Assembly (NCBI RefSeq): GCF_001696615.3
Contig: NZ_CP032279.1
Location: forward strand, 806,001-870,000
Origin: Acinetobacter sp. WCHAc010034
GTDB lineage: Bacteria; Pseudomonadota; Gammaproteobacteria; Pseudomonadales; Moraxellaceae
DNA length: 64,000 nt
Direction of reading: 5' to 3'
Part shown: piece by piece, positions 1-64,000 of the stretch
Position numbering within the stretch: position 1 is the stretch's first letter
Layout of the letters: each line of letters opens with the position of its first letter
Notes under the pieces: model-generated
Databases searched by the model: none
The model's input: only the letters and a program-made list of their open reading frames with translations
What the model was told of the DNA's origin: nothing
Made by a program: the position numbers and the translations under genes

Positions 1-1
1 A

Positions 2-217
2 AACAAACAGTCCGCCGCCGCGCTGATGCATGAACGGCTGTACTAGTGCGCGCGCGATTTGCCGCCCAGCCAAAAAGCGCTGCTGCGCAGCATTCAGCAG
101 CGGGCGCACGCCCAGCTGACGCAAGCGGAAATCATGCAATTGCTCAGAGAATGCAAAAACGCCAGCCCAGCGCAAAGCAAGGAATTTTACCTCAAACGCT
201 TAAAATCCTTAGATTAA
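2..217 (+). pseudogene. 3' end of an unidentified gene interrupted by an in-frame amber codon
   Basis: The frame entering the window at base 2 reads 14 codons, meets TAG at 44-46, then stays open for 56 more codons to TAA at 215-217. Codon choice after the TAG (GCG, CGC, CTG, CAG, AAA) is typical of the neighbouring core genes. The peptide after the stop is Gln/Leu/Arg-rich and looks like a helical C-terminus. I infer a single gene broken by a nonsense mutation, or a sequencing error. A second possibility is that the gene really ends at 46 and the rest is a relic. The family is not recognised. Confidence 0.4.
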
Positions 218-320
218 ACCGCATTTTGATTATTTTTGGCGCACTTAAGCGGCTATTTTGAGTTTTTTCAGCTTTCCTCCTTGACCTGGCGCGCTTTGAT
301 GCCTAAAATCCGCTTCAGAT

Positions 321-396
321 TCTCCCATAGCTCAGTCGGTAGAGCGACGGACTGTTAATCCGCAGGTCCCTGGTTCGAGCCCAGGTGGGAGAGCCA
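321..396 (+). tRNA. tRNA-Asn (anticodon GTT)
   Basis: A 76-nt cloverleaf is visible. The acceptor stem is TCTCCCA paired with TGGGAGA, followed by G and an encoded CCA. The D arm contains GCTCAGTCGGTAGAGC. The anticodon loop CTGTTAA gives GTT, and the T arm contains GGTTCGAGCC. It is followed within 10 nt by an intrinsic terminator. Confidence 0.97.
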
Positions 397-403
397 AAAT
401 TCT

Positions 404-438
404 AAAAAAGCCCATGCATTGCGACATGGGCTTTTTTC
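404..438 (+). terminator. Intrinsic terminator after tRNA-Asn
   Basis: The stem AAGCCCATG / CATGGGCTT is followed by a run of T on the + strand. The A-run on the other side could make it bidirectional. Confidence 0.85.
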
Positions 439-456
439 TTATGGCCAGCTTTTGCA

Positions 457-900
457 GTGTTCAATTTAACTCAGACTATTTTTTTCATTATTGGCTGCCT
501 GGCCAGTTTCGCATTATTCTGCCTGCTGTTTCCCCATCTGTTCCTGCGCAAGCAGAAATATTTCCCCAAGCGCGTCATTACGCCGTTTGAAAGCAAAATG
601 TACGCCCGCCTGATCAGCGCTTTTCCGCAGCATCATGTCTTGGCCCAAGTGGCGTTCAGCGCCTTAATTACCAGCCAGAACTATAAAGTCCGCAATCAAT
701 TCAACCGCAAAGTGACTGACTTTGTCCTGCTGGATAAAAACTGCAATGTGGTGGCGGTGATTGAGCTGGATGATCCTTCGCATATCGGCAAGGAGCAGGA
801 AGACGCCGCCCGGGACGCGATGCTGCAGGAAGCCGGCTACCGCGTGCTGCGCTATACCAGCATTCCCAGCGTATCTGCACTGCAGAAAGACATTCTCTAG
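457..900 (+). CDS. DUF2726-type membrane-anchored nuclease-fold protein
   Basis: The 147-aa protein has one N-terminal hydrophobic segment (about residues 7-27) followed by a soluble domain. The latter contains NRKVTDFVLLDKN, VVAVIELDDPSH and a C-terminal GYRVLRY element. These are hallmarks of the DUF2726 domain, which is related to very-short-patch/restriction-endonuclease-like folds (the D...E-x-D arrangement). The likely start is GTG at 457; the nearest upstream ATG at 441 is in another frame. It is a single gene between a tRNA terminator and a convergent gene. Its cellular role is unknown. Family call moderately sure, function unassigned. Confidence 0.72.
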   Translation: MFNLTQTIFFIIGCLASFALFCLLFPHLFLRKQKYFPKRVITPFESKMYARLISAFPQHHVLAQVAFSALITSQNYKVRNQFNRKVTDFVLLDKNCNVVAVIELDDPSHIGKEQEDAARDAMLQEAGYRVLRYTSIPSVSALQKDIL

Positions 901-935
901 CGCCAGCGCCCCAGCCAGCCTGAAGCGCTGCGCAA

Positions 936-965
936 TAAAAAAGCCAATGCAGGGCGCATTGGCTT
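936..965 (-). terminator. Intrinsic terminator for the small membrane protein gene
   Basis: On the minus strand a 10-bp stem (AAGCCAATGC / GCATTGGCTT) is followed by a T-run. It lies just past the stop of the minus-strand gene at 978. Confidence 0.8.
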
Positions 966-977
966 CAGTTCACGGCT

Positions 978-1253
978 TTATTTTGCTGCGCCGCCAGTCT
1001 GGGCCGCGCTGGCTTCAGAGGCTGCCCCGGCATGCCCCTGCTCTGCCTGCAATTTTTCAGCAGCCTCGCGCTCCTGAATCTTCTGCAGCATCTCCGCTTT
1101 CTGCTGCGCATATTTCTGCTGATTTTTCGCATCGCTGTTCACCGCCAGCATAGCCATGCTGACCAGAAAAACAGGAATCAGCAAACCCAGAGCCATCAAG
1201 ATAATGATCTTTTTCTTGCTTGGCTTGGTTTCACTTGGCTGAGGCTGTGACAT
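978..1253 (-). CDS. Small single-pass inner-membrane protein, function unknown
   Basis: The 91-aa protein has a Lys-rich cytoplasmic start (KPSKKK), one transmembrane segment at about residues 15-38 and a long charged, Gln/Glu/Ala-rich tail. The tail (NQQKYAQQKAEMLQKIQEREAAEKL) is likely a coiled coil. No enzyme motif is present. The gene has its own terminator and is transcribed opposite to the DUF2726 gene. It resembles the small coiled-coil membrane proteins common in Acinetobacter, but I cannot name a family. Confidence 0.7.
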   Translation of the reverse strand: MSQPQPSETKPSKKKIIILMALGLLIPVFLVSMAMLAVNSDAKNQQKYAQQKAEMLQKIQEREAAEKLQAEQGHAGAASEASAAQTGGAAK

Positions 1254-1427
1254 ATTAATTTACCCGCTGAAAGACTGGATCAAGATTTTCAAGGCTCAAT
1301 ATAGCAAATTAGCTCAAAGGCTCAAGCAAAATAGCGCCAGCCGCCCTGCTCAGCAATGATTTCCGTGCAAGCCTCACCTAATAAAACTTTGATTTAAATC
1401 AGTATTCCTGCAAGCCTAGCTTGGACT

Positions 1428-2306
1428 TTACCATAGCGCAAGAAACACCCCGATGAAAATCATCAGGCCGACCCAGCGGTTATGCCTGAACGCCCAAAAG
1501 CAGCGCTGCGGGTCGCGGTCACGGGTTTTCGTCCACTGATAAACAAAGTCTGCAGCCACAGCCAGCAAGGCCAGCGCACCAAAAGGCGCCAGCAAATCCT
1601 GCAGATGCAGCGCCGAAGCAATCAACGCAATGCTGAGCGCCTGCAGCGCGGAAATCGCCGGAATATCGTATTTGCCAAACAGAATCGCAGTGGATTTCAC
1701 CCCGATTTTTAAATCATATTCGCGGTCGGTAATGGCATATTGCGTATCATACGCCACCGTCCATGCCAGATTGCCGAAATACAGCAGCCAGCAGCTTAAA
1801 TCCAACGGCTTGCCCATTGCGGTAAAAGACATTGGAATCCCCCAGGAAAACGCCATGCCGAGCACCACTTGAGGCAAATGCGTATAGCGCTTCATAAAAG
1901 GGTAAATAAACGCGAGAAACAGCCCGCCCAATGCGCAGTAAAAAGTTGCAACCGGCAAAAACAGCAGCATGCATGCGCTGGCAAACACCAGGCCCAAAAA
2001 CACATAAATGGCTTCTTTGCCGCTGATGATGCCCGTCGCCAGCGGACGGTTCTTGGTGCGTTCCACATGCGCATCAACCTTGCGGTCAGCAAAATCATTG
2101 ATGGCGCAGCCGGCAGCCCGCATTAATACCGTACCGAGGATCATCGGCAGCAAAATGCCGATTGGCGGAATGCCTTCCGCCGCAATCCACAAAGCCCACA
2201 TCGTTGGCCAAAAAACCAGTTCCGTGCCGATCGGCTTATCAAAACGGCATAGGTAATAATACGCTTCAAAGCGCTCACGCCAAGTAATCTGATGCGCAGC
2301 TGTCAT
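1428..2306 (-). CDS. ubiA: 4-hydroxybenzoate octaprenyltransferase
   Basis: UbiA attaches the polyprenyl tail to 4-hydroxybenzoate, the first membrane step of ubiquinone synthesis. The 292-aa protein is an all-helical membrane protein. It has the two Asp-rich prenyl-diphosphate motifs: NDFADRKVD near residue 70, and YDTQYAITDREYD in the second half. I chose ATG at 2306, which has GAGG about 7 nt upstream. A GTG at 2318 in the same frame would overlap the ubiC stop as GTGA. It follows ubiC with almost no gap, so the two steps (making 4-hydroxybenzoate and prenylating it) are co-transcribed. Confidence 0.96.
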   Translation of the reverse strand: MTAAHQITWRERFEAYYYLCRFDKPIGTELVFWPTMWALWIAAEGIPPIGILLPMILGTVLMRAAGCAINDFADRKVDAHVERTKNRPLATGIISGKEAIYVFLGLVFASACMLLFLPVATFYCALGGLFLAFIYPFMKRYTHLPQVVLGMAFSWGIPMSFTAMGKPLDLSCWLLYFGNLAWTVAYDTQYAITDREYDLKIGVKSTAILFGKYDIPAISALQALSIALIASALHLQDLLAPFGALALLAVAADFVYQWTKTRDRDPQRCFWAFRHNRWVGLMIFIGVFLALW

Positions 2307-2314
2307 GCCTGTCC

Positions 2315-2881
2315 TCACCCCGCTGAATTTTGCTTTTGCAAAAACTGTTCAAAATCTGCTAAAAATGTTTCCTGCACAATAAATTTGCAGCCGTGCCAAG
2401 TATAACAGCTCTGCCGCGTCCAGCCATCTTCCAGCCGGATGACACGGCGCTCACAGGCGGGGCGCGTGCGCTGAAACAGGAAGCGGCCTATCGGCTTTTT
2501 GCCGATATGCTTAAACAGCCGCGCGCGGCGCTGCAGGCTTAAAATGGGAAATATGCTTTTGGCCCTGACCCAAGGCTGGGCTTCACAGCCGTATAAGTAG
2601 CTTTCGCGCACCCATGAGGTATGCTGGGGCGGCATGCGCATCCATTTTGCATCGGAAAAAGTTAAACGCTGAAAATGCTCTTTCACCGGCTGGACGCTGA
2701 ATTCGCCATCTGCCAAAGCTGTGAGCTGCTGAGTCAGTGAACCTGATGCATACAGCCATGCTTTCAGTTCAGCTGGAATATGCTGCATAACTTTACCTGT
2801 GCTATTGATCTGCATTGCTCCATGGAGCTTTTCATTCATAAATAATTCAACTGATTCAATTGAATAATCAGTCTTTAACAA
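2315..2881 (-). CDS. ubiC: Chorismate lyase (chorismate--pyruvate lyase)
   Basis: UbiC converts chorismate to 4-hydroxybenzoate and pyruvate, the entry to ubiquinone synthesis. The 188-aa product has the family landmarks WVRESYLYG, PWVRAKSIFP and the C-terminal IGKKPIGRFLF block. It is about 20 residues longer than the E. coli enzyme, so a downstream Met (residue 15 or 23) may be the real start. The annotated start overlaps the upstream small gene by 7 bp. It lies directly ahead of ubiA, which supports the call. Confidence 0.93.
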   Translation of the reverse strand: MLKTDYSIESVELFMNEKLHGAMQINSTGKVMQHIPAELKAWLYASGSLTQQLTALADGEFSVQPVKEHFQRLTFSDAKWMRMPPQHTSWVRESYLYGCEAQPWVRAKSIFPILSLQRRARLFKHIGKKPIGRFLFQRTRPACERRVIRLEDGWTRQSCYTWHGCKFIVQETFLADFEQFLQKQNSAG

Positions 2882-3159
2882 TTATCTGTTTTTGCAATGA
2901 TTTCGAATTTACCCTGCGGGGTTTTAATTAAAATAAAGCCTTCCGCGCTGAGATAAAAACTTTGCGGATAATCATATGCCAGCGCCAGTTCCGGACTTTT
3001 CAGCGCGACAAACTCCGCCTGCTTATAGCCTTCCGCTGTCCGACCCACTTCCAGATAAGTCACCATTGAAAAATTCAGCTTGAAACCCTTGTCATGGTCT
3101 TTAGGGTCGATCCATGGATAGAAACTGGTGTGCTTCTTACGCTGCGCCATATAGCTCAT
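2875..3159 (-). CDS. Small uncharacterised protein upstream of ubiCA
   Basis: The 94-aa soluble protein has no signal peptide. It has a basic N-terminus (MAQRKKHTSFYPW) and an alternating hydrophobic/polar pattern suggesting a beta-rich fold. Its stop overlaps the ubiC start by 7 bp, so it is probably translated from the same message. I do not recognise a family. The context suggests a housekeeping conserved hypothetical rather than a ubiquinone enzyme. Confidence 0.7.
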   Translation of the reverse strand: MSYMAQRKKHTSFYPWIDPKDHDKGFKLNFSMVTYLEVGRTAEGYKQAEFVALKSPELALAYDYPQSFYLSAEGFILIKTPQGKFEIIAKTDNC

Positions 3160-3189
3160 CTATTTTTTTTAAAGATAAACAGATGATAC

Positions 3190-3221
3190 AAAAAAACCCG
3201 CGCTAAGCGCGGGTTTTTTTA
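3190..3221 (-). terminator. Bidirectional intrinsic terminator after glnA
   Basis: CCCGCGCT / AGCGCGGG forms an 8-bp GC-rich stem flanked by an A-run and a T-run. It terminates glnA on the minus strand and could also work on the + strand. Confidence 0.9.
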
Positions 3222-3241
3222 CAGTGCGGTTCTCGAAAGAA

Positions 3242-4657
3242 TTACAGGCTGTAGTACATGTCGAATTCAACCGGGTGAGTTGTCGTATTCAAACGGCGGA
3301 CTTCCTCTGTTTTCAATTCGATATAAGCGTCAAGCATGTCTTTAGAGAACACGCCACCTTTCAGCAGGTAGTCGTGATCTGCTTCAAGGGCTTCAAGCGC
3401 CATGTCCAAGCTGTGCGCAACTGTTGGGATCTTCGCTTCTTCTTCAGGAGGAAGGTCATACAAGTTTTTGTCAGCAGCTTCGCCTGGGTGAATCTTGTTT
3501 TGAATACCGTCAATACCGGCCATCAGCAATGCAGCGAAGCCTAAGTACGGGTTCATCATTGGATCAGGGAAACGCGCTTCAATACGCTTGCCTTTAGGGC
3601 TTGAAACGTAAGGAATACGGATAGACGCAGAACGGTTGCGCGCTGAGTAAGCCAGCATGATTGGCGCTTCGAAGTGCGGCACTAAACGCTTGTACGAGTT
3701 TGTAGAAGGGTTGGTAATCGCATTCAAAGAGCGGGCATGCTTGATCACGCCGCCAATGAAGTACAGCGCCATTTCAGAAAGGCCAGCGTATTCATCGCCA
3801 GCAAACAGGTTCTTGCCGTCTTTAGAGATAGACATATGAACGTGCATGCCTGAACCGTTGTCGCCAACCATAGGCTTAGGCATAAAGGTTGCAGTTTTCG
3901 CATACTGGTGCGCAACGTTCCAAACCGCATATTTGAACTGCTGCACTTCGTCCGCTTTGCGAACCATCGTGTTGAAGCTTACGCCGATTTCCAGCTGGCA
4001 AGATGCAACTTCGTGGTGATGCACTTCTACGCGGCCTGGGCCCATGATGTCTTCAATGCGCGCGCACATATCAGCACGCATATCCTGTGAAGAATCTACA
4101 GGAGGAACTGGGAAGTAACCGCCTTTAACGCGCGGACGGTGGCCAGAGTTGCCGGCTTCGTAATCTTTGCCGGTAGACCAGGCAGCTTCTTCAGCGATCA
4201 GTGTGTGGCGCGCGCCAGACATGTCGATGTCCCATTTCACTTCGTCAAATACGAAGAATTCTGGTTCTGGACCGAAGAATGCTGTATCACCGATGCCTGT
4301 AGACTTTAAGTATTCTTCCGCACGGCGAGCGATTGAACGCGGGTCACGGTCATAGCCTTGGCCAGTCGATGGCTCAATTACGTCACAAGTTACAACAACT
4401 GTAGGCTCAGCGAAGAACGGGTCAAGGAAACCTGTTGCTGCGTCCGGGCGTAAAATCATGTCAGATGCTTCGATGCCTTTCCAGCCGGCAATTGAAGAGC
4501 CGTCAAACATTTTGCCGTCTTCAAAAGTATCTTCATCGATGGTATCTGCAGGGTAAGTTACGTGCTGCTCTTTGCCCTTAGTGTCAGTAAAGCGGAAATC
4601 GACCCATTTTGCGCCACTTTCTTGGATGAGTTGTAGGACCTTGTTCGCCATGCTCAT
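3242..4657 (-). CDS. glnA: Glutamine synthetase, type I
   Basis: It makes glutamine from glutamate, ammonia and ATP, and is the central nitrogen-assimilation enzyme (cytoplasmic dodecamer). Length 471 aa matches bacterial GSI. Visible signatures are [12 protein letters not shown] near the N-terminus, [11 protein letters not shown], the [10 protein letters not shown] glycine/histidine motif and [12 protein letters not shown]. The adenylylation site is NLYDLPPEE, with Tyr near residue 400. ATG at 4657 has GGAG about 6 nt upstream; a second ATG lies two codons in. It is a single-gene unit ending at a strong terminator. The upstream region carries a sigma-54 promoter and NtrC-like sites, so nitrogen control is expected. 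Confidence 0.98.
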
Positions 4658-4716
4658 TTTGCTCCGATGATTTTTTGCTGCACTCGCGAAGTGCGTGTTA
4701 GTAGTTGGCTGTTATT

Positions 4717-4733
4717 AAGCAATTAGCGTACCA
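4717..4733 (-). promoter_or_regulatory. Putative sigma-54 promoter of glnA
   Basis: The minus strand reads TGGTACGCTAATTGCTT, against the sigma-54 consensus TGGCACG-N4-TTGCT. Only one base of the -24 element differs, and the spacing is exact. It lies about 60 bp upstream of the glnA start. Confidence 0.75.
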
Positions 4734-4828
4734 ACTTTCAAAAGCAAAGTTAAAATATTGAATTCATTATCAGAATTGAAGATTACAGCGCTTTGCTTTG
4801 CGCTCATTATACTGTGTGTCAAAGCAAA

Positions 4829-4897
4829 TGCACCATATTCAAACACTGTCTTTTAAATTTGTTCAAAAAGCCCCATAAGATGAACCAATTTGGTGCA
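4829..4897 (-). promoter_or_regulatory. NtrC-like enhancer sites upstream of glnA
   Basis: At 4881-4897 the + strand reads TGAACCAATTTGGTGCA, very close to the NtrC consensus TGCACCA-N3-TGGTGCA. A second, half-conserved site begins with TGCACCA at 4829. Their centres are about 52 bp apart (near five helical turns). They sit 100-170 bp upstream of the sigma-54 motif, a normal enhancer distance. Confidence 0.6.
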
Positions 4898-4994
4898 TTT
4901 GCAGCGTTATATAAGATGATCTTCAGCCTGATGCTGCCGCATTTCGGCTCAGATAACATTTTTCAAACCCGTCAGACATAAGGTCTGAAGCAAA

Positions 4995-5588
4995 TCAGGG
5001 ATTATATTTTCGGGACTGTTTCAAGCATTTTTTTAAATACCCAAACAGTTCTCCCGTCAGACTGCGGTCAGCCGGCGTCTTAAACTGCACGGCAACCTGT
5101 TTCTGCGTATAATATTCAGCATAATAAAGGGTAAAAAGATCCGAATAGACGAGCTGTTCAAGCAGTCCGCAGGATGCCGATGAGCCGGCAGGCGACAGCA
5201 AAATCTGTGTCGCCTTCAAGGGCAAATCATAGTCATCCGTTGACGTCAGGGGCTGTATCCGGCCGCCATCAAAACTGATCCGCAAGGGTTGCTGAGCATT
5301 GATATATTTCAGCTGCGCCCTCTCCGGATCATCCTTGTTTTCTGCAATATTCAGCAGCATGAAGACTGATTTTTCATCATAGTCCAGCGCCTTGGCAAAA
5401 TTCGGTTCTTTCCGGTACAGCATAATGCGGGCACGGCCATCTGTACTGACCAAAGCTGCAGCATCAATCGCTTTAAAATTGTCCGATATAATATTGCGCT
5501 GCCATTCTGCCGCACCCGCATGAACAGAAGCTGTCAGCAGGACTGAACAGCATATTATTTTTATCAGGCTTTTAAATTGAGCAAACAC
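4995..5588 (-). CDS. Secreted/periplasmic protein of unknown function
   Basis: The 197-aa product has a clear Sec signal peptide: a Lys-containing start, a hydrophobic core through about residue 20, and an AHAGAA cleavage region. The mature part has no recognised catalytic motif. It has two Cys (in SCGLLEQ and KKCLKQ) that could form a disulfide, and a basic C-terminus. It is transcribed away from glnA's control region and probably stands alone. No family recognised. Confidence 0.72.
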   Translation of the reverse strand: MFAQFKSLIKIICCSVLLTASVHAGAAEWQRNIISDNFKAIDAAALVSTDGRARIMLYRKEPNFAKALDYDEKSVFMLLNIAENKDDPERAQLKYINAQQPLRISFDGGRIQPLTSTDDYDLPLKATQILLSPAGSSASCGLLEQLVYSDLFTLYYAEYYTQKQVAVQFKTPADRSLTGELFGYLKKCLKQSRKYNP

Positions 5589-6201
5589 TGCTTTTTCTCT
5601 GAGTTTTGCTGCCTCAGTTTAACCTAAAAATAAAGTGATCCATATCCCCGCCAAGTTCCAGCATCTCAACACCGGCAGCACTTGAGCCTGCAAACGCATT
5701 TCCAGCAGCGCTTTCAAAAAACATGTGCTGACTTAGTGCCATTGGATATGGCTGCCTCTTATACCAGTCTCCATCATTAAATTAAAACCGGTCTCGATAA
5801 GCTCAGCCTGACGACTCAGAAAATTCAGCTTTAACGGTCAGCATGTTAAGCAAGGTATTGCATTTACGTGCAGGAAAATATAACAACTCAATCTGCGATG
5901 GTGACTGCGCCATGAAAACCCACATCCACAAAGCTGACTTTTCATTAAAAGTTCAATGGATTCCAATCGGCACAGCTGCAAAATTCATCTTTTACGGCAA
6001 ATGTTAGCGAGCAGGCTGGTTCTTACCCTGAAAGATCAACGTAAGTAAAATCCTTTGTTAGCCTGAAGCTTCATCCCTGAACCTCTGACCAGCAGGAAAC
6101 ACATGTCTCCCGCGCGTATCCGCTTATATTTTCAGGTCAGAAGCAGATGGCTGAGCCTATCGTGTAAAAAAAATTTGAAGATTGGCATTACTTTCAGGCA
6201 T
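5589..6201. other. Long intergenic stretch, no gene recognised
   Basis: About 610 bp with no convincing coding region on either strand. The longest short frames lack a ribosome-binding site and family resemblance. The left end must carry the promoter of the gene starting at 5588. The rest looks like eroded sequence. Confidence 0.5.
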
Positions 6202-6231
6202 AAAAAAACCGAACTGTACCTGCTCGGTTTT
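6202..6231 (-). terminator. Intrinsic terminator after the 123-aa secreted protein
   Basis: On the minus strand AAACCGA / TCGGTTT encloses a 10-nt loop and is followed by seven T. It lies about 30 bp beyond the stop codon at 6262. Confidence 0.75.
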
Positions 6232-6261
6232 AAAGACTTAAATTGAATTAATTTCTGACAA

Positions 6262-6633
6262 TCAATATTCATTGTCAGAATTTTGCTGCATGCATTCTTG
6301 CTCGATATTGCTCATAAAATTGGACATCACTACCATTTTTCCTACTGCATCGGGGCTTATAGGGATTTTATAAGCCTCTTGGATCAGTTGGTTAATTTCA
6401 TTTTTATTATATTTTTCATCTACTGAGCGAAGCTCTTTTTGGAGGTGTTTTTGTTTTACCCCATCCTGCCTAAGCCCCATGATTGAAAACGCCCGATTTG
6501 CCAAAACAAAACAATCCCCCCCTTCATCTTTGCTCAGAATTTCTTGAAGACTGCTTTCTTGATCATTGGCTAAGACAATGGGCGAAACCAAAATTGACAT
6601 CAAGAGGAGCGATTTTTTATTTATTAATTTCAC
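6262..6633 (-). CDS. Small secreted protein of unknown function
   Basis: The 123-aa product starts with a classic signal peptide (KLINKKS, then a hydrophobic core ending PIVLAN). The mature chain is acidic and helical. It has two Cys (DCFVLAN and EQECMQQ) spaced as in small periplasmic helical proteins. No catalytic motif is visible. It is a lone gene with its own terminator. Family not recognised. Confidence 0.7.
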   Translation of the reverse strand: MKLINKKSLLLMSILVSPIVLANDQESSLQEILSKDEGGDCFVLANRAFSIMGLRQDGVKQKHLQKELRSVDEKYNKNEINQLIQEAYKIPISPDAVGKMVVMSNFMSNIEQECMQQNSDNEY

Positions 6634-7086
6634 TTTAATTTACTCTGAATTCTGCTCTTGCAATCTTAGCGTAAAAACGCTCAGCATCCACACTTTATGG
6701 AGCATGGACTTTGTAAATTTCTACATGCGAAATGCAAATGACTGAAGGAAACCTTTCCGCGGTTCACATCAATTTATCCTGCCCATCGTGCCAGTATTTT
6801 CAGACTTGGAGCATTGGCTTGAAAAAGTGCCAGCATTCCGAACACTAGACGCAAAAATTCGTGAGGGCCGTTCATATAGCCCCTGCGAAGATGGGTGACA
6901 GAGCTTCTAGTCGCCATAGGTGCAATCTGTTGTCACAAATACAGCTGAATCTGCTAAAGTAGCCGCTTGAATAAGTGGCTTTTTAATGCCCTTTTCAATA
7001 GCACTTTATGCAATGTGAGCAATATAGTGAGTAATAAATTACACACATATATAAATCACATTTAATTTCAAAGGATTACGCTCGAA
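6634..7086. other. Intergenic region ahead of trpG with a possible coding relic
   Basis: It contains the promoter region for trpGDC near its right end (AT-rich; AAGGA lies about 12 nt before the trpG start). On the + strand a stretch at about 6733-6900 stays open for over 50 codons, ending at TGA 6898-6900, with plausible amino-acid composition. It has no start or ribosome-binding site, so it may be a gene fragment. I see no typical trp leader peptide with tandem Trp codons. Confidence 0.35.
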
Positions 7087-7671
7087 ATGCTTCTGATGAT
7101 TGATAATTACGACAGCTTTACTTATAACATCGTCCAATATTTTGGCGAGTTAAATCAAGAAGTTAAAGTCGTTCGCAATGATGCCGTCACACTGGAGGAT
7201 ATTGAGCGATGGCAACCGAAGTATCTGGTCATTGGCCCCGGCCCATGCTCACCGTCCGAAGCAGGCATTTCCATTCCTGCCATTCAGCATTTCGCAGGCA
7301 AAATTCCCTTGCTTGGCGTGTGCTTAGGCCACCAAGCAATTGGCCAGGCCTTTGGCGGCAGCATTATCCGCGCTAAAAAAGTCATGCATGGCCGCTTATC
7401 GGACATGCATCACAGCGACAAGGGCATTTTCAGCGGCCTGCCTTCCCCATTTTCCGCAACGCGCTATCATTCTTTAGTGATTGATCAGGCGACCTTGCCG
7501 GAATGCCTGGAAGTCACCTGCTGGACCAATGAACAGGACGGCTCCATGGAAGAAATCATGGGTGTGAAGCATAAGACATTGCCGGTTGAAGGCGTGCAGT
7601 TCCATCCTGAATCAATTTTGAGCCAGCACGGCCACAAAATCTTCCAGAACTTTTTAGAAATTTACGCATAA
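7087..7671 (+). CDS. trpG: Anthranilate synthase glutamine amidotransferase subunit
   Basis: It supplies ammonia from glutamine to the TrpE subunit for anthranilate synthesis. The 194-aa class I amidotransferase has the catalytic triad in view: Cys79 in [10 protein letters not shown], and His173/Glu175 in VQFHPES. The oxyanion region VIGPGPCSP is also present. In many Acinetobacter and Pseudomonas the same subunit also serves p-aminobenzoate synthesis (PabA). It is the first gene of trpGDC. Its TAA overlaps the trpD ATG by one base (TAATG), so translation is coupled. The large subunit trpE is not in this window. Confidence 0.96.
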
Positions 7672-8735
7672 TGAGCGCAGCGAAGACCATGAATATTCAG
7701 CAAGCTTTAAGCAATATTACCAAACAGATTCACCTGACCCAGCCGCAGATGGAAGAAGTCATGCGCGCCATCATGAACGGCGAAGCCACCGATGCGCAGA
7801 TTGGCGCACTGATGATGGGCCTGCGCCTGAAAGGCGAAAGCATTGATGAAATTACCGCAGCAGCCCGCGTCATGCGCGAGTTCGCGGTTAAAATTGATGT
7901 CAGCGACCTGCCGCATTTGGTGGATATTGTTGGCACCGGCGGCGACGGGCAAAACCTGTTTAACGTTTCCACTGCATCTTCTTTCGTGATTGCCGCCGCC
8001 GGCGCGACCATTGCCAAGCATGGCGGGCGCGGCGTGTCATCCAAATCCGGCTCTTCCGACCTGCTGGAGCAGGCCGGCATTCATCTGGATTTAAGCATGC
8101 AGCAGACTGAACGCTGCATCCGTGAAATGGGCGTCGGCTTCCTGTTCGCGCCAAACCATCATAAAGCCATGAAGTATGCCGCCGGCCCGCGCAAGGAATT
8201 AGGCTTCCGCAGCATCTTCAATTTGCTTGGCCCGCTTACGAATCCGGCCGGCGTGAAGCGCTTTGTGATTGGGGTATTTTCCACTGAACTGTGCCGCCCT
8301 ATGGCGGAAGTGCTGAAACAGCTGGGCGCTGAGCATGTCATGGTGGTGCATTCCAAAGACGGCCTGGATGAAATCAGCCTTGCCTCTGCCACTTATGTCG
8401 CTGAATTGAAAGACGGTGAAATCAGCGAATGGGAAATCCTGCCTGAAGCGGTGGATATTGAATCGCAGACATTGACCGGCCTGTCTGTCGCCAGCGCTGC
8501 CGAAAGCCTGGCGCTGGTTAAGGATGCCTTGGGCAAGAAAAAATCTGACAAAGGCGAAAAAGCCGCCGCTATGATTGCCTTGAATGCCGGCGCCGGCATT
8601 TATGTTGCCGGCTTAACCAAGACCTACAAGCAGGGCGTTGCCCTTGCGCATGACATTATTTACGGCGGCCAGGCGCTGGAAAAAATGAGCGTGCTGTCGG
8701 AATTCACTAAAACTTTAAAGCAGTACCCGGCTTAA
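7671..8735 (+). CDS. trpD: Anthranilate phosphoribosyltransferase
   Basis: It transfers phosphoribose from PRPP to anthranilate (second committed step of tryptophan synthesis). The 354-aa product carries GTGGDG (about 88-93), the PRPP pyrophosphate loop, and [18 protein letters not shown], which shapes the anthranilate/PRPP site. It also has [11 protein letters not shown] at 7671 is coupled to the trpG stop. An ATG six codons in (MNIQQAL) is an alternative. It is the middle gene of trpGDC. Confidence 0.97.
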
Positions 8736-8753
8736 GCGGTCAAGGAAAAGATT

Positions 8754-9560
8754 ATGGTTGATATCGCAAACACCATTTTAGGCAAAATTGTTGACCGCAA
8801 GCAGGAAGAATTCGCCGCCCGCTTAAAGCAGCGCAGCTATAAGGATCTGGAAGAACTGGCCCAGGCAGCCACGCCGGTGCGCGGTTTTGCCCAGTCCCTG
8901 CAAGGCAAGCGCCCGGGAGTGATTGCTGAAATTAAAAAAGCCTCGCCGTCTAAGGGCGTAATCCGCGAAAACTTCAATCCGGCTGAAATTGCGCAGCAGT
9001 ATCAAGATGCGGGCGCAGCCTGCCTGTCGGTGCTGACCGATGCGGACTTTTTTCAGGGCGCGGATGAAAATATTCAGATTGCTCGCGCGCACTGCGCGCT
9101 GCCTGCCCTGCGCAAAGATTTCCTGATTGACCCTTACGGCGTGATTGAAGCGCGCGCCTTGCATGCGGACTGCATTCTGCTGATTGCGGCCTGTCTGTCA
9201 GACCAGCAGCTGGAAGAAATGTCTAAAACCGCTTTTGAGCAGCAGCTGGATGTGCTGGTTGAAGTGCATGATGAAGCGGAGCTGGAGCGCGCATTGCTGC
9301 TGTCTGAGCGCTGCCTGCTGGGCGTCAACAACCGCAATCTGAAAACCTTTGCGGTGGATTTGAACACGTCGCTGCGCTTGAAAATGCTGCTCGATCCGGC
9401 GCGCCTGCTGATCACTGAAAGCGGCATTGCTACGCCTGCCGATGTCGCTATGATGCAGGAGCATGACATTCATGCTTTCCTTGTCGGTGAAAGCTTCATG
9501 AAGCAGCCCCGCCCTGATCATGCATTTACTGAATTATTCGGCACGCCAGCAGCTGTTTAA
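8754..9560 (+). CDS. trpC: Indole-3-glycerol phosphate synthase
   Basis: It closes the pyrrole ring to form indole-3-glycerol phosphate, the substrate of TrpA. The 268-aa single-domain enzyme is not fused to TrpF. Signatures are VIAEIKKASPSKG (catalytic Lys), the LRKDFLIDPYG strand, and GVNNRNLKTF with ESGIATPADV near the C-terminus. AAGGAAAAG lies just upstream of the ATG, 18 bp after trpD. A strong terminator follows, so trpGDC is a closed unit. Confidence 0.97.
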   Translation: MVDIANTILGKIVDRKQEEFAARLKQRSYKDLEELAQAATPVRGFAQSLQGKRPGVIAEIKKASPSKGVIRENFNPAEIAQQYQDAGAACLSVLTDADFFQGADENIQIARAHCALPALRKDFLIDPYGVIEARALHADCILLIAACLSDQQLEEMSKTAFEQQLDVLVEVHDEAELERALLLSERCLLGVNNRNLKTFAVDLNTSLRLKMLLDPARLLITESGIATPADVAMMQEHDIHAFLVGESFMKQPRPDHAFTELFGTPAAV

Positions 9561-9572
9561 GGCTGGATAAAG

Positions 9573-9605
9573 TTCAGGGCAATGCGTTGCCCTGAATTTT
9601 TCTCT
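9573..9605 (+). terminator. Intrinsic terminator of trpGDC
   Basis: A 10-bp stem (TTCAGGGCAA / TTGCCCTGAA) with a 4-nt loop is followed by TTTTTCTC, 12 bp after the trpC stop. Confidence 0.9.
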
Positions 9606-9798
9606 ATTTTGAAATCTCTAAAACATCAAATTTTTCTGCTATAGCTAAATTCCAAAATCCGTATTACGAATAATTGCCTATAAAATATGATTACACTAGA
9701 TTTTAATCGCGTTAACTATTTTCGGCAATTTTAAGGATGATGCTTGCACTGCCTCATTGTTACTTTAAAAGTTTCAATGCCTTTGTGCAGGCAAGATC

Positions 9799-9891
9799 TT
9801 ACTTTGGAAAGCCCCAAAGTAACAAAAGCCTTTTGTTGCCCATACACGGCATCCTTGCCGTGATGGGCAACGTGCGGCATCCCTGCCGCAC
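9799..9891 (+). repeat. Structured intergenic element with three successive hairpins
   Basis: Three inverted repeats lie back to back. TTACTTTGG / CCAAAGTAA are at 9799-9822. TTGCCCAT with ACGGCA pairs with TGCCGT and ATGGGCAA over 9836-9870. GTGCGGCA / TGCCGCAC are at 9872-9891. Hairpins two and three share the loop core CGGCATCC(C/T)TGCCG. The dense pairing is unlike a coding region, and the frame across it is probably spurious. I believe elements of this kind recur in Acinetobacter intergenic regions, but cannot check copy number here. Confidence 0.55.
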
Positions 9892-10328
9892 TCGCGTATC
9901 TAAAGTTTATTTTACTCAAGGAGTTAGGAGACTGAAAGCTAAGGGGCCACGGAGTCGTTTAAGTAAACTTAGCTATAGAATCGGAAATTGGGATAGTCAA
10001 TTCCAAGCCGTTTATTCAGAAAATAATTCGCCAGGTTCAAAGCTGAAGATGGTGAAAGGCCATTCATCAAGACTGGATATGACATAGGAACTGCATAAAA
10101 ACAGCATTGCAGAAAGAATCAGAAAATGCATATGAAGTATTTTCATCATAAAGCTTAACTCTAAGATAAACTCAATCTGCACTCTGCAAAAATACAGATA
10201 AACCCTCAGATCAGGTTTGAGCCAGCGCAATTTAATCCATCCCATCACTTTATCCAATTCAGTTCAAATCGAAGCCATTTCAGACTATAATTTACCTAAA
10301 TTTTGCATCTTCTCCTGTTTTTTCCATT
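9892..10328. other. Intergenic region ahead of the Smr gene
   Basis: There is no convincing gene. A short minus-strand frame with a hydrophobic segment (10012-10257) lacks a good ribosome-binding site and was not called. The promoter of the Smr-protein gene should lie in the last 100 bp. Confidence 0.45.
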
Positions 10329-11012
10329 ATGAGCAAACACGATTCTTCGCTGTCCAAAGATCAGTACAATTTGCTGAAAAGCTTAAAAAAGCAAATCAGC
10401 ACACCAAGCCCGAAGGCAGAACCCGTTGCGCCCGCAGAAAAAACGCCTGAACAGGAACAGCAGGAAGATTTGGATTTCTTCCGCAAGCAGATGCAGGGCG
10501 TGCAAAAGATGAGCGCCGGCAATATTGCGAAAGTCGAAAAAAGCATTAAGAAAAAGCCCGATGCGCAAATCTTGGCAAAACGCGCCTCGGCCGTTGGCCC
10601 GATGGAAACTGATGATGCCCAGCTGTCGGATACGCAGGCTATGCTCAATCCGGTCGCCAGCCAGGCCATCTTAAGCTACCGCATTGCCACGCTGCAGCAC
10701 CGTGTATTTGAAGATCTCAAAGCCGGCAACCTGCGCTGGTTTGAAGCGGTTGACCTGCATGGCTGCACTGTTGAAGATGCCCGCAGCGCGGTGCTGCAGA
10801 TTATTCAAATGGCTAAAGATGAGAATCAGAACGTCATTAAAATTGTGCATGGCAAAGGCCCGCAAGCCATTTTAAAAACCCATGTCAACAGCTGGCTGCG
10901 CCAGCACCGCGATGTGCTGGCTTTTGTCAGCGCACCTGAAACGCAGGGCGGCACAGGCGCGGTTCTGGTGCTGCTGAAACGCGCAGAAAAGAACCCGAAG
11001 TTTAAACAGTAA
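10329..11012 (+). CDS. Smr-domain protein (SmrA/YdaL-type putative endonuclease)
   Basis: The 227-aa protein has a disordered, Lys/Glu/Gln-rich first 80 residues. A C-terminal Smr domain (about residues 130-215) shows the DLHG motif in VDLHGCTVEDA and the HGKG motif in IVHGKGPQAIL. The ending GGTGAVLVLLKR is typical. Smr domains are related to the MutS2 C-terminus and can nick DNA or RNA. The stand-alone role in this lineage is uncertain. It is a single gene. A weak upstream region gives no clear sign of regulation. Confidence 0.9.
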   Translation: MSKHDSSLSKDQYNLLKSLKKQISTPSPKAEPVAPAEKTPEQEQQEDLDFFRKQMQGVQKMSAGNIAKVEKSIKKKPDAQILAKRASAVGPMETDDAQLSDTQAMLNPVASQAILSYRIATLQHRVFEDLKAGNLRWFEAVDLHGCTVEDARSAVLQIIQMAKDENQNVIKIVHGKGPQAILKTHVNSWLRQHRDVLAFVSAPETQGGTGAVLVLLKRAEKNPKFKQ

Positions 11013-11100
11013 TCGGATTTACCCCCCAAAAGCAGGCATTGCAATGGTTTTCTGCTACAATGCCGTCCTTGTTCAATATCAGTGTAAGTGAACACGTTTT

Positions 11101-11655
11101 ATGACTATGCAGCAATCCTACGCAAACATTCTTACCGCCGTTGGTGAAGATCTGAATCGCCCAGGTCTAAAAGATACGCCTATGCGTGCTGCTAAAGCTT
11201 TTTCGTATTTAACGTCTGGTTATAGCAAAACTCTGGAAGAAGTGACCAATAATGCGGTCTTCCCTTCCGACAACCGCGAAATGGTGCTCGTGAAAAATAT
11301 CGAGTTTTATTCCTTATGCGAACATCATTTATTGCCGTTTTACGGCCGCGTGCATATTGCCTACCTGCCTGAAGGCAATGTATTGGGCTTGTCCAAATTT
11401 GCCCGCATTACCGAAATGTTCGCGCGCCGCCTGCAAATTCAGGAAAACCTGACCCAGCAGATTGCGGAAGCCGTTGCGGAAGTGACTGGCGCGCGCGGCG
11501 TCGCGGTCGTTATTGATTCAGCGCATATGTGCATGATGATGCGCGGCGTCGGCAAGCAGGAATCTACCACCCGCACGGTTTGTTTTGTCGGCGATTTCAA
11601 AACCAACAAAGAAGAGCGCCGCGAATTCCTCAGCGCAGTGCCGGAAAGCTACTGA
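11101..11655 (+). CDS. folE: GTP cyclohydrolase I
   Basis: It converts GTP to dihydroneopterin triphosphate, the first step of folate synthesis. The 184-aa product has the full zinc site: Cys73 and His76 in [10 protein letters not shown], and Cys144 in [10 protein letters not shown]. It also has GLSKFARI and the C-terminal STRTVCF-like block. It is a little shorter at the N-terminus than E. coli FolE, as is usual for this subgroup. ATG at 11101 or the ATG two codons later could start it. Confidence 0.96.
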
Positions 11656-11725
11656 TTCAGCACCGCTTATTTAAAAATGCGCACTAAGCGCCTCAGCTTG
11701 AGCTGAGTGATTTAGCGCGCATAGC

Positions 11726-11754
11726 AAGCCTCAGCCACAGTTGGGGCTTTTTTA
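11726..11754 (+). terminator. Intrinsic terminator after folE
   Basis: AAGCCTCA / TTGGGGCTT forms an imperfect stem followed by six T. A further palindrome, CTCAGCTTGAGCTGAG, lies just upstream at 11691-11706. Confidence 0.65.
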
Positions 11755-11818
11755 TTTCAGGATTGCGGATACACTGAATTCCTCTTTTTATCTATTTTTG
11801 ATTGATAAGGCAGCATCA

Positions 11819-12178
11819 ATGTCAGCAATATGGTTAGCAGGCCAAGGCCAGGCCCAAAGTGAATGCGCTGTAGATTTTCCCCGTCCGGACCGCTTAGTTC
11901 AAGGCAACCCTGAGCGCCATACCTACAGCCTGTATGAGCATCCGCACATGGACTGCGGCATTTGGCACTGCGAAACCGGCGCATGGAAGATCGCATTTGC
12001 CGGCAATAAGCAAGAATTCTTCAATGTGATAGAAGGCCTTGTGCGCCTGCATGACAAGCATTCAGGCACGGTTATTGAAGTCGGCGCAGGTGATGCCGGC
12101 ATTATTCCGCCCGGCTTTGAAGGAATATTTGAAGTGGTTCAGGCTGTAAAGAAATATTATGTGATTGTCGAGGTTTAG
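11819..12178 (+). CDS. Cupin-domain protein (DUF861/EutQ-like)
   Basis: The 119-aa single-domain beta-barrel protein has RHTYSLYEHPHMDCGIWHCETGAWKI leading into the cupin core, and a second strand pair with IIPPGFEGIFEV. This matches the small cupins often annotated DUF861 (ethanolamine-utilisation EutQ-like). Ligand-binding His residues are only partly conserved, so activity is uncertain. I start at ATG 11819, with AAGG about 10 nt upstream; the frame stays open upstream to 11741 but runs into the folE terminator. Confidence 0.8.
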   Translation: MSAIWLAGQGQAQSECAVDFPRPDRLVQGNPERHTYSLYEHPHMDCGIWHCETGAWKIAFAGNKQEFFNVIEGLVRLHDKHSGTVIEVGAGDAGIIPPGFEGIFEVVQAVKKYYVIVEV

Positions 12179-12193
12179 GCCAAAGCCGCGGCT

Positions 12194-13561
12194 TTACCTC
12201 GACAAATAAACATTATTGCGCCCATTGTTCTTGGCCGCATACAGCGCTGCGTCAGCGGCGTCCAGAAAGCGCTGGTAATCCGGATGGCCGTCATACAATG
12301 AACAGCCAATGCTGACCGTGAAATTAAAGCTGCTGCCGAGCGCGGTGCGGATGGCGGTTTCCTGCACCCGCCTGCGGATATTTTCGGCAATTTCCTGCGC
12401 GCGGGACAAATCACTGTCAACCAGCAGCAGCAGGAACTCCTCCCCGCCAATCCGGAAGGCATAATCGCTGCCGCGGACGCATTCCAGTAGGACTTCGCCG
12501 ATAAACTGCAGCGCTAAATCGCCGGCGGCATGCCCGTGCCTGTCATTAATGCGCTTAAAATAATCAGCATCGATGGCCAGCAAAGACAGCGGCGCCCTGT
12601 TTTTGCGGGAAAAGTTAATTTCACGCGAAACAATCGTATCCAGATAGCGCCGGTTCAGCAGCTGCGTCAGCGCGTCATTGCCTGAGTCGATGTATTCCGC
12701 AACCTGAAACAGCTGATCAATCAAATGCTGAATTTCACGGTTTTTTCCGCGCACATTCTGAATCAGCTGGATAGTGCGCTCTTTTTCCTCACACTCCAAA
12801 ACGGTTTGATTGAGCTGATCCACTTCATAAATGCGCGCGATAATTTCATCCACCTGCTCAGAGCCGGTAAAAGCATAAGCCGCCTTATGAATGAACCAGA
12901 GGCCAAACTCCGATTTAGACAGTGCCGGATGGGTAAATTTATGCTGGTCGGAAAAGACCTTGAACATCAGCTCATTTTCCCAGTCTAGCAAGGAACCGCG
13001 CTGCTTGTCTTTTTGCACCGCCACATCCTGCATAGCGGAAAACAGGCGGTAGGTATGCTTGATGTCATTGCTTTTTTCGACATTGACTTCATAGGAGCGG
13101 CACATAATTTCAGAGCTGAAGCCCAGCACCTGAAACATATAGCAGGTCATGGAAAAGGCATAGCTTTCCGGCTGCAGGGCTTCAGACTGCAGGCTGAAGA
13201 CTTTCTTTTCAATTTCCCTGACGCCGCGCATGATCAGCCAGGACGGAATGCCGATGCGCGCATGGACTTTGCCTACCGTCTGCTGCTTTTCCGTGAGTTC
13301 TGCAAAGTTCCGCTGGAACGGCGCATTGAAGCATTCAATCAGCCACTGGTTCAGCGTTTTGGTTAAGCGGTTCTGCACAATATCGTCAGATAGGAAATAT
13401 GAGGCCTCTTTTTCCAGCATCATATTTTTGTAAAATTCAATAACCAAGGCTTCAGAATGCGCCTGAATAAATTGAAAAGTATCGCTTAAAACACCTGCTG
13501 AATAGTCACTGCAAATCGATTCCCATTGTTGCGCAAGCACGTCAATGCTTTCAGTATTCAT
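12194..13561 (-). CDS. Globin-coupled diguanylate cyclase (DosC-like)
   Basis: The 455-aa protein makes cyclic-di-GMP from two GTP. Residues about 1-170 form a globin-coupled sensor domain: FYKNMMLEKEASYFL, RLTKTLNQWL, and VGKVHARIGIPSWLIMRG with the presumed haem proximal His100. A helical linker follows, then a GGDEF domain from about residue 300. The active site is GGEEF at 372-376, and an RxxD product-inhibition site (RGSD, 363-366) is intact. I start at ATG 13561, since the frame's extra 23 upstream residues lack family resemblance. By analogy with DosC, oxygen or another gas may set its activity. It overlaps no neighbours and converges on the cupin gene. Confidence 0.85.
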   Translation of the reverse strand: MNTESIDVLAQQWESICSDYSAGVLSDTFQFIQAHSEALVIEFYKNMMLEKEASYFLSDDIVQNRLTKTLNQWLIECFNAPFQRNFAELTEKQQTVGKVHARIGIPSWLIMRGVREIEKKVFSLQSEALQPESYAFSMTCYMFQVLGFSSEIMCRSYEVNVEKSNDIKHTYRLFSAMQDVAVQKDKQRGSLLDWENELMFKVFSDQHKFTHPALSKSEFGLWFIHKAAYAFTGSEQVDEIIARIYEVDQLNQTVLECEEKERTIQLIQNVRGKNREIQHLIDQLFQVAEYIDSGNDALTQLLNRRYLDTIVSREINFSRKNRAPLSLLAIDADYFKRINDRHGHAAGDLALQFIGEVLLECVRGSDYAFRIGGEEFLLLLVDSDLSRAQEIAENIRRRVQETAIRTALGSSFNFTVSIGCSLYDGHPDYQRFLDAADAALYAAKNNGRNNVYLSR

Positions 13562-13851
13562 ACACTCGGTTCCAGCAGCTTGAAAATTCAGCAAGCAAAA
13601 AAGTTTATTAATACAGTAAATTATACACAATCCTATTTCTGTGACCTAATTTAAATTTTAACAATAAAGTTTGATTTGCTTAAAATTTAAATGGTTAATC
13701 CCAGCTCAATTACTGCATTAAATCCTTTATTTTTATTCGGCGGCTATAGCAGCGACCGGCGGTGAATCAGCGACCGGCGCTTAAAACGGATTGAATTCTG
13801 CCGGCCGGCCCTGCGCCAAAATATTCAGGCACAAAGCCATCAGCCCAGCTA

Positions 13852-14664
13852 TTAATTCATATCGTCTTTAAGAAACCAGCTGCCATTTTCAGCGCGCCGG
13901 CCGAGTATTTTCAGCACCAGAACCAGGCTCAGCAGCAGCAGCAGATACCATGAGCCTAACTTGCCCCAGCCCACCATATGCCATGCATCGACCTGGCTCG
14001 GGTACAGCCAGATTTTATAGAAGGTGCTGATGTTCTCCGCAATCCAGATAATAAACGCCAGCAGCATCAGCACAGGCAGCATCGGCAATTGAAACTGATG
14101 CCGCTGCAGCTGAAACTTGATTTTAGTCCGCCAGAAAATCGCTGCGCTCCAGGCAAACAGCAGCATGCGGATATCCGCCACAAAAAACTTGCTCATAAAA
14201 TTGATATAGGACAGCAGCGCCAGCGCCAGCATATTGGCGAAGCCCGGCAGCCGCTCAAAAGACACCTGATACAGGCGCAAGGAGCGCGCAAAGAAGCTGC
14301 CGACCGCGGAATACATAAAGCCGGCGAACAGCGGCACGGTCATAATTTTAAATACGGCGGGCTGCGGATACTGCCAGGAGGCAATCTGCGGATGGGTCAG
14401 AAAGACCTCCATCACCATGGCCATAAGGTGAAACAAGGCAATTACTTTGGCTTCCGCCCAGGATTCCAGCTTCAAATACAGCAGGCAGGCCTGAATCGCC
14501 AGCGCATAAAACAGCAGATAGTCATAGCGGAAAAATCCGTAAAACTCCTGACTGCCCATGGGCGCGGTCAGCACAAAAGCGATTAAAAGCAGGATCCCGA
14601 ATAAGGCGGCCGCAGCCGCCTTAAATGAAAACTCAAAACATGATTTTAAAACTGAGATCACCAT
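13852..14664 (-). CDS. DUF817 integral membrane protein
   Basis: The 270-aa protein has about eight hydrophobic segments. Features resembling the DUF817 family include FFRYDYLLFYALAIQ, SFERLPGFANMLALALLSYINF and WIAENISTFYKIWLYP. Family members are of unknown function and sit in the inner membrane. It lies immediately downstream of hemE (30 bp) on the same strand and may be co-transcribed with it. There is no obvious functional link. Confidence 0.82.
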   Translation of the reverse strand: MVISVLKSCFEFSFKAAAAALFGILLLIAFVLTAPMGSQEFYGFFRYDYLLFYALAIQACLLYLKLESWAEAKVIALFHLMAMVMEVFLTHPQIASWQYPQPAVFKIMTVPLFAGFMYSAVGSFFARSLRLYQVSFERLPGFANMLALALLSYINFMSKFFVADIRMLLFAWSAAIFWRTKIKFQLQRHQFQLPMLPVLMLLAFIIWIAENISTFYKIWLYPSQVDAWHMVGWGKLGSWYLLLLLSLVLVLKILGRRAENGSWFLKDDMN

Positions 14665-14693
14665 TGAATCTTAAATGCCTGCGCCCAGTCCAG

Positions 14694-15764
14694 TTACAGA
14701 TACTTGGCGCTGTATTCATGCACCGTATCAATAAAGGCTTTCGGGTTTGCAGGATCAACCCACTGGGTAATGCCGTGGCCCAGATTGGCCACATAGCCGG
14801 TCTTTTCGCCATTGGCATAGGCGTCATCCAGCATAGCTTGGGTGGCTTTGGCAATCGCCTGCGGTGAACCGTACAGCGTAGCCGGGTCCAGGTTGCCCTG
14901 CAGCGCCGCGCGGCCGGCAACGGTTTGACGCGCCACATGCAGCGGCGTAGTCCAGTCCAGGCCGAATGCGTCTGCGCCAGTTGCAATCATCGGCTCCAGC
15001 CACTGGCCGCCGCCTTTGGTGAACAGAATAACCGGCACTTTGCGGCCGTCTTTTTCGCGCTGCAGGCCTGACACAATTTTCTGCATGTAGTTCAGCGAAA
15101 ATTCAATGTATTCGCGGTGCGCCAAGGCGCCGCCCCAGCTGTCAAAAATCTGCACCGCCTGCGCGCCGGCATCAATCTGCGCATTCAGGTATTCCGTCAC
15201 CGCGACAGCCAGCCTGTCCAGCAAGGCATGCATGACTTCAGGCTGCGCATACATCATCTGCTTGCTGAAGCGGAAATCCTTGCTGGACCCGCCTTCAATC
15301 ATGTAAGTCGCCAAAGTCCACGGGCTGCCGGAAAATCCGATCAGCGGCACTTGTCCGCCAAGCGCGGAGCGGATTGCGCTGACCGCATTCATTACATAGT
15401 CCAGATCCGATTTGGCGTTAAACGCCGGCAAATTCGCCACATCCTGCTCTGTACGCACGGTTTTGTGAAACTTTGGCCCTTCGCCGGCTTCAAAATACAG
15501 CCCCAGCCCCAGCGCATCCGGCACAGTTAGAATGTCAGAGAATAAAATCGCAGCGTCCAGATCATAGCGGCGCAGCGGCTGCAGCGTCACTTCGCAAGCA
15601 AAGTCGGTATTTTTGCAGAGCGACAGAAAGTCGCCGGCCTGCGCGCGGGTTTCACGGTATTCCGGTAAATAACGGCCCGCCTGACGCATCATCCATACAG
15701 GTGTCGCATCTACCGGCTCGCGGAGCAAAGCGCGCAGAAAACGGTCATTCTTTAAGGTCGTCAT
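14694..15764 (-). CDS. hemE: Uroporphyrinogen decarboxylase
   Basis: It decarboxylates the four acetate groups of uroporphyrinogen III to give coproporphyrinogen III (haem synthesis). At 356 aa it matches the family. Signatures are [16 protein letters not shown] near residue 22, the catalytic Asp region [26 protein letters not shown], and [11 protein letters not shown] good start is ATG at 15764. The downstream DUF817 gene may share its message. Confidence 0.98.
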
Positions 15765-15971
15765 TTACTTTCCCATCTAGTTTCAACGTGGCGTTCATCA
15801 TATCAAAAAGCCTTCAAATTTAATAATTTCTCTCGGCTTTAAAATTCAGCCCCAGTCAAAAGGAAAAATGACATTTACACAAAACAAATACTGCATCTCC
15901 AGATTTTTTCTGCAATACTTGCTAACGTTTTTTCACACATAGTAAATGAATAATCCTTAAGGTTGAGTTAC

Positions 15972-17195
15972 ATGTTCGTTCGCACAATGCTCGCATTGAG
16001 TTTAAGTTGCATATTTGCGGGTTCAGCTTTCGCCGCATCTACTGCTGAACAGCCATTAAATCCAAAAGCAATTACAAATGCCGCTGTTCAAGATCCGATT
16101 GATCCGCTGGCTGTAAATTCAGCATCATCGGCAGCTCCGACACAAATTACAGCTCAAGAACAACAAGATTTAAATCAGGCATCGCAAACGCTGAACGATC
16201 TGCAAAAAACTGAAGATCAAACTGCGCCTGTAGGCGCTTCGCCAAGCGCGTCCACGCCGGCTGCGCCGTCATCCGCGCCAGCAGCTAAAGCTTCTTGGAC
16301 TTTAGACGGCATCAACAATGCGCAGTGGTATGACAATATCGGCAAGGGCCAGTTCCCTGTGTATGCGCGCGCGCATGTCATGCTGAACAATGCCCATGCA
16401 TCGCCAGGCGCAATTGACGGTTCAAGCGGCAAAAACACCCTGAAAGCAATTGCCTCTTTCCAGCAGATGAACGGCATCAAGCCGACTGGCACGCTGACCA
16501 AGGAAACTTGGGATGCCCTAGTGGCGAAGCAAGGCAGCAAGCCGGCGTTTATTGAATACACCATTACGCAGAAAGACCTTGACGGCCCGTATGCCAAATC
16601 CATTCCGCGCGATTACGCCCTGCAGTCCAAAATGAAAGGCCTGTATTACACCCGCGTCAGCGAAATGCTGGGTGAAAAATTCCACATGGATGAAGATTTC
16701 TTAAAGAAAATGAATCCTAAGGCGACTTTCAGCAAAGCCGGCGAAAAAATTGTTGTGGCCAATATCCGCAATGAAGTGCCGGAAGACATTCATCTGATCG
16801 TGGCGCATAAAGGCGCCAAGCAGCTGTATCTGTTCAACAGCCGCAACCAGATGATCGGCTCCTTCCCTGCAACCATCGGCAGCTCTGATACGCCGTCGCC
16901 GACAGGCACCTACAAAGTAACCGGCGTAGCGCCGAACCCTTGGTACAGCTACTCGCCAAGCAACTTTGTGCAGGGCAAGAACCTGAAGCCGCTGTCTTTG
17001 CCGCCTGGCCCGAACGGCCCTGTGGGCAATATCTGGATCGGCTTAAGCAAAAGGTCATTCGGCATTCACGGCACGCCTAACCCGTCTGCAATCTCCAAGA
17101 CTGCATCGCATGGCTGCATCCGCCTAACCAACTGGGATGCCAACGATTTGGGCAAAAAAGTCAAATCCGGCGTAACGGTTAAATTCTTAGAGTGA
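15972..17195 (+). CDS. Periplasmic L,D-transpeptidase (YkuD) with peptidoglycan-binding domain
   Basis: It forms 3-3 peptide cross-links or attaches/edits stem peptides in peptidoglycan. The 407-aa product has a signal peptide ending near FAASTAE, then a Pro/Ala/Ser-rich linker to about residue 110. A PG_binding_1 module follows (about 115-175; GAIDGSSGKNTLKAIASFQ). A YkuD domain starts near residue 270. The catalytic motif is complete: HGTPNP (His366) then SHGCIRL (His380, Cys382). ATG at 15972 has TAAGG nine bases upstream. It resembles the periplasmic Acinetobacter LdtJ and ErfK/YbiS enzymes; I leave the symbol blank because paralogues exist. Confidence 0.92.
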   Translation: MFVRTMLALSLSCIFAGSAFAASTAEQPLNPKAITNAAVQDPIDPLAVNSASSAAPTQITAQEQQDLNQASQTLNDLQKTEDQTAPVGASPSASTPAAPSSAPAAKASWTLDGINNAQWYDNIGKGQFPVYARAHVMLNNAHASPGAIDGSSGKNTLKAIASFQQMNGIKPTGTLTKETWDALVAKQGSKPAFIEYTITQKDLDGPYAKSIPRDYALQSKMKGLYYTRVSEMLGEKFHMDEDFLKKMNPKATFSKAGEKIVVANIRNEVPEDIHLIVAHKGAKQLYLFNSRNQMIGSFPATIGSSDTPSPTGTYKVTGVAPNPWYSYSPSNFVQGKNLKPLSLPPGPNGPVGNIWIGLSKRSFGIHGTPNPSAISKTASHGCIRLTNWDANDLGKKVKSGVTVKFLE

Positions 17196-17215
17196 TCATT
17201 TCACGCTAAGCATGC

Positions 17216-17251
17216 AAGGGCGCTGCCGCTTCAGGGCGGAGCGCCTTTTTA
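17216..17251 (+). terminator. Intrinsic terminator after the L,D-transpeptidase
   Basis: AGGGCGCT / AGCGCCTT is an imperfect 8-bp stem with a GC-rich loop, followed by TTTTT. Confidence 0.75.
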
Positions 17252-17362
17252 GCATCCGCTTCAATCTTCAGCCTACATTTAAAAATTAGAAAAAATTAAC
17301 AGGCTTATCCTTATAAAAACAGCCTTTGATCACAGCAATAAACAACTCAGGTATTCTGCCCC

Positions 17363-18454
17363 ATGCGCCCTCTATTCAAGCCTTATTGGCCATTTCTGGC
17401 AGCTGCAATGCTGCTTGGCTCATTTAACTCACTGTCGCATGCTGAACTGGAAGAAGAAATTCAGCAGGTTATTTATATTGACGCCTCATTCGATGATGCT
17501 GATGATTCAATCTATCCGGAAAACTGGTCAGACCGTAAAAAAGTCCGCAGCAAAAACTATGACCCGCATCAGGACACTTCACAGCATTACCTCAGCAACC
17601 TGCGCCGCTTCGTCATCAACGGCAGTCAAGCCGTTGATTACTATCCGCTGTCCGAAGGAAAAAATCCCGCGCTTTTTTACAGCCTGCGGAATAATGAAGC
17701 GGATTTTGCGCTTGCACAGTCTTACGGCGCAGCGCGCCAAGCAATCCATATTGAGCCGCAGCTGCAGCACAAATTAAAGGATCATCAGCTTTTCAGCATT
17801 CAGCCGAGCGGCAAGAACCTGATGCTGATTTTCCGCAGCCGCTATTTCCATACTCCGGCAGAGCTGAAGCGCAACAGCGCATTCAGCAAAAGCTTCGCCT
17901 CTTACTATTACCGCACCAGCTATGAGCTGATAGAGGTTACGCCAAAGGGAAAAATCCTGCACCGCGTACAATTTACTGCGCCCAGCCCTGAGAACGGCTT
18001 GGGCTTTGGGCCAAAACTGGATGAAAGAACCGGCGAATATAAAGACAATGTGATTGAGTACACCACCAGCACGCCCGGAGCCTATCAAACGCTCAAGCCT
18101 TATGACATCGAATACCGCTATGAATATCAGAACGGCAAACTGAAAAAGCATACCGAAAACCGCCTGCTGACGCTCAGTGAGCGGGCCGCTTTGCGGGAAA
18201 ACAAAGGCAGCATCAATGCGGAAAATATGCAAGATGAGTACAATGCTTCGCAGAAAAACAGCCCGCCTGAATCCAGCAGCTGCCTGGATGATTACTGGGT
18301 CTTTCACGATAAGGCCGCGCCCAAAGGCATCCGCTGGGGCAATGACTGGATGCAGAAACAGCCGGCGCTGCATCGGGCATTTTTAACCGCCTATGAAAGC
18401 GGTAAATCTTATGCATGGGCGGAGTTCAGGCAGCGTTTCTGCGATTTAAAATAG
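17363..18454 (+). CDS. Secreted protein of unknown function
   Basis: The 363-aa product has a signal peptide (about residues 1-27, ending LSHAELEEE). The mature protein is rich in Tyr, Ser and charged residues. It has no transmembrane helix and no catalytic motif I recognise. Two Cys near the C-terminus (SSCLDDYW and RFCDLK) could pair. It is transcribed alone after a terminator. The likely location is the periplasm. Confidence 0.72.
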   Translation: MRPLFKPYWPFLAAAMLLGSFNSLSHAELEEEIQQVIYIDASFDDADDSIYPENWSDRKKVRSKNYDPHQDTSQHYLSNLRRFVINGSQAVDYYPLSEGKNPALFYSLRNNEADFALAQSYGAARQAIHIEPQLQHKLKDHQLFSIQPSGKNLMLIFRSRYFHTPAELKRNSAFSKSFASYYYRTSYELIEVTPKGKILHRVQFTAPSPENGLGFGPKLDERTGEYKDNVIEYTTSTPGAYQTLKPYDIEYRYEYQNGKLKKHTENRLLTLSERAALRENKGSINAENMQDEYNASQKNSPPESSSCLDDYWVFHDKAAPKGIRWGNDWMQKQPALHRAFLTAYESGKSYAWAEFRQRFCDLK

Positions 18455-18574
18455 ATGAAGCAAATGCCGCAAAACATCTCAGATATGCAACACTGCATTG
18501 CCTTTTTGCTGTTTTTGCTGCGGATCTAAAACACTAAAATGGCCTTAAGTTAAAATAATGACAGGAATAGAGCC

Positions 18575-19273
18575 ATGAATGCTTATCTGCACCGCAACGG
18601 TGAACGCGGCCATGTGAAAATGGGCTGGCTGGAATCAAAGCACAGTTTTTCCTTCGGCAGCTGGCACAATCCCCAATATATGGGCGTCAGCGCGCTGCGG
18701 GTAATCAATGACGACCTGATCGCCACCCATAACGGCTTTGGCATGCATCCGCATGACAATATGGAGATTTTAACCTGCGTGCTGGACGGCACCATTTCGC
18801 ACCGCGACAGCATGGGCAATGAGCGCCATATTTCCGCTGGCGAATGGCAGCTGATGAGCGCCGGCACTGGCGTGCAGCACAGTGAAATCAATAACGGCGA
18901 TGTTCCGGTGCATATGCTGCAAATCTGGATTCATCCCAATCAGCGCAATGCGGCCCCGAAATACCAGCAGATTCAATGCGACCCGCGCGAACAGCCGAAT
19001 CAGTGGCATGTAATTGCAGGCCCGAATGCTGATGCGCTGATGCATATCCGCCAGCAGGCCGAAGTGAAGTCGGCGCTGCTGGAAAAGGCTCAGGCGCTGG
19101 ATGTAATAGCTGCGCAGCGGATCAATTACCTGCATGTCATTTCCGGCGCAATTCAAGTGGCGGAATATACGATGAATGCCGGCGATGCGATTGCCTTTGC
19201 TGAATCAGCACGCATTGAAGCGCTTGAAGATGCTCAGGTGATCTGGTTTGACTTGCCTGAAGTGAAAAATTAG
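18575..19273 (+). CDS. Pirin-family bicupin (YhhW-type)
   Basis: The 232-aa protein has an N-terminal cupin with the metal-binding His cluster: HNGFGMHPHDNMEILTCVLDG and the later GTGVQHSEIN. A C-terminal half-cupin holds QINYLHVISG-type strands. The HSFSFGSWHNPQYMG opening is diagnostic of pirins. E. coli YhhW degrades quercetin in vitro, but the cellular role is unclear and may be redox sensing. ATG at 18575 follows AGGAATAGAGCC. Single gene. Confidence 0.93.
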   Translation: MNAYLHRNGERGHVKMGWLESKHSFSFGSWHNPQYMGVSALRVINDDLIATHNGFGMHPHDNMEILTCVLDGTISHRDSMGNERHISAGEWQLMSAGTGVQHSEINNGDVPVHMLQIWIHPNQRNAAPKYQQIQCDPREQPNQWHVIAGPNADALMHIRQQAEVKSALLEKAQALDVIAAQRINYLHVISGAIQVAEYTMNAGDAIAFAESARIEALEDAQVIWFDLPEVKN

Positions 19274-19323
19274 GGCCGGGCTGCGGAGCAGCTTTAGCGA
19301 ATGCACCAAGCCGGACGACTGGG

Positions 19324-19499
19324 TAATACCAGTCAGTTAAGCATTTTTAATCCTCCCCAACCCTCCTTTTTCAAAGGAGGGAGCGTTTCAAAATTCAATA
19401 CGGTATTGAATTCAAGGGTGTTCCCCTCTTTTTCAAAGAGGAGTTAGGGGAGATTTAGCAATCAATAATAATGAAATTACGCTTAACTGATCAGCATTA
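19324..19499. repeat. MITE-like palindromic intergenic element (about 176 bp)
   Basis: The ends at 19324-19344 and 19479-19499 are inverted copies of a 21-bp sequence (16/21 matches, including CAGTTAAGC / GCTTAACTG). Inside are two C-rich/G-rich arms (AATCCTCCCCAACC and GTTAGGGGAGATT). Each arm bears its own hairpin around TTTTTCAAA. A central ATTCAATACGGTATTGAAT palindrome lies between them. There is no coding capacity. The nested symmetry suggests a miniature transposable or repeated intergenic element. Confidence 0.6.
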
Positions 19500-19523
19500 G
19501 GACAACTGAAGCTTTTTTACAGC

Positions 19524-20750
19524 TTAACGCACCGCAACCTTAGGATTGGAATTGCCCCACATGGTATACACATCCGCAAGCAGCGCGCCGTTGTAGTCTT
19601 CCAAATCGCTTTGCTTGACCTGCTCAGCGCCCTGCCGGCCAAAAAGCACCACTTCATCATTGGCGCGGATATCCGGAAAATCCGTCACATCCACCATGGT
19701 GGTATTCATTGAGGTGCGCCCGACCACAGGCACTTTATGGCCGCGGATCAGGACATAGGCCTTATTGCTGAAAGCGCGCCGGTAGCCGTCTGAATAGCCG
19801 AGCGGCAAATTCGCCAATAAGGAATCGCGCTTAAGGGTATAGGTCTGATCATAGCCGACGGTTGTGCCCTTTAAATAGGCATTCACCGTTGCCACCTGCG
19901 TTTTAAAGCTCATCAGCTTTTGATATTCGGTGCGGTCAGGAATGCTGTCGCCGTAAATTACACCGCCGGCGCGCACCATATCCAAATGCGACTCAGGCAC
20001 AGTCAGCGTCGCAAATGAGTTGGCGGTATGCAGGATCAATGCTTCACGCTTTAGCTTGGCTTTTTTAATCAGCCAGTCCGTTTGCTGATTAAACACCGCC
20101 AGGCGCTCCCGCACATATTTTTCATCTTCCACCGCATAGTGGGTCATGATGCCCACCAGCTGAAGATTCGGCAATTTCACCATGCTGAGGGCCTGCTGCT
20201 GGCCCGCTTTACTGTTCAGCTCCAGGCCGTTGCGGTCCATGCCGCCGGCATTTAGCCCCAGATGATAGGCCAGGCTCAGCCCTTGCTGCTTGGCCCATTG
20301 CGACATGCGCTGCGCCTGCTCGTAGTTGCCGAACAGCTCCTCAATTTTTAAGGAAGAAGCATTTTGAATTTCCAGATCGGTGGCTGCGCGCAGCCTTAAA
20401 ACTCTGCCCTGATAGCCGGATTGGCGCACCGCCGCGGCTTCCGCATTGCTGGTGATGCCGACGCAAGGCACCTGCAGCTTCATAATGCTGGGCATCAGAA
20501 TTTCTATGCCGTGGCCATAGGCGTCGGCTTTCATCACCGCGCAAATTTGGCTTTTATCCTGCAGCTGCTTTTGCAGGGTTTGAATATTCTGTTCAAAGGC
20601 CTGCACATTAATTTCAACCCATGCATTGGCCTGCGGCGCCGCCGCTTGCGCAGCTGAAAGATGCGGGGTTAATAATGGGGCAGCAAAACTGCTGTTGAAA
20701 TTCAGCAGGCCGGCGCCCAGCAGGCAGGCCAATAGTGTGTTTTTTTTCAA
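19524..20750 (-). CDS. Periplasmic broad-specificity amino-acid racemase (Alr/Bsr family)
   Basis: It is a PLP-dependent racemase of the alanine-racemase fold. The 408-aa protein has a signal peptide (KKNTLLACLLGAGLLNFNSSFAA) and a mature enzyme about the size of Alr. The PLP-binding Lys74 is in AVMKADAYGHG. GTTVGYDQTYTL carries the second catalytic region. The signal peptide separates it from the cytoplasmic Alr/DadX. It fits the Bsr group and the A. baumannii RacK lysine racemase that releases D-amino acids. It lies downstream of cycA but beyond a terminator, so it probably has some transcription of its own. Confidence 0.87.
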   Translation of the reverse strand: MKKNTLLACLLGAGLLNFNSSFAAPLLTPHLSAAQAAAPQANAWVEINVQAFEQNIQTLQKQLQDKSQICAVMKADAYGHGIEILMPSIMKLQVPCVGITSNAEAAAVRQSGYQGRVLRLRAATDLEIQNASSLKIEELFGNYEQAQRMSQWAKQQGLSLAYHLGLNAGGMDRNGLELNSKAGQQQALSMVKLPNLQLVGIMTHYAVEDEKYVRERLAVFNQQTDWLIKKAKLKREALILHTANSFATLTVPESHLDMVRAGGVIYGDSIPDRTEYQKLMSFKTQVATVNAYLKGTTVGYDQTYTLKRDSLLANLPLGYSDGYRRAFSNKAYVLIRGHKVPVVGRTSMNTTMVDVTDFPDIRANDEVVLFGRQGAEQVKQSDLEDYNGALLADVYTMWGNSNPKVAVR

Positions 20751-20777
20751 AGTGAAGCGCTCCTTGCGGCAGTAATA

Positions 20778-20800
20778 AAAAAGGGGGTTTCCCCCCTCTG
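20778..20800 (-). terminator. Intrinsic terminator between cycA and the racemase gene
   Basis: On the minus strand AGGGGGG-AAA-CCCCCT is followed by TTTTTTATT. It lies about 15 bp past the cycA stop and 30 bp before the racemase start, so read-through or a separate start is needed for the racemase. Confidence 0.85.
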
Positions 20801-20807
20801 CTAAGTT

Positions 20808-22307
20808 TTAGTTATTTTCTTGAATTTCATCAGGCTCTATGCGTCTGCCATGGGTCAGAATCCATGCGCGCTCTGAGTATCTTTTCGTTTTATAGTAGTA
20901 AGCAACACCTAGACCGATAAACCAGATTGGAGAAAAGGCCAAGGAAATCATGGTGTCATGATCAAGCGCCAGAATCGCGACCACAAAGATCAGGAACAGC
21001 AAGGTGAACCACGCCATAAACACCCCGCCCGGCATTTTATAGGCAGACTGCTGATGCAGCTCAGGGGCTTTTTTGCGGTATGCCAGATAAGACAGAATAA
21101 TCATGGCAAAGGTGAAAATACACAAAATGGAGGTAAAGGCTGAGATGATGGTAAATGCAGTCATCACATTCGGCACAATAAACAGAATAGACGTTCCTGC
21201 AACCACGCAGAACATTGAGAACAGCAGGCTGATAACCGGCACTTTGCTTTTTGACAGCTTGCCGAAGCTCTTAGGCGCATCTTTTTCAACCGCTAAGCCG
21301 AACAGCATGCGGCTGGTGGCGAAAACACCGCTGTTTGCCGAAGACATGGCGGAAGTCGCTACAACAAAGTTGACAATGCTGGCTGCTGCAGGCAGGCCAA
21401 TCAGCGTGAACATTTCAACGAATGGGCTCTTGTCTGGAGAAATATGCGACCAGGAAGTAACCGCGATAATGCACACCAATGCGCCGATGTAGAACAGCAG
21501 GATGCGCAATGGAATCGAGTTGATTGCGCGCGGCAAAGCAGTATGCGGATCTTTGGTTTCCGCCGCGGTCGTTCCGACCAGCTCAATGCCGACAAAGGCG
21601 AATACCGCAATCTGGAAGCCGGCCAGGAAGCCCGTCAAGCCGTAAGGGAACAGCGACTCTTTCTCTACCACATGCGCCAAGGAAGCTTTCACGCCGTCTG
21701 GAGAAACAAAGCCGATGGTAATTAAATACACCCCAACCAGCAGGAACATGATAATTGCGATGATCTTAATCAAGGCAAACCAGAATTCAACTTCACCAAA
21801 CAGCTTGACCGCAACAAAATTCAGCAGGGTTAAAATAGCGATTGAACTGAAGGCCGGTATCCATGCGGGTAGATCAGGATACCAGAATTGGGCATAGCCC
21901 CCGATCACAATTACATCGGCAATTGCGGTGACAATCCAGCTCATCCAGTAGGACCAGCCTAAGAAAAAGCCCGCCCAAGGCCCTAAATACGCCGTCGCAA
22001 AGTCAGCAAAGGACTTATAGTTGGTATTGGAAAGCAGCAGCTCTCCCATCGCGCGCATGACGAAGAAGAAGAAAAAGCCAATAATTAAATAGGTCAAAAT
22101 AATGGAAGTGCCCGACACCGCCAGCGTCTTGCCTGAACCCATAAACAGGCCCGTGCCGATGGCGCCGCCAATGGCAATCATCTGGATATGACGGTTGGTC
22201 AGTGACCGCTCTAATTTTTCTTCTTCAACCGACTCATAATGATGCCCGCCCAGCAAATCGCCTTCCAGCGCGTCATTTGATCGATCGTTCTTGTTGCCAT
22301 TCATCAT
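20808..22307 (-). CDS. cycA: APC-family amino-acid permease, CycA-like (D-Ser/D-Ala/Gly)
   Basis: It is a proton symporter in the inner membrane. The 499-aa protein has 12 hydrophobic segments. It carries the amino-acid-transporter signature NRHIQMIAIGGAIGTGLFMGSG in TM1 and TAAETKDPHTALPRAINSIP between TM6 and TM7, and GELLLSNTNYKSFADFATAYLGPW is closest to CycA. The charged N-terminus is unusually Asn/Asp-rich. The racemase gene next to it supports a D-amino-acid role. A general amino-acid substrate cannot be excluded. Confidence 0.85.
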   Translation of the reverse strand: MMNGNKNDRSNDALEGDLLGGHHYESVEEEKLERSLTNRHIQMIAIGGAIGTGLFMGSGKTLAVSGTSIILTYLIIGFFFFFVMRAMGELLLSNTNYKSFADFATAYLGPWAGFFLGWSYWMSWIVTAIADVIVIGGYAQFWYPDLPAWIPAFSSIAILTLLNFVAVKLFGEVEFWFALIKIIAIIMFLLVGVYLITIGFVSPDGVKASLAHVVEKESLFPYGLTGFLAGFQIAVFAFVGIELVGTTAAETKDPHTALPRAINSIPLRILLFYIGALVCIIAVTSWSHISPDKSPFVEMFTLIGLPAAASIVNFVVATSAMSSANSGVFATSRMLFGLAVEKDAPKSFGKLSKSKVPVISLLFSMFCVVAGTSILFIVPNVMTAFTIISAFTSILCIFTFAMIILSYLAYRKKAPELHQQSAYKMPGGVFMAWFTLLFLIFVVAILALDHDTMISLAFSPIWFIGLGVAYYYKTKRYSERAWILTHGRRIEPDEIQENN

Positions 22308-22730
22308 GTTTATTACTCCAATTTACAACACTTCAGGTTGTAAATATGGGACTGCGCAGAAACCATTCATTGATTTTCCGCAATCCAATATTCAGCCACA
22401 CATATTTTTAATACACTTATCCCGCATATTATTCAGGCGCCAGATTGTTCTTTCCTAAAATCTGCAAGCGCCGGATATAACTGTTGCCAGCTGCAACATA
22501 CATGCTAAAACAAAGTTAGTTTCTATTAAAAAACATGAGCTTAAATAAAACACGACAAAAAGCTTCCCGCTGATGATTCATATAGAAATAATCTGCACAG
22601 GAAGATATTGAATTTATATTCTTAACAATATCCATATATTCAATTCCGTTTACAAAGTTAATAAAAACCGTTCAGCCTAAAAACCTATAAGTTCACCATT
22701 TTAAAATGCAACGCTTAAAAATAAATTAAT
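22308..22730. other. Intergenic region between astE and cycA
   Basis: It is AT-rich, with no gene recognised. It should hold the cycA promoter on its left side and the end of the ast message on its right. No clear terminator follows astE. Confidence 0.45.
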
Positions 22731-23705
22731 TCAATTGAGTTCAGTTAAAATCAGGCCTGCACGGAGGCCTTTCTTCACCTGAGGGTTGGGAAATAAAATC
22801 CAGACCGGCTGCTGCGCCACGGCATAGGGCTGGCCCTGCTGCACGGCAATCACATCGCCCGGCTGGAATACCGAAAAGTTCGGCGCTGAATCTGCAAGAT
22901 TGAGCTGAAAATCATCTTCCGTCTTGATGATCGAATCTGTGACCTGGAAGGCCTGAATCGCCTGGCGCTTGCGCTCCGGCAGCTCCTGCCCGCTCACCAC
23001 CGCGCGCAGCACCTGATCGATGGCCGCAAATGACGCTAGGTCATTTTGGCCAAAAGGCTTGGCGTGCCCCAGTTCCAGCGTCGCGCTGGCGGCCTGGAAC
23101 ACTGAGCTAGTGAAGTGCGTGAAGGTTTTTCCGGGCGCGCTATGATACACCAAAGCATCCAGTTCGGCAGCATTCAGGCTGGCCAGCAGCGCGGCGTCAT
23201 AGGCATGCGCCTGCTGCGGAAACAAAGCAAAGGTCGGGAGCAGTGACGGGCGGATTGCCGTATGCAGGTCGTAATGGTAACGCTGCGCCTGCGCAGGGCT
23301 GGCCGTGAAGAAATCCGTCACGGCCTGCTCCAGCTCCGCCACGCGCTGCGCTTCCGCAGCCGCCGCAAATTGCTGAGGCACGCCGCAGAACATGCGGTTC
23401 ATGTCATTTTCGACATAGCGCTGGCCTGAGCGGATCGCCTCAGGGTTGCCTAAAATCAGCAGCAGGCGGACCTGCAGCTTCAGCCGGCCGGAAAAAATAT
23501 CCTGGCTCAGCTGTTCCAGCAATTCAATTGGCGCCGTTTCGTTGCCATGCACGCCGGCGGAAAGCACGACAGCTTTTTCATAGGCCTGTGCCGGAGTCAA
23601 AGATAAAACCCCTTCAGCCAGCCATTCCCAGCTGAAGCCGTCATGCGCGCCTTGAGTAGACGCCGGCGCTTTCTGCGCTAAAACACTGCCTAAAAAATCC
23701 ATCAT
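22731..23705 (-). CDS. astE: Succinylglutamate desuccinylase
   Basis: It is the last step of the arginine succinyltransferase pathway, splitting N-succinylglutamate into succinate and glutamate. The 324-aa zinc carboxypeptidase-like enzyme carries [15 protein letters not shown] (His and Glu zinc ligands) and [12 protein letters not shown] (third ligand His). It closes the operon gdhA-astCADBE, about 52 bp after astB. Confidence 0.96.
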
Positions 23706-23757
23706 CTGCTTTCCCTGAACTTTGCGTTTCCTTAAACCTGCTTTCCCTGAACAGCGC

Positions 23758-25098
23758 TTAGCGCTGGAAGTGGTAAACCGAACCCAATCCTAGAATCTGG
23801 GTCAATTCATCCAGCGCGGTGCGGCTTTCAATCAGCAGCTTCGGATCGGCCAGATCCTGCTGCGTCAATGCATCGCGGTAATGCTGGTCAACCCAGGCAT
23901 TTAAACGGATGAACAGGCTGTCATTCATGAACAGGTTCGGGTTCACCGCATTCAGTTCCGCTTCATTCAGCGCAACACGCAAGCGCAAGCATGCAGGGCC
24001 GCCGCCATTGCGCATGCTTTCGCGCAAGTCGAAGACTTTAATGTCGTCTACAGGCGTGCCCATCTGAATCATGTCATTCAGGTAGTCCCACACCGCTTTA
24101 TTTTGGCGCGATTCTTCCGGCACGATAATGCTCATGCCGCCGTCTGCGCGCGTAACCAGCTGGCTGTTGAACAGATAGGTACTCACCGCATCTTTCACAG
24201 AAATGCGCTGCTCAGGCACTTCAATCGAAACAAAGTCCTGCTCCAGATGCGCCATTTTGCGGCGGATTTCATCCAAAGCATCAGCCTGATTCAGGAACGC
24301 CTGCTGGTGATGGAACAGCACCTGCTGGTTGCTCACCGCAATCACGTCATTGTGGAACACGCCCTGGTCAATCACGTCCGGATTCTGCTGCACGAACACC
24401 CTCTGTTCCGGCTTCAGCAGGTGCAGGCGCGCAACCGCTTCGCTGGCTTCCAGCGACTGGCGCGCAGGATAGTGTTTCGGGCCAATGCCGCCGCCAAGGA
24501 ACTGCTGTCCGTAAACGAAAACCTGCACGCTGGCCTGGTCATAAGCGCCGCCTAGGCGGTTATGGTTGGCTGCGCCTTCATCGCCGAACAGCGCAACCGG
24601 AGGCAGTGCCGCATGGTGGGCAAAATGGCGCTCATCATTGAACATGGCCGCCATAATGCGTGATGTGGTTTCATGCTCAATAGAGCGGTGGAATTTGTTG
24701 TTCAGGTTGGCTGCAGTGAAATGCACGCGGCCATCGGCGCTGTCCGCCGATGGCGAAACTGTAGCGGCATTGGCGGTCCACATGCATGACGCAGAGCTGA
24801 GCGCAGACAGCAGCGCCGGCGATGCGCGCATCGCCTGCTCAATCACGCTGTGGTCATCGCCGCTGAAGCCGAGCTTGCGCAGAGTTGGCACATGCGGGCG
24901 TTCCTGCGGGGCAAATACGCCCTGCTTCAGGCCCAAATCCGCCATCGCCTTCATTTTCAGCAGGCCCTGCTTGGCCGCCAGTTTCGGGTTGGAAACATTG
25001 TTGCGGTTTTTGGTCGATGCTTCATTGCCGAAAGACAAACCTGCATAATGATGGGTTGGTCCAACCAAACCATCAAAATTCATTTCATAGCCTGACAT
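23758..25098 (-). CDS. astB: N-succinylarginine dihydrolase
   Basis: It converts N2-succinylarginine to N2-succinylornithine, two NH3 and CO2. The 446-aa product belongs to the amidinotransferase (guanidino-modifying) superfamily. It has [19 protein letters not shown] at the N-terminus, [17 protein letters not shown] (catalytic His) and [14 protein letters not shown] (catalytic Cys). ATG at 25098 ([11 protein letters not shown]) is preferred to the longer frame. The gene follows astD by 22 bp. Confidence 0.96.
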
Positions 25099-25120
25099 TT
25101 TAAAACTCCATTTCAATCGA

Positions 25121-27621
<2,501 letters not shown>

Positions 27622-27631
27622 AGCGAGAAGC

Positions 27632-28852
27632 CTACTTCTCGTTCACGAAACGGGCTAAAGCGCGGTCAAAGCGCTGCAGGCCTTCTTTAATCTGCTCTTC
27701 AGAAATGATTAATGACGGCGTAAAACGCACGACATTCGGGCCAGCCACCAGAGCCAGTAAGCCTTCCTGGCCGGCAAGGGTCACAATGTCCTTCGCCTTG
27801 CCTGCATATTCAGCTTTCAGCGCGCAGCCGATCAGCAGGCCTTGGCCGCGGATTTCTTCAAACAGGCCATAGCGCGCATTCAGCTCATTCAAGCCTTCAG
27901 CAAAAAGTTCCGCGCGGGCGCGCACGCCGTTCAGCACGTCAGGGGTATTGATAAACTCGAATACCGCGCTTGCCACTGCAGACGCCAGCGGGTTGCCGCC
28001 ATAAGTCGTGCCGTGGTCGCCCACTGCAAACATGTTGGCGTATTTGTCGGTGGCAATCATCGCGCCAATCGGGAAACCGCCGCCCAAAGCTTTCGCTGTA
28101 GTTAAGATGTCAGGCGTAACTTCGGTGTTCATGTAGGCATACAGCGAACCTGTACGGCCTACGCCGGTTTGCACTTCATCAAAAATCAGCACAGCGCCGT
28201 GCTGGTCGCACAGTTCACGCAGGCCTTTCAGGAACTCAGGCGTCGCGGTAATCACGCCGCCTTCGCCCTGAATCGGCTCTACAATCACCGCGCAAGTGTC
28301 TGCATCAATAGCAGCGCGCGCAGCATCCAAGTCATTGAACGGCAGGTGCTGGATGCCTTCTGGCAGTGGCGCAAAATCCTGCGAATATTTCGGCTGGCCG
28401 CCCGCAGTCACGGTAAATAATGTGCGGCCGTGGAACGCGTTTTGAAAAGCGACAATTTTGTTTTTAGTGGCTGAACCTGAAAGCAGGCCGACCTTGCGCG
28501 CCAGCTTCAGCGCAGCTTCATTGGCTTCGGCGCCGGAGTTGCAGAAAAACACTTTATCTGCAAAGGTGCTTTCAACCAGCTGCTTCGCCAAATTCAGCAC
28601 CGGCTCATTGGTATAGCCATTGCCGATATGCCAAAGCTTCTGGCCCTGTTCAGTCAATGCGTTCACCGCAACCGGGTGTGCATGTCCAAGAGCATTCACT
28701 GCAATGCCGCCGGCAAAGTCGATATATTCTTTGCCTGCCTGATCCCACAGGCGCGAGCCTTCGCCGCGCACAGGAATAAACTGCGCAGGCGCAAAAACAG
28801 GCACCATATACTGGTTAAAATCTTGGCGGTTCGGTTGAGTATTTTGGCTCAT
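27632..28852 (-). CDS. astC: Succinylornithine transaminase
   Basis: It is a class III PLP aminotransferase moving the delta-amino group of succinylornithine to 2-oxoglutarate. The 406-aa product has [14 protein letters not shown] (cofactor Asp) and the Schiff-base Lys in [15 protein letters not shown]. It also has [15 protein letters not shown]. AstC and ArgD are close relatives, so it may also act on acetylornithine. The operon position between gdhA and astA decides the name. Confidence 0.94.
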
Positions 28853-28922
28853 GGTGTATTCTTCCTTAAAAAATCTGGCGTTGCTGTTTCTTCAGTTCAC
28901 GCGCAAGGCGCGGAATTTCCCC

Positions 28923-30194
28923 TTAACCCGGGAAAATTCCTCGCTCTTTACGCGCTTTCAAGATGCGTTCACACGCCAGAATGTAGGCTGCGGTACGCAG
29001 GCTGCAGTCTTTGGCGCCGGCTGTGTGCCAAACGTCTTCAACAGCTTTAATCATGAGCTTGTCCAAACGCTCATTGATTTCTTCTTCTGTCCAGAAATAG
29101 CTCGCCAAGTCCTGCACCCATTCGAAGTAACTTACGGTTACGCCGCCGGCGTTGCACAGCACGTCAGGCACAATTGTGATTTGACGCTCTAAAAGAATGT
29201 CTTCTGCATCTGGATAAGTTGGGCCGTTCGCGCCTTCCAGAACCAGTTTTGCAGTCAGGTTTTTCGCGCGTTCAGCAGTAATCTGGCCTTCCAAAGCAGC
29301 TGGAATTAAAATTTCCATCTCAACCGCCCAGAACGCTTCGTCTTCAATCAAAGCCGCGTCAGGGAAACCTGCTACACCTTTATGAACCGCAACGTATTCC
29401 TGCAGCTGCTTAACGTCCATGCCTTCTGCATTGAAGATCGTGCCGGTATGGTCTTGCACGCAGACCACTTTCGCACCGGCTTTGTAGAATAGGTACGCCG
29501 CTTCGCTGCCGACATTGCCGAAGCCTTGAATCGCCACGCGGCTGCCTTCAAGCGCCAGGTTGATTTTCTTGGCAACTTCCAAGCCCGTTACAAACACGCC
29601 GCGGCCTGTCGCACGGACACGGCCTAAAGAACCGCCCAGGTGCACTGGCTTGCCGGTGACTACGCCTGTTACGGTATGGCCTTTGATGCTTGAATAGGTA
29701 TCCATCATCCAGCCCATAATGTCGGCATTGGTGCCTACATCCGGTGCAGGAATGTCCATTTGCGGGCCGATGATTGGGCTGATTTCGCTGGTAAAGCGGC
29801 GGGTCAGGCGTTCAAGCTCACGCGGAGACAGCTTGCGCGGGTCTACGCGGATGCCGCCTTTGGCGCCGCCGTACGGCAAATTTAAAACCGCAGTTTTAAT
29901 CGTCATCCACGCTGAGAGTGCCATGACTTCGTTAAGTTCAACATCCGGATGGTAGCGGATGCCGCCTTTACCCGGGCCGCGCGACAAGTTGTGCTGCACG
30001 CGGTAGCCTTCGAAGTGCTGGATAGAACCGTCGTCCATCACAATCGGCACATCGACAATCAATGCGCGCTTCGGCCGCTTCAGGGTATTGATAAATGGAA
30101 TCAGGTCGTCTTCCAGATAAGGCGCAACGCGGTTAATCTGAGCCAGATAAGTCTGCCATGCGCCACTATTGTCCATTTCATATGACAAAGACAT
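28923..30194 (-). CDS. gdhA: Catabolic glutamate dehydrogenase (RocG/GudB-like)
   Basis: It deaminates glutamate to 2-oxoglutarate. The 423-aa product carries the Glu/Leu/Phe/Val dehydrogenase signature [14 protein letters not shown] (catalytic Lys region), [17 protein letters not shown] and the Rossmann [13 protein letters not shown]. The length and sequence match the smaller NAD-type enzymes rather than the 447-aa NADP type. ATG at 30194 has GGGAAAT upstream; the frame's extra 44 residues were rejected. It leads the ast operon, so glutamate made by AstC/AstE is used at once. It is divergent from an Lrp-type regulator. Confidence 0.95.
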
Positions 30195-30399
30195 TGATAT
30201 TTCCCTTTTAAAATTTGGTGAATCACATCCATTAACAGCATCGGACAGGGCGCAAAATGAATACCGCCTCAGCTCGGTACTGCTCCATCTAACACCTTGT
30301 TCAATACGCATAGTATGAAAAATCAAATTGAATCAAAAAAGTTGTTATTTTGATTAAAATGGAATAAATTTTATCAATCTGCCAAGTGACAAAGTCAAA

Positions 30400-30822
30400 A
30401 TGAACGAAACAGACAATCAAATCCTCGGTTTGCTGCGGGACAATGCCCGAATTTCCATTACCGATCTGGCCAGCAAAGTGCGGGTTTCGCGCGCAACGGT
30501 GCAAAAGCGCATTGAGCATATGGAAGCCAGCGGCATCATTACCGGCTATACCGTGCGCATTAAGCCCAGCGCGGAAAAAAACACCATCCGGGCATGGATG
30601 AATATTATGGTGGAAGGCACCAAGACCAGCGCCGTGGTGAAAGAGCTGCGGATTGACCCCGCCGTGCATACCCTGCATACCACCAACGGCAAGTGGGACC
30701 TGCTGGTGGAGCTGAAAACTGACAGCCTGGAAAGCTTTGACAAAACGCTGGAAAGGATTCGAACCATTTCAGGAATTTACAACACTGAAACCAGCATTTT
30801 ATTATCCACCTATAAAACCTAA
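30400..30822 (+). CDS. Lrp/AsnC-family transcriptional regulator
   Basis: The 140-aa protein has an N-terminal winged HTH (ISITDLASKVRVSRATVQKRIEHMEASGIITGYTV). A RAM/AsnC ligand domain follows (VHTLHTTNGKWDLLVELKTD). It is divergently transcribed from gdhA-ast across about 205 bp, so I infer that it senses an amino acid and controls that operon. The ligand (arginine, glutamate or another) is not visible from sequence. Confidence 0.9.
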   Translation: MNETDNQILGLLRDNARISITDLASKVRVSRATVQKRIEHMEASGIITGYTVRIKPSAEKNTIRAWMNIMVEGTKTSAVVKELRIDPAVHTLHTTNGKWDLLVELKTDSLESFDKTLERIRTISGIYNTETSILLSTYKT

Positions 30823-30941
30823 GCGGCGGGCAGCTTCCCTTCCCGCGCTTAAGCCTGATGCAGAAAAAAACAGCGTCTGGCCGGATAATTTCAAAAGAAT
30901 CAGCCTGCAGCAGGAACAGGCCAGTAGACTTTTATTAAAAA

Positions 30942-30960
30942 ATAAATGATAATCATTATC
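30942..30960. promoter_or_regulatory. Fur box
   Basis: ATAAATGATAATCATTATC matches 16 of 19 positions of the Fur consensus, with the ATGATAATCATTATC core perfect. It lies about 45 bp upstream of the start at 31005, overlapping the expected promoter. Confidence 0.8.
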
Positions 30961-31004
30961 AATAAATGCTTTAAAATTTCAAATCTGCCCTTGAGGTGCA
31001 CGCC

Positions 31005-31379
31005 ATGCAACAACCGACTTTAGGCACCGAAGCCATCCGCGCATTTTTCACCCTGCAGTGCTGCTGGCTCAACAATGAAGAAATTTACCTTGAGCAAGGC
31101 TGCCTGCATTGCGGCGCGGCAGCCACCTACCTGATTTATTTCACCCATCCGCCCATTCAGAAATTAATGCTGGACTTTATTGCGCAATATAACTGCCATA
31201 ACTCCCGGCGTTTAGACCTGCTGGATCTGCATGACTTTGAGCAGAACTATAATGAATTCCTGCAAACGCTGGAAAGCGCAGTGAATTTTTATGCCCGGCA
31301 GCATCAGGACATTCCGAGGAGTTTAGCATTTGAAAGCGTAGAGTCTATTTTTGAACGGCGCTTTTCCACGGCCTGCTGA
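31005..31379 (+). CDS. Fur-box-controlled small Cys-containing protein, function unknown
   Basis: The 124-aa cytoplasmic protein has no signal peptide. The first third has a Cys/His cluster (QCCWLN and GCLHCGAAATYL). The rest is helical and charged. ATG at 31005 has TTGAGG 9 nt upstream; GTG at 30996 is less likely. The strong Fur box just ahead predicts expression in iron limitation. The two Cys pairs suggest metal or thiol chemistry. No family recognised. A hairpin follows the gene. Confidence 0.75.
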   Translation: MQQPTLGTEAIRAFFTLQCCWLNNEEIYLEQGCLHCGAAATYLIYFTHPPIQKLMLDFIAQYNCHNSRRLDLLDLHDFEQNYNEFLQTLESAVNFYARQHQDIPRSLAFESVESIFERRFSTAC

Positions 31380-31417
31380 ACCTGCAGCGCAGGCATGCAT
31401 CAAGGCTCAAGATTTCC

Positions 31418-31447
31418 AGCGCGGTGAGCATGCCTCACCGCGCGCTT
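31418..31447 (+). terminator. Hairpin after the Fur-controlled gene
   Basis: AGCGCGGTGAG / CTCACCGCGC forms a strong stem with a short loop between two convergent genes. The T-run is poor (CTTTCC), so it may be a weak terminator or stabiliser. Confidence 0.5.
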
Positions 31448-31459
31448 TCCTGAACAGGG

Positions 31460-31813
31460 TTAAAGCAGATTGACCGCCAGCAGCGCCAATAAGGCAGGAA
31501 CCGCCTGTATGTAAATAATTTTCTTGCTTGCAGTAAGCCCGCCATAAATTCCCGCAGCCAAGACACAGCCTAAAAAGAAATTCGCCAGCGCCAAGGCGTA
31601 AGCTTCCGGCGCCCATAAAGACCAGAATAGGCCGGCAGCCAAAAAACCGTTATAAAGGCCTTGATTCTGCGCCATGACTTTGGTCAGCCGGGCTTTTTCC
31701 GGAGTATTGCCAAAGGCCTTCAAGCCGTAAGGCTTGTCCCATAAAAACATTTCCAAAACTAAAATATAGACATGCAGCGCTGCGATCAGTCCGATGAGTA
31801 TTTGTCCTATCAT
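31460..31813 (-). CDS. DUF1304 integral membrane protein
   Basis: The 117-aa protein has four hydrophobic helices. It shows the family pattern LHVYILVLEMFLWDKPYGLKAFG followed by AQNQGLYNGFLAAGLFW, which is diagnostic of DUF1304. It is small, membrane-bound and of unknown function. It converges with the Fur-controlled gene and precedes the MDR gene's stop on the same strand by about 60 bp, so the three minus-strand genes may form one unit. Confidence 0.88.
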   Translation of the reverse strand: MIGQILIGLIAALHVYILVLEMFLWDKPYGLKAFGNTPEKARLTKVMAQNQGLYNGFLAAGLFWSLWAPEAYALALANFFLGCVLAAGIYGGLTASKKIIYIQAVPALLALLAVNLL

Positions 31814-31874
31814 GCTGTTTTTCCTTTTTTATTATCTAAATACAGCCCAGCCTGCCGGCCGGGCTGCTCAAAGC

Positions 31875-32852
31875 TTAGGGCTTCAGCAGGACTTTGCCTT
31901 GGCGCGCGCCTTCAACCGCTTTCAATGCCGCGCTGTGAATCTGCTCAAAGCTGAAAACGCCTTCGACCGGCAGCGCCAATTTTTTCTGGGCAGCCAAAGT
32001 CAGCAGCTCCACAATCAAAGCCTTTTTGCGTTCCGCCGGCAGCTGCTGATTCACAGCGCTGGCCCAAAAGCCTTTCACCGTGGCCTGCTTAAAGATCAGG
32101 TCGCCGGATGCAATCTGCATGGCTTCCCCGCTCATGCTGCCGAATGAAACCAGCAAGCTGTTTTCGCTGAGCAGGGCCAGCAATTCGCCGCTGGCAGCGC
32201 CGCCAATCGAATCCACCCCGGCCATGAGCGGCTGACCGCCATGCATGGCTTTGACCTGCTCCCGCCAATCGGCCTGATCGGCGGCAACCACATGCTGAAT
32301 GCCCAGCGCCTGCAGTTCAGCCACGGCACTGCTGCGGCGCACCAGATTAATCACCTGCTGGCCGCGGGCCTGCGCAATCATGGCAACGGTTTTGCCGACT
32401 GCGCCGTTTGCGGTGTTCTGAATCAGCCACTGCCCCGGCTGCAAATTGACAAAGTCCAGCAGCATTAAGGCGCTGATCGGCATCCCGATCAATTGCGCGG
32501 CCGTTTCATCATCAATCGCATCATTTAAAGGCACAACGCCTTGGGCCGGCGCAATAAAATATTCAGCCCAGCTGCCGTGCACCGCCGCCACCGCCACGCG
32601 CTGCCCAAGAGCAACGCCGCTGACGCCTTCGCCCAAGGCGTCAATTACGCCCACCGCTTCGCTGCCGCCAATGGCAGGCAATGCCGGCTTATAGCCGTAG
32701 TTGCCGCGGACAGTCCAGACATCATGATTGTGCATGGGTGACAGAATGGTCTTGATGCGGACTTCGCCCGCCTGCGGTTCAGGCTGCGGCATCTCTGCCA
32801 GCTGCAGCACCTCTGCAGGCTCGCCAAAATTACAATGAATAATGCTTCGCAT
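31875..32852 (-). CDS. MDR-family zinc-independent oxidoreductase
   Basis: The 325-aa medium-chain reductase has an N-terminal GroES-like domain (SPMHNHDVWTVRGNYGYKPALPAIGGSEAVGVI). A Rossmann domain follows (QNTANGAVGKTVAMIAQARG). It lacks the structural-zinc Cys cluster of classical alcohol dehydrogenases. It is nearest to quinone or 2-enoyl-thioester reductases, so the likely cofactor is NADPH; the substrate is unknown. It is co-directional with and 3 bp downstream of a TetR regulator, which probably controls it. Confidence 0.87.
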   Translation of the reverse strand: MRSIIHCNFGEPAEVLQLAEMPQPEPQAGEVRIKTILSPMHNHDVWTVRGNYGYKPALPAIGGSEAVGVIDALGEGVSGVALGQRVAVAAVHGSWAEYFIAPAQGVVPLNDAIDDETAAQLIGMPISALMLLDFVNLQPGQWLIQNTANGAVGKTVAMIAQARGQQVINLVRRSSAVAELQALGIQHVVAADQADWREQVKAMHGGQPLMAGVDSIGGAASGELLALLSENSLLVSFGSMSGEAMQIASGDLIFKQATVKGFWASAVNQQLPAERKKALIVELLTLAAQKKLALPVEGVFSFEQIHSAALKAVEGARQGKVLLKP

Positions 32853-32855
32853 GAT

Positions 32856-33464
32856 TTATTCCTTTATCGGTTCTAACAGCTGCTGCGTGGTTTCCAAAGC
32901 TAAATACAGCGGCGCTTTGTCCTGCGCCAGTTTCGCCAGCAAGGCTGCGCCCAGCCACAGCTGATACATCACTTGGGCCATTTTGGCCGGGTCAATCCGC
33001 TGCGGAATTGAGCCTTCCTGCTGCCCTTCCCGCAATAATGCCGCGATCCGTTCCGTGAGCCTGGCCACGCCAAAATTCAGAATCTGGCGCATATCTTCCG
33101 ACAGGTCTGAAACTTCGGCAGCCAGTTTTACAATCAGGCAATTTTCCGCCCAGCCGCCATGCACCGGGTCTTCAATCCACGCCTGCCACAGCGCCATCAG
33201 GCGCGCATAAGCGCTGCCGTCCGCCTGCTGCCAAAGCTGCTCTATACGGACTTTATAGTCGGCAATGTACTGCTCCAGCAAGGCGCAGCCAAAGGCTTCT
33301 TTCGAGGCGAAATAATGGTAGAACGAGCCTTTCGGCACGTCACAGGCGGTTAAAATTTCCTGCAGGCCCACACCGGCAAAACCTTTGCGCAATACCAGCT
33401 TAAAGCTGGTGTTCAAAATGTGCTGCCGGACCGCCGCACTTTTATCTGATCGTTTCATGCGCAT
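32856..33464 (-). CDS. TetR/AcrR-family regulator
   Basis: The roughly 200-aa protein has an N-terminal HTH (GFAGVGLQEILTACDVPKGSFYHYFASKEAFGCALLEQY) typical of TetR repressors. The ligand domain resembles the NemR/YxaF type. Candidate starts are ATG 33464 and ATG 33458; a TTG at 33476 opens the frame. A palindrome just upstream is its likely operator. It is followed directly by the MDR reductase, the common arrangement of electrophile- or quinone-responsive TetR-reductase pairs. Confidence 0.88.
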   Translation of the reverse strand: MRMKRSDKSAAVRQHILNTSFKLVLRKGFAGVGLQEILTACDVPKGSFYHYFASKEAFGCALLEQYIADYKVRIEQLWQQADGSAYARLMALWQAWIEDPVHGGWAENCLIVKLAAEVSDLSEDMRQILNFGVARLTERIAALLREGQQEGSIPQRIDPAKMAQVMYQLWLGAALLAKLAQDKAPLYLALETTQQLLEPIKE

Positions 33465-33479
33465 ACTATAATTCAATAT

Positions 33480-33494
33480 TAGACCAGTCGTCTA
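33480..33494. promoter_or_regulatory. Likely TetR operator
   Basis: TAGAC-CAGTC-GTCTA is a perfect 5-bp inverted repeat with a 5-bp spacer. It lies 16 bp upstream of the regulator's ATG. Its shape resembles the E. coli NemR box (TAGACC...GGTCTA). Confidence 0.65.
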
Positions 33495-33850
33495 GTAATT
33501 TTATGCTGCTTATTTCCCAGCCAATCGCGCAGTTCTGAACAGCCTGCTTTAAGGTACAGAAGCGCTGAATGCAGTGTTCATCATGTATTTTTATGCGAAG
33601 CGGCAAAACCATTTACAATAAAAATTACCAAGTCAATACATATTTAGTCTAAAATAACCTTTGAATGGAAATTCGCAGCGGAACTGAAAAATGCAATTGA
33701 GCGCTTCTTTCCAAGAGGCCATGCATTTCTCTCCCCTTCTGATGAACTTTTAGTTTTCCGCTACCTCCATCCTTTTCTCCTTTATTTTTGCTGTTATTCC
33801 CGATTCGCTCTAAAGCGATGCAAAAACCTGCTCCCTAAGGTAAAAATCGC
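33495..33850. other. Intergenic region ahead of mqo
   Basis: About 355 bp with no gene recognised. It should hold the mqo promoter. I see no strong hairpin or repeat. Confidence 0.45.
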
Positions 33851-35485
33851 ATGAAAAAATTTCTAAAGTACCTCGCGGTATTCATCGTACTGCTTTTAAT
33901 TGCAGTATTGATTTTTTTATTCAGGCCCACGGCGTCTAAAAAAGTCCAAACCGCCAATAATGAACAAGTTGTTGATGCCGTACTGGTCGGCGGCGGCATC
34001 ATGAGTGCAACATTAGGCACTTATCTCAGCGAGCTGGAGCCGGATTGGCAAATCCGCATGTATGAGCGCCTTGATCAGGTGGCTCAGGAAAGCTCTAACG
34101 GCCTGAACAATGCCGGCACAGGCCATTCAGGCTTTATGGAAATGAACTATACCTCTGAAAAAGATGGGAAAATGGACATTTCTAAAGCGGTGAAAGTTGC
34201 CGAGCAGTTTGAAGTAGCAAAACAGTTCTGGTCATATCAGGTGAAACAGGGCGTTTTGGGCGAACCTAAAAGCTTTATCAACCCTGTGCCGCATATTGCC
34301 TTTGTCTGGGGCGATAACGTGAATTTTCTGGAAAAGCGCCATGCAGCCATGGTGAAAAACCCAATGTTCTACGGCATGAAATTCTCTGAAAATCCGGCCG
34401 AAATCAAGCAATGGGCGCCGCTGGTCATGACAGGCCGCGACGCCGCGCAGAAAGTTGCAGCGACACGCATGGATGTCGGTTCAGATGTCAACTACGGCGC
34501 AATTACCACGCAGCTGGTCAGCAACCTGAACAAGCAGTCCAATTTCAAGCTGCAGACTTCAACTGAAGTGACCGGGATCAGCCAAAACGATGACAAAACC
34601 TGGTCTATTTCGTTTACAAACCTGAAAACCGGCGCAACAGACCATGTTAAAACCCGCTTTGTCTTCATTGGCGCGGGCGGCGCAGCGGTTAAGCTGCTGC
34701 AAATGACCGGTTTGCCTGAAGCCAAGCAGTATGCAGGCTTCCCTGTAGGCGGCGTCTTCTTGATGACTGATAATCCGAAAGTGACTGCAGGCCATACCGC
34801 AAAAGTTTACGGCCGCGCTGAACTGGGTGCGCCGCCAATGTCTGTGCCGCATATTGACACCCGCTATATTGACGGCAAAAAATATGTGCTGTTCGGGCCA
34901 TTCGCAACCTATTCCAACAAGTTCCTGAAGCAGGGTTCCCAGCTTGATTTATTAAAATCAACCACCAAGAACAATGTCCTGCCGATGACGGCTGTAGGCA
35001 TGGAAAACCTTGATCTGGTTAAATATTTAGTCAGCCAAGTAATGATGACCGATGCCGACCGCTTTAATGAGCTGAAGAAATACTATCCGGATGCCAAGCC
35101 TGAAGACTGGCGCATGAACCAAGGCGGCCAGCGCGTTCAGATCATCAAGAAAGAGCCGGGCAAGCCTGCCAGCCTGCAGTTCGGCACGGAAATCTTCGCC
35201 TCTAAAGACGGCGCAGTCACTGCGCTGCTTGGCGCTTCTCCGGGCGCTTCGACTTCGCCTTACATCATGCTGAGCCTGCTTGAAAAAGCTTTCCCGCAGC
35301 AAGTGAAAGGCAAGTGGAATCCGAAGCTGCATGAAATTGTAACTTCGTACCAGCAAGAGCTGAGCACTAACCCGGTGCTGCTTGATCAAGTGCGCCAGGA
35401 CACCAGCAAAACGCTGGGCCTGAACTACACGCCTATGGCTAAAGCAGCCAATGATGACACCGCTGCTGCCGCCAAAGCGCAGTAA
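33851..35485 (+). CDS. mqo: Malate:quinone oxidoreductase, membrane-anchored
   Basis: It oxidises malate to oxaloacetate and passes electrons to the quinone pool. At 544 aa it has an N-terminal hydrophobic anchor (about residues 7-24), then the FAD-binding [17 protein letters not shown] (Gly motif 47-49). [23 protein letters not shown] and the C-terminal [16 protein letters not shown] are diagnostic of Mqo. The N-terminal segment is longer than in E. coli Mqo and is an Acinetobacter-type feature. It is a single gene ending at a terminator. Confidence 0.96.
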
Positions 35486-35501
35486 AAATTACCTTCTTTA
35501 A

Positions 35502-35533
35502 CAAAAGGATGAACTTCGGTTCGTCCTTTTGCT
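35502..35533 (+). terminator. Intrinsic terminator after mqo
   Basis: AAAAGGATGAAC / GTTCGTCCTTTT with a TTCG tetraloop, followed by a T-rich stretch, begins 17 bp after the mqo stop. Confidence 0.85.
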
Positions 35534-35561
35534 TTTCTCCCGCCAGCTTTTATTGATTTTT

Positions 35562-36845
35562 ATGCCGCTTTCCCATTCCGGCGCTTTCCTTGCGTTCCGC
35601 TACCGCGATTTTTCATTGCTGAGCCTGAACCAGCTGTGCCTCTGCCTGGCTGTTCTGATTCAGGAAGTGGTTATCAGCTATTCGCTTTACCAGCTCACGC
35701 AGAACCCCTTAAGCCTGGGGCTGGTTGCGCTGGCCGAACTGATTCCATTTATCTGCCTGTCGCTGCTGGGCGGGCACTGGGCCGACCGCTTCAACCGCCA
35801 GAAAATCCTGCAATGGGGCTTCAGCTGCAGCGCGGCCATTCCGCTGCTGTTCATCGCCCTCTTTCACGCCTATCAGCAGCAGGCGATTCCGCAAGGCGCG
35901 CTGCTGCTGGGCATCTACAGCCTGATGTTCTGCTTAGGCATCTTGCGCGGCATCTACAGCCCGTCGTTCAATTCCCTGCGCCCCTTTCTGGTGCCCGAAC
36001 ATGCCTATGCCAACGCCTCTGCATGGACTGCAATGATTTGGCAGATTGGGGCAATTGCAGGCCCTTTATGCGCGGGACTGCTGTTCAGCCAGTTTGGCCT
36101 GGCAAGCGCGCTCTATTTTGTCTTCGCCCTATGCTGTGCCGGCAGCATTGCCCTGTATGCCCTAAGCGCGCGCGAATTCCCCAGGGCATCCGCGCAGCGC
36201 ATGGCCGAAAGCTTGAAGGAGGCCCTGCTGTTTGCCTTAAGGCACCGGCTGATGTTCTGGGCCATACTGCTGGACCTCGCCACAGCGCTGTTTTGCGGCA
36301 TTGCGGTTCTGCTGCCGGTTTTTGCAGAGGATATTCTGCATCAGGGCGCTGAAGGCCTGGGCATTTTAAGGGCTGCGCCTGCGGCCGGCTCCTGCCTGAT
36401 GATGCTGTGCCTGACCCTCGTTTCGCCGATGCAGCATGCATGGCGCAATATGCTTATGGCAAGCTTGGGCATAGCCTGCTGCACGCTGGCTTTTGCGCTT
36501 TCGCCCTTCTTCTGGCTCTCGGCAGCCTTGCTGGCCGCAGTCGGCGCATTGGACAGCATCAGCATGGTGATCCGGCAGACCCTGTTCCAGCAGCTGCCGC
36601 CGAAAGCGCTTTTAGGCCGGGTCGCGGCCTTAAACGGCATTTTAGTCACTTCGGGCAATCAGTTCGGGGCACTGCACGCCAGCTTTATGGCGCGCTATTT
36701 CACTGCCGTGCCGGCAACGCTGATCGGCGGCGGCATTTGCCTGCTCATCGGCTGCGCAAGCCTGATGCGCACGCGCGATTTGCTCAAAGCGCCAGACAGC
36801 CATGACCGCTATGCGCTGCCCACTACGGAGAAGCAGTCACGATGA
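35562..36845 (+). CDS. MFS transporter (EntS-like MFS_3 type)
   Basis: The 427-aa, 12-helix membrane protein has FRYRDFSLLSLNQ at the start and the MFS loop motif GGHWADRFNRQKIL between TM2 and TM3. The SLMFCLGILRGIYSPSFNSLRPFLVPEHAYANASAW region resembles siderophore/enterobactin exporters of the EntS group. ATG at 35562 is used; the frame's earlier part lies in the mqo terminator. No siderophore genes are adjacent, so the substrate is open. Confidence 0.85.
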   Translation: MPLSHSGAFLAFRYRDFSLLSLNQLCLCLAVLIQEVVISYSLYQLTQNPLSLGLVALAELIPFICLSLLGGHWADRFNRQKILQWGFSCSAAIPLLFIALFHAYQQQAIPQGALLLGIYSLMFCLGILRGIYSPSFNSLRPFLVPEHAYANASAWTAMIWQIGAIAGPLCAGLLFSQFGLASALYFVFALCCAGSIALYALSAREFPRASAQRMAESLKEALLFALRHRLMFWAILLDLATALFCGIAVLLPVFAEDILHQGAEGLGILRAAPAAGSCLMMLCLTLVSPMQHAWRNMLMASLGIACCTLAFALSPFFWLSAALLAAVGALDSISMVIRQTLFQQLPPKALLGRVAALNGILVTSGNQFGALHASFMARYFTAVPATLIGGGICLLIGCASLMRTRDLLKAPDSHDRYALPTTEKQSR

Positions 36846-36900
36846 ACAGCATCAGCCGGCCAATTGCAGGCCTTAACCGCATAAACGAGGATTGATTTTT

Positions 36901-37377
36901 ATGGAAAAAGCAACCGGGCTGAGCAGCCGGCGCTGCCGGCAGCTATATTGCGCCACAGCTTGGCTGCTGCTAGCGTACTGCGCCTTGAGCGCCGCCTATT
37001 TTGCAGTTATTGGCGGAATGGCGTTTTATTTTTTTGCCGCGGTCATTTTAACGCTGCAGCATGCCGTTCTGATGCGGCCGGCTTCAAACCGGTTGATTTT
37101 GCAGTGCTCAGGGCTGCTGATTTTAGCGGCGCTGCTGTTTGGCGCTGCCGATTTGCACCTGTTCAGCGCTGCGGCGCTGCTCCCATCAATGATGCTGGCG
37201 CTATTAAGCATCAGCCGCTTAAATACAAATCCCAAAATTAGAATTTTGCTTGAAATCAGCTTTATTTTCAGCCTAATGCTGCTGACCTATACACAGCAGC
37301 ATGAATTGAACGCACTGCAGGTCCATTATGCCAGCTTCAGCAGCGGCGAAACCTGGCAGCAGTTTGGCGCCCTGTAG
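36901..37377 (+). CDS. Small multi-pass membrane protein, unknown
   Basis: The 158-aa product has four to five hydrophobic helices and no known motif. ATG at 36901 follows CGAGG by 11 nt; TTG at 36892 is too close to it. It lies about 55 bp after the MFS gene on the same strand and may be co-transcribed. Ala/Leu-rich composition alone makes family assignment impossible. Confidence 0.6.
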   Translation: MEKATGLSSRRCRQLYCATAWLLLAYCALSAAYFAVIGGMAFYFFAAVILTLQHAVLMRPASNRLILQCSGLLILAALLFGAADLHLFSAAALLPSMMLALLSISRLNTNPKIRILLEISFIFSLMLLTYTQQHELNALQVHYASFSSGETWQQFGAL

Positions 37378-37694
37378 AAACAGGCCTGCAGTTTTGCAAG
37401 CCAAGGACACGGCGCTCTGAATGCCTCTGTACCGCATGCGCTGAAGGATTGCCCGATGCGGCTTAAGCCCGATCTGAATGGCCGCTGAAAGCTTTTAAAT
37501 GAAAGCGGGCTGCGCACAGAATCATGGGCAGGCCAATTAAAAGGTGGCTATTTTCTTATAAAAACTGCAGGCTTAATTAAAATTCCCAGTAAAAAGACTG
37601 CGCAGCGCATTGTTTTTTTAATTATCAAATTGTCTAATTTTTGTTATCATTAATGCATATATGATTTCCATAAAAGATCAGTTCAGTGCTTACG
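37378..37694. other. Intergenic region ahead of the DUF2946 gene
   Basis: The left half looks eroded and GC-rich. The right 100 bp is AT-rich, with repeated TTATCA/ATAT motifs, and should contain the next promoter. No gene is recognised. Confidence 0.4.
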
Positions 37695-38126
37695 ATGCTG
37701 GGAAGATTGCTTGGCTTATCTGCAATCCTGTTACAAATTGCTGTGTTCCTTCAGCCTTTACTGCCAGAAAACCGCCACGTTTCTTCTGTCTGTGAAACTA
37801 TTGTTCAGGCGCTGCACCTGCAGCAAAGCGCAGTCAGCGCCGCGCTTCCGCATGCCAATCATCATGCGCTGTCAGATGCACAGCATCTTGAACATGCGCC
37901 TGAACAGCAGCCTCAAAGCCCGTATCATGCCCATCACGACTGCCAATATTGCCTCGTCTACAGCTATGCCCTGCCGCTGCTGGATACCAAGCTCAGCTAT
38001 GTCCTAATCCGGATTCAGGCGCGCCTGCTCGCCTTCTCAGATAGCATCAGCCCGGCATTCTTCAAGCGCGGACTGCTGTTTTTTATTCCTCAGGGCCGCG
38101 CGCCGCCGCCGCTTTCCATGAGCTGA
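37695..38126 (+). CDS. DUF2946-like His/Cys-rich membrane-associated protein
   Basis: The 143-aa product has an N-terminal hydrophobic segment or signal anchor (LLGLSAILLQIAVFLQPLLP). A His-rich middle follows (HANHHALSDAQHLEHA, then YHAHHDCQYCLVYSYALP), with the C-x-x-C of DUF2946. Family members often lie near copper- or TonB-linked uptake genes and are thought to handle metal. GTG at 37686 is an alternative start. No TonB receptor is adjacent. The Met-rich secreted protein 1.7 kb away is the nearest possible partner. Confidence 0.65.
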   Translation: MLGRLLGLSAILLQIAVFLQPLLPENRHVSSVCETIVQALHLQQSAVSAALPHANHHALSDAQHLEHAPEQQPQSPYHAHHDCQYCLVYSYALPLLDTKLSYVLIRIQARLLAFSDSISPAFFKRGLLFFIPQGRAPPPLSMS

Positions 38127-38329
38127 ATGATTGAAAATTCAGCTGCCTGCTGCATTCCACCGCGCTTATAAGGCTGCCATATCCGCGCCGGTCTGAATGA
38201 TCAAAACAGCCTGATCAGCGCAGCAGCCAAAAGCCGGATTGAACCCTGCTTTGCTTTGTGCAGGCGCCTTTATGGCGTACTGAGCATTTTTGAATTGATT
38301 ACTTATTTGACTTTAAGGAGGAGACCGCA

Positions 38330-38587
38330 ATGGATCTGCTTCAACACGGCAATACAGATACTGATGCAAATACAATCAGCGGCATAGATGCAGATTTAGC
38401 GCAGCAAATCGTAAGCGTCCGCCACGCGCTGAATATCTCTCAGACTGAGCTGGCGGCAAGGCTTTGCATTTCAGCCCGGACGCTGGAAAGCTGGGAGCGC
38501 GGCGTCCGCCACCCTTCCAGTTCAGCGCAGGCGCTGCTGAAGCTGTTTATCAAGTCGCCGCAGTTTGTATTTGAAAATCTGGCTTAA
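38330..38587 (+). CDS. Orphan Xre/HigA-like DNA-binding protein
   Basis: The 85-aa protein has an HTH covering most of the second half (LNISQTELAARLCISARTLESWERGVRHPSSSAQALLKLF), as in NadS/HigA antitoxins. A strong ribosome-binding site (AAGGAGGAG) precedes the ATG. Such proteins normally follow a RelE/HigB toxin gene, but no toxin frame is found upstream or downstream. It is therefore an orphan antitoxin or a stand-alone regulator. Confidence 0.82.
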   Translation: MDLLQHGNTDTDANTISGIDADLAQQIVSVRHALNISQTELAARLCISARTLESWERGVRHPSSSAQALLKLFIKSPQFVFENLA

Positions 38588-38702
38588 ACGCACTGTGAAC
38601 GGCGCTTCTGCACCGTTCACATTCCGCAAGCCTTGGATGACAGCCAAATTTTCTATAGATGAATGCTGATCAAAACAGCAGTTTTTTCTAAGGACACCGT
38701 TT

Positions 38703-39002
38703 ATGTTTATTGTAATCACCTCTCAGAATAAGCGTACCATCACCCCGCATGCAGGGAAATGCCGGAAGTTCTGGCGCTATGAACTCAGCGGCAAAGAAAT
38801 CATAGGCAAGCAGCTTATTGAGGCTGAGAAAGAAGACACTTTCTCTCAATCCGGCCTGATTCTGGACAGCCTGCGCCCCATGGATATTCTGGTGACTGCA
38901 GGCATGGGAGACAGACTGCGGGAAAAGCTAAGCAATATCGGGGTTCATGTCATGGTGACGCAGGAAACTGACCCGGATGATTTCATAAAAAGCTTAGGCT
39001 AG
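38703..39002 (+). CDS. NifX/NifB-domain Fe-Mo-cofactor-binding-like protein
   Basis: The 99-aa protein shows the dinitrogenase iron-molybdenum cofactor domain pattern: ITSQNKRTITPHAGKCRKFWRYEL at the start, LRPMDILVTAGMGDRLREKL in the middle, and VHVMVTQETDPDDFIKSLG at the end. No nif genes are present. Stand-alone members occur in many non-fixing bacteria and may bind small metal clusters. A partial second copy lies at 40311-40392. Confidence 0.85.
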   Translation: MFIVITSQNKRTITPHAGKCRKFWRYELSGKEIIGKQLIEAEKEDTFSQSGLILDSLRPMDILVTAGMGDRLREKLSNIGVHVMVTQETDPDDFIKSLG

Positions 39003-39220
39003 CTGAAAAACCTTTTTCAACTTAATCGATCTCTTGCGTGAGTCAAAATTTAACCGGCGATAAGCTTTGGTTTTTTAAAGAAATATCAAAGCCTGAAATA
39101 GTCAAAAATAATGCTTCTGCAAGAGGTCTGATACTTTCAATAGGGCTTAGGAAGCTAAAGAGGGTTTTGCCGGAGCAGTTTAAGCAGACTCAAGAAATGA
39201 TCGTGCCGATGATTCAAGCG
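39003..39220. other. Degenerate region next to a transposase relic
   Basis: A 92-codon + strand frame (39038-39316) crosses here, but it runs antisense to a transposase-like frame and has no family resemblance. I treat the stretch as insertion debris. Confidence 0.35.
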
Positions 39221-39469
39221 CTATTCCGCCTCCTTGCTCAAGTCAAATTGATTCAATTCAGCGATGCGATTAAGAGGAGATATTTCTGCGCATTGCACAG
39301 CTGTTTTTTTGCGTAATTTAATGAAAATAGTGTTGGCAGAACGTAAAGCGATCCTGGTAAGTTTGGCAGCATCTGTGACGGTGAAATCCGTGGTGAAAAA
39401 GCCAATGCGCTGCCTGAATTTTATTTCGCCAACTCCTGAACGGAAATAGCCTCTATTTTTTGCTTTCAT
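39221..39469 (-). pseudogene. N-terminal remnant of an IS1595/IS1016-type transposase
   Basis: The minus-strand frame of 82 residues reads IKFRQRIGFFTTDFTVTDAAKLTRIALRSANTIFIKLRKK. This resembles the N-terminal HTH of the IS1595/IS1016 group. It continues with EISPLNRIAEL, where intact members have the first catalytic Asp of the DDE domain. The frame stops there and no catalytic domain follows. I infer a truncated transposase. Identification is by pattern only. Confidence 0.5.
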
Positions 39470-39626
39470 ATAAGCAAGTTACCCTGCCGTTTAATCTGCT
39501 TAACCTCCTCAGTTTCCTGGTTGAAAAAGGCTGAGATGCACAGTGGCGGCCTCAACATTACATTGCTGTTATTTTCAAAAATCAAATAATCGCCAGTGAT
39601 CAACTTCTTTAAAATAAATATGAGAT
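39470..39626. other. Intergenic sequence, nothing recognised
   Basis: It probably continues the insertion-sequence debris. No gene or strong hairpin is seen before the terminator at 39627. Confidence 0.35.
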
Positions 39627-39658
39627 GCCTCTAAAAAATCAGAGGCTTGATCTTTTTT
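39627..39658 (+). terminator. Intrinsic terminator in the intergenic region
   Basis: GCCTCT / AGAGGC with an A-rich loop is followed by TTGATCTTTTTT. No intact + strand gene precedes it closely, so it is probably a leftover. Confidence 0.6.
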
Positions 39659-39865
39659 AAAAGCTCATTCAAATCCAAGTAGCAACCCCCAGAATAAGCT
39701 CAATTACAGCCAAGCTGCCTGTGGCAATACAAGGGGGACGCAGCCAGAAAAAGCACATTGCCTTAAATCAATTTTTAGCTGTTCAAACCAGTGAAATCAC
39801 CTCAATCTGCTTGCTGTACTCATTTAAAGGTGGTCTCAGCGTATCAACTGATGGAAGGAAAAATC

Positions 39866-40294
39866 ATGCCTTATATCCGCCAGACTTTGCTCGGACTTTG
39901 CATAGCAGCTGCCGCTCTAGGCATCTTTGCGCAAAGCACTGAAGAACATAAAACTCATCACCCAGAAAATGCGGCGCCGCCGGCTGCAGCTGTTAAAAAT
40001 ACGGCTGCTGGCACAATGGCTTCAGACAAAATGGCTGCAATGGACCAGCACATGAAAGCGATGCAGGCCATGCACAAAAAGATGATGGCTGCCAAACCTC
40101 AAGAGCGGCAAGCGCTGATGGCTGAGCACATGAAGCTCATGCAGGAAGGCATGGCCATGATGAAGCAGATGGGCAGCCAAAGCATGAATGCAAATATGGC
40201 TGAGCGTCAGCAAATGATGGAAAAACGCATGGATATGATGCAATCCATGATGCAGATGATGATGGACTGCATGCCTCCCTCTGCAGCGCAATAA
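39866..40294 (+). CDS. Met/His-rich secreted protein, possible copper or silver binder
   Basis: The 142-aa product has a signal peptide (LGLCIAAAALGIFAQS). His-containing EEHKTHHPEN follows, and then a Met-dense helix: repeated M-x-x-M and M-M patterns from residue 50 on, ending MMQMMMDCMP. Met-rich secreted helices typically bind Cu(I) or Ag(I). ATG at 39866 follows GGAAGG; ATG 39851 is an alternative. There are no adjacent cop/cus genes, so the metal role is inference from composition. Confidence 0.65.
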   Translation: MPYIRQTLLGLCIAAAALGIFAQSTEEHKTHHPENAAPPAAAVKNTAAGTMASDKMAAMDQHMKAMQAMHKKMMAAKPQERQALMAEHMKLMQEGMAMMKQMGSQSMNANMAERQQMMEKRMDMMQSMMQMMMDCMPPSAAQ

Positions 40295-40310
40295 TCATCC
40301 ATAAATGAGA

Positions 40311-40392
40311 GGGAAAAGCTAAGCAATGTCGGGGTTCATGCCATTGTAACGCAGGAAACGGCCCCGGATGGTTTCATAAAAAGTTTAGGCTG
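40311..40392 (+). pseudogene. Partial duplicate of the NifX-like gene 3' end
   Basis: These 82 bp repeat 38920-39001, differing at roughly ten positions. They encode the same C-terminal peptide (EKLSNVGVHAIVTQETAPDGFIKSLG in place of the original). The original stop is changed, so the frame runs on to about 40472. No start or 5' half exists. It is a decayed tandem copy. Confidence 0.85.
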
Positions 40393-40654
40393 GGCAGAGC
40401 GGCCTTGCAGTAAATTGAAGCCGTTTCAATTGGTTGGCTCATTAAGCGTGGCGGCGGTTTTCAGCTTCGGCTGATTGCGCCGCCATGCTTCTATTTTTGT
40501 TCCATTCAGGTGAAGCAGCTGCCGCTGCTGTGTTTAGATGAGTCATCACCATGAATCAGCCTGTGTTAAACCTAAAATCGCCAAGGCTCACTCTGCAGCC
40601 TGCAGACCTGTATAATACGCCATTGATTCTTGTGACCCATGAAAATTGATTAAA

Positions 40655-41206
40655 ATGAATGAAAAAGAACTCAGCAAATATTTAAGCTATATTTTAAGAC
40701 ACAAGCCCGAAGAAATTGGCCTTGAATTAGATTCTGAAGGCTGGGGAAATATTGCTGAATTAATCAAGAAATCTCAACCGGTTAATCATGCGCCTCTAAG
40801 TTGGGCAGCCATTCAAGCTGCCGTAACAAATAGCGATAAAAAACGCTTTCAAATTTCTGATGACGGTTTAAAAATCCGAGCTGTACAAGGCCACTCAACC
40901 GCAGCTGTCAATCTTAGTTTTGCAGAAAAAGCGCCTCCTGCTTTTTTATATCACGGAACAGCCCTGCGCTTTATAGAGTCGATAAAAGCGCAAGGCTTAT
41001 TATCCCAAGAACGGCAGTATGTTCATTTAACTGAAGATCAGCAAACAGCAGAGTCTGTCGGTTCGCGTTATGGAAAAGTAAAAATTATCATCATAGATGC
41101 TTTAAAAATGCATAATGAAGGGTTCAAATTCTATCAAGCCGAAAATAATGTTTGGCTGGTAAACTCTGTTCCAGTACGGTACACAGACCTGGGGGATGCT
41201 GAATAG
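40655..41206 (+). CDS. kptA: Probable RNA 2'-phosphotransferase
   Basis: It is a Tpt1/KptA-type enzyme that removes an internal 2'-phosphate from RNA using NAD+. The 183-aa product has the N-terminal SYILRHKPEEIGLELDSEGW motif, the NAD-domain YHGTALRFIESIKAQGL, HLTEDQQTAESVGSRYGK, and VNSVPVRYTDL near the end. ATG at 40655 (MNEKELSKYL) is preferred over TTG 40646. In bacteria lacking 2'-phosphate-leaving tRNA splicing the substrate is unknown. Codons are more AT-rich than in the neighbours, hinting at acquisition. Confidence 0.92.
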   Translation: MNEKELSKYLSYILRHKPEEIGLELDSEGWGNIAELIKKSQPVNHAPLSWAAIQAAVTNSDKKRFQISDDGLKIRAVQGHSTAAVNLSFAEKAPPAFLYHGTALRFIESIKAQGLLSQERQYVHLTEDQQTAESVGSRYGKVKIIIIDALKMHNEGFKFYQAENNVWLVNSVPVRYTDLGDAE

Positions 41207-41292
41207 CCGCCGCGTTCCTATACCAGTTTCGCCTCTTATTGAATCTAGGCGCGAATAGTCTACATGTAAGCAGACTGAGCTATATAATACTG

Positions 41293-42072
41293 TCAGCTAT
41301 GAGCAAGGTAGCGTGTTAAAGCCTGCGCTGTTTCTTTCAGCGCTTTAACCCGCGCATTTTCAAGATCAATAGGCAATTGTGATTCGCTGCCTAAGGCAGC
41401 TATGCAGAATTCAATTTCACCCTGCGCATTAAACACAGGCGCACAAACTGCATTCACGCCAACCAGCATATCGCCGGAAACGGTCGCTATGCCCTGTTCA
41501 ATGAAGCTCTGCTTCATTTGCAGAAATTCAGCCCAATTGGCCGGATAAACCGGCTGCTGCTGCAATTGCTTCCGCTGCCATTCCTGTTCCAGTAGCGGCC
41601 GCACAATATCTTCAGCCATAAAGGCAGCATAAGCGCGGCCTGTTGCCGAATTCAGCAGCGGCATAATTGACCCGACTCTGGTAATGACTGAAACAGCTTG
41701 ATTCGGTTCAATCCACTGCACAATTAAAGGCCCTTGCGAAGTCCATTTGCTGATCTGCAGCCCGCAGTCAATTTTACGGTGCAATTCATTGATCATCGGC
41801 TGCGCGGCTTGGATCGCATCGGTGCGCTGTATGCAGCTTAACCCCAATCTCCATGCCTGATCCCCCAGATCATAGCGCCCATCATCAATCTGCTTGGCAT
41901 AATTCATGCGTACCAAACTCACCGCATAGCGGTGAACTTTTGCCGGATGCATTGACAACTTTTCGGCAAGCTCCTTCAGCATCATCGGTTTACGGCTGGC
42001 AATTAGCGCATCCAGTACGGTTAACCCCACTTCTAATGACTGAACTCCCGCTTGTATTTTTTCTTCTGACAT
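41293..42072 (-). CDS. IclR-family regulator of the tyrosine catabolic cluster
   Basis: The 259-aa protein has a winged HTH at the N-terminus (LTVLDALIASRKPMMLKELAEKLSMHPAKVHRYAVSLVR). An IclR effector domain follows (MPLLNSATGRAYAAFMAE and a later SGDMLVGVNAVCAPVFN). It is divergent from fahA. Tandem palindromes in that gap recur ahead of hpd, so I infer it binds both. The effector is likely homogentisate or another tyrosine breakdown product. Confidence 0.9.
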   Translation of the reverse strand: MSEEKIQAGVQSLEVGLTVLDALIASRKPMMLKELAEKLSMHPAKVHRYAVSLVRMNYAKQIDDGRYDLGDQAWRLGLSCIQRTDAIQAAQPMINELHRKIDCGLQISKWTSQGPLIVQWIEPNQAVSVITRVGSIMPLLNSATGRAYAAFMAEDIVRPLLEQEWQRKQLQQQPVYPANWAEFLQMKQSFIEQGIATVSGDMLVGVNAVCAPVFNAQGEIEFCIAALGSESQLPIDLENARVKALKETAQALTRYLAHS

Positions 42073-42199
42073 TGGTCATTAACTCTCACTTTAATGCTTA
42101 GCATTCTACTCGAATCTTGCGGATTGCAAAGCTCACAAAAAAACGCCGGCTGGCCTTTTCGGAACAGCGCCTTCCGCCAGCAATTTCAAATTCAAAAAT

Positions 42200-42238
42200 A
42201 ATTACGAAATATATAATCAAATTACTTATTGCGTAATT
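42200..42238. promoter_or_regulatory. Tandem operators between the IclR gene and fahA
   Basis: Two 19-bp palindromes start 20 bp apart: AATTACGAAATATATAATC at 42200 and AATTACTTATTGCGTAATT at 42220. The consensus AATTAY-N7-RTAATT also occurs twice ahead of hpd, at the same 20-bp period. Confidence 0.75.
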
Positions 42239-42318
42239 ATTTAAAATAAGTATGATTAAATCAATCGAAAAAATCCAGATTATTAAAATTGCCTTACTTC
42301 ACGACAAGGAAGACTGAA

Positions 42319-43635
42319 ATGACAAGCCAATTGAAATCATTTATTGAGGTTGCGCAAGACTCGGATTTTCCAATCCAGAACTTGCCTTACGGCATATTCA
42401 GCGAAACGGCTGGCGGCATGCGCCGTTCAGGCGCAGCGCTTGGCGAATGGGTAATTGACCTTGCTGCCCTTGAAGCGCATGGATTCCTGCAAATCCATCC
42501 GGGTGAATTGATTTTCAGCCAGCCAACGCTGAATAAATTTATTGATTCAGGCCAAGAACACTGGGCTAAAATCCGCGCTGAATTGCAGCATTTATTATCT
42601 GCCGATAACCCCACGCTGCGTGACAACCATGAATTGCGCAGTCAGGTCTTCTTTAAACAGGCAGATGTTAGCCTGCACTTGCCTGTCCATATTTCAGGCT
42701 ATACCGATTTTTATTCTTCTAAAGAGCATGCCACCAATGTCGGCTGCATGTTCCGCGACCCTAAAAATGCCTTATTAGCCAACTGGTCTGAACTGCCTGT
42801 TGGCTATAACGGCCGCGCCAGCTCAGTCATTGTCAGCGGCACAGACGTGGTGCGCCCTTCCGGCCAAATCAAGCTGCCTGCTGAAGAGCGTCCAATTTTC
42901 TCAGCCTCCCACAAGCTTGATTTCGAACTTGAAACCGGCTTTATTGTCGGCAAAGCCAATACATTAGGCGAACCGGTCGCAATTGAAAATGCCTGGGATC
43001 ACATCTTCGGCATGGTATTGCTGAATGACTGGTCCGCGCGCGATTTGCAGCAATGGGAATACGTGCCTTTAGGCCCATTCAACGCCAAAACCTTTGCCTC
43101 CTCCATTTCTCCATGGATTGTGACCATGGCAGCGCTTGAACCGTTTAAAACCAGTTCTCCGGTTCAGGAGCCTCAGCCGCTCGCCTATTTGCGCGAAGAC
43201 CATTCCAGCAACAGCTATGACATTCATCTTTCTGTCGAAATTCAGGCCGAAGGCAGTGAGCAGGCAGATGTGATCAGCCAAACCAATTTTAAATATATGT
43301 ACTGGTCTATGGCGCAGCAGCTCACCCATCACACCATTGCAGGATGCAATCTGCAAGTTGGCGATCTGATGGGTTCGGGCACAATTTCCGGCCCTGCGCC
43401 TGAATCTTACGGTTCACTGCTCGAAATTACCTGGAATAGCGCCAAGCCATTGCCCCTTAGCAATGGCGAACAGCGCAGCTTTATGCAGGACGGCGATACC
43501 TTAACTATGAAAGGCTATTGTGAAAAAGACGGCCTGCGCATTGGCTTTGGCGAAGTATCTGGCAAAGTGCTGCCTGCTGTTCAGTTTGACTTCGCTACGG
43601 ATCATACCGGGGAGAAACTCAGTGAGGCTGTATAG
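42319..43635 (+). CDS. fahA: Fumarylacetoacetase
   Basis: It hydrolyses fumarylacetoacetate to fumarate and acetoacetate, ending tyrosine ring degradation. The 438-aa product resembles FAH. YTDFYSSKEHATNVGCMFR carries the metal-site Asp. ELETGFIVGK supplies a metal Glu, and LLNDWSARDLQQWEYVPLGPF holds further ligands. GDLMGSGTISGP follows. ATG at 42319 is preceded by AAGGAAG. It is first in fahA-maiA-VOC-scoAB and overlaps maiA by 14 bp. Confidence 0.95.
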   Translation: MTSQLKSFIEVAQDSDFPIQNLPYGIFSETAGGMRRSGAALGEWVIDLAALEAHGFLQIHPGELIFSQPTLNKFIDSGQEHWAKIRAELQHLLSADNPTLRDNHELRSQVFFKQADVSLHLPVHISGYTDFYSSKEHATNVGCMFRDPKNALLANWSELPVGYNGRASSVIVSGTDVVRPSGQIKLPAEERPIFSASHKLDFELETGFIVGKANTLGEPVAIENAWDHIFGMVLLNDWSARDLQQWEYVPLGPFNAKTFASSISPWIVTMAALEPFKTSSPVQEPQPLAYLREDHSSNSYDIHLSVEIQAEGSEQADVISQTNFKYMYWSMAQQLTHHTIAGCNLQVGDLMGSGTISGPAPESYGSLLEITWNSAKPLPLSNGEQRSFMQDGDTLTMKGYCEKDGLRIGFGEVSGKVLPAVQFDFATDHTGEKLSEAV

Positions 43636-44272
43636 CTACTTCCGCAGTTCTGCGGCGTACCGTGTGCGCATCGCCCTGAATTTAAAAAAACTCGAAGCTG
43701 AAGTTATTCCGATTCATTTGCTGAAAAATGGCGGTGAGCAGCATAGCGCTGCCTACCGTCAAATTAACCCAAGTGAATTGGTCCCGGCTTTGGTAGAAGC
43801 TGATGCTGAACAGAGTTTTGCCCTGACGCAATCGTTAAGCATTTTAGAATATTTAGATGAAAAGTTTACCGATACAGCATTGCTTCCCAAGGATATCCAG
43901 CAGCGCGCCCTGATTCGCGCCTTTAGCCAAAGCATTGCCTGCGACATTCACCCATTAAACAACTTACGGGTTTTGCAGTATTTAAGCGCTGCGCTGGAGG
44001 TTTCCGATGAGCAGAAAGCAGCCTGGTATGCGCACTGGGTTGAAGCGGGCTTTGCAGGCTTAGAGGCGCAACTGGAAAATTCCAATGGCCAGTTCTGCTT
44101 CGACAGCAGCGCAAGCTTTGCCGACTGCTGCCTGATTCCGCAAGTTTACAATGCATTGCGCTTCAATATTGATTTATCGGCCTACCCGAAAATTCAATCC
44201 ATTTATGCCCATTGCAATACGCTGCCTGCATTCCAGAAGGCTGCGCCTGAAGCGCAGGCCGATGCAGCCTGA
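43622..44272 (+). CDS. maiA: Maleylacetoacetate isomerase
   Basis: It is a zeta-class glutathione transferase isomerising maleylacetoacetate to fumarylacetoacetate. The 216-aa product has the N-terminal YSYFRSSAAYRVRIALNLK (glutathione-site Ser), INPSELVPALVE and LTQSLSILEYLDE. The start is GTG at 43622 (reading MRLYSYF) with GGGGAG eight bases upstream. The longer frame runs inside fahA and was rejected. It overlaps fahA, so the two are translationally linked. Confidence 0.95.
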   Translation: MRLYSYFRSSAAYRVRIALNLKKLEAEVIPIHLLKNGGEQHSAAYRQINPSELVPALVEADAEQSFALTQSLSILEYLDEKFTDTALLPKDIQQRALIRAFSQSIACDIHPLNNLRVLQYLSAALEVSDEQKAAWYAHWVEAGFAGLEAQLENSNGQFCFDSSASFADCCLIPQVYNALRFNIDLSAYPKIQSIYAHCNTLPAFQKAAPEAQADAA

Positions 44273-44293
44273 ATTTTAAATAAGGATATTTAT

Positions 44294-44869
44294 ATGGCGA
44301 TTCAAATCGAAAAAATCCACCACGTCGCTTACCGCTGCAAAGATGCCAAAGAAACGGTGGAGTGGTACAAAAAGAACCTCAACATGGATTTCATTTTAGC
44401 TTTTGCTGAAGATCATGTCCCATCAACCAAAGCTTTTGACCCCTATATGCATCTATTTTTAGATGCGGGCAACGGCAATGTTCTGGCTTTTTTTGAACTG
44501 CCGACTCAACCAGAAATGGGCCGCGATGAAAACACGCCGAAGTGGGTGCAGCACATTGCGCTTAAAGTGAAAGACCGCGCTGCCCTGCTGGAAGCAAAAG
44601 CGCATTTGGAAGCCAACGGCAACAATGTCTTAGGCGTGACCAATCACGGAATTTTCCATTCCATTTACTTCTTTGACCCAAATGGCCACCGTCTGGAATT
44701 GGCCTATGACGATGAAGCCGCCCCGGCCAAAATTGCCATGATTACCGAAGCCATGAAGCATGAAATGCTGGAGCAATGGTCACAAACCAAGCGCGCGCCC
44801 TCCCACACGCATTTCCTGCATGCGGCTGAACTGGACCAGCATGCCGGCGCGGCAAAGATAGGCGCTTAA
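44294..44869 (+). CDS. VOC-fold metalloprotein, candidate homogentisate ring-cleavage enzyme
   Basis: The 191-aa protein has two beta-alpha-beta-beta-beta units. Possible metal ligands are His10 (IHHVAYRC), Glu68 (LAFFEL), His87 (WVQHIALKV) and Glu135 (GHRLELAY). This set matches glyoxalase I, and contains the His-His-Glu triad of type I extradiol and hydroquinone dioxygenases. It lies between maiA and scoA in the tyrosine operon, where homogentisate 1,2-dioxygenase would be expected, and no HmgA-type gene is present here. The fold is certain. The reaction is inferred from the gap in the pathway. AAGGA precedes its ATG. Confidence 0.85.
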   Translation: MAIQIEKIHHVAYRCKDAKETVEWYKKNLNMDFILAFAEDHVPSTKAFDPYMHLFLDAGNGNVLAFFELPTQPEMGRDENTPKWVQHIALKVKDRAALLEAKAHLEANGNNVLGVTNHGIFHSIYFFDPNGHRLELAYDDEAAPAKIAMITEAMKHEMLEQWSQTKRAPSHTHFLHAAELDQHAGAAKIGA

Positions 44870-44900
44870 GCCTTGGCTAAAACATGGAAGAATTTGAGTC

Positions 44901-45602
44901 ATGAATAAAATTTTTGCAAGCGCGGATATGGCCTTGGCGGATATCGCGGCGGACAATCAAACGCTGGCGATTGGCGGTTTTGGCCTATGCGGGATTCCTG
45001 AGGCGCTCATCGAAGCGCTGAAAAATACCGGCGTGAAAGGCTTAACCTGCATTTCCAACAATGCCGGAGTCGATGATTTCGGTTTGGGCAAGCTGCTGCA
45101 AACCCGGCAGATCAAAAAAATGATTTCATCTTATGTCGGTGAAAATAAAGAATTTGAACGCCAGTATTTAAACGGCGAGCTGGAAGTCGAACTCACCCCG
45201 CAGGGCACACTGGCGGAAAAGCTGCGCTCAGGCGGCGCAGGCATCCCGGCTTTCTTTACTCAAACCGGCGTCGGCACATTGATTGCTGAAGGCAAAGAAG
45301 TGCGTGAATTTGACGGCAAGGAATACATTCTGGAGCCGTCACTCACGGCAGATATTGCATTAGTCAAAGCCTATAAGGCGGACAAAGCCGGCAATTTGGT
45401 CTTCCGCAAAACTGCGCGCAACTTTAACCCTGAATGCGCCATGGCGGGCAAAATTACCGTTGCGGAAGTTGAGCAGATTGTAGAGCTTGGCGAGATTGAT
45501 CCGGATGATATCCATTTGCCGGGCATTTATGTCAGCCGCATCGTGGTGAATGCTTCGCCTGAAAAACGCATCGAACAAATGACTTTAAAGGCGGAGGCAT
45601 AA
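44901..45602 (+). CDS. scoA: 3-oxoacid CoA-transferase subunit A
   Basis: With ScoB it moves CoA from succinyl-CoA to acetoacetate. The 233-aa product carries [17 protein letters not shown] and the [23 protein letters not shown] motif of family I CoA-transferases. Its partner follows after 3 bp. Acetoacetate released by FahA is the evident substrate in this operon. Confidence 0.94.
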
Positions 45603-45605
45603 AGC

Positions 45606-46262
45606 ATGGCCTGGACACGCAATGAAATGGCGCAGCGCGCCGCCTTTGAACTGGAGGACGGCTTCTATGTCAATTTAGGCATTGGGCTGCCCACGCTGGT
45701 CGCAAACTATATTCCTGAACATATCAGCGTCTGGCTGCAGTCGGAAAATGGCTTGCTGGGCATTGATGAATTCCCCACCGCTGAAACTGTCGATGCCGAC
45801 CTGATTAATGCCGGCAAACAAACGGTCACTGCCCGCAAAGGCGCTGCATTTTTTTCCAGCGCAGAATCTTTCGCCATGATCCGCGGCGGCCATGTCAACA
45901 TTGCGATTTTAGGCGCAATGGAAGTATCGCAAACGGGCGACTTGGCGAACTGGATGATTCCGGGCAAGAAAGTCAAAGGCATGGGCGGCGCCATGGACTT
46001 GGTCGCAGGCGTACAGAAGGTTGTGGTGCTGATGGAGCATTGCGCCAAAGACGGCAGCCCTAAAATTGTCAGCCAATGCACCCTTCCCTTAACGGGAAAA
46101 GCTGCCGTAAACCGCATCATCACTGACTTAGGCGTGATGGATGTGACCGCGGAAGGCGTGAAATTGATTGAACTGGCAAAAGGCGTCAGCCTTGAGCAAA
46201 TTCGAACAGCGACGGGCACAGCTTTAATTACCGCAGGCTTTGAAGCAGCTTTAGCCTCATGA
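45606..46262 (+). CDS. scoB: 3-oxoacid CoA-transferase subunit B
   Basis: The 218-aa subunit carries [15 protein letters not shown] and the active-site Glu in [39 protein letters not shown] is also typical. Its ribosome-binding site (GGAGG) lies within the end of scoA. It is the last gene of the first tyrosine transcription unit. The next genes start after a 270-bp promoter region. Confidence 0.94.
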
Positions 46263-46289
46263 GTTGGCAAGGGCGATTATTCTTAATTA

Positions 46290-46328
46290 AATTACGCATT
46301 AAGTAATTAAATTATGCATTGAATAATT
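46290..46328. promoter_or_regulatory. Tandem operators ahead of hpd
   Basis: AATTACGCATTAAGTAATT at 46290 and AATTATGCATTGAATAATT at 46310 are two palindromes 20 bp apart. They share the consensus and spacing of the pair at 42200-42238. Confidence 0.75.
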
Positions 46329-46532
46329 TCAAAACCTTGCTATCATGAAGAAAGAATTATTTTTCCCGTTTTTATTATATCTTGAAGTCAAAGCGGAACG
46401 GGAAATGCAGAATTGGGCAAACGGATCTGTCATAGAAATTTTGTAATTTGATGCGGTTTTCCGTCTGTCTAAAATCAAGTTAATTTGAAAAAAACAAGCA
46501 ATCGGATTGCTTAAAAAGAATGAGGATGTTGT

Positions 46533-47594
46533 ATGAATGAGCTAGCCAACCCTTTGGAACTCTGCGGATTTGAGTTTATTGAATTTGTAGCTAAAGACAA
46601 GGAACTGGATGAAATTTTTCAAACGATAGGTTTCAGCAAAGTCGCCAAGCATAAATCCAAAAATGTGTATTTATGGCGCCAAGGCAATATTAATATTATT
46701 CTCAATTATCAGCCTGAATCCGCAGCCGCTTATTTTTTCAAAGAGCACGGCCCTTCCGCATGCGCAATGGGCTTTAGAACCAAAGATGCAGCCAAGGCAT
46801 TTCATAAAGCGGTTGAATTGGGCGCAGAGCCTATTTACTCAAAAATCGGCCCTATGGAATTGAACATTCCTGCAATTAAAGGCATTGGCGGATCGCCGAT
46901 TTACTTGGTCGACCGCGACATTTACCAAAGTGATTTCATTTTCTTTGATGATGCGCCTGCGCATCCAGCCGGAACTGGCTTAAAGGAAATCGACCACTTG
47001 ACGCATAATGTCTACAGAGGGCGCATGCAGTATTGGGCAGACTTCTATGAAAAGATTTTCAATTTCCAGGAGATCCGCTATTTTGACATTAAGGGTGAAT
47101 ATACCGGCTTAACCTCAAAAGCCTTAACCGCGCCGGATGGCAAAATCCGCATTCCGCTGAATGAAGACTCAGAAAAAGGTAATGGTCAAATTGCCGAATT
47201 CCTAAACGATTTCAATGGTGAAGGCATCCAGCACATTGCATTCATTACCGATGACCTTATCGGCACATGGGATAAGCTGAAAGCGCTGGGCGCCAAATTT
47301 ATGACGCCGCCGCCGAACACCTATTATGAAATGCTTTCAGAGCGCCTGCCCGGCCACGGCGAACCGACCGAAGAGCTGCAGAAGCGCGGCATTTTATTAG
47401 ACGGCAATACACAAAATGAAGACAAGCGCTTGTTGCTGCAGATTTTTTCAGAAAATATGCTCGGCCCTGTATTCTTTGAATTCATTCAGCGCAAGGATGA
47501 TGACGGCTTTGGCGAAGGAAACTTTAAAGCCCTATTTGAATCGATAGAGCGCGATCAAATTAAGCGCGGTGTTCTGAATATTTCAAATGCCTGA
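46533..47594 (+). CDS. hpd: 4-hydroxyphenylpyruvate dioxygenase
   Basis: It converts 4-hydroxyphenylpyruvate to homogentisate. The 353-aa two-module VOC protein has iron ligands His155 (DHLTHNV), His234 (GIQHIAF) and Glu316 (FFEFIQR). These lie exactly six residues earlier than in the well-studied P. fluorescens enzyme. The C-terminal [18 protein letters not shown] is the conserved gate helix. ATG follows GAGG. It starts the second tyrosine unit, hpd-aroP-tyrB. Confidence 0.97.
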
Positions 47595-47610
47595 CATTTA
47601 GGCCAGCATG

Positions 47611-47648
47611 ATTTCTTATGCGCCTGAAGGCATGGGCGCATAAGAAAT
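47611..47648 (+). terminator. Strong hairpin between hpd and aroP
   Basis: A perfect 14-bp stem (ATTTCTTATGCGCC / GGCGCATAAGAAAT) has a 10-nt loop but no T-run (TTATAG follows). It is more likely an mRNA-stabilising or partial stop element, setting hpd above aroP-tyrB. Confidence 0.55.
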
Positions 47649-47771
47649 TTATAGATGATTTGAATCATTTTAATAAAATTTCTGATACTGCTCTGATCAT
47701 TCAGCAGAATAAAAATAAAAAAGCATTGATCGCCATACAGGGCACTGTCTCAACATGGATGAAGATAGAAA

Positions 47772-49172
47772 ATGCAGCAAATTGAACAAGGAAACCTCAA
47801 GAAAGGTTTAAGCAACCGCCATATCCAGCTGATTGCGCTGGGCGGCTCGATCGGCACAGGGCTGTTTCTCGGCATTGCGCAGACCATCAAACTCGCAGGC
47901 CCGTCTGTAATTCTCGGCTACGCCATTGCAGGGCTGATTGCTTTCTTAATGATGCGCCAATTAGGCGAAATGATTGTTGAAGAGCCTGTCAGCGGCTCAT
48001 TCAGCCATTTTGCCTACAAATATTGGAGCAAATTTGCAGGCTTCATGTCCGGCTGGAATTACTGGGTATTAAACATTCTGGTCTGCATGGCGGAATTAAG
48101 CGCCATCGGCTTGTATATTCACTATTGGTGGCCCGAAATTCCAACCTGGGTTTCAGCATTGGGCTTTTTCATTTTCATTAACGTCATCAACCTTTTGCAT
48201 GTAAAGCTGTTTGGTGAAATGGAATTTTGGCTCGCAATCATTAAAGTGCTGGCGATTATTGCCATGATTGCATTTGGCAGCTATTTATTGGCGAGCGGCA
48301 GCGGCGGTTCACAATCCAATATCCAAAACTTATGGGAATTAGGCGGGTTTTTTCCTAATGGCGTAATGGGCCTGGTCATGGCGATGGCAATGATCATGTT
48401 TGCTTTTGGCGGGATTGAACTGGTCGGCATCGCCGCCGCAGAAACCGATAATCCGCAGAAAACGCTGCCGAAAGCGATTAATCAGATTGTCTACCGCGTC
48501 TTATTATTCTACATCCTCAGCCTGGTGGTTATTTTATCGCTCTATCCATGGAATCAAATGGCGCAAGGCGGAAGCCCTTTCGTGCTTATTTTTGATTCTT
48601 TAGGAAGCCAAACCGTTGCGACTATTCTGAATTTTGTTGTATTGACCGCGGCCGTTTCTGTTTACAACAGCACCAACTACTGCACCAGCCGCATGCTGCT
48701 AGGCCTGGCTCAGCAAGGAAATGCGCCTAAATTTTTAAGCAAGATCAACCCGCGCGGAATTCCGGTAAATGCGGTTATGGTTTCGGCATTCTTTACCCTG
48801 CTATGCGTACTGATCAACTACCTCTTTCCTGAAAAAGCCTTCAGCCTGCTCATGATGCTGGTCGTCGCCGCAATCGTGATTAACTGGGTGGTCATCTCAT
48901 ACACCCATTTGAAATTTAAAAAGCATATGATTCAAATGAACGCTGCAACCCAGTTTCCAAGCATCTTCTACCCTTTCAGCAATTACTTATGCATTGTATT
49001 CATGTGCGGCATTTTAGTCATTATGAGCCAAACTCCCGGCATGCATATCGCTGTATTGATGATTCCGGTCTGGATTTCAGCGCTGCTGATTGCCTATTTC
49101 TTTAAGACTAGAAAAATAAGCGCCAATCAGTTAGTTTCAAAAGATAAAATCCGCTCCATACCGAAAGCTTGA
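47772..49172 (+). CDS. aroP: Aromatic amino-acid permease (AroP-like APC transporter)
   Basis: The 466-aa, 12-helix protein has the APC signature NRHIQLIALGGSIGTGLFLGI in TM1. VEEPVSGSFSHFAYKYW and AAAETDNPQKTLPKAINQI are characteristic of AroP/PheP. Placed between hpd and a tyrosine aminotransferase, it almost certainly imports tyrosine or phenylalanine for catabolism. It is a separate paralogue from the CycA-like permease at 20.8 kb. Confidence 0.92.
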   Translation: MQQIEQGNLKKGLSNRHIQLIALGGSIGTGLFLGIAQTIKLAGPSVILGYAIAGLIAFLMMRQLGEMIVEEPVSGSFSHFAYKYWSKFAGFMSGWNYWVLNILVCMAELSAIGLYIHYWWPEIPTWVSALGFFIFINVINLLHVKLFGEMEFWLAIIKVLAIIAMIAFGSYLLASGSGGSQSNIQNLWELGGFFPNGVMGLVMAMAMIMFAFGGIELVGIAAAETDNPQKTLPKAINQIVYRVLLFYILSLVVILSLYPWNQMAQGGSPFVLIFDSLGSQTVATILNFVVLTAAVSVYNSTNYCTSRMLLGLAQQGNAPKFLSKINPRGIPVNAVMVSAFFTLLCVLINYLFPEKAFSLLMMLVVAAIVINWVVISYTHLKFKKHMIQMNAATQFPSIFYPFSNYLCIVFMCGILVIMSQTPGMHIAVLMIPVWISALLIAYFFKTRKISANQLVSKDKIRSIPKA

Positions 49173-49202
49173 TTTAGGCACTATACAACAAAGGATATAT
49201 TG

Positions 49203-50408
49203 ATGTTTCAGCATGTTGACACTTATGCAGGTGATCCGATTCTTTCCTTAATGGAAGAGTTTGGCAAAGATGAACGGACACAGAAAGTCAATTTAAGCAT
49301 TGGGCTTTACTACAATGAAGACAGCATTGTTCCTCAATTAAATGCCGTTAAAGCCGCCTACAAGCAGATTGAGCCGGCCAATGACAAGGTAAAGCTGTAT
49401 CTGCCGATGGACGGCTTAAAGTCTTACAATCAGGCGACGCAGGCTTTGGTTTTAGGGCAAAACAGCGCAGCGCGCCATGCCGGCCGCGCGGTCACCATTC
49501 AGACTTTAGGCGGTTCCGGCGCGCTTAAAGTCGGCGCAGACTTCTTAAAAAAATATTTTCCCGAATCGGATATTTGGGTCAGCCAGCCGACTTGGGAAAA
49601 TCATATTGCCATTTTTAATGGCGCGGGAATCAACTCCCACTTCTACCGCTATTTTGACGCAGCCACCAACGGCGTCGATATTGAAGGCATGCTGCAGGAT
49701 TTAGAACAGCTGCCGGCCAAAGCGGTTGTTCTGCTTCATCCATGCTGCCACAACCCTACAGGCGCAGACTTAACGCCTGATGAATGGGATCAAGTGATTG
49801 CAGTCTTGAAACAGCGCGACCTGATTCCATTCCTGGACATCGCCTATCAAGGCTTTGGCCAAGGCTTGGAGCAAGACGCTTACGCGATTCGCGCTTTAGA
49901 TCAATCAGGCATGAATTTCATTGTCAGCAATTCCTTCTCTAAAATTTTCTCGCTTTACGGCGAGCGGATTGGCGGATTGACCTTTGTCTGTGACGACCAA
50001 GCCACTGCGCAGAAAGTTTTAGGCCAGCTCAAGGCCACGGTACGCCGCATCTATTCCAGCCCGCCGACAACCGGGGCTTTAATTGTAGATCAGGTGTTAA
50101 ATAATGCTGCATTGACTGAAACATGGCAGGCGGAATTGCAGGAAATGCGCGAACGCATTATTCGCATGCGCCAAATTTTAAATGAGAAATTAAGCCATGC
50201 AGTGCCTGAACGCGACTTCAGCTATCTGGTAAAGCAGCAGGGAATGTTCAGCTATACCGGCTTAAGCGCTGAACAGGTTGATATTCTGAAAGATCAGTAT
50301 GCCATTTACCTGCTCCGCAGCGGCCGGATGTGCGCTGCCGGTTTAAATCTGAATAATATTGATTATGTTGCAGATTCAATTGCAGAAGTGATTAAAGCCA
50401 CGGTTTAA
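49203..50408 (+). CDS. tyrB: Aromatic amino-acid aminotransferase
   Basis: It transaminates tyrosine to 4-hydroxyphenylpyruvate. The 401-aa class I PLP enzyme has [36 protein letters not shown] (cofactor Asp/Tyr) and the Schiff-base Lys in [17 protein letters not shown]. The substrate Arg region [11 protein letters not shown] is present. ATG at 49203 follows AAAGGA; TTG 49200 is also in frame. TyrB-type and AspC-type enzymes overlap, and the cluster context sets the aromatic role. A hairpin (50418-50439) follows. Confidence 0.93.
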
Positions 50409-50558
50409 TCAGCGCCTATTGCCATTTTATGATGGCAATCAAATACAGAGATAAGCTAGGGCAATGGAGCTTTTGCAGTTCCGCTTTAGCTTATCATAAT
50501 GCGCTGCAACTCTTCTAAAATGTGCTCAAGCAGGGCGAATGCACTATCAAATGAGGGA

Positions 50559-50596
50559 CTTTAGCAGCAATACTAAAATCAGCATTGCTGCTAAAG
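50559..50596. terminator. Perfect 13-bp inverted repeat in the tyrB-dddY gap
   Basis: CTTTAGCAGCAAT / ATTGCTGCTAAAG encloses 12 nt. It lies just past the original dddY stop (50642-50644) on the minus strand and between convergent genes, so it probably served both as a transcription stop. Confidence 0.6.
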
Positions 50597-50664
50597 CTCA
50601 TCACGGCACTTGCACAATGAATATTCAAAAGAATATCTATTTTATTTTCGATAGTTCAGATCTT

Positions 50665-51452
50665 GGTGGTGTATCAAAAAGTATGCTAAAAAAAAGCAGG
50701 TTGAATTTTGATAAAATAGAGAAATGCAAATAACTCTAGAAATCAAATGTCCAACCTGCCTCAGTGACAGTATAAAGAAAAATGGCATCAAAGTAGATGG
50801 GAAACAAAACTACCAATGCAAAGACTGCAAACGTCAGTTTATTGGTGACCATGCTCTGAGCTATCTAGGATGTAATTCTGGCATTACTCGTAAAATATTA
50901 CAGTTAATGGTCAGAGGCAGCGGTATACGAGATATCGCTGAAGTTGAGCGCATTAGTATCGGTAAAGTCTTACGGACTTTAACTGAATCGGCCTATCAAA
51001 TTCAGCCTAAACAAAGTCATTATGAATCTCTCGAAGTAGATGAATTCTGGACTTTTGTTGGAAATAAAAATAATAAACAATGGCTTATTTACGCCTACCA
51101 TCGAGAAACAGGTGAGATTGTTGCTTATGTTTGGGGTAAGAGAGATTTAGCTACAGTCCAAAGGTTGAAGACAAAGCTTAAACAATTAGGTATTCACTAC
51201 ACCCGAATTGCAAGTGATCATTGGGACAGTTTCATCACTGCTTTTAAAAACTGCAAGCAAAGTATTGGTAAGTTGTTTACTGTAGGAATTGAAGGTAATA
51301 ATTGCAAAATAAGGCATCGAATAAGGCGTGGTTTTAGAAGAAGTTGCAATTTCTCCAAAAAGCTTGAAAACCATTTTAAAGCCTTCGACTTAACCTTCTT
51401 TTACATCAATAATGGCTTCATTTAATGTCAGCATACTTTTTAAAACACCACC
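50665..51452 (+). mobile_element. IS1-family insertion sequence, intact (788 bp)
   Basis: The ends at 50665-50687 and 51430-51452 are 23-bp inverted repeats (20 identical) starting GGTGGTGT. The element is flanked by a perfect 8-bp duplication CAGATCTT (50657-50664 and 51453-51460). One transposase gene fills the element. Intact repeats and duplication point to a recent single insertion, here into the last codons of the DMSP-lyase-like gene. Confidence 0.95.
50724..51425 (+). CDS. IS1-family transposase, single frame
   Basis: The 233-aa protein combines the InsA-like N-terminal zinc finger (CPTCLSDS and CKDCKRQF) and HTH with the InsB-like catalytic domain. The latter includes LEVDEFWTFVGNK, LIYAYHRETGEIVAYVWGKRDLAT, ASDHWDSF and a C-terminal NFSKKLENH. 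Classical IS1 needs a frameshift to join the two; here they are one continuous frame. All parts look intact, so it should be active. Its end overlaps the IS-extended lyase frame by 36 bp tail to tail. Confidence 0.92.
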   Translation: MQITLEIKCPTCLSDSIKKNGIKVDGKQNYQCKDCKRQFIGDHALSYLGCNSGITRKILQLMVRGSGIRDIAEVERISIGKVLRTLTESAYQIQPKQSHYESLEVDEFWTFVGNKNNKQWLIYAYHRETGEIVAYVWGKRDLATVQRLKTKLKQLGIHYTRIASDHWDSFITAFKNCKQSIGKLFTVGIEGNNCKIRHRIRRGFRRSCNFSKKLENHFKAFDLTFFYINNGFI

Positions 51453-52874
51453 CAGATCTTTTTTCAGCTTAAAGTCATGGAAATTGAACCCGTTTTGAAT
51501 AAAGGATTCTTCTTTCTGAGTCGGCAAAGCCTCGGTAAAAAGGATTTTCTTATCAAAAACAGTACGATCACCGAAAGGTGCCCAGCTTCCAGTTAAAGCA
51601 ACCATCGCAGAGCCCTCTTTTAAGCCCAGCATTTCATGATCATAGTACGGGCTATGAAAATATGTATTTCCTGCCTCTGCAATATATTTCTTTTTATTAA
51701 TCTGCCATTCGGTTTTTCCGCCTAAAATATAATAAAACTCAGGCGTCGCGTGGGAATGGGTTACATATTTACCTCTTGGCCCAATCGATAAATATGACAG
51801 ATTAAAATCATACAGCTTATTCGGGACAATTGCTCTAAACACCCCTTTCATACGGGCAATCTTATTCCATGTATGAAGTAATTCTTTATTTTTTTCTGCG
51901 TCTGCGGCAAAGAAAAAACCGCTGGAGGCTGTTAATTTACTGAAATCAATCCACTGTCTATCTTTTTCAAAAAGAAATGCTGGCGTGCCTGGATACAAAG
52001 GAAGCCCATGATTCGCCTTTTGCTGCAGGCTGTTCACAGCCAATAAATTCTGCTTATACACATTATCGCCAGCCGCAGTTTTTAGCTCTTTAAAAGGCAA
52101 TACCTCATATTTCTTTCGCACAGCGTCATCCCACTGTTCAAAATTGTCCGGCATATTGGCTTGATAAGGCTGAATGTGAAAATTCGTCCCCGTAAGATAA
52201 TAGCCATAATTCAAATATGCTTCCTGGCCATTCGGCGCCCAGCGGAACCAGAGCAGCTTTAAGGGTTCTTTGGACTTAACTTCAATTCTGCGCAGGCTCA
52301 AAGGCTCGAGTTTAATCGATGTTCCTGTATAGGCATGAACCGTGTTTTCACCGACAGTAATCTCTGCATCGCCCCCCAAAATATGAAAGGCGCCAGGCGC
52401 AGGATCAGAAAATTGCGGAAGGATTCCATTGGGGCCAATTGCAACTTCGATAATTCTCAGGTCAGGATGGTTCATAACCGTTTTCACTTTAACCGTTTTG
52501 GCAAGATCTTGAAGCTGCCGTTGAGAGGATTTATTCAAAGCCGGCCAATCGGCTGGAAATACATCTTCAAGCTTATTCCATGGCTTTTGAGAAGATATAA
52601 ATTCTGGACTAATATTATTCAAACCTTCAAACTTTTTAGGAGAGTTCGGATCGCTTAAATCACGTTTCTTCTTGCTTCTCATCACTTCCAAAGCAGAATC
52701 CGCTCTGTCCATTTTTCTATTTTCTGCATTTTCATAATATATTTCTGGAGAAATATCTTTAAATGAAATATGGCTATAATCATGCTTATGTAAATCACTT
52801 GCAGAATATACATTTGCAGTCAAACTCATTAAAATTGAAATCTTCAAAATTTCACTAATATACTTACGTTTCAT
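51390..52874 (-). CDS. dddY: DddY-like periplasmic DMSP lyase (cupin), C-terminus altered by IS1
   Basis: DddY splits dimethylsulfoniopropionate into dimethyl sulfide and acrylate. The 494-aa protein has a signal peptide (KRKYISEILKISILMSLTANVYSA), a long N-terminal domain and a C-terminal cupin. The metal/catalytic set H373-x-H375-x3-E379-x-Y381...H413 (THSHATPEFYYILGG, then SPYYDHEML) has the spacing of cupin DMSP lyases (DddK/Q/Y). ATG 52874 has AGGTG upstream. The true end was four codons after GATCTG (Asn-Tyr-Arg-Lys, stop at 50642-50644). IS1 replaces them with about 20 IS-encoded residues. Other bicupin enzymes are possible. Confidence 0.68.
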   Translation of the reverse strand: MKRKYISEILKISILMSLTANVYSASDLHKHDYSHISFKDISPEIYYENAENRKMDRADSALEVMRSKKKRDLSDPNSPKKFEGLNNISPEFISSQKPWNKLEDVFPADWPALNKSSQRQLQDLAKTVKVKTVMNHPDLRIIEVAIGPNGILPQFSDPAPGAFHILGGDAEITVGENTVHAYTGTSIKLEPLSLRRIEVKSKEPLKLLWFRWAPNGQEAYLNYGYYLTGTNFHIQPYQANMPDNFEQWDDAVRKKYEVLPFKELKTAAGDNVYKQNLLAVNSLQQKANHGLPLYPGTPAFLFEKDRQWIDFSKLTASSGFFFAADAEKNKELLHTWNKIARMKGVFRAIVPNKLYDFNLSYLSIGPRGKYVTHSHATPEFYYILGGKTEWQINKKKYIAEAGNTYFHSPYYDHEMLGLKEGSAMVALTGSWAPFGDRTVFDKKILFTEALPTQKEESFIQNGFNFHDFKLKKDLGGVLKSMLTLNEAIIDVKEG

Positions 52875-52931
52875 CCTAAAACACCTAAATATCCAAAAAA
52901 TTAAAATAAATGCCATGAAATCTAAAACAGA

Positions 52932-53687
52932 TTAGAAGAAGAACCTTCTTATTTTAAAATTCAGAACATTATCATTAGACTTAACTTTAAAGCCATCAAT
53001 GCTTGTTTCATTTTCCTTATGGAAAAGCTCTACGATATACCACCATTTTTTATCCTGAGTTAACGTAGAACCAAATGTGAAGTTAATATTTTTTTGCTCA
53101 TAATCCACACCATCTCCTTTTAATTTATAATATTCAGGATATACCATGACATATGAGCCTTTTTTGCCGATACCTTTCGATAAATATATAATAGACATAA
53201 TGCCGTCAGGGTTGCATTCCCTGCGGCCCTTAAAATCAAAGGTAGACTGCAAATAGGCAATTTGAGGCGACAGCGTCACTTTCGAATTTTTCCCTAAAGG
53301 AATAGTCGATATAGAACCTATAGCGTGCATGTCTACATTCAGGCTATCGTTATCTTCTTCAAGGCGGAAATAATCATAAGAGAGTGCGGTTTTCGGAACA
53401 TACTTAAAGCCGGTATTGGCTAAATTATAATATTGAAATCTGGCGCCCGAATATTTTTGATCCTCATTCCACTCACCTTCAGCCTTCAGCATATAGGAGA
53501 AAGTCGGGGTATAATTTCCCGAAATATCGGCACTTGCCTTTCCGCTGCCATCATCGTTAATTCCGAAGGTTAATGCAGTCCTTACATTTGCTACATTTAC
53601 AGGGTCAGGCACGTTTTTGCTTTCTTCTGCATACAGAGAGCTGCTGATTGCTATCAGGCCCAATGCAGCCATATAACTTTTATTCAT
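52932..53687 (-). CDS. Outer-membrane beta-barrel protein next to dddY
   Basis: The 251-aa product has a signal peptide (NKSYMAALGLIAISSSLYAEE). Its mature chain alternates polar and aromatic residues, with many Tyr, Lys and Asn and no transmembrane helix. It ends in FKIRRFFF, the aromatic C-terminal signal of outer-membrane barrels. It lies 57 bp upstream of dddY on the same strand, so I infer an uptake porin or surface protein for the lyase substrate. Confidence 0.75.
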   Translation of the reverse strand: MNKSYMAALGLIAISSSLYAEESKNVPDPVNVANVRTALTFGINDDGSGKASADISGNYTPTFSYMLKAEGEWNEDQKYSGARFQYYNLANTGFKYVPKTALSYDYFRLEEDNDSLNVDMHAIGSISTIPLGKNSKVTLSPQIAYLQSTFDFKGRRECNPDGIMSIIYLSKGIGKKGSYVMVYPEYYKLKGDGVDYEQKNINFTFGSTLTQDKKWWYIVELFHKENETSIDGFKVKSNDNVLNFKIRRFFF

Positions 53688-53970
53688 AATCTATATCCAT
53701 ATAATTCAGCTTAGGCATCATGCTTAAGCTTTCTTATTATTGGAAAAGATAGGAAATTTTCGCATTGGCAATCTTTTACATAGTCAATAAAATAATTTTA
53801 TTGACAAAGCTCTAGGCGTTTAAAACAATGAGCTATGTTCCAATTTCAGGTTTCAATGATTTTTCTAATTCTTATTCAAAATAGGCCATTAAAAAAATTG
53901 AAATATGAGTAATTTACTTAACATACACGTCGTAATAAAATGATCTAGACCATTAACCAAATTCAATTTT

Positions 53971-54420
53971 ATGAGCATGGAAGCTATTAAAATGATAAAT
54001 GAATGGATTAAAAAAAATCACTTCCGTGAGCTGCACTGCCTAACTGAATACTGTCAAAAGGTAACTGAAGGCTTTCTATATAATTACCGCATTAGCTATA
54101 ATGCATATATTATTCTCAACTTCATTCATGACCTGCCAGAAACAACCCAGCATGAAATCACAAAAAATACCTTATTCTCGGCACAAAGAGTTAACCAGTT
54201 AGTAAATACTCTTTATAAAGAAGGAATGATCAATAAAAGCTCCCGGGATATGAAACTGAAAAAACTTTCAATAACAGACTTAGGCCGATCTACTGTTGCA
54301 GAAATAGAAGCTAAACTCATTAATCACTTTATAAAACTAGGTATTACCGGAAATCAAATGAGCGATCTGGCAAAATCTTTAAAAGTTATAAACTTCCAAA
54401 TTAGGCTAAGTGATCATTGA
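53971..54420 (+). CDS. MarR-like transcriptional regulator
   Basis: The 149-aa protein has a winged HTH in its centre: IILNFIHDLPETTQHEITKNTLFSAQRVNQLVNTLYKEGMINKSS, then KLKKLSITDLGRSTV. Dimerisation helices lie at both ends. It is divergent from the barrel-dddY pair with 280 bp between, and is their probable regulator. The gene is AT-rich compared with the core. Confidence 0.82.
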   Translation: MSMEAIKMINEWIKKNHFRELHCLTEYCQKVTEGFLYNYRISYNAYIILNFIHDLPETTQHEITKNTLFSAQRVNQLVNTLYKEGMINKSSRDMKLKKLSITDLGRSTVAEIEAKLINHFIKLGITGNQMSDLAKSLKVINFQIRLSDH

Positions 54421-54604
54421 AATAACTGACTATTACAAAAATAGCCATATCAGCCTTCTTTTTATAATTTTCAGCAGAGGCTGGATAAGATTGGCTTTGT
54501 GAGAATCTGCTTGGATTTCCGGCAAGCCCACATATATTCGTAATTTATGCAATCCAATCCTAATTTTTATACAGGCGAATGCGCCCAGCAAAACAGCGGC
54601 AATA

Positions 54605-54634
54605 AAAAACCCCGATCAATGATCGGGGTTTTTC
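54605..54634. terminator. Intrinsic terminator next to the island junction
   Basis: CCCCGATC-AAT-GATCGGGG is flanked by A-run and T-run. On the minus strand it directly follows a tRNA-like 3' end, so it probably was the terminator of the host tRNA. Confidence 0.8.
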
Positions 54635-54639
54635 GTATC

Positions 54640-54653
54640 TGGCGGAAGCGGTG
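54640..54653 (-). other. Putative attachment-site remnant (tRNA-Ser-like 3' end)
   Basis: The minus strand reads CACCGCTTCCGCCA, the usual 3' end of a tRNA-Ser acceptor plus CCA. It is followed after 6 nt by the terminator. No T arm or body precedes it. A tRNA-3'-end fragment next to a P4-type integrase is a standard attachment junction. Confidence 0.45.
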
Positions 54654-54802
54654 TCCGTCTAACAGTATTCCTAAGCAATCCTAGACAATATTATAAATAT
54701 ATATTTTTCAAATACTTAATAATTTAACCATCCTAAGCCATCTTGTTTAATCCAACCATTTCCAGTATCTTATGAGGGGTAGGTTGTGGGGTAAATAAAA
54801 GC

Positions 54803-56083
54803 ATGCCGAAAAAATCTAAAGAGCTATCCGCACTCAGTGTAGCAAAAATTAAAGAGACTGGGCGATATTCCGTAGGTGGCGTTGATGGCTTGTGTTTGAA
54901 TATCGAAGGTAATTCCCGTGTCTGGATTTTGCGTGCTGTCGTGGGAAAACGTCTGGGCAAAGATGGGAAATTGAAGCCTCATCGCCGTGATATTGGTCTT
55001 GGCCCCTACCCTGAAGTTTCTTTAGCTGAAGCTCGTGCTAAAGCGACTGAACTAAAATTGCAGATTCGAAATGGCATTGACCCAATTGCACATAAACAAG
55101 CAGAGCTCGAAAAGCTACATATTCAGAAACTTCGGGAAAAGACATTCCGTGAATGTGCAGAAGTCGTTATTGCCAATAAAACCCGTGAACTCAAAAATGA
55201 AAAACATATTGCCCAATGGGCATCAACATTGGAAACCTATATCTACCCGACTTTAGGTGGTCTTAGTATTGGCGGCATTACCAAGGTTGATATTGCCGAA
55301 GTTCTTAAACCTATCTGGATTGAGAAAAATGAAACTGCCAAACGTATTCGTGGCCGCATAGAAACCATTTTTGATTATTCTAAAGCCATGGGATATTTTG
55401 CAGGTGACAATCCTGCTGAATGGAAAGGGAATCTTGAACCTATATTAGGAAACTTAAAGCAGGAATCACGCCCCCATCCATCATTGCCTTATGAACAAGT
55501 TTCTGAATTTATTCAACACCTGAAACAGAAAAAAGGAATTTCCCCTAAGGCTCTGGAATTTGCAATTTTAACTGCGTGTCGATCTGGTGAAATTTTCGGG
55601 GCTAAATGGCAGGAAATTGATTTTAAGAATAAAATATGGATAATTCCTAAAGAACGAATGAAAGCGGATAAAGAACACCGTGTTCCTTTATCCCTGCAAG
55701 CCATTAGTTTGCTTGAATCTATTCAAGATCATACTCAGCTACAAGATTTCATCTTCCCTGCCCCACGCAATGGACAAATGCTTTCTGATATGTCTTTAAC
55801 TACATTGATCAAACGCATGCATGAACAAAAGCTAAAAGAAAATGGCTTAGGCTATATTGATCCCAAACAAAACCGAGTGATTACAACACATGGTTTCCGC
55901 TCTACTTTCCGTGATTGGTCAGCTGATAAAACGGAATACCCTCGTGAGGTCTGTGAGCATGTTCTTGCTCATAAGTTACCAGATGAGGTTGAGGCAGCCT
56001 ATTTACGTGGGGCTTATCTCAAAAAACGTAAAACATTAATGGCTGATTGGGCTAATTTTTGTAACGAGAAATATAATTGTTAA
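54803..56083 (+). CDS. P4-type tyrosine-recombinase integrase (DUF4102)
   Basis: The 426-aa protein has the N-terminal DUF4102 arm-binding domain (GGVDGLCLNIEG and DIGLGPYPEVSLAEARAKA), a core-binding domain, and the catalytic domain. Catalytic residues are Arg260 (TACRSGEI), His363 and Arg366 (THGFRSTFR), His390 (VLAHKL) and Tyr400 (EAAYLRG). It is complete. It lies 150 bp from the tRNA-like remnant and points into the island. Composition is AT-richer than the core. Confidence 0.95.
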   Translation: MPKKSKELSALSVAKIKETGRYSVGGVDGLCLNIEGNSRVWILRAVVGKRLGKDGKLKPHRRDIGLGPYPEVSLAEARAKATELKLQIRNGIDPIAHKQAELEKLHIQKLREKTFRECAEVVIANKTRELKNEKHIAQWASTLETYIYPTLGGLSIGGITKVDIAEVLKPIWIEKNETAKRIRGRIETIFDYSKAMGYFAGDNPAEWKGNLEPILGNLKQESRPHPSLPYEQVSEFIQHLKQKKGISPKALEFAILTACRSGEIFGAKWQEIDFKNKIWIIPKERMKADKEHRVPLSLQAISLLESIQDHTQLQDFIFPAPRNGQMLSDMSLTTLIKRMHEQKLKENGLGYIDPKQNRVITTHGFRSTFRDWSADKTEYPREVCEHVLAHKLPDEVEAAYLRGAYLKKRKTLMADWANFCNEKYNC

Positions 56084-56467
56084 TTTTCTTAAATTATAAA
56101 TTGAAATCACACAAAATAATTTACAGACTCGTATCTGAATAAGTTTGATTGTGGCCTTGTTTGCCTTTAGGTTGTAAATACTATTGAGCAGCAAGATCAA
56201 ACCAAATCGAAATATTTCACCGATTTATTAAGGTCCGATTATAAGAAGATCACTTCGTTGTGCAGTAAATTTTAGGTACAGACTTATTTATGTGAGAATT
56301 ATATTACTGAGTAAGGCTTCTACAATAAGGTTTGCAATAAAGCTAGCTCATGCAAAAAGCTTTTTTTATGCAATACACTTCCTTGTTTCACACAAAATTC
56401 ACTATTAAATGAATATTATCTAACTGAAAGTTTAATTCAGCGTATGTTATCTATTATCAAGATATAG
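56084..56467. other. AT-rich intergenic region ahead of ribA
   Basis: About 385 bp with no gene recognised. It should contain the ribA promoter. No FMN riboswitch-like conserved stems were noticed. Confidence 0.4.
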
Positions 56468-57082
56468 GTGGATAGTCCAGTGGCTATAGAATTTGTTTCC
56501 AAATCAAAGTTACCTACTGCGTTTGGCGATTTTGAAATTATAGCGTTTCAAGACCAAAGTACTGGTGAAGAACATATCGCTCTTGCCAAAGGCATGGATA
56601 CTATTTCTAATCAACCTGTACTCGTCAGAATTCATTCAGAATGCTTAACAGGTGATGCTTTTACTTCACTCAAATGTGACTGTGGTCCACAATTACATTC
56701 AACCATGAAAATGATTCATGATGCAGGTCAAGGTGTGATCTTATACCTGCGCCAAGAAGGCCGTGGCATAGGATTAACCAATAAAATTCGGGCCTATGCA
56801 CTCCAAGACCAAGGACATGATACCCTTGATGCCAATTTATTATTAAATTTACCGGCAGACGCCCGTAAATATGACATGTGTACCATTATGTTAGATTATT
56901 TAAAAATAAAGAATGTAAAACTCATTACAAATAATCCGCTTAAAATTAAATCTTTAACTGATTTAGGAATTAATGTTGTTGAACGTATTCCTTTAAAAGT
57001 TGGCTTAAATATCGTTAACAAAGCTTATCTAGAGACAAAGCAAAAACGTATGTCACATCTGTATGATAATAGTGATTTTTAA
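56468..57082 (+). CDS. ribA: GTP cyclohydrolase II (island-borne copy)
   Basis: It opens GTP to the pyrimidine precursor of riboflavin. The 204-aa stand-alone enzyme is not fused to RibB. Zinc ligands are Cys59, Cys70 and Cys72 ([18 protein letters not shown]). The catalytic [26 protein letters not shown] and [12 protein letters not shown] are also present. Starts are GTG 56468 or GTG 56480; the second fits E. coli RibA better. Gene and neighbours are AT-rich, and it is inside the island. It is probably additional to a chromosomal ribA. Confidence 0.95.
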
Positions 57083-57204
57083 AAAGCGATCACTTTCAGT
57101 AAAAAAATCCACATCCAAAGTTCCATCTCCCTTACGGGAGACGGTTTTATCACATATGGCTCTTGTAAAATTAACTTTAAAGGTACTGATTAAAAAACAG
57201 GATA

Positions 57205-57990
57205 TTATTTATTTTCTTTAAGTATTTGCGAAAAAACTGTGACTTTTTCTAAAGTCGCATTCATCCCCTTATTAAAAAAAGTATCGACAAGCGCTGAACC
57301 GATAACAATAAGATCTACTTTATTGGCTAATGCTTTAACATGACTTTCATTTTTGATCCCAAAACCAATTGCAACTGGAATATTAAAAATAGGCTTGATT
57401 TCAGACATCTTTTTCTCAAGATTAGGTAGATTTAAGTCTCCCCCTGTTAAGCCATTTTCTGCAACATGATATAAAAAACCTGTCGCACGCGCTGAAATTT
57501 GTTCTAATCTTTCAACTGGGGTGGTCGGCGCTGTCATTGCAATTAAATGCATATTTTTTTCATTTAATTGCACTTCAAAGTTTTCTTGATACCCATATGG
57601 AGCATCTAAAATCAATATTCCGTCTATAAGATTTTCCGTTTCGGCGACAAGTGTTTCGAAACCATATTGCATAATCGGATTTAAATAAGTCATAAAAATT
57701 ATTGGTGTCTTGTCATCATGCAGCCTGATTGCTTTTACCAACTCAATGGTTTTTTTTACCGTTTGACCTGAACTTAATGCTCTAAGATGTGCTGCCTGAA
57801 TAATCTCTCCATCTGCTACTGGATCTGAAAATGGCATGCCAACTTCAATAATATCAGCCCCAGCTTGACCTAATTGGCTTAACAGATGACAACTTTCTGC
57901 GAAATTAGGATCTCCAGCAGTAAAATAACAGACCAGACCGCTTCGATTTTCCAGTTTTAATTGTTCTAATTTTTGATCTAGACGGTTCAT
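57205..57990 (-). CDS. trpA: Tryptophan synthase alpha subunit (island-borne)
   Basis: It splits indole-3-glycerol phosphate to indole and glyceraldehyde 3-phosphate. The 261-aa TIM barrel has the catalytic Glu49 and Asp60 at the same numbers as the enteric enzyme ([15 protein letters not shown]). The phosphate loops FGIKNESHV and IGSALV follow. ATG overlaps the trpB stop by 4 bp. It is convergent with ribA; a TCTCCC/GGGAGA hairpin sits between at 57126-57141. Confidence 0.96.
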
Positions 57991-59198
57991 GCTGTAGCTC
58001 CTGCAAGATATTTTTTTACCGTGTTTAAGTCTTTGTCACCTCTGCCACTTAAATTAACAATAATGATCTGTTCTGGCTGCATTTCTTGAGCAAGTTGAAT
58101 CGCATATGCAATCGCATGAGAACTCTCAAGAGCAGGAATAATGCCCTCCTGTTGGCTTAAAAGCTGAAATGCATTTACGGCTTCTTGATCGGTTATAGCC
58201 GTATATGTCACACGTCGTGTTGCAAACAGAAGGCCATGTTCAGGGCCGACACCAGGATAATCTAAGCCAGCCGATATAGAGTGCCCCTCTAAAATCTGTC
58301 CATCTAAATCTTGTAATAAATAGGTTAAATTGCCATGCAGCACCCCGACTTGACCTTTGCAAATAGAGGCGGCATGTTCACCGTGATTTGTTCCTTTTCC
58401 CCCTGCCTCAACGCCAAACATTTTGACATTCAGGTCTTCTAGAAAAGGATGCATCAACCCTAATGCATTTGATCCACCACCAACGCAAGCAACCAAAGCA
58501 TCAGGCAGTTTATTTTCTTTGAGGAGTATTTGGTTTCTGGCTTCTAGACCAATAATTTTTTGAAATTCTCTGACCATGATGGGATATGGATGAGGACCTG
58601 CACCAGTACCCAACAGATAATAGGTTGTATCAACATGACTAATCCAGTCACGTAATGCTTCGTTCATCGCATCTTTTAAAGTCCCACGACCTTTTTGAAC
58701 ACTTCTGACTTCAGCACCGAGTAATTTCATGCGTTCAACATTCACTTGTTGGCGCTGAATGTCTGTTTCTCCCATAAAAATGGTACATTTCATCTTAAAC
58801 AGTGCACAAACAGTTGCTGTTGCAACACCATGTTGTCCAGCACCAGTTTCTGCAATGATTCTAGTTTTCCCCATAAATTTGGCTAATAAGATTTGCCCAA
58901 CACAATTATTGATCTTATGCGCACCCGTATGGTTCAAATCTTCTCGCTTGAGATATATTCGAGCACCTCCCGCATAAGCTGTTAGGTTTTTTGCATAAAA
59001 AAGAGGACTAGGACGACCAACAAAGTCCGTTAAAATCTGCTGATATTCAGCCCAAAATTCAGGTTTGTGCCGAACAGTATTAAAGGCTTGCTCTAATTCT
59101 TGAAGTGCTGGCATTAAACTCTCTGGCATGTAACATCCGCCAAATTTACCAAAAAATCCCAAGTCATCAGGACCATTACCTGTATAAGGGGTTGTCAT
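57987..59198 (-). CDS. trpB: Tryptophan synthase beta subunit (island-borne)
   Basis: It condenses indole with serine. The 403-aa PLP enzyme has the Schiff-base Lys95 in [25 protein letters not shown] contains the catalytic Glu and [10 protein letters not shown] binds PLP phosphate. [14 protein letters not shown] is also present. It is first in trpBA and divergent from the trpI-like gene. It is probably an extra copy, since the host trpGDC lies 48 kb away with different composition. Confidence 0.97.
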
Positions 59199-59298
59199 CT
59201 CATATCTCTTACTGTATCCATTTTTTTCATCTTAAAATATTTTCATTTTTCTGATAATTGATATATTTTGAGCTTATGGTGTTAGAAAATTTTACAAC

Positions 59299-60192
59299 AT
59301 GAAACGTAGAACACTCCCTCCCCTTAATGCTTTAAAAGCATTTGAAGCAGTCGCCAGAAATAAAAGTTTTAGCTTAGCTGCGGAAGAATTGTGTGTCACC
59401 CATAGCGCGATTAGCCATCAAATAAAGCAGTTAGAAGAATGGTTGGATAAAAAATTGTTTATTCGACATTCCTCTACCATCTCTCTGACAACGGATGCCG
59501 AAGAATTATCTCGAGTTTGTACGCATCTTTTTAATCATTTAGAACAATGCGTCTTTGAGTTAACAAATAAAACGTCAGAGGTAGAAGTGGTAATAGGCGC
59601 TTCTCATAGTTTTATGGCAAATTGGCTGATTCCCCGATTAGAAAAGCTCGAAGTCATTTATCCCAATATCCATATCAAATTAATGACATGTAATGACTTA
59701 AAATTGTTAGAAAAAGAGAAAGTTGACATATTTATCAATAGCATCAGTGAGAATCATATACTTCCCAACTTTTTGAATAAATATCTTTTATTTCCCGATA
59801 ACATGGGGCCTGTTTGTAATCGTGAAATAAATCCTCTTCATACAGAACATGATCTTTTAAATTATCCATTACTTCATACCCACTCAAATAAAAATGCATG
59901 GCATACATGGTTTGATCAGTCCAAGATTCACTTTTCCCCAAAAGCGAATGATCGTTATTTTGATAGTCTCAATTTAATGATAGAGGCAGCTGTGTCAGGC
60001 TTAGGAATTGCGATAGCACCTCAAATTTTAGTAGAAAAAGAAATACTAAATGGAAGAGTCATTGCCCCTTTTGGTTTTATCTATTGTGACTATAATTTTT
60101 ATGCCATAGTCAGAAAAAATAATGAGAATCCTGATGTCATGAATATCATTGATTGGTTAATGGCTGAGGAAAAAAGAGAAAGTGAAATTTAA
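59299..60192 (+). CDS. trpI: LysR-family regulator, TrpI-like
   Basis: The 297-aa protein has an N-terminal HTH (LPPLNALKAFEAVARNKSFSLAAEELCVTHSAISHQIKQLEEWL) of the GcvA/TrpI subgroup. A LysR effector domain follows. It is divergent from trpBA with a 100-bp gap, the arrangement of Pseudomonas trpI-trpBA. There the regulator responds to indole-3-glycerol phosphate. The same control is inferred here. Confidence 0.88.
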   Translation: MKRRTLPPLNALKAFEAVARNKSFSLAAEELCVTHSAISHQIKQLEEWLDKKLFIRHSSTISLTTDAEELSRVCTHLFNHLEQCVFELTNKTSEVEVVIGASHSFMANWLIPRLEKLEVIYPNIHIKLMTCNDLKLLEKEKVDIFINSISENHILPNFLNKYLLFPDNMGPVCNREINPLHTEHDLLNYPLLHTHSNKNAWHTWFDQSKIHFSPKANDRYFDSLNLMIEAAVSGLGIAIAPQILVEKEILNGRVIAPFGFIYCDYNFYAIVRKNNENPDVMNIIDWLMAEEKRESEI

Positions 60193-60305
60193 TCCTTGAT
60201 CACCAAAATTCTATTCAATGCACGGTCTTTAGTGTCTATCTTCACATTCTGTTCACTCTAGCCTATCTAAAGTGTGAGGATAAACGCTGAAGATGGACAG
60301 TGAAC

Positions 60306-60884
60306 ATGAATCAACTCAAAACGTTAATGGTAGTTGCCTTATCCTTACCAGTGCTTTTCCTGTCAGGATGTAAAAGTGTTCCTCGTTATTCCTCTGATTA
60401 TGCAAATGCCAGAGCGAGTATTCAGGGAGTACCCTTAGATGATGCAAAAGCACTAGAAATCGGCACTCGCTTCACTTCTGCATTTAATACCTTGGGCACC
60501 CCTCAATTCGTTGAAAACGCTGGAGCATTGTATGCAGATCAGCTTTTTATTAACGATACTCTGTCGCAATTTTCATCGCGTAAAAAACTGCTTGAACATT
60601 TTCAAAGTATGAACCAGCGGGTGAGTAATGTAACTGTCAGCCTATTAAATACTTCATATCATCAAGACTCTGCCTATGTGCATTGGCATATGGTTTATGA
60701 TTTTAAAATGTTCGGCAAAACGCGAACGATGGATTCTTTTGGCATCAGTGAAATAAAGGTCAACCCAAACCATAAGATTATTTTCCAACAAGATTTCTGG
60801 GATCCTGCCAATGGTCTGTATCGTTCTTTGCCCTATGTAGGAGGAACCTATTCATGGGTACTGCCTTTCAAAAAGGAGCTATAG
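60306..60884 (+). CDS. SnoaL/NTF2-like lipoprotein; last residues supplied by IS256
   Basis: The 192-aa protein has a lipoprotein signal (LSLPVLFLSGC, Cys22). An NTF2/SnoaL-like domain follows (ALEIGTRFTSAFNTLGTPQFVENAGALYAD), ending in FQQDFWDPANGLYRSLPYVGG. This type accompanies chalcone-isomerase-like and lipid-modification genes in other Gammaproteobacteria. The original stop was the TAG right after TTCAAAAAG. The IS256 insertion replaces it with two extra residues (Glu-Leu) and a stop. Function likely intact. Confidence 0.75.
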   Translation: MNQLKTLMVVALSLPVLFLSGCKSVPRYSSDYANARASIQGVPLDDAKALEIGTRFTSAFNTLGTPQFVENAGALYADQLFINDTLSQFSSRKKLLEHFQSMNQRVSNVTVSLLNTSYHQDSAYVHWHMVYDFKMFGKTRTMDSFGISEIKVNPNHKIIFQQDFWDPANGLYRSLPYVGGTYSWVLPFKKEL

Positions 60885-62254
60885 TCATTTGTGGTGTATG
60901 AGGGGAAAAGAGGGTGGCGTATCCTGTTGATTGTTTCCTCCAAGAAATAATTAACAGTAGAGCGATACGCCATGACAAATATTACCCTGAATGTTCTTTC
61001 ACAACCAGATGAAACTGGCACTGATGTGCTAACTGCTTTATTGCGTAATGGTGCTCGTCAGCTCATTGCGCAAGCAGTTGAAGTAGAGCTGCAGCAACTG
61101 CTGCAAGCTCATGAAGAACTGCGTTTACCCGATGGCCGCAAAGCTGTGGTGCGTAACGGCTATTTGCCTGAGCGCAGCATCCAAACGGGCATTGGCGATG
61201 TTGATATCAAGGTGCCAAAAGTGCGTGATCGTAGCGGCTCTGGTATTCGTTTTACCAGCGCACTGCTACCGCCATACCTCAAGCGTGCCCGCAGCGTTGA
61301 AGAGTTATTACCGTGGCTGTATCTCAAAGGTATTTCCACTGGAGACTACCAAGAAGCCCTTGCAGCCTTGCTGGGTGAGAATGCCAAAGGTCTGTCAGCT
61401 AACACCATTTCCAGGCTCAAGGAACGCTGGATTGATGAGCACCGAGAGTGGCGACAGCGCGATTTGAGTGACAAGCGCTACGCGTACCTTTGGGTTGACG
61501 GTATTTACAGCAACGTCCGCCTCGATGACCGTTTGTGCTTGCTGGTGGTGATGGGCGTGACAGAGCATGGTCGCAAGGAGCTGATTGCCGTTGAGGAAGG
61601 CTATCGCGAGTCTGAAGCCAGCTGGCTTGAGCTGCTGAATGGCCTGGTTGCGCGTGGGCTTACGACCTGCCCAAAGCTGGCAATAGCTGACGGCGCCTTG
61701 GGCTTCTGGAAAGCCCTGAGTAAGGTCTATCCGCAGACCAAACAACAACGCTGTTGGGTGCATAAAACGGCCAATGTGCTCAACAAACTGCCCAAAGCAG
61801 TACAGCCCAAAGTAAAAGAAGCACTGCATGATATCTGGATGGCAGAGACGCGTGAGAAGGCTCATAAAGCCTTTGATATAGCGCTGGAAAGGTTTACTGC
61901 TAAGTACCCACGCGCAATGGAATGCTTAGCTAAAGACCGTGAGAGCATGTTGGCTTTCTACGATTTTCCAGCAGAACATTGGGTGAGTATACGCACCACC
62001 AACCCAATTGAATCTGCCTTCGCTACAGTACGTTTAAGAACCAGCAAAACCCGCAATTGCGGTTCAAGAAACACAACCCTAGCAATGGTTTATAAATTGC
62101 TGCAATCAGCGCAGAAGCGCTGGAACCGCCTGAAAGGATTTCAACTGCTAACCCTCGTGGTCAATAACGTTAAATTCCAAGACGGCGAACAAGTAATGGA
62201 GCAATCAGACAGGAAAACCGCCTGATGCTCGTACACCAGATTTGACCATAACTC
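60876..62254 (+). mobile_element. IS256-family insertion sequence, intact (1,379 bp)
   Basis: The ends are inverted repeats: GAGCTATAGTCA... at 60876 and, on the other strand, GAGTTATGGTCA... at 62254. About 21 of 27 bases match. A 9-bp duplication TTCAAAAAG flanks it (60867-60875 and 62255-62263). One transposase gene fills it. GC and codon use differ from the flanks. Confidence 0.95.
60972..62225 (+). CDS. IS256-family (Mutator-type) transposase
   Basis: The 417-aa protein has the IS256 landmarks: GYLPERSIQTGIGDVDIKVPKVRDRSG near the N-terminus. Catalytic Asp residues lie in YLWVDGIYSNVRL and AIADGALGFWKAL. The C/H stretch QQRCWVHKTANVLNKLPK follows, and the catalytic Glu is in RTTNPIESAFATVRLRTSKT. 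It appears full-length and functional. Confidence 0.95.
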   Translation: MTNITLNVLSQPDETGTDVLTALLRNGARQLIAQAVEVELQQLLQAHEELRLPDGRKAVVRNGYLPERSIQTGIGDVDIKVPKVRDRSGSGIRFTSALLPPYLKRARSVEELLPWLYLKGISTGDYQEALAALLGENAKGLSANTISRLKERWIDEHREWRQRDLSDKRYAYLWVDGIYSNVRLDDRLCLLVVMGVTEHGRKELIAVEEGYRESEASWLELLNGLVARGLTTCPKLAIADGALGFWKALSKVYPQTKQQRCWVHKTANVLNKLPKAVQPKVKEALHDIWMAETREKAHKAFDIALERFTAKYPRAMECLAKDRESMLAFYDFPAEHWVSIRTTNPIESAFATVRLRTSKTRNCGSRNTTLAMVYKLLQSAQKRWNRLKGFQLLTLVVNNVKFQDGEQVMEQSDRKTA

Positions 62255-62739
62255 TTCAAAAAGTAGCCATAACCACTGTACTGATGCTCGGGAGTTTTGG
62301 TTCTTGGGCTCATGCGCAGAGCTTAAATAAATGTGGTAATGGTCCACTAATGGTGGGACAAAAACAGGTCGGTGTGGCCAGTTACTTTGCACAAAACTGT
62401 AATCAGCCTTGGCAAGGCCAAAACATACAGATGGATTTTACCTATACACAGAATATTCCAGAATGGGCATTTAAACGTGCGGCCACACATCTACTCAAAC
62501 GTAATATCAAAGATCAAAAAGTTCAGGCTGTTTTCAATCCAATCACCGATCTGTATCGTCCAGTGAACTCAGGAGATCTATACCAACTAAAATATAGCCA
62601 TGCCACACACACATTAAGCCTATACTTAAACCAGAAAATGCAGGGACAACTCCAGAACCCATTGGCCCAGCAATATTTTAATATATGGCTAGGTCCTCAG
62701 CCATTTAGTGCTAAATTAAAACAGCAATTAATAAAGTAG
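62242..62739 (+). CDS. Chalcone-isomerase-like periplasmic protein, 5' end cut by IS256
   Basis: The product resembles chalcone-isomerase-fold proteins, ending in LAQQYFNIWLGPQPFSAKLKQQL. Deleting the IS and one 9-bp repeat restores ATG at 60854, preceded by GGAGGAACC. It would read MGTAFQK-VAITTVLML and a signal peptide ending AHAQS. The IS sits after about seven codons. The IS right end supplies an in-frame TTG (62242), giving a hybrid signal peptide, so the gene may still be expressed. The original start overlapped the lipoprotein gene. Confidence 0.75.
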   Translation: MTITLQKVAITTVLMLGSFGSWAHAQSLNKCGNGPLMVGQKQVGVASYFAQNCNQPWQGQNIQMDFTYTQNIPEWAFKRAATHLLKRNIKDQKVQAVFNPITDLYRPVNSGDLYQLKYSHATHTLSLYLNQKMQGQLQNPLAQQYFNIWLGPQPFSAKLKQQLIK

Positions 62740-62750
62740 TCCCTACAGTT

Positions 62751-63437
62751 ATGTCTAAACATTTTATTTTGATGGTTGAAGATCATTATGAACTGGCATC
62801 TACCTTATGCGAGTTTCTAGAAGAGCATGGTTTTGTGGTCGATCATGCTCGAAATCTAAATGCTGCGCGCCAATTGCTCAAGCAGCAACGCTATCATATT
62901 TTACTTTTAGATATTAACTTGCCTGATGGCTCGGGTTATGAACTATGTGAATGGCTACGAAATAAAGAAGGTATGGACCTCCCTGTGCTGATGCTCACCG
63001 CACGCGATACGCTGAATGACAAACTCAAAGGTTTCAATTCAGGCACGGATGATTATCTAGTCAAGCCATTTGACTTTAATGAGCTGGTGGTTCGAGTCAA
63101 AGCTTTGATCAAGCGTTCACTGGGTGAAGTATCCTCTGGTCGTCTTCAAATTCATGATCTGATTCTGGATCCGGCAACACAGCAACTGACTCGTGCAGGA
63201 CAAACCATTGAACTGCCCCCCATTCAGTTCAAACTGCTCAAACTACTGATGCGCCATTCGCCTAAAGTTCTGACTAAACAGGAAATTATGATAGAGCTTT
63301 GGGGGGATGAAGAGCCTGAAAGCGATGCCCTGCGTAGTCATATTTATAATTTGCGTAAAATGGTCGATAAGCCTTTTGAGCAAAAGCTAATTCATACCAT
63401 ATCTGGCGTAGGGTTAAAGATCACTTTAGAAGCTTAA
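62751..63437 (+). CDS. OmpR-family response regulator
   Basis: The 228-aa protein has a receiver domain with the acidic pocket (VEDH), phospho-acceptor Asp54 (LLLDINLPDG) and conserved Lys in YLVKPFDF. A C-terminal winged HTH follows (IELPPIQFKLLKLLMRHSPKVLTKQEIMIELWG, then LRSHIYNLRKMV). It lies 11 bp after the chalcone-isomerase-like gene and is probably co-transcribed. Its likely partner kinase is convergent, ending 18 bp away. Confidence 0.93.
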   Translation: MSKHFILMVEDHYELASTLCEFLEEHGFVVDHARNLNAARQLLKQQRYHILLLDINLPDGSGYELCEWLRNKEGMDLPVLMLTARDTLNDKLKGFNSGTDDYLVKPFDFNELVVRVKALIKRSLGEVSSGRLQIHDLILDPATQQLTRAGQTIELPPIQFKLLKLLMRHSPKVLTKQEIMIELWGDEEPESDALRSHIYNLRKMVDKPFEQKLIHTISGVGLKITLEA

Positions 63438-63454
63438 GCTCTCGAAGCCCAGCC

Positions 63455-64000
63455 TTAATTTAAATACAAGACGACAATCAGTCCAGTCGTCATCGCTAGA
63501 TCAACATCTTGGTGAGTATTGAGATAATACTGCCGATCAAACAACTCGACCCGCCAGCCAAGCTGCTTGCACAACTTCTGTACTAATTGCAGTCCAATGC
63601 CATGACCTTTGATCTCTAATTGCAATTGCTGCCCCGATAGTTCTTGCACCTTGGAGTTATTAGGTAAAGGAATGCCGACACCATTATCTGCAATCAATAC
63701 TGTATTTTTTTGCAGAATGACATCAATTTCTGTGCCTTGTGAATAATTCAGTGCATTCCGCAAAATATTGCCGAATACCATTTTGGTCATTGACGGGTAA
63801 AGTTTACGTGGCTGTTCGTTTAGATCTTTTTGAAAATTTATCCGCATGCCTTTGTTATGGCTAACACTATCCAGATCCTGAACTAGATTTTCCAGACATT
63901 CTGAAAGCATAGTCGATTCAGCGGTTAAAGTATTGGTGGCATTGCGGGCAATAGCCAGTAGTGTGTCAACTAATAGTTGCATGTCTTCAATGGTGTTGTT
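63455..64000 (-). CDS. Sensor histidine kinase, C-terminal part (runs off the window)
   Basis: The 181 visible residues are open to the window edge and include the HATPase domain. The N box is NILRNALNYSQG, the G1 box is IADNGVGIP, and the G2 box is GHGIGLQLVQKLCKQLGW. The upstream QLLVDTLLAIARNA is the end of the dimerisation helices; the His box lies beyond 64000. It is convergent with the response regulator. Confidence 0.9.
   Translation of the reverse strand, partial: NNTIEDMQLLVDTLLAIARNATNTLTAESTMLSECLENLVQDLDSVSHNKGMRINFQKDLNEQPRKLYPSMTKMVFGNILRNALNYSQGTEIDVILQKNTVLIADNGVGIPLPNNSKVQELSGQQLQLEIKGHGIGLQLVQKLCKQLGWRVELFDRQYYLNTHQDVDLAMTTGLIVVLYLN

Follow-up and report, generated by a model that had tools for sequence, protein, structure and literature searches.

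A small VOC protein as the proposed homogentisate 1,2-dioxygenase of an Acinetobacter tyrosine-catabolism cluster

We propose that a small VOC protein of Acinetobacter sp. WCHAc010034, encoded at 44294..44869 (+ strand) of the 64,000-nucleotide stretch of DNA analysed here (the window), is a single-domain Fe(II) homogentisate 1,2-dioxygenase resembling the type I extradiol enzymes, and we put the probability of this reading at about 85%. Four kinds of evidence carry the proposal: gene order, the finding of no HmgA domain, co-occurrence across genomes and conserved residues. The function is proposed from context, and the metal, substrate, product and residue roles are predictions.

The gene lies within a run of tyrosine-catabolism genes on the + strand. 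Upstream are fahA, encoding fumarylacetoacetase (42289..43635; TIGR01266, 583 bits; TTG start at 42289, with an ATG at 42319 also possible), and maiA, encoding maleylacetoacetate isomerase (43622..44272; TIGR01262, 285 bits when scanned from 43625). As read from the sequence, the start of maiA is more likely the GTG at 43622, 14 bp inside fahA, than the mechanical start at 43520. Downstream are scoA and scoB, encoding 3-oxoacid CoA-transferase A and B (44901..45602 and 45606..46262; over the cut-offs of the subfamily models TIGR02429 and TIGR02428), hpd, whose product 4-hydroxyphenylpyruvate dioxygenase makes homogentisate (46533..47594; TIGR01263, 391 bits), an aroP-like aromatic amino-acid permease gene (47772..49172; PF00324, the best NCBIfam model being NF007594/PRK10238, below its cut-off), and tyrB, encoding an aromatic amino-acid transaminase (49200..50408; subfamily model NF006719, 569 bits). 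Thus, the cluster described in an earlier sequence-only reading stands, with curated NCBIfam cut-offs passed by every member except AroP. A divergent IclR-type gene (41293..42072, − strand; PF09339/PF01614) is likely the regulator of the cluster. It is adjoined by a gene for a KptA/Tpt1-type RNA 2'-phosphotransferase (40646-41206; PF01885, 158 bits). At the other end, an IS1-family transposase gene (50724-51425; PF03400) comes after tyrB. On the strand opposite to the transposase gene, a cupin frame with an apparent signal sequence (51393-52916) ends inside that gene, and its last 20-34 residues match several other places of the same genome, as an insertion end would.

The VOC gene begins with ATG, preceded by AAGGA as read from the sequence, and encodes 191 amino acids. 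Its product matches PF00903 (Glyoxalase) with an E-value of 4.6e-14 and 53.3 bits against a cut-off of 20.6, which places it in the VOC superfamily and bears out the earlier description of a 191-aa VOC protein between maiA and scoA. The sole other Pfam match, PF13669, is below its cut-off, and neither HgmA_N nor HgmA_C matches the protein, which is therefore no member of the HmgA family by Pfam. Ten NCBIfam models match it and none reaches its cut-off. The catechol 2,3-dioxygenase model TIGR03211 (29.8 bits against 320.2) and the HpaD model TIGR02295 (29 bits against 321.4) do not admit it as a member. Likewise, the scores for glyoxalase I (lactoylglutathione lyase, TIGR00068; 21.2 bits against 120) and for the fosfomycin thiol transferases FosF (34.6 against 280) and FosB (27.9 against 171) are under the cut-offs, and we rejected membership in these models.

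The sequence-only reading had described homogentisate cleavage as the step without a recognised enzyme, there being no HmgA in the cluster. A genome-wide check for homologues agrees with this. Neither HgmA_N nor HgmA_C has a match in the 13 contigs (3.84 Mb, 100% complete), and on this result we rejected an HmgA elsewhere in the genome; as a control for both searches, Caulobacter vibrioides, among 14 control genomes, was positive in each. The ring could instead be opened by a cupin other than HmgA, such as a protein resembling gentisate 1,2-dioxygenase or the exported cupin of the window (51393-52916). HmgA itself has the cupin fold, gentisate-type cupins are the nearest chemistry to homogentisate cleavage, and the window does hold one cupin gene. 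However, the gentisate model has no match in this genome, and across the genus it gave full-length matches, below the cut-off, in 3 of 30 genomes with fahA and 1 of 30 without, plus one short weak match in a genome lacking fahA. The cupin of the window has a long homologue in only 1 of 57 other genomes searched, and that genome has no fahA over the cut-off. On these grounds we rejected both the gentisate-type cupin and the exported cupin as substitutes for HmgA and give this explanation next to no credence.

Within the genus, the distribution of the VOC gene follows that of fahA. We surveyed 60 genomes, namely this one and 59 others, not all of them complete. Thirty of the 60 carry a VOC orthologue (80-100% identity); FahA passes its cut-off in these 30 and in no others, and HgmA_N has no match in any of the 60. 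In addition, hpd occurs in 28 of the 30 genomes with VOC and fahA and in none of the remaining 30. The two exceptions are G019, a 470-contig assembly, and G051, in which the fahA match is partial. In the 30 short genus loci, which reach 1.5 kb to either side of the VOC gene, FahA and MaiA matches were found in all 30, and FahA, MaiA and VOC were alone, of the cluster genes looked for, in being present throughout. IclR matches occur in 19 of these short loci, and in 14 of 80 named VOC loci drawn from a wider scan.

The same association holds across the phylum. Our sample comprised 397 Pseudomonadota genomes, with 229 bits as the lowest score at which a VOC match was taken for an orthologue. Some VOC match at an E-value of 1e-3 occurs in 137 of these, the orthologue in 48, hpd over its cut-off in 205, and an HgmA_N match, whether of the full-length or the short form, in 170. 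The 205 genomes with hpd divide into 152 with HgmA_N only, 31 with VOC only, 14 with both and 8 with neither. Among genomes negative for HgmA_N, VOC is present in 31 of the 39 with hpd against 2 of the 188 without it (Fisher p about 2e-28, relatedness not corrected for). Thus, genomes that have hpd and lack HmgA mostly carry VOC, and genomes that lack both hpd and HmgA rarely do. The overlap amounts to 14 of the 45 genomes with VOC and hpd, and in two of these (G074 and G215) the HgmA_N match is weak or short. As for the eight genomes with neither HgmA_N nor a VOC orthologue, six hold a paralogue of 40-46% identity and two (L137 and L138) one of about 30%. In L131 and L134 (genomes G114 and G401, with hpd and without HgmA_N) the paralogue, of 48% and 42% identity respectively in a separate search, is directly beside a different FAD monooxygenase of 596-618 aa, and these paralogues are perhaps another subfamily of para-diol dioxygenases. 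No match to hpd, fah or maiA is listed beside the paralogues in the loci fetched (the gene map of L136 is empty, its VOC ORF being in the tree described below).

Gene order places the VOC gene where HmgA would be expected. A genome-wide scan returned at least 583 encoded VOC relatives, of which the 80 named loci were kept; in 69 of these, hpd, FAH of either type or maiA, singly or in combination, lies in the stored flanks. Three genomes from other families of the same order have hpd-VOC-FAH (L031, L032 and L033). The FAH of L032 and L033 is FAA_hydrolase with FAA_hydro_N_2, and that of L031 is a weak BLAST match (E 5e-5). HgmA_N has no match in the genomes of L031 (G060) and L032 (G068) and a weak match with an internal stop in that of L033 (G074). 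Other loci of the order, L041-L043 and L046, have hpd, an HgmA_N protein of 375-417 aa, FAH and maiA in that sequence. The one such protein scanned, from L041 (377 aa), is over the Pfam cut-off and far below that of TIGR01015 (76 bits against 511), which marks it as a short form of HmgA. L147 has hpd-VOC-FAH-maiA in a genome without an HgmA_N match (G339), and VOC holds HmgA's slot between hpd and fah in L031, L032, L033, L147 and L149. Five betaproteobacterial loci (L065, L069, L070, L076 and L092) have hpd-VOC-fahA; HgmA_N is absent from four of the five genomes, and that of L070 has the short form. The order hpd-VOC-fahA also occurs in L067 and L081, in genomes with a full HgmA_N match. In Psychrobacter (L053-L055) the arrangement is fahA-VOC-maiA, with hpd and tyrB nearby. 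The VOC protein and HmgA would have in common a reaction, a place in the pathway and a slot in the order hpd-X-fah-maiA, while differing in size, 191 aa for the VOC protein against 451 aa (L088) or 377 aa (the short form of L041) for HmgA.

We checked the numbering of His9, His10, Glu68, His87, His118, Tyr125 and Glu135 and aligned 43 sequences, the window protein and those from 42 of the 80 named loci (66-90% identity; L107 had no VOC ORF above 60%). His9, His10, His53, His87, His118, His122, Tyr125 and Glu135 are invariant in all 43. In a second alignment of 10 sequences, which included paralogues of 26-37% identity, His10, His87, His118, Tyr125 and Glu135 are again invariant. The sequence-only reading had predicted His10, His87 and Glu135 as metal ligands, and their positions are confirmed; His10 (the His9-His10 pair lies at 44318..44323, + strand) and His87 (44552..44554, +) are proposed Fe(II) ligands. 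Residues 116-135 (44639..44698, +), with His118, Tyr125 and the proposed metal ligand Glu135, match the extradiol ring-cleavage signature (PROSITE PS00082). The signature is present in 43 of 43 aligned sequences, and shuffling the protein 20000 times produced it once. Type I extradiol dioxygenases are defined by a 2-His-1-Glu ligand set together with a His-Tyr-Glu signature, and His10, His87, His118, Tyr125 and Glu135 with the signature give the VOC protein the residues of that class. His118 and Tyr125, as placed by alignment, presumably occupy the extradiol acid-base positions.

Structural relatives point in the same direction, with qualifications. A profile search of the PDB matched the catechol 2,3-dioxygenase 1mpy (E 7.6e-7), and the alignment sets Tyr125, Glu135 and His118 of the VOC protein on Tyr255, Glu265 and His246. 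The type I extradiol catechol dioxygenases, with 1mpy as the example, thus belong to the same VOC family and align at the signature Tyr and Glu and at His118. The VOC protein differs in having one VOC domain, against a chain of 307 aa in 1mpy, and in that its substrate would be a para-diol; no residue of it aligns with His199 of XylE. The search also returned 1zsw, a 'glyoxalase family protein' (3.7e-12), FosB chains (from 2e-6) and MhqO (3oaj, 0.004). Because 1zsw and FosB were also matched, similarity to PDB entries is not enough by itself to mark the protein as a dioxygenase. Where the alignments to 1zsw and FosB are shown, they lack an equivalent of His118, which is Arg in 1zsw. PcpA, LinE and MhqO are VOC hydroquinone dioxygenases, of the same fold family, that cleave para-diols. 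PcpA and LinE had been offered as parallels in the sequence-only reading, and they hold up as analogues rather than as detectable kin, since nothing so named is among the matches listed in PDB sequence searches to an E-value of 1. In PcpA, Arg259 occupies the position of His118.

The protein could also be a glyoxalase-, epimerase- or isomerase-like accessory, with a four-ligand site including Glu68, that handles a side product while another enzyme opens the ring. The position of Glu68 would correspond to that of the fourth carboxylate ligand in glyoxalase I, and the residue is Glu in 42 of the 43 close sequences and Asp in the other. Additionally, the solved structure of an orthologue, PDB 9u42 chain A (182 aa; E 1.3e-99 over residues 2-180), was deposited as 'Glyoxalase', a name with nothing of homogentisate in it; a 'glyoxalase family protein' and FosB are among the profile matches; and MaiA belongs, by Pfam, to the glutathione-S-transferase family. 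The extradiol signature residues His118 and Tyr125 are nevertheless invariant, whereas position 68 varies between E, D, Q and Y in the 10 sequences that include distant homologues, and the glyoxalase-like site suggested earlier is weakened accordingly. MaiA already supplies an isomerase, and the constant trio of FahA, MaiA and VOC in the short genus loci also speaks against an accessory. We judge this explanation very improbable and retain the dioxygenase assignment.

Genomes with both enzymes bear on a further alternative, in which the true substrate is a related para-diol, for example a gentisate-like compound or some other substituted hydroquinone produced by a flavin monooxygenase, and homogentisate is cleaved in passing or is no substrate. 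We tested the genomes of 50 of the 80 named VOC loci for HgmA_N and obtained a match in 30, mostly from alphaproteobacteria. In many Rhodobacteraceae and other alphaproteobacteria the gene before VOC encodes a class-A-type flavin monooxygenase (FAD_binding_3), and maiA often comes next; some of these loci have TRAP transport genes and lack hmgA-fahA nearby. One is L085 of R. denitrificans, where VOC occurs with a monooxygenase of the PRK08132 subfamily (740 bits), TRAP-type genes and maiA; the HgmA_N match of that genome lies outside the locus. In R. pomeroyi (L088) the VOC cluster itself holds fahA and a full HmgA (451 aa; TIGR01015, 625 bits, cut-off 511), with a flavin monooxygenase gene before VOC, so the VOC enzyme may serve para-diols in general. 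The order hydroxylase-VOC-isomerase would still point to para-diol ring cleavage. A monooxygenase, a DctP-type TRAP binding protein and VOC are clustered in L085, L077, L091, L071, L105, L109, L090 and L125, which come from alphaproteobacteria and two Vicinamibacteria MAGs; L053 and L063 have a weaker DctP match and no monooxygenase. These clusters are likely an uptake and degradation route for a phenolic acid.

A tree of 115 rows, with long outgroup branches, 49 of 112 inner branches open and many weak forks, contains 47 monooxygenase-linked and 31 hpd-linked copies. Among rows for which both facts are known, HmgA is absent in 22 of 26 hpd-linked and 6 of 25 monooxygenase-linked copies; the genomes of the other 19 monooxygenase-linked rows have HgmA_N, as a different substrate for the VOC protein would allow. 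Those lineages may use the VOC protein on a different substrate, or they may have HmgA as an additional enzyme. Against this alternative are the 31 phylum genomes that have hpd and VOC without an HgmA_N match, the hpd-VOC-fah gene order, and the tree itself, on which copies of the two kinds interleave and at least 7 changes of context are needed, although many of the forks are weak. We read this interleaving as one activity in two settings. An independent-pairs test on the tree gave 2 starred pairs, too few to be informative. Overall, a para-diol other than homogentisate as the true substrate appears unlikely, and homogentisate remains our preferred substrate.

The pigment literature on Acinetobacter can be set beside these results, with the name hmgA seeming to have been put on different genes. 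PMC7646211 reports for A. baumannii AB4353 that an hmgA homologue is missing and that hmgC and hmgR flank a gene whose product has a type I ring-cleaving-dioxygenase domain; its authors regard this as a distant HmgA homologue, probably inactive, that explains the pigment. The genomic place of that gene is that of the VOC gene, and, contrary to their interpretation, our co-occurrence data argue that the VOC family is active. PMC9431530 reports that strain DETAB-R21 makes pyomelanin and carries a transposon in its 'hmgA', for which a 9-mer target site is given, and that a plasmid copy of 'hmgA' abolishes the pyomelanin. In L056, a 20.5-kb locus of a relative labelled A. baumannii, we found a single copy of this 9-mer, which falls early in the VOC gene and outside fahA and maiA; a Markov model predicts about 2 chance copies per 20.5 kb and a probability of 0.07 for the VOC gene. 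In the genus loci L011-L030, which reach only 1.5 kb from VOC, it lies in VOC in 10 of 20, in fahA in 4 of 20 and in maiA in none of 20. Its position inside the VOC gene of L056 suggests that the interrupted 'hmgA' of DETAB-R21 is probably the VOC gene.

A third source, PMC11945678, gives a 633-bp 'hmgA' reference (NC_016603.1:3098928-3099560) that overlaps hmgB by 14 bp. Its size and overlap are those of maiA, which suggests that this reference is maiA. The same paper describes two pigmented strains that have an insertion upstream of fahA; such an insertion could silence the fahA-maiA-VOC run. PMC5220012 mentions a ring-cleaving dioxygenase and leaves the gene unnamed, and homogentisate is absent from the main text of PMC9007349 (GapMind). 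Among the papers listed in searches of the open-licence PMC literature, none described a VOC-type homogentisate dioxygenase.

In the pathway that we propose, tyrosine would be imported by AroP and transaminated by TyrB, and Hpd would then yield homogentisate. The VOC enzyme would bind homogentisate and O2 at an iron site predicted to be formed by His10, His87 and Glu135, would use His118 and Tyr125 as putative acid-base and hydrogen-bonding residues, and would cleave the substrate to maleylacetoacetate, the step carried out by HmgA elsewhere. This product would be isomerised by MaiA and split by FahA, and the acetoacetate would be activated by ScoAB.

More broadly, we consider it probable that these proteins form a second class of homogentisate 1,2-dioxygenase, unrelated to the first and consisting of a single VOC domain of ~180-190 aa, that occurs widely in Proteobacteria as well as in MAGs of Holophagaceae and Vicinamibacteria, replaces HmgA in many lineages, serves further para-diol pathways together with a flavin monooxygenase in roseobacters, and has one solved structure filed as a glyoxalase. 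The reaction and the fold family are each known; their combination is without a report in the open-licence PMC literature searched. If true, this would be a clean non-orthologous displacement, of a cupin by a VOC protein, at one step. A missing step of tyrosine catabolism would be filled in the 30 of 60 genus genomes that have fahA and in 31 of the 39 genomes with hpd and without HgmA_N in the 397-genome sample. Such a displacement would also allow the Acinetobacter pyomelanin literature to be re-read, and a deposited structure named only Glyoxalase would gain a meaning.
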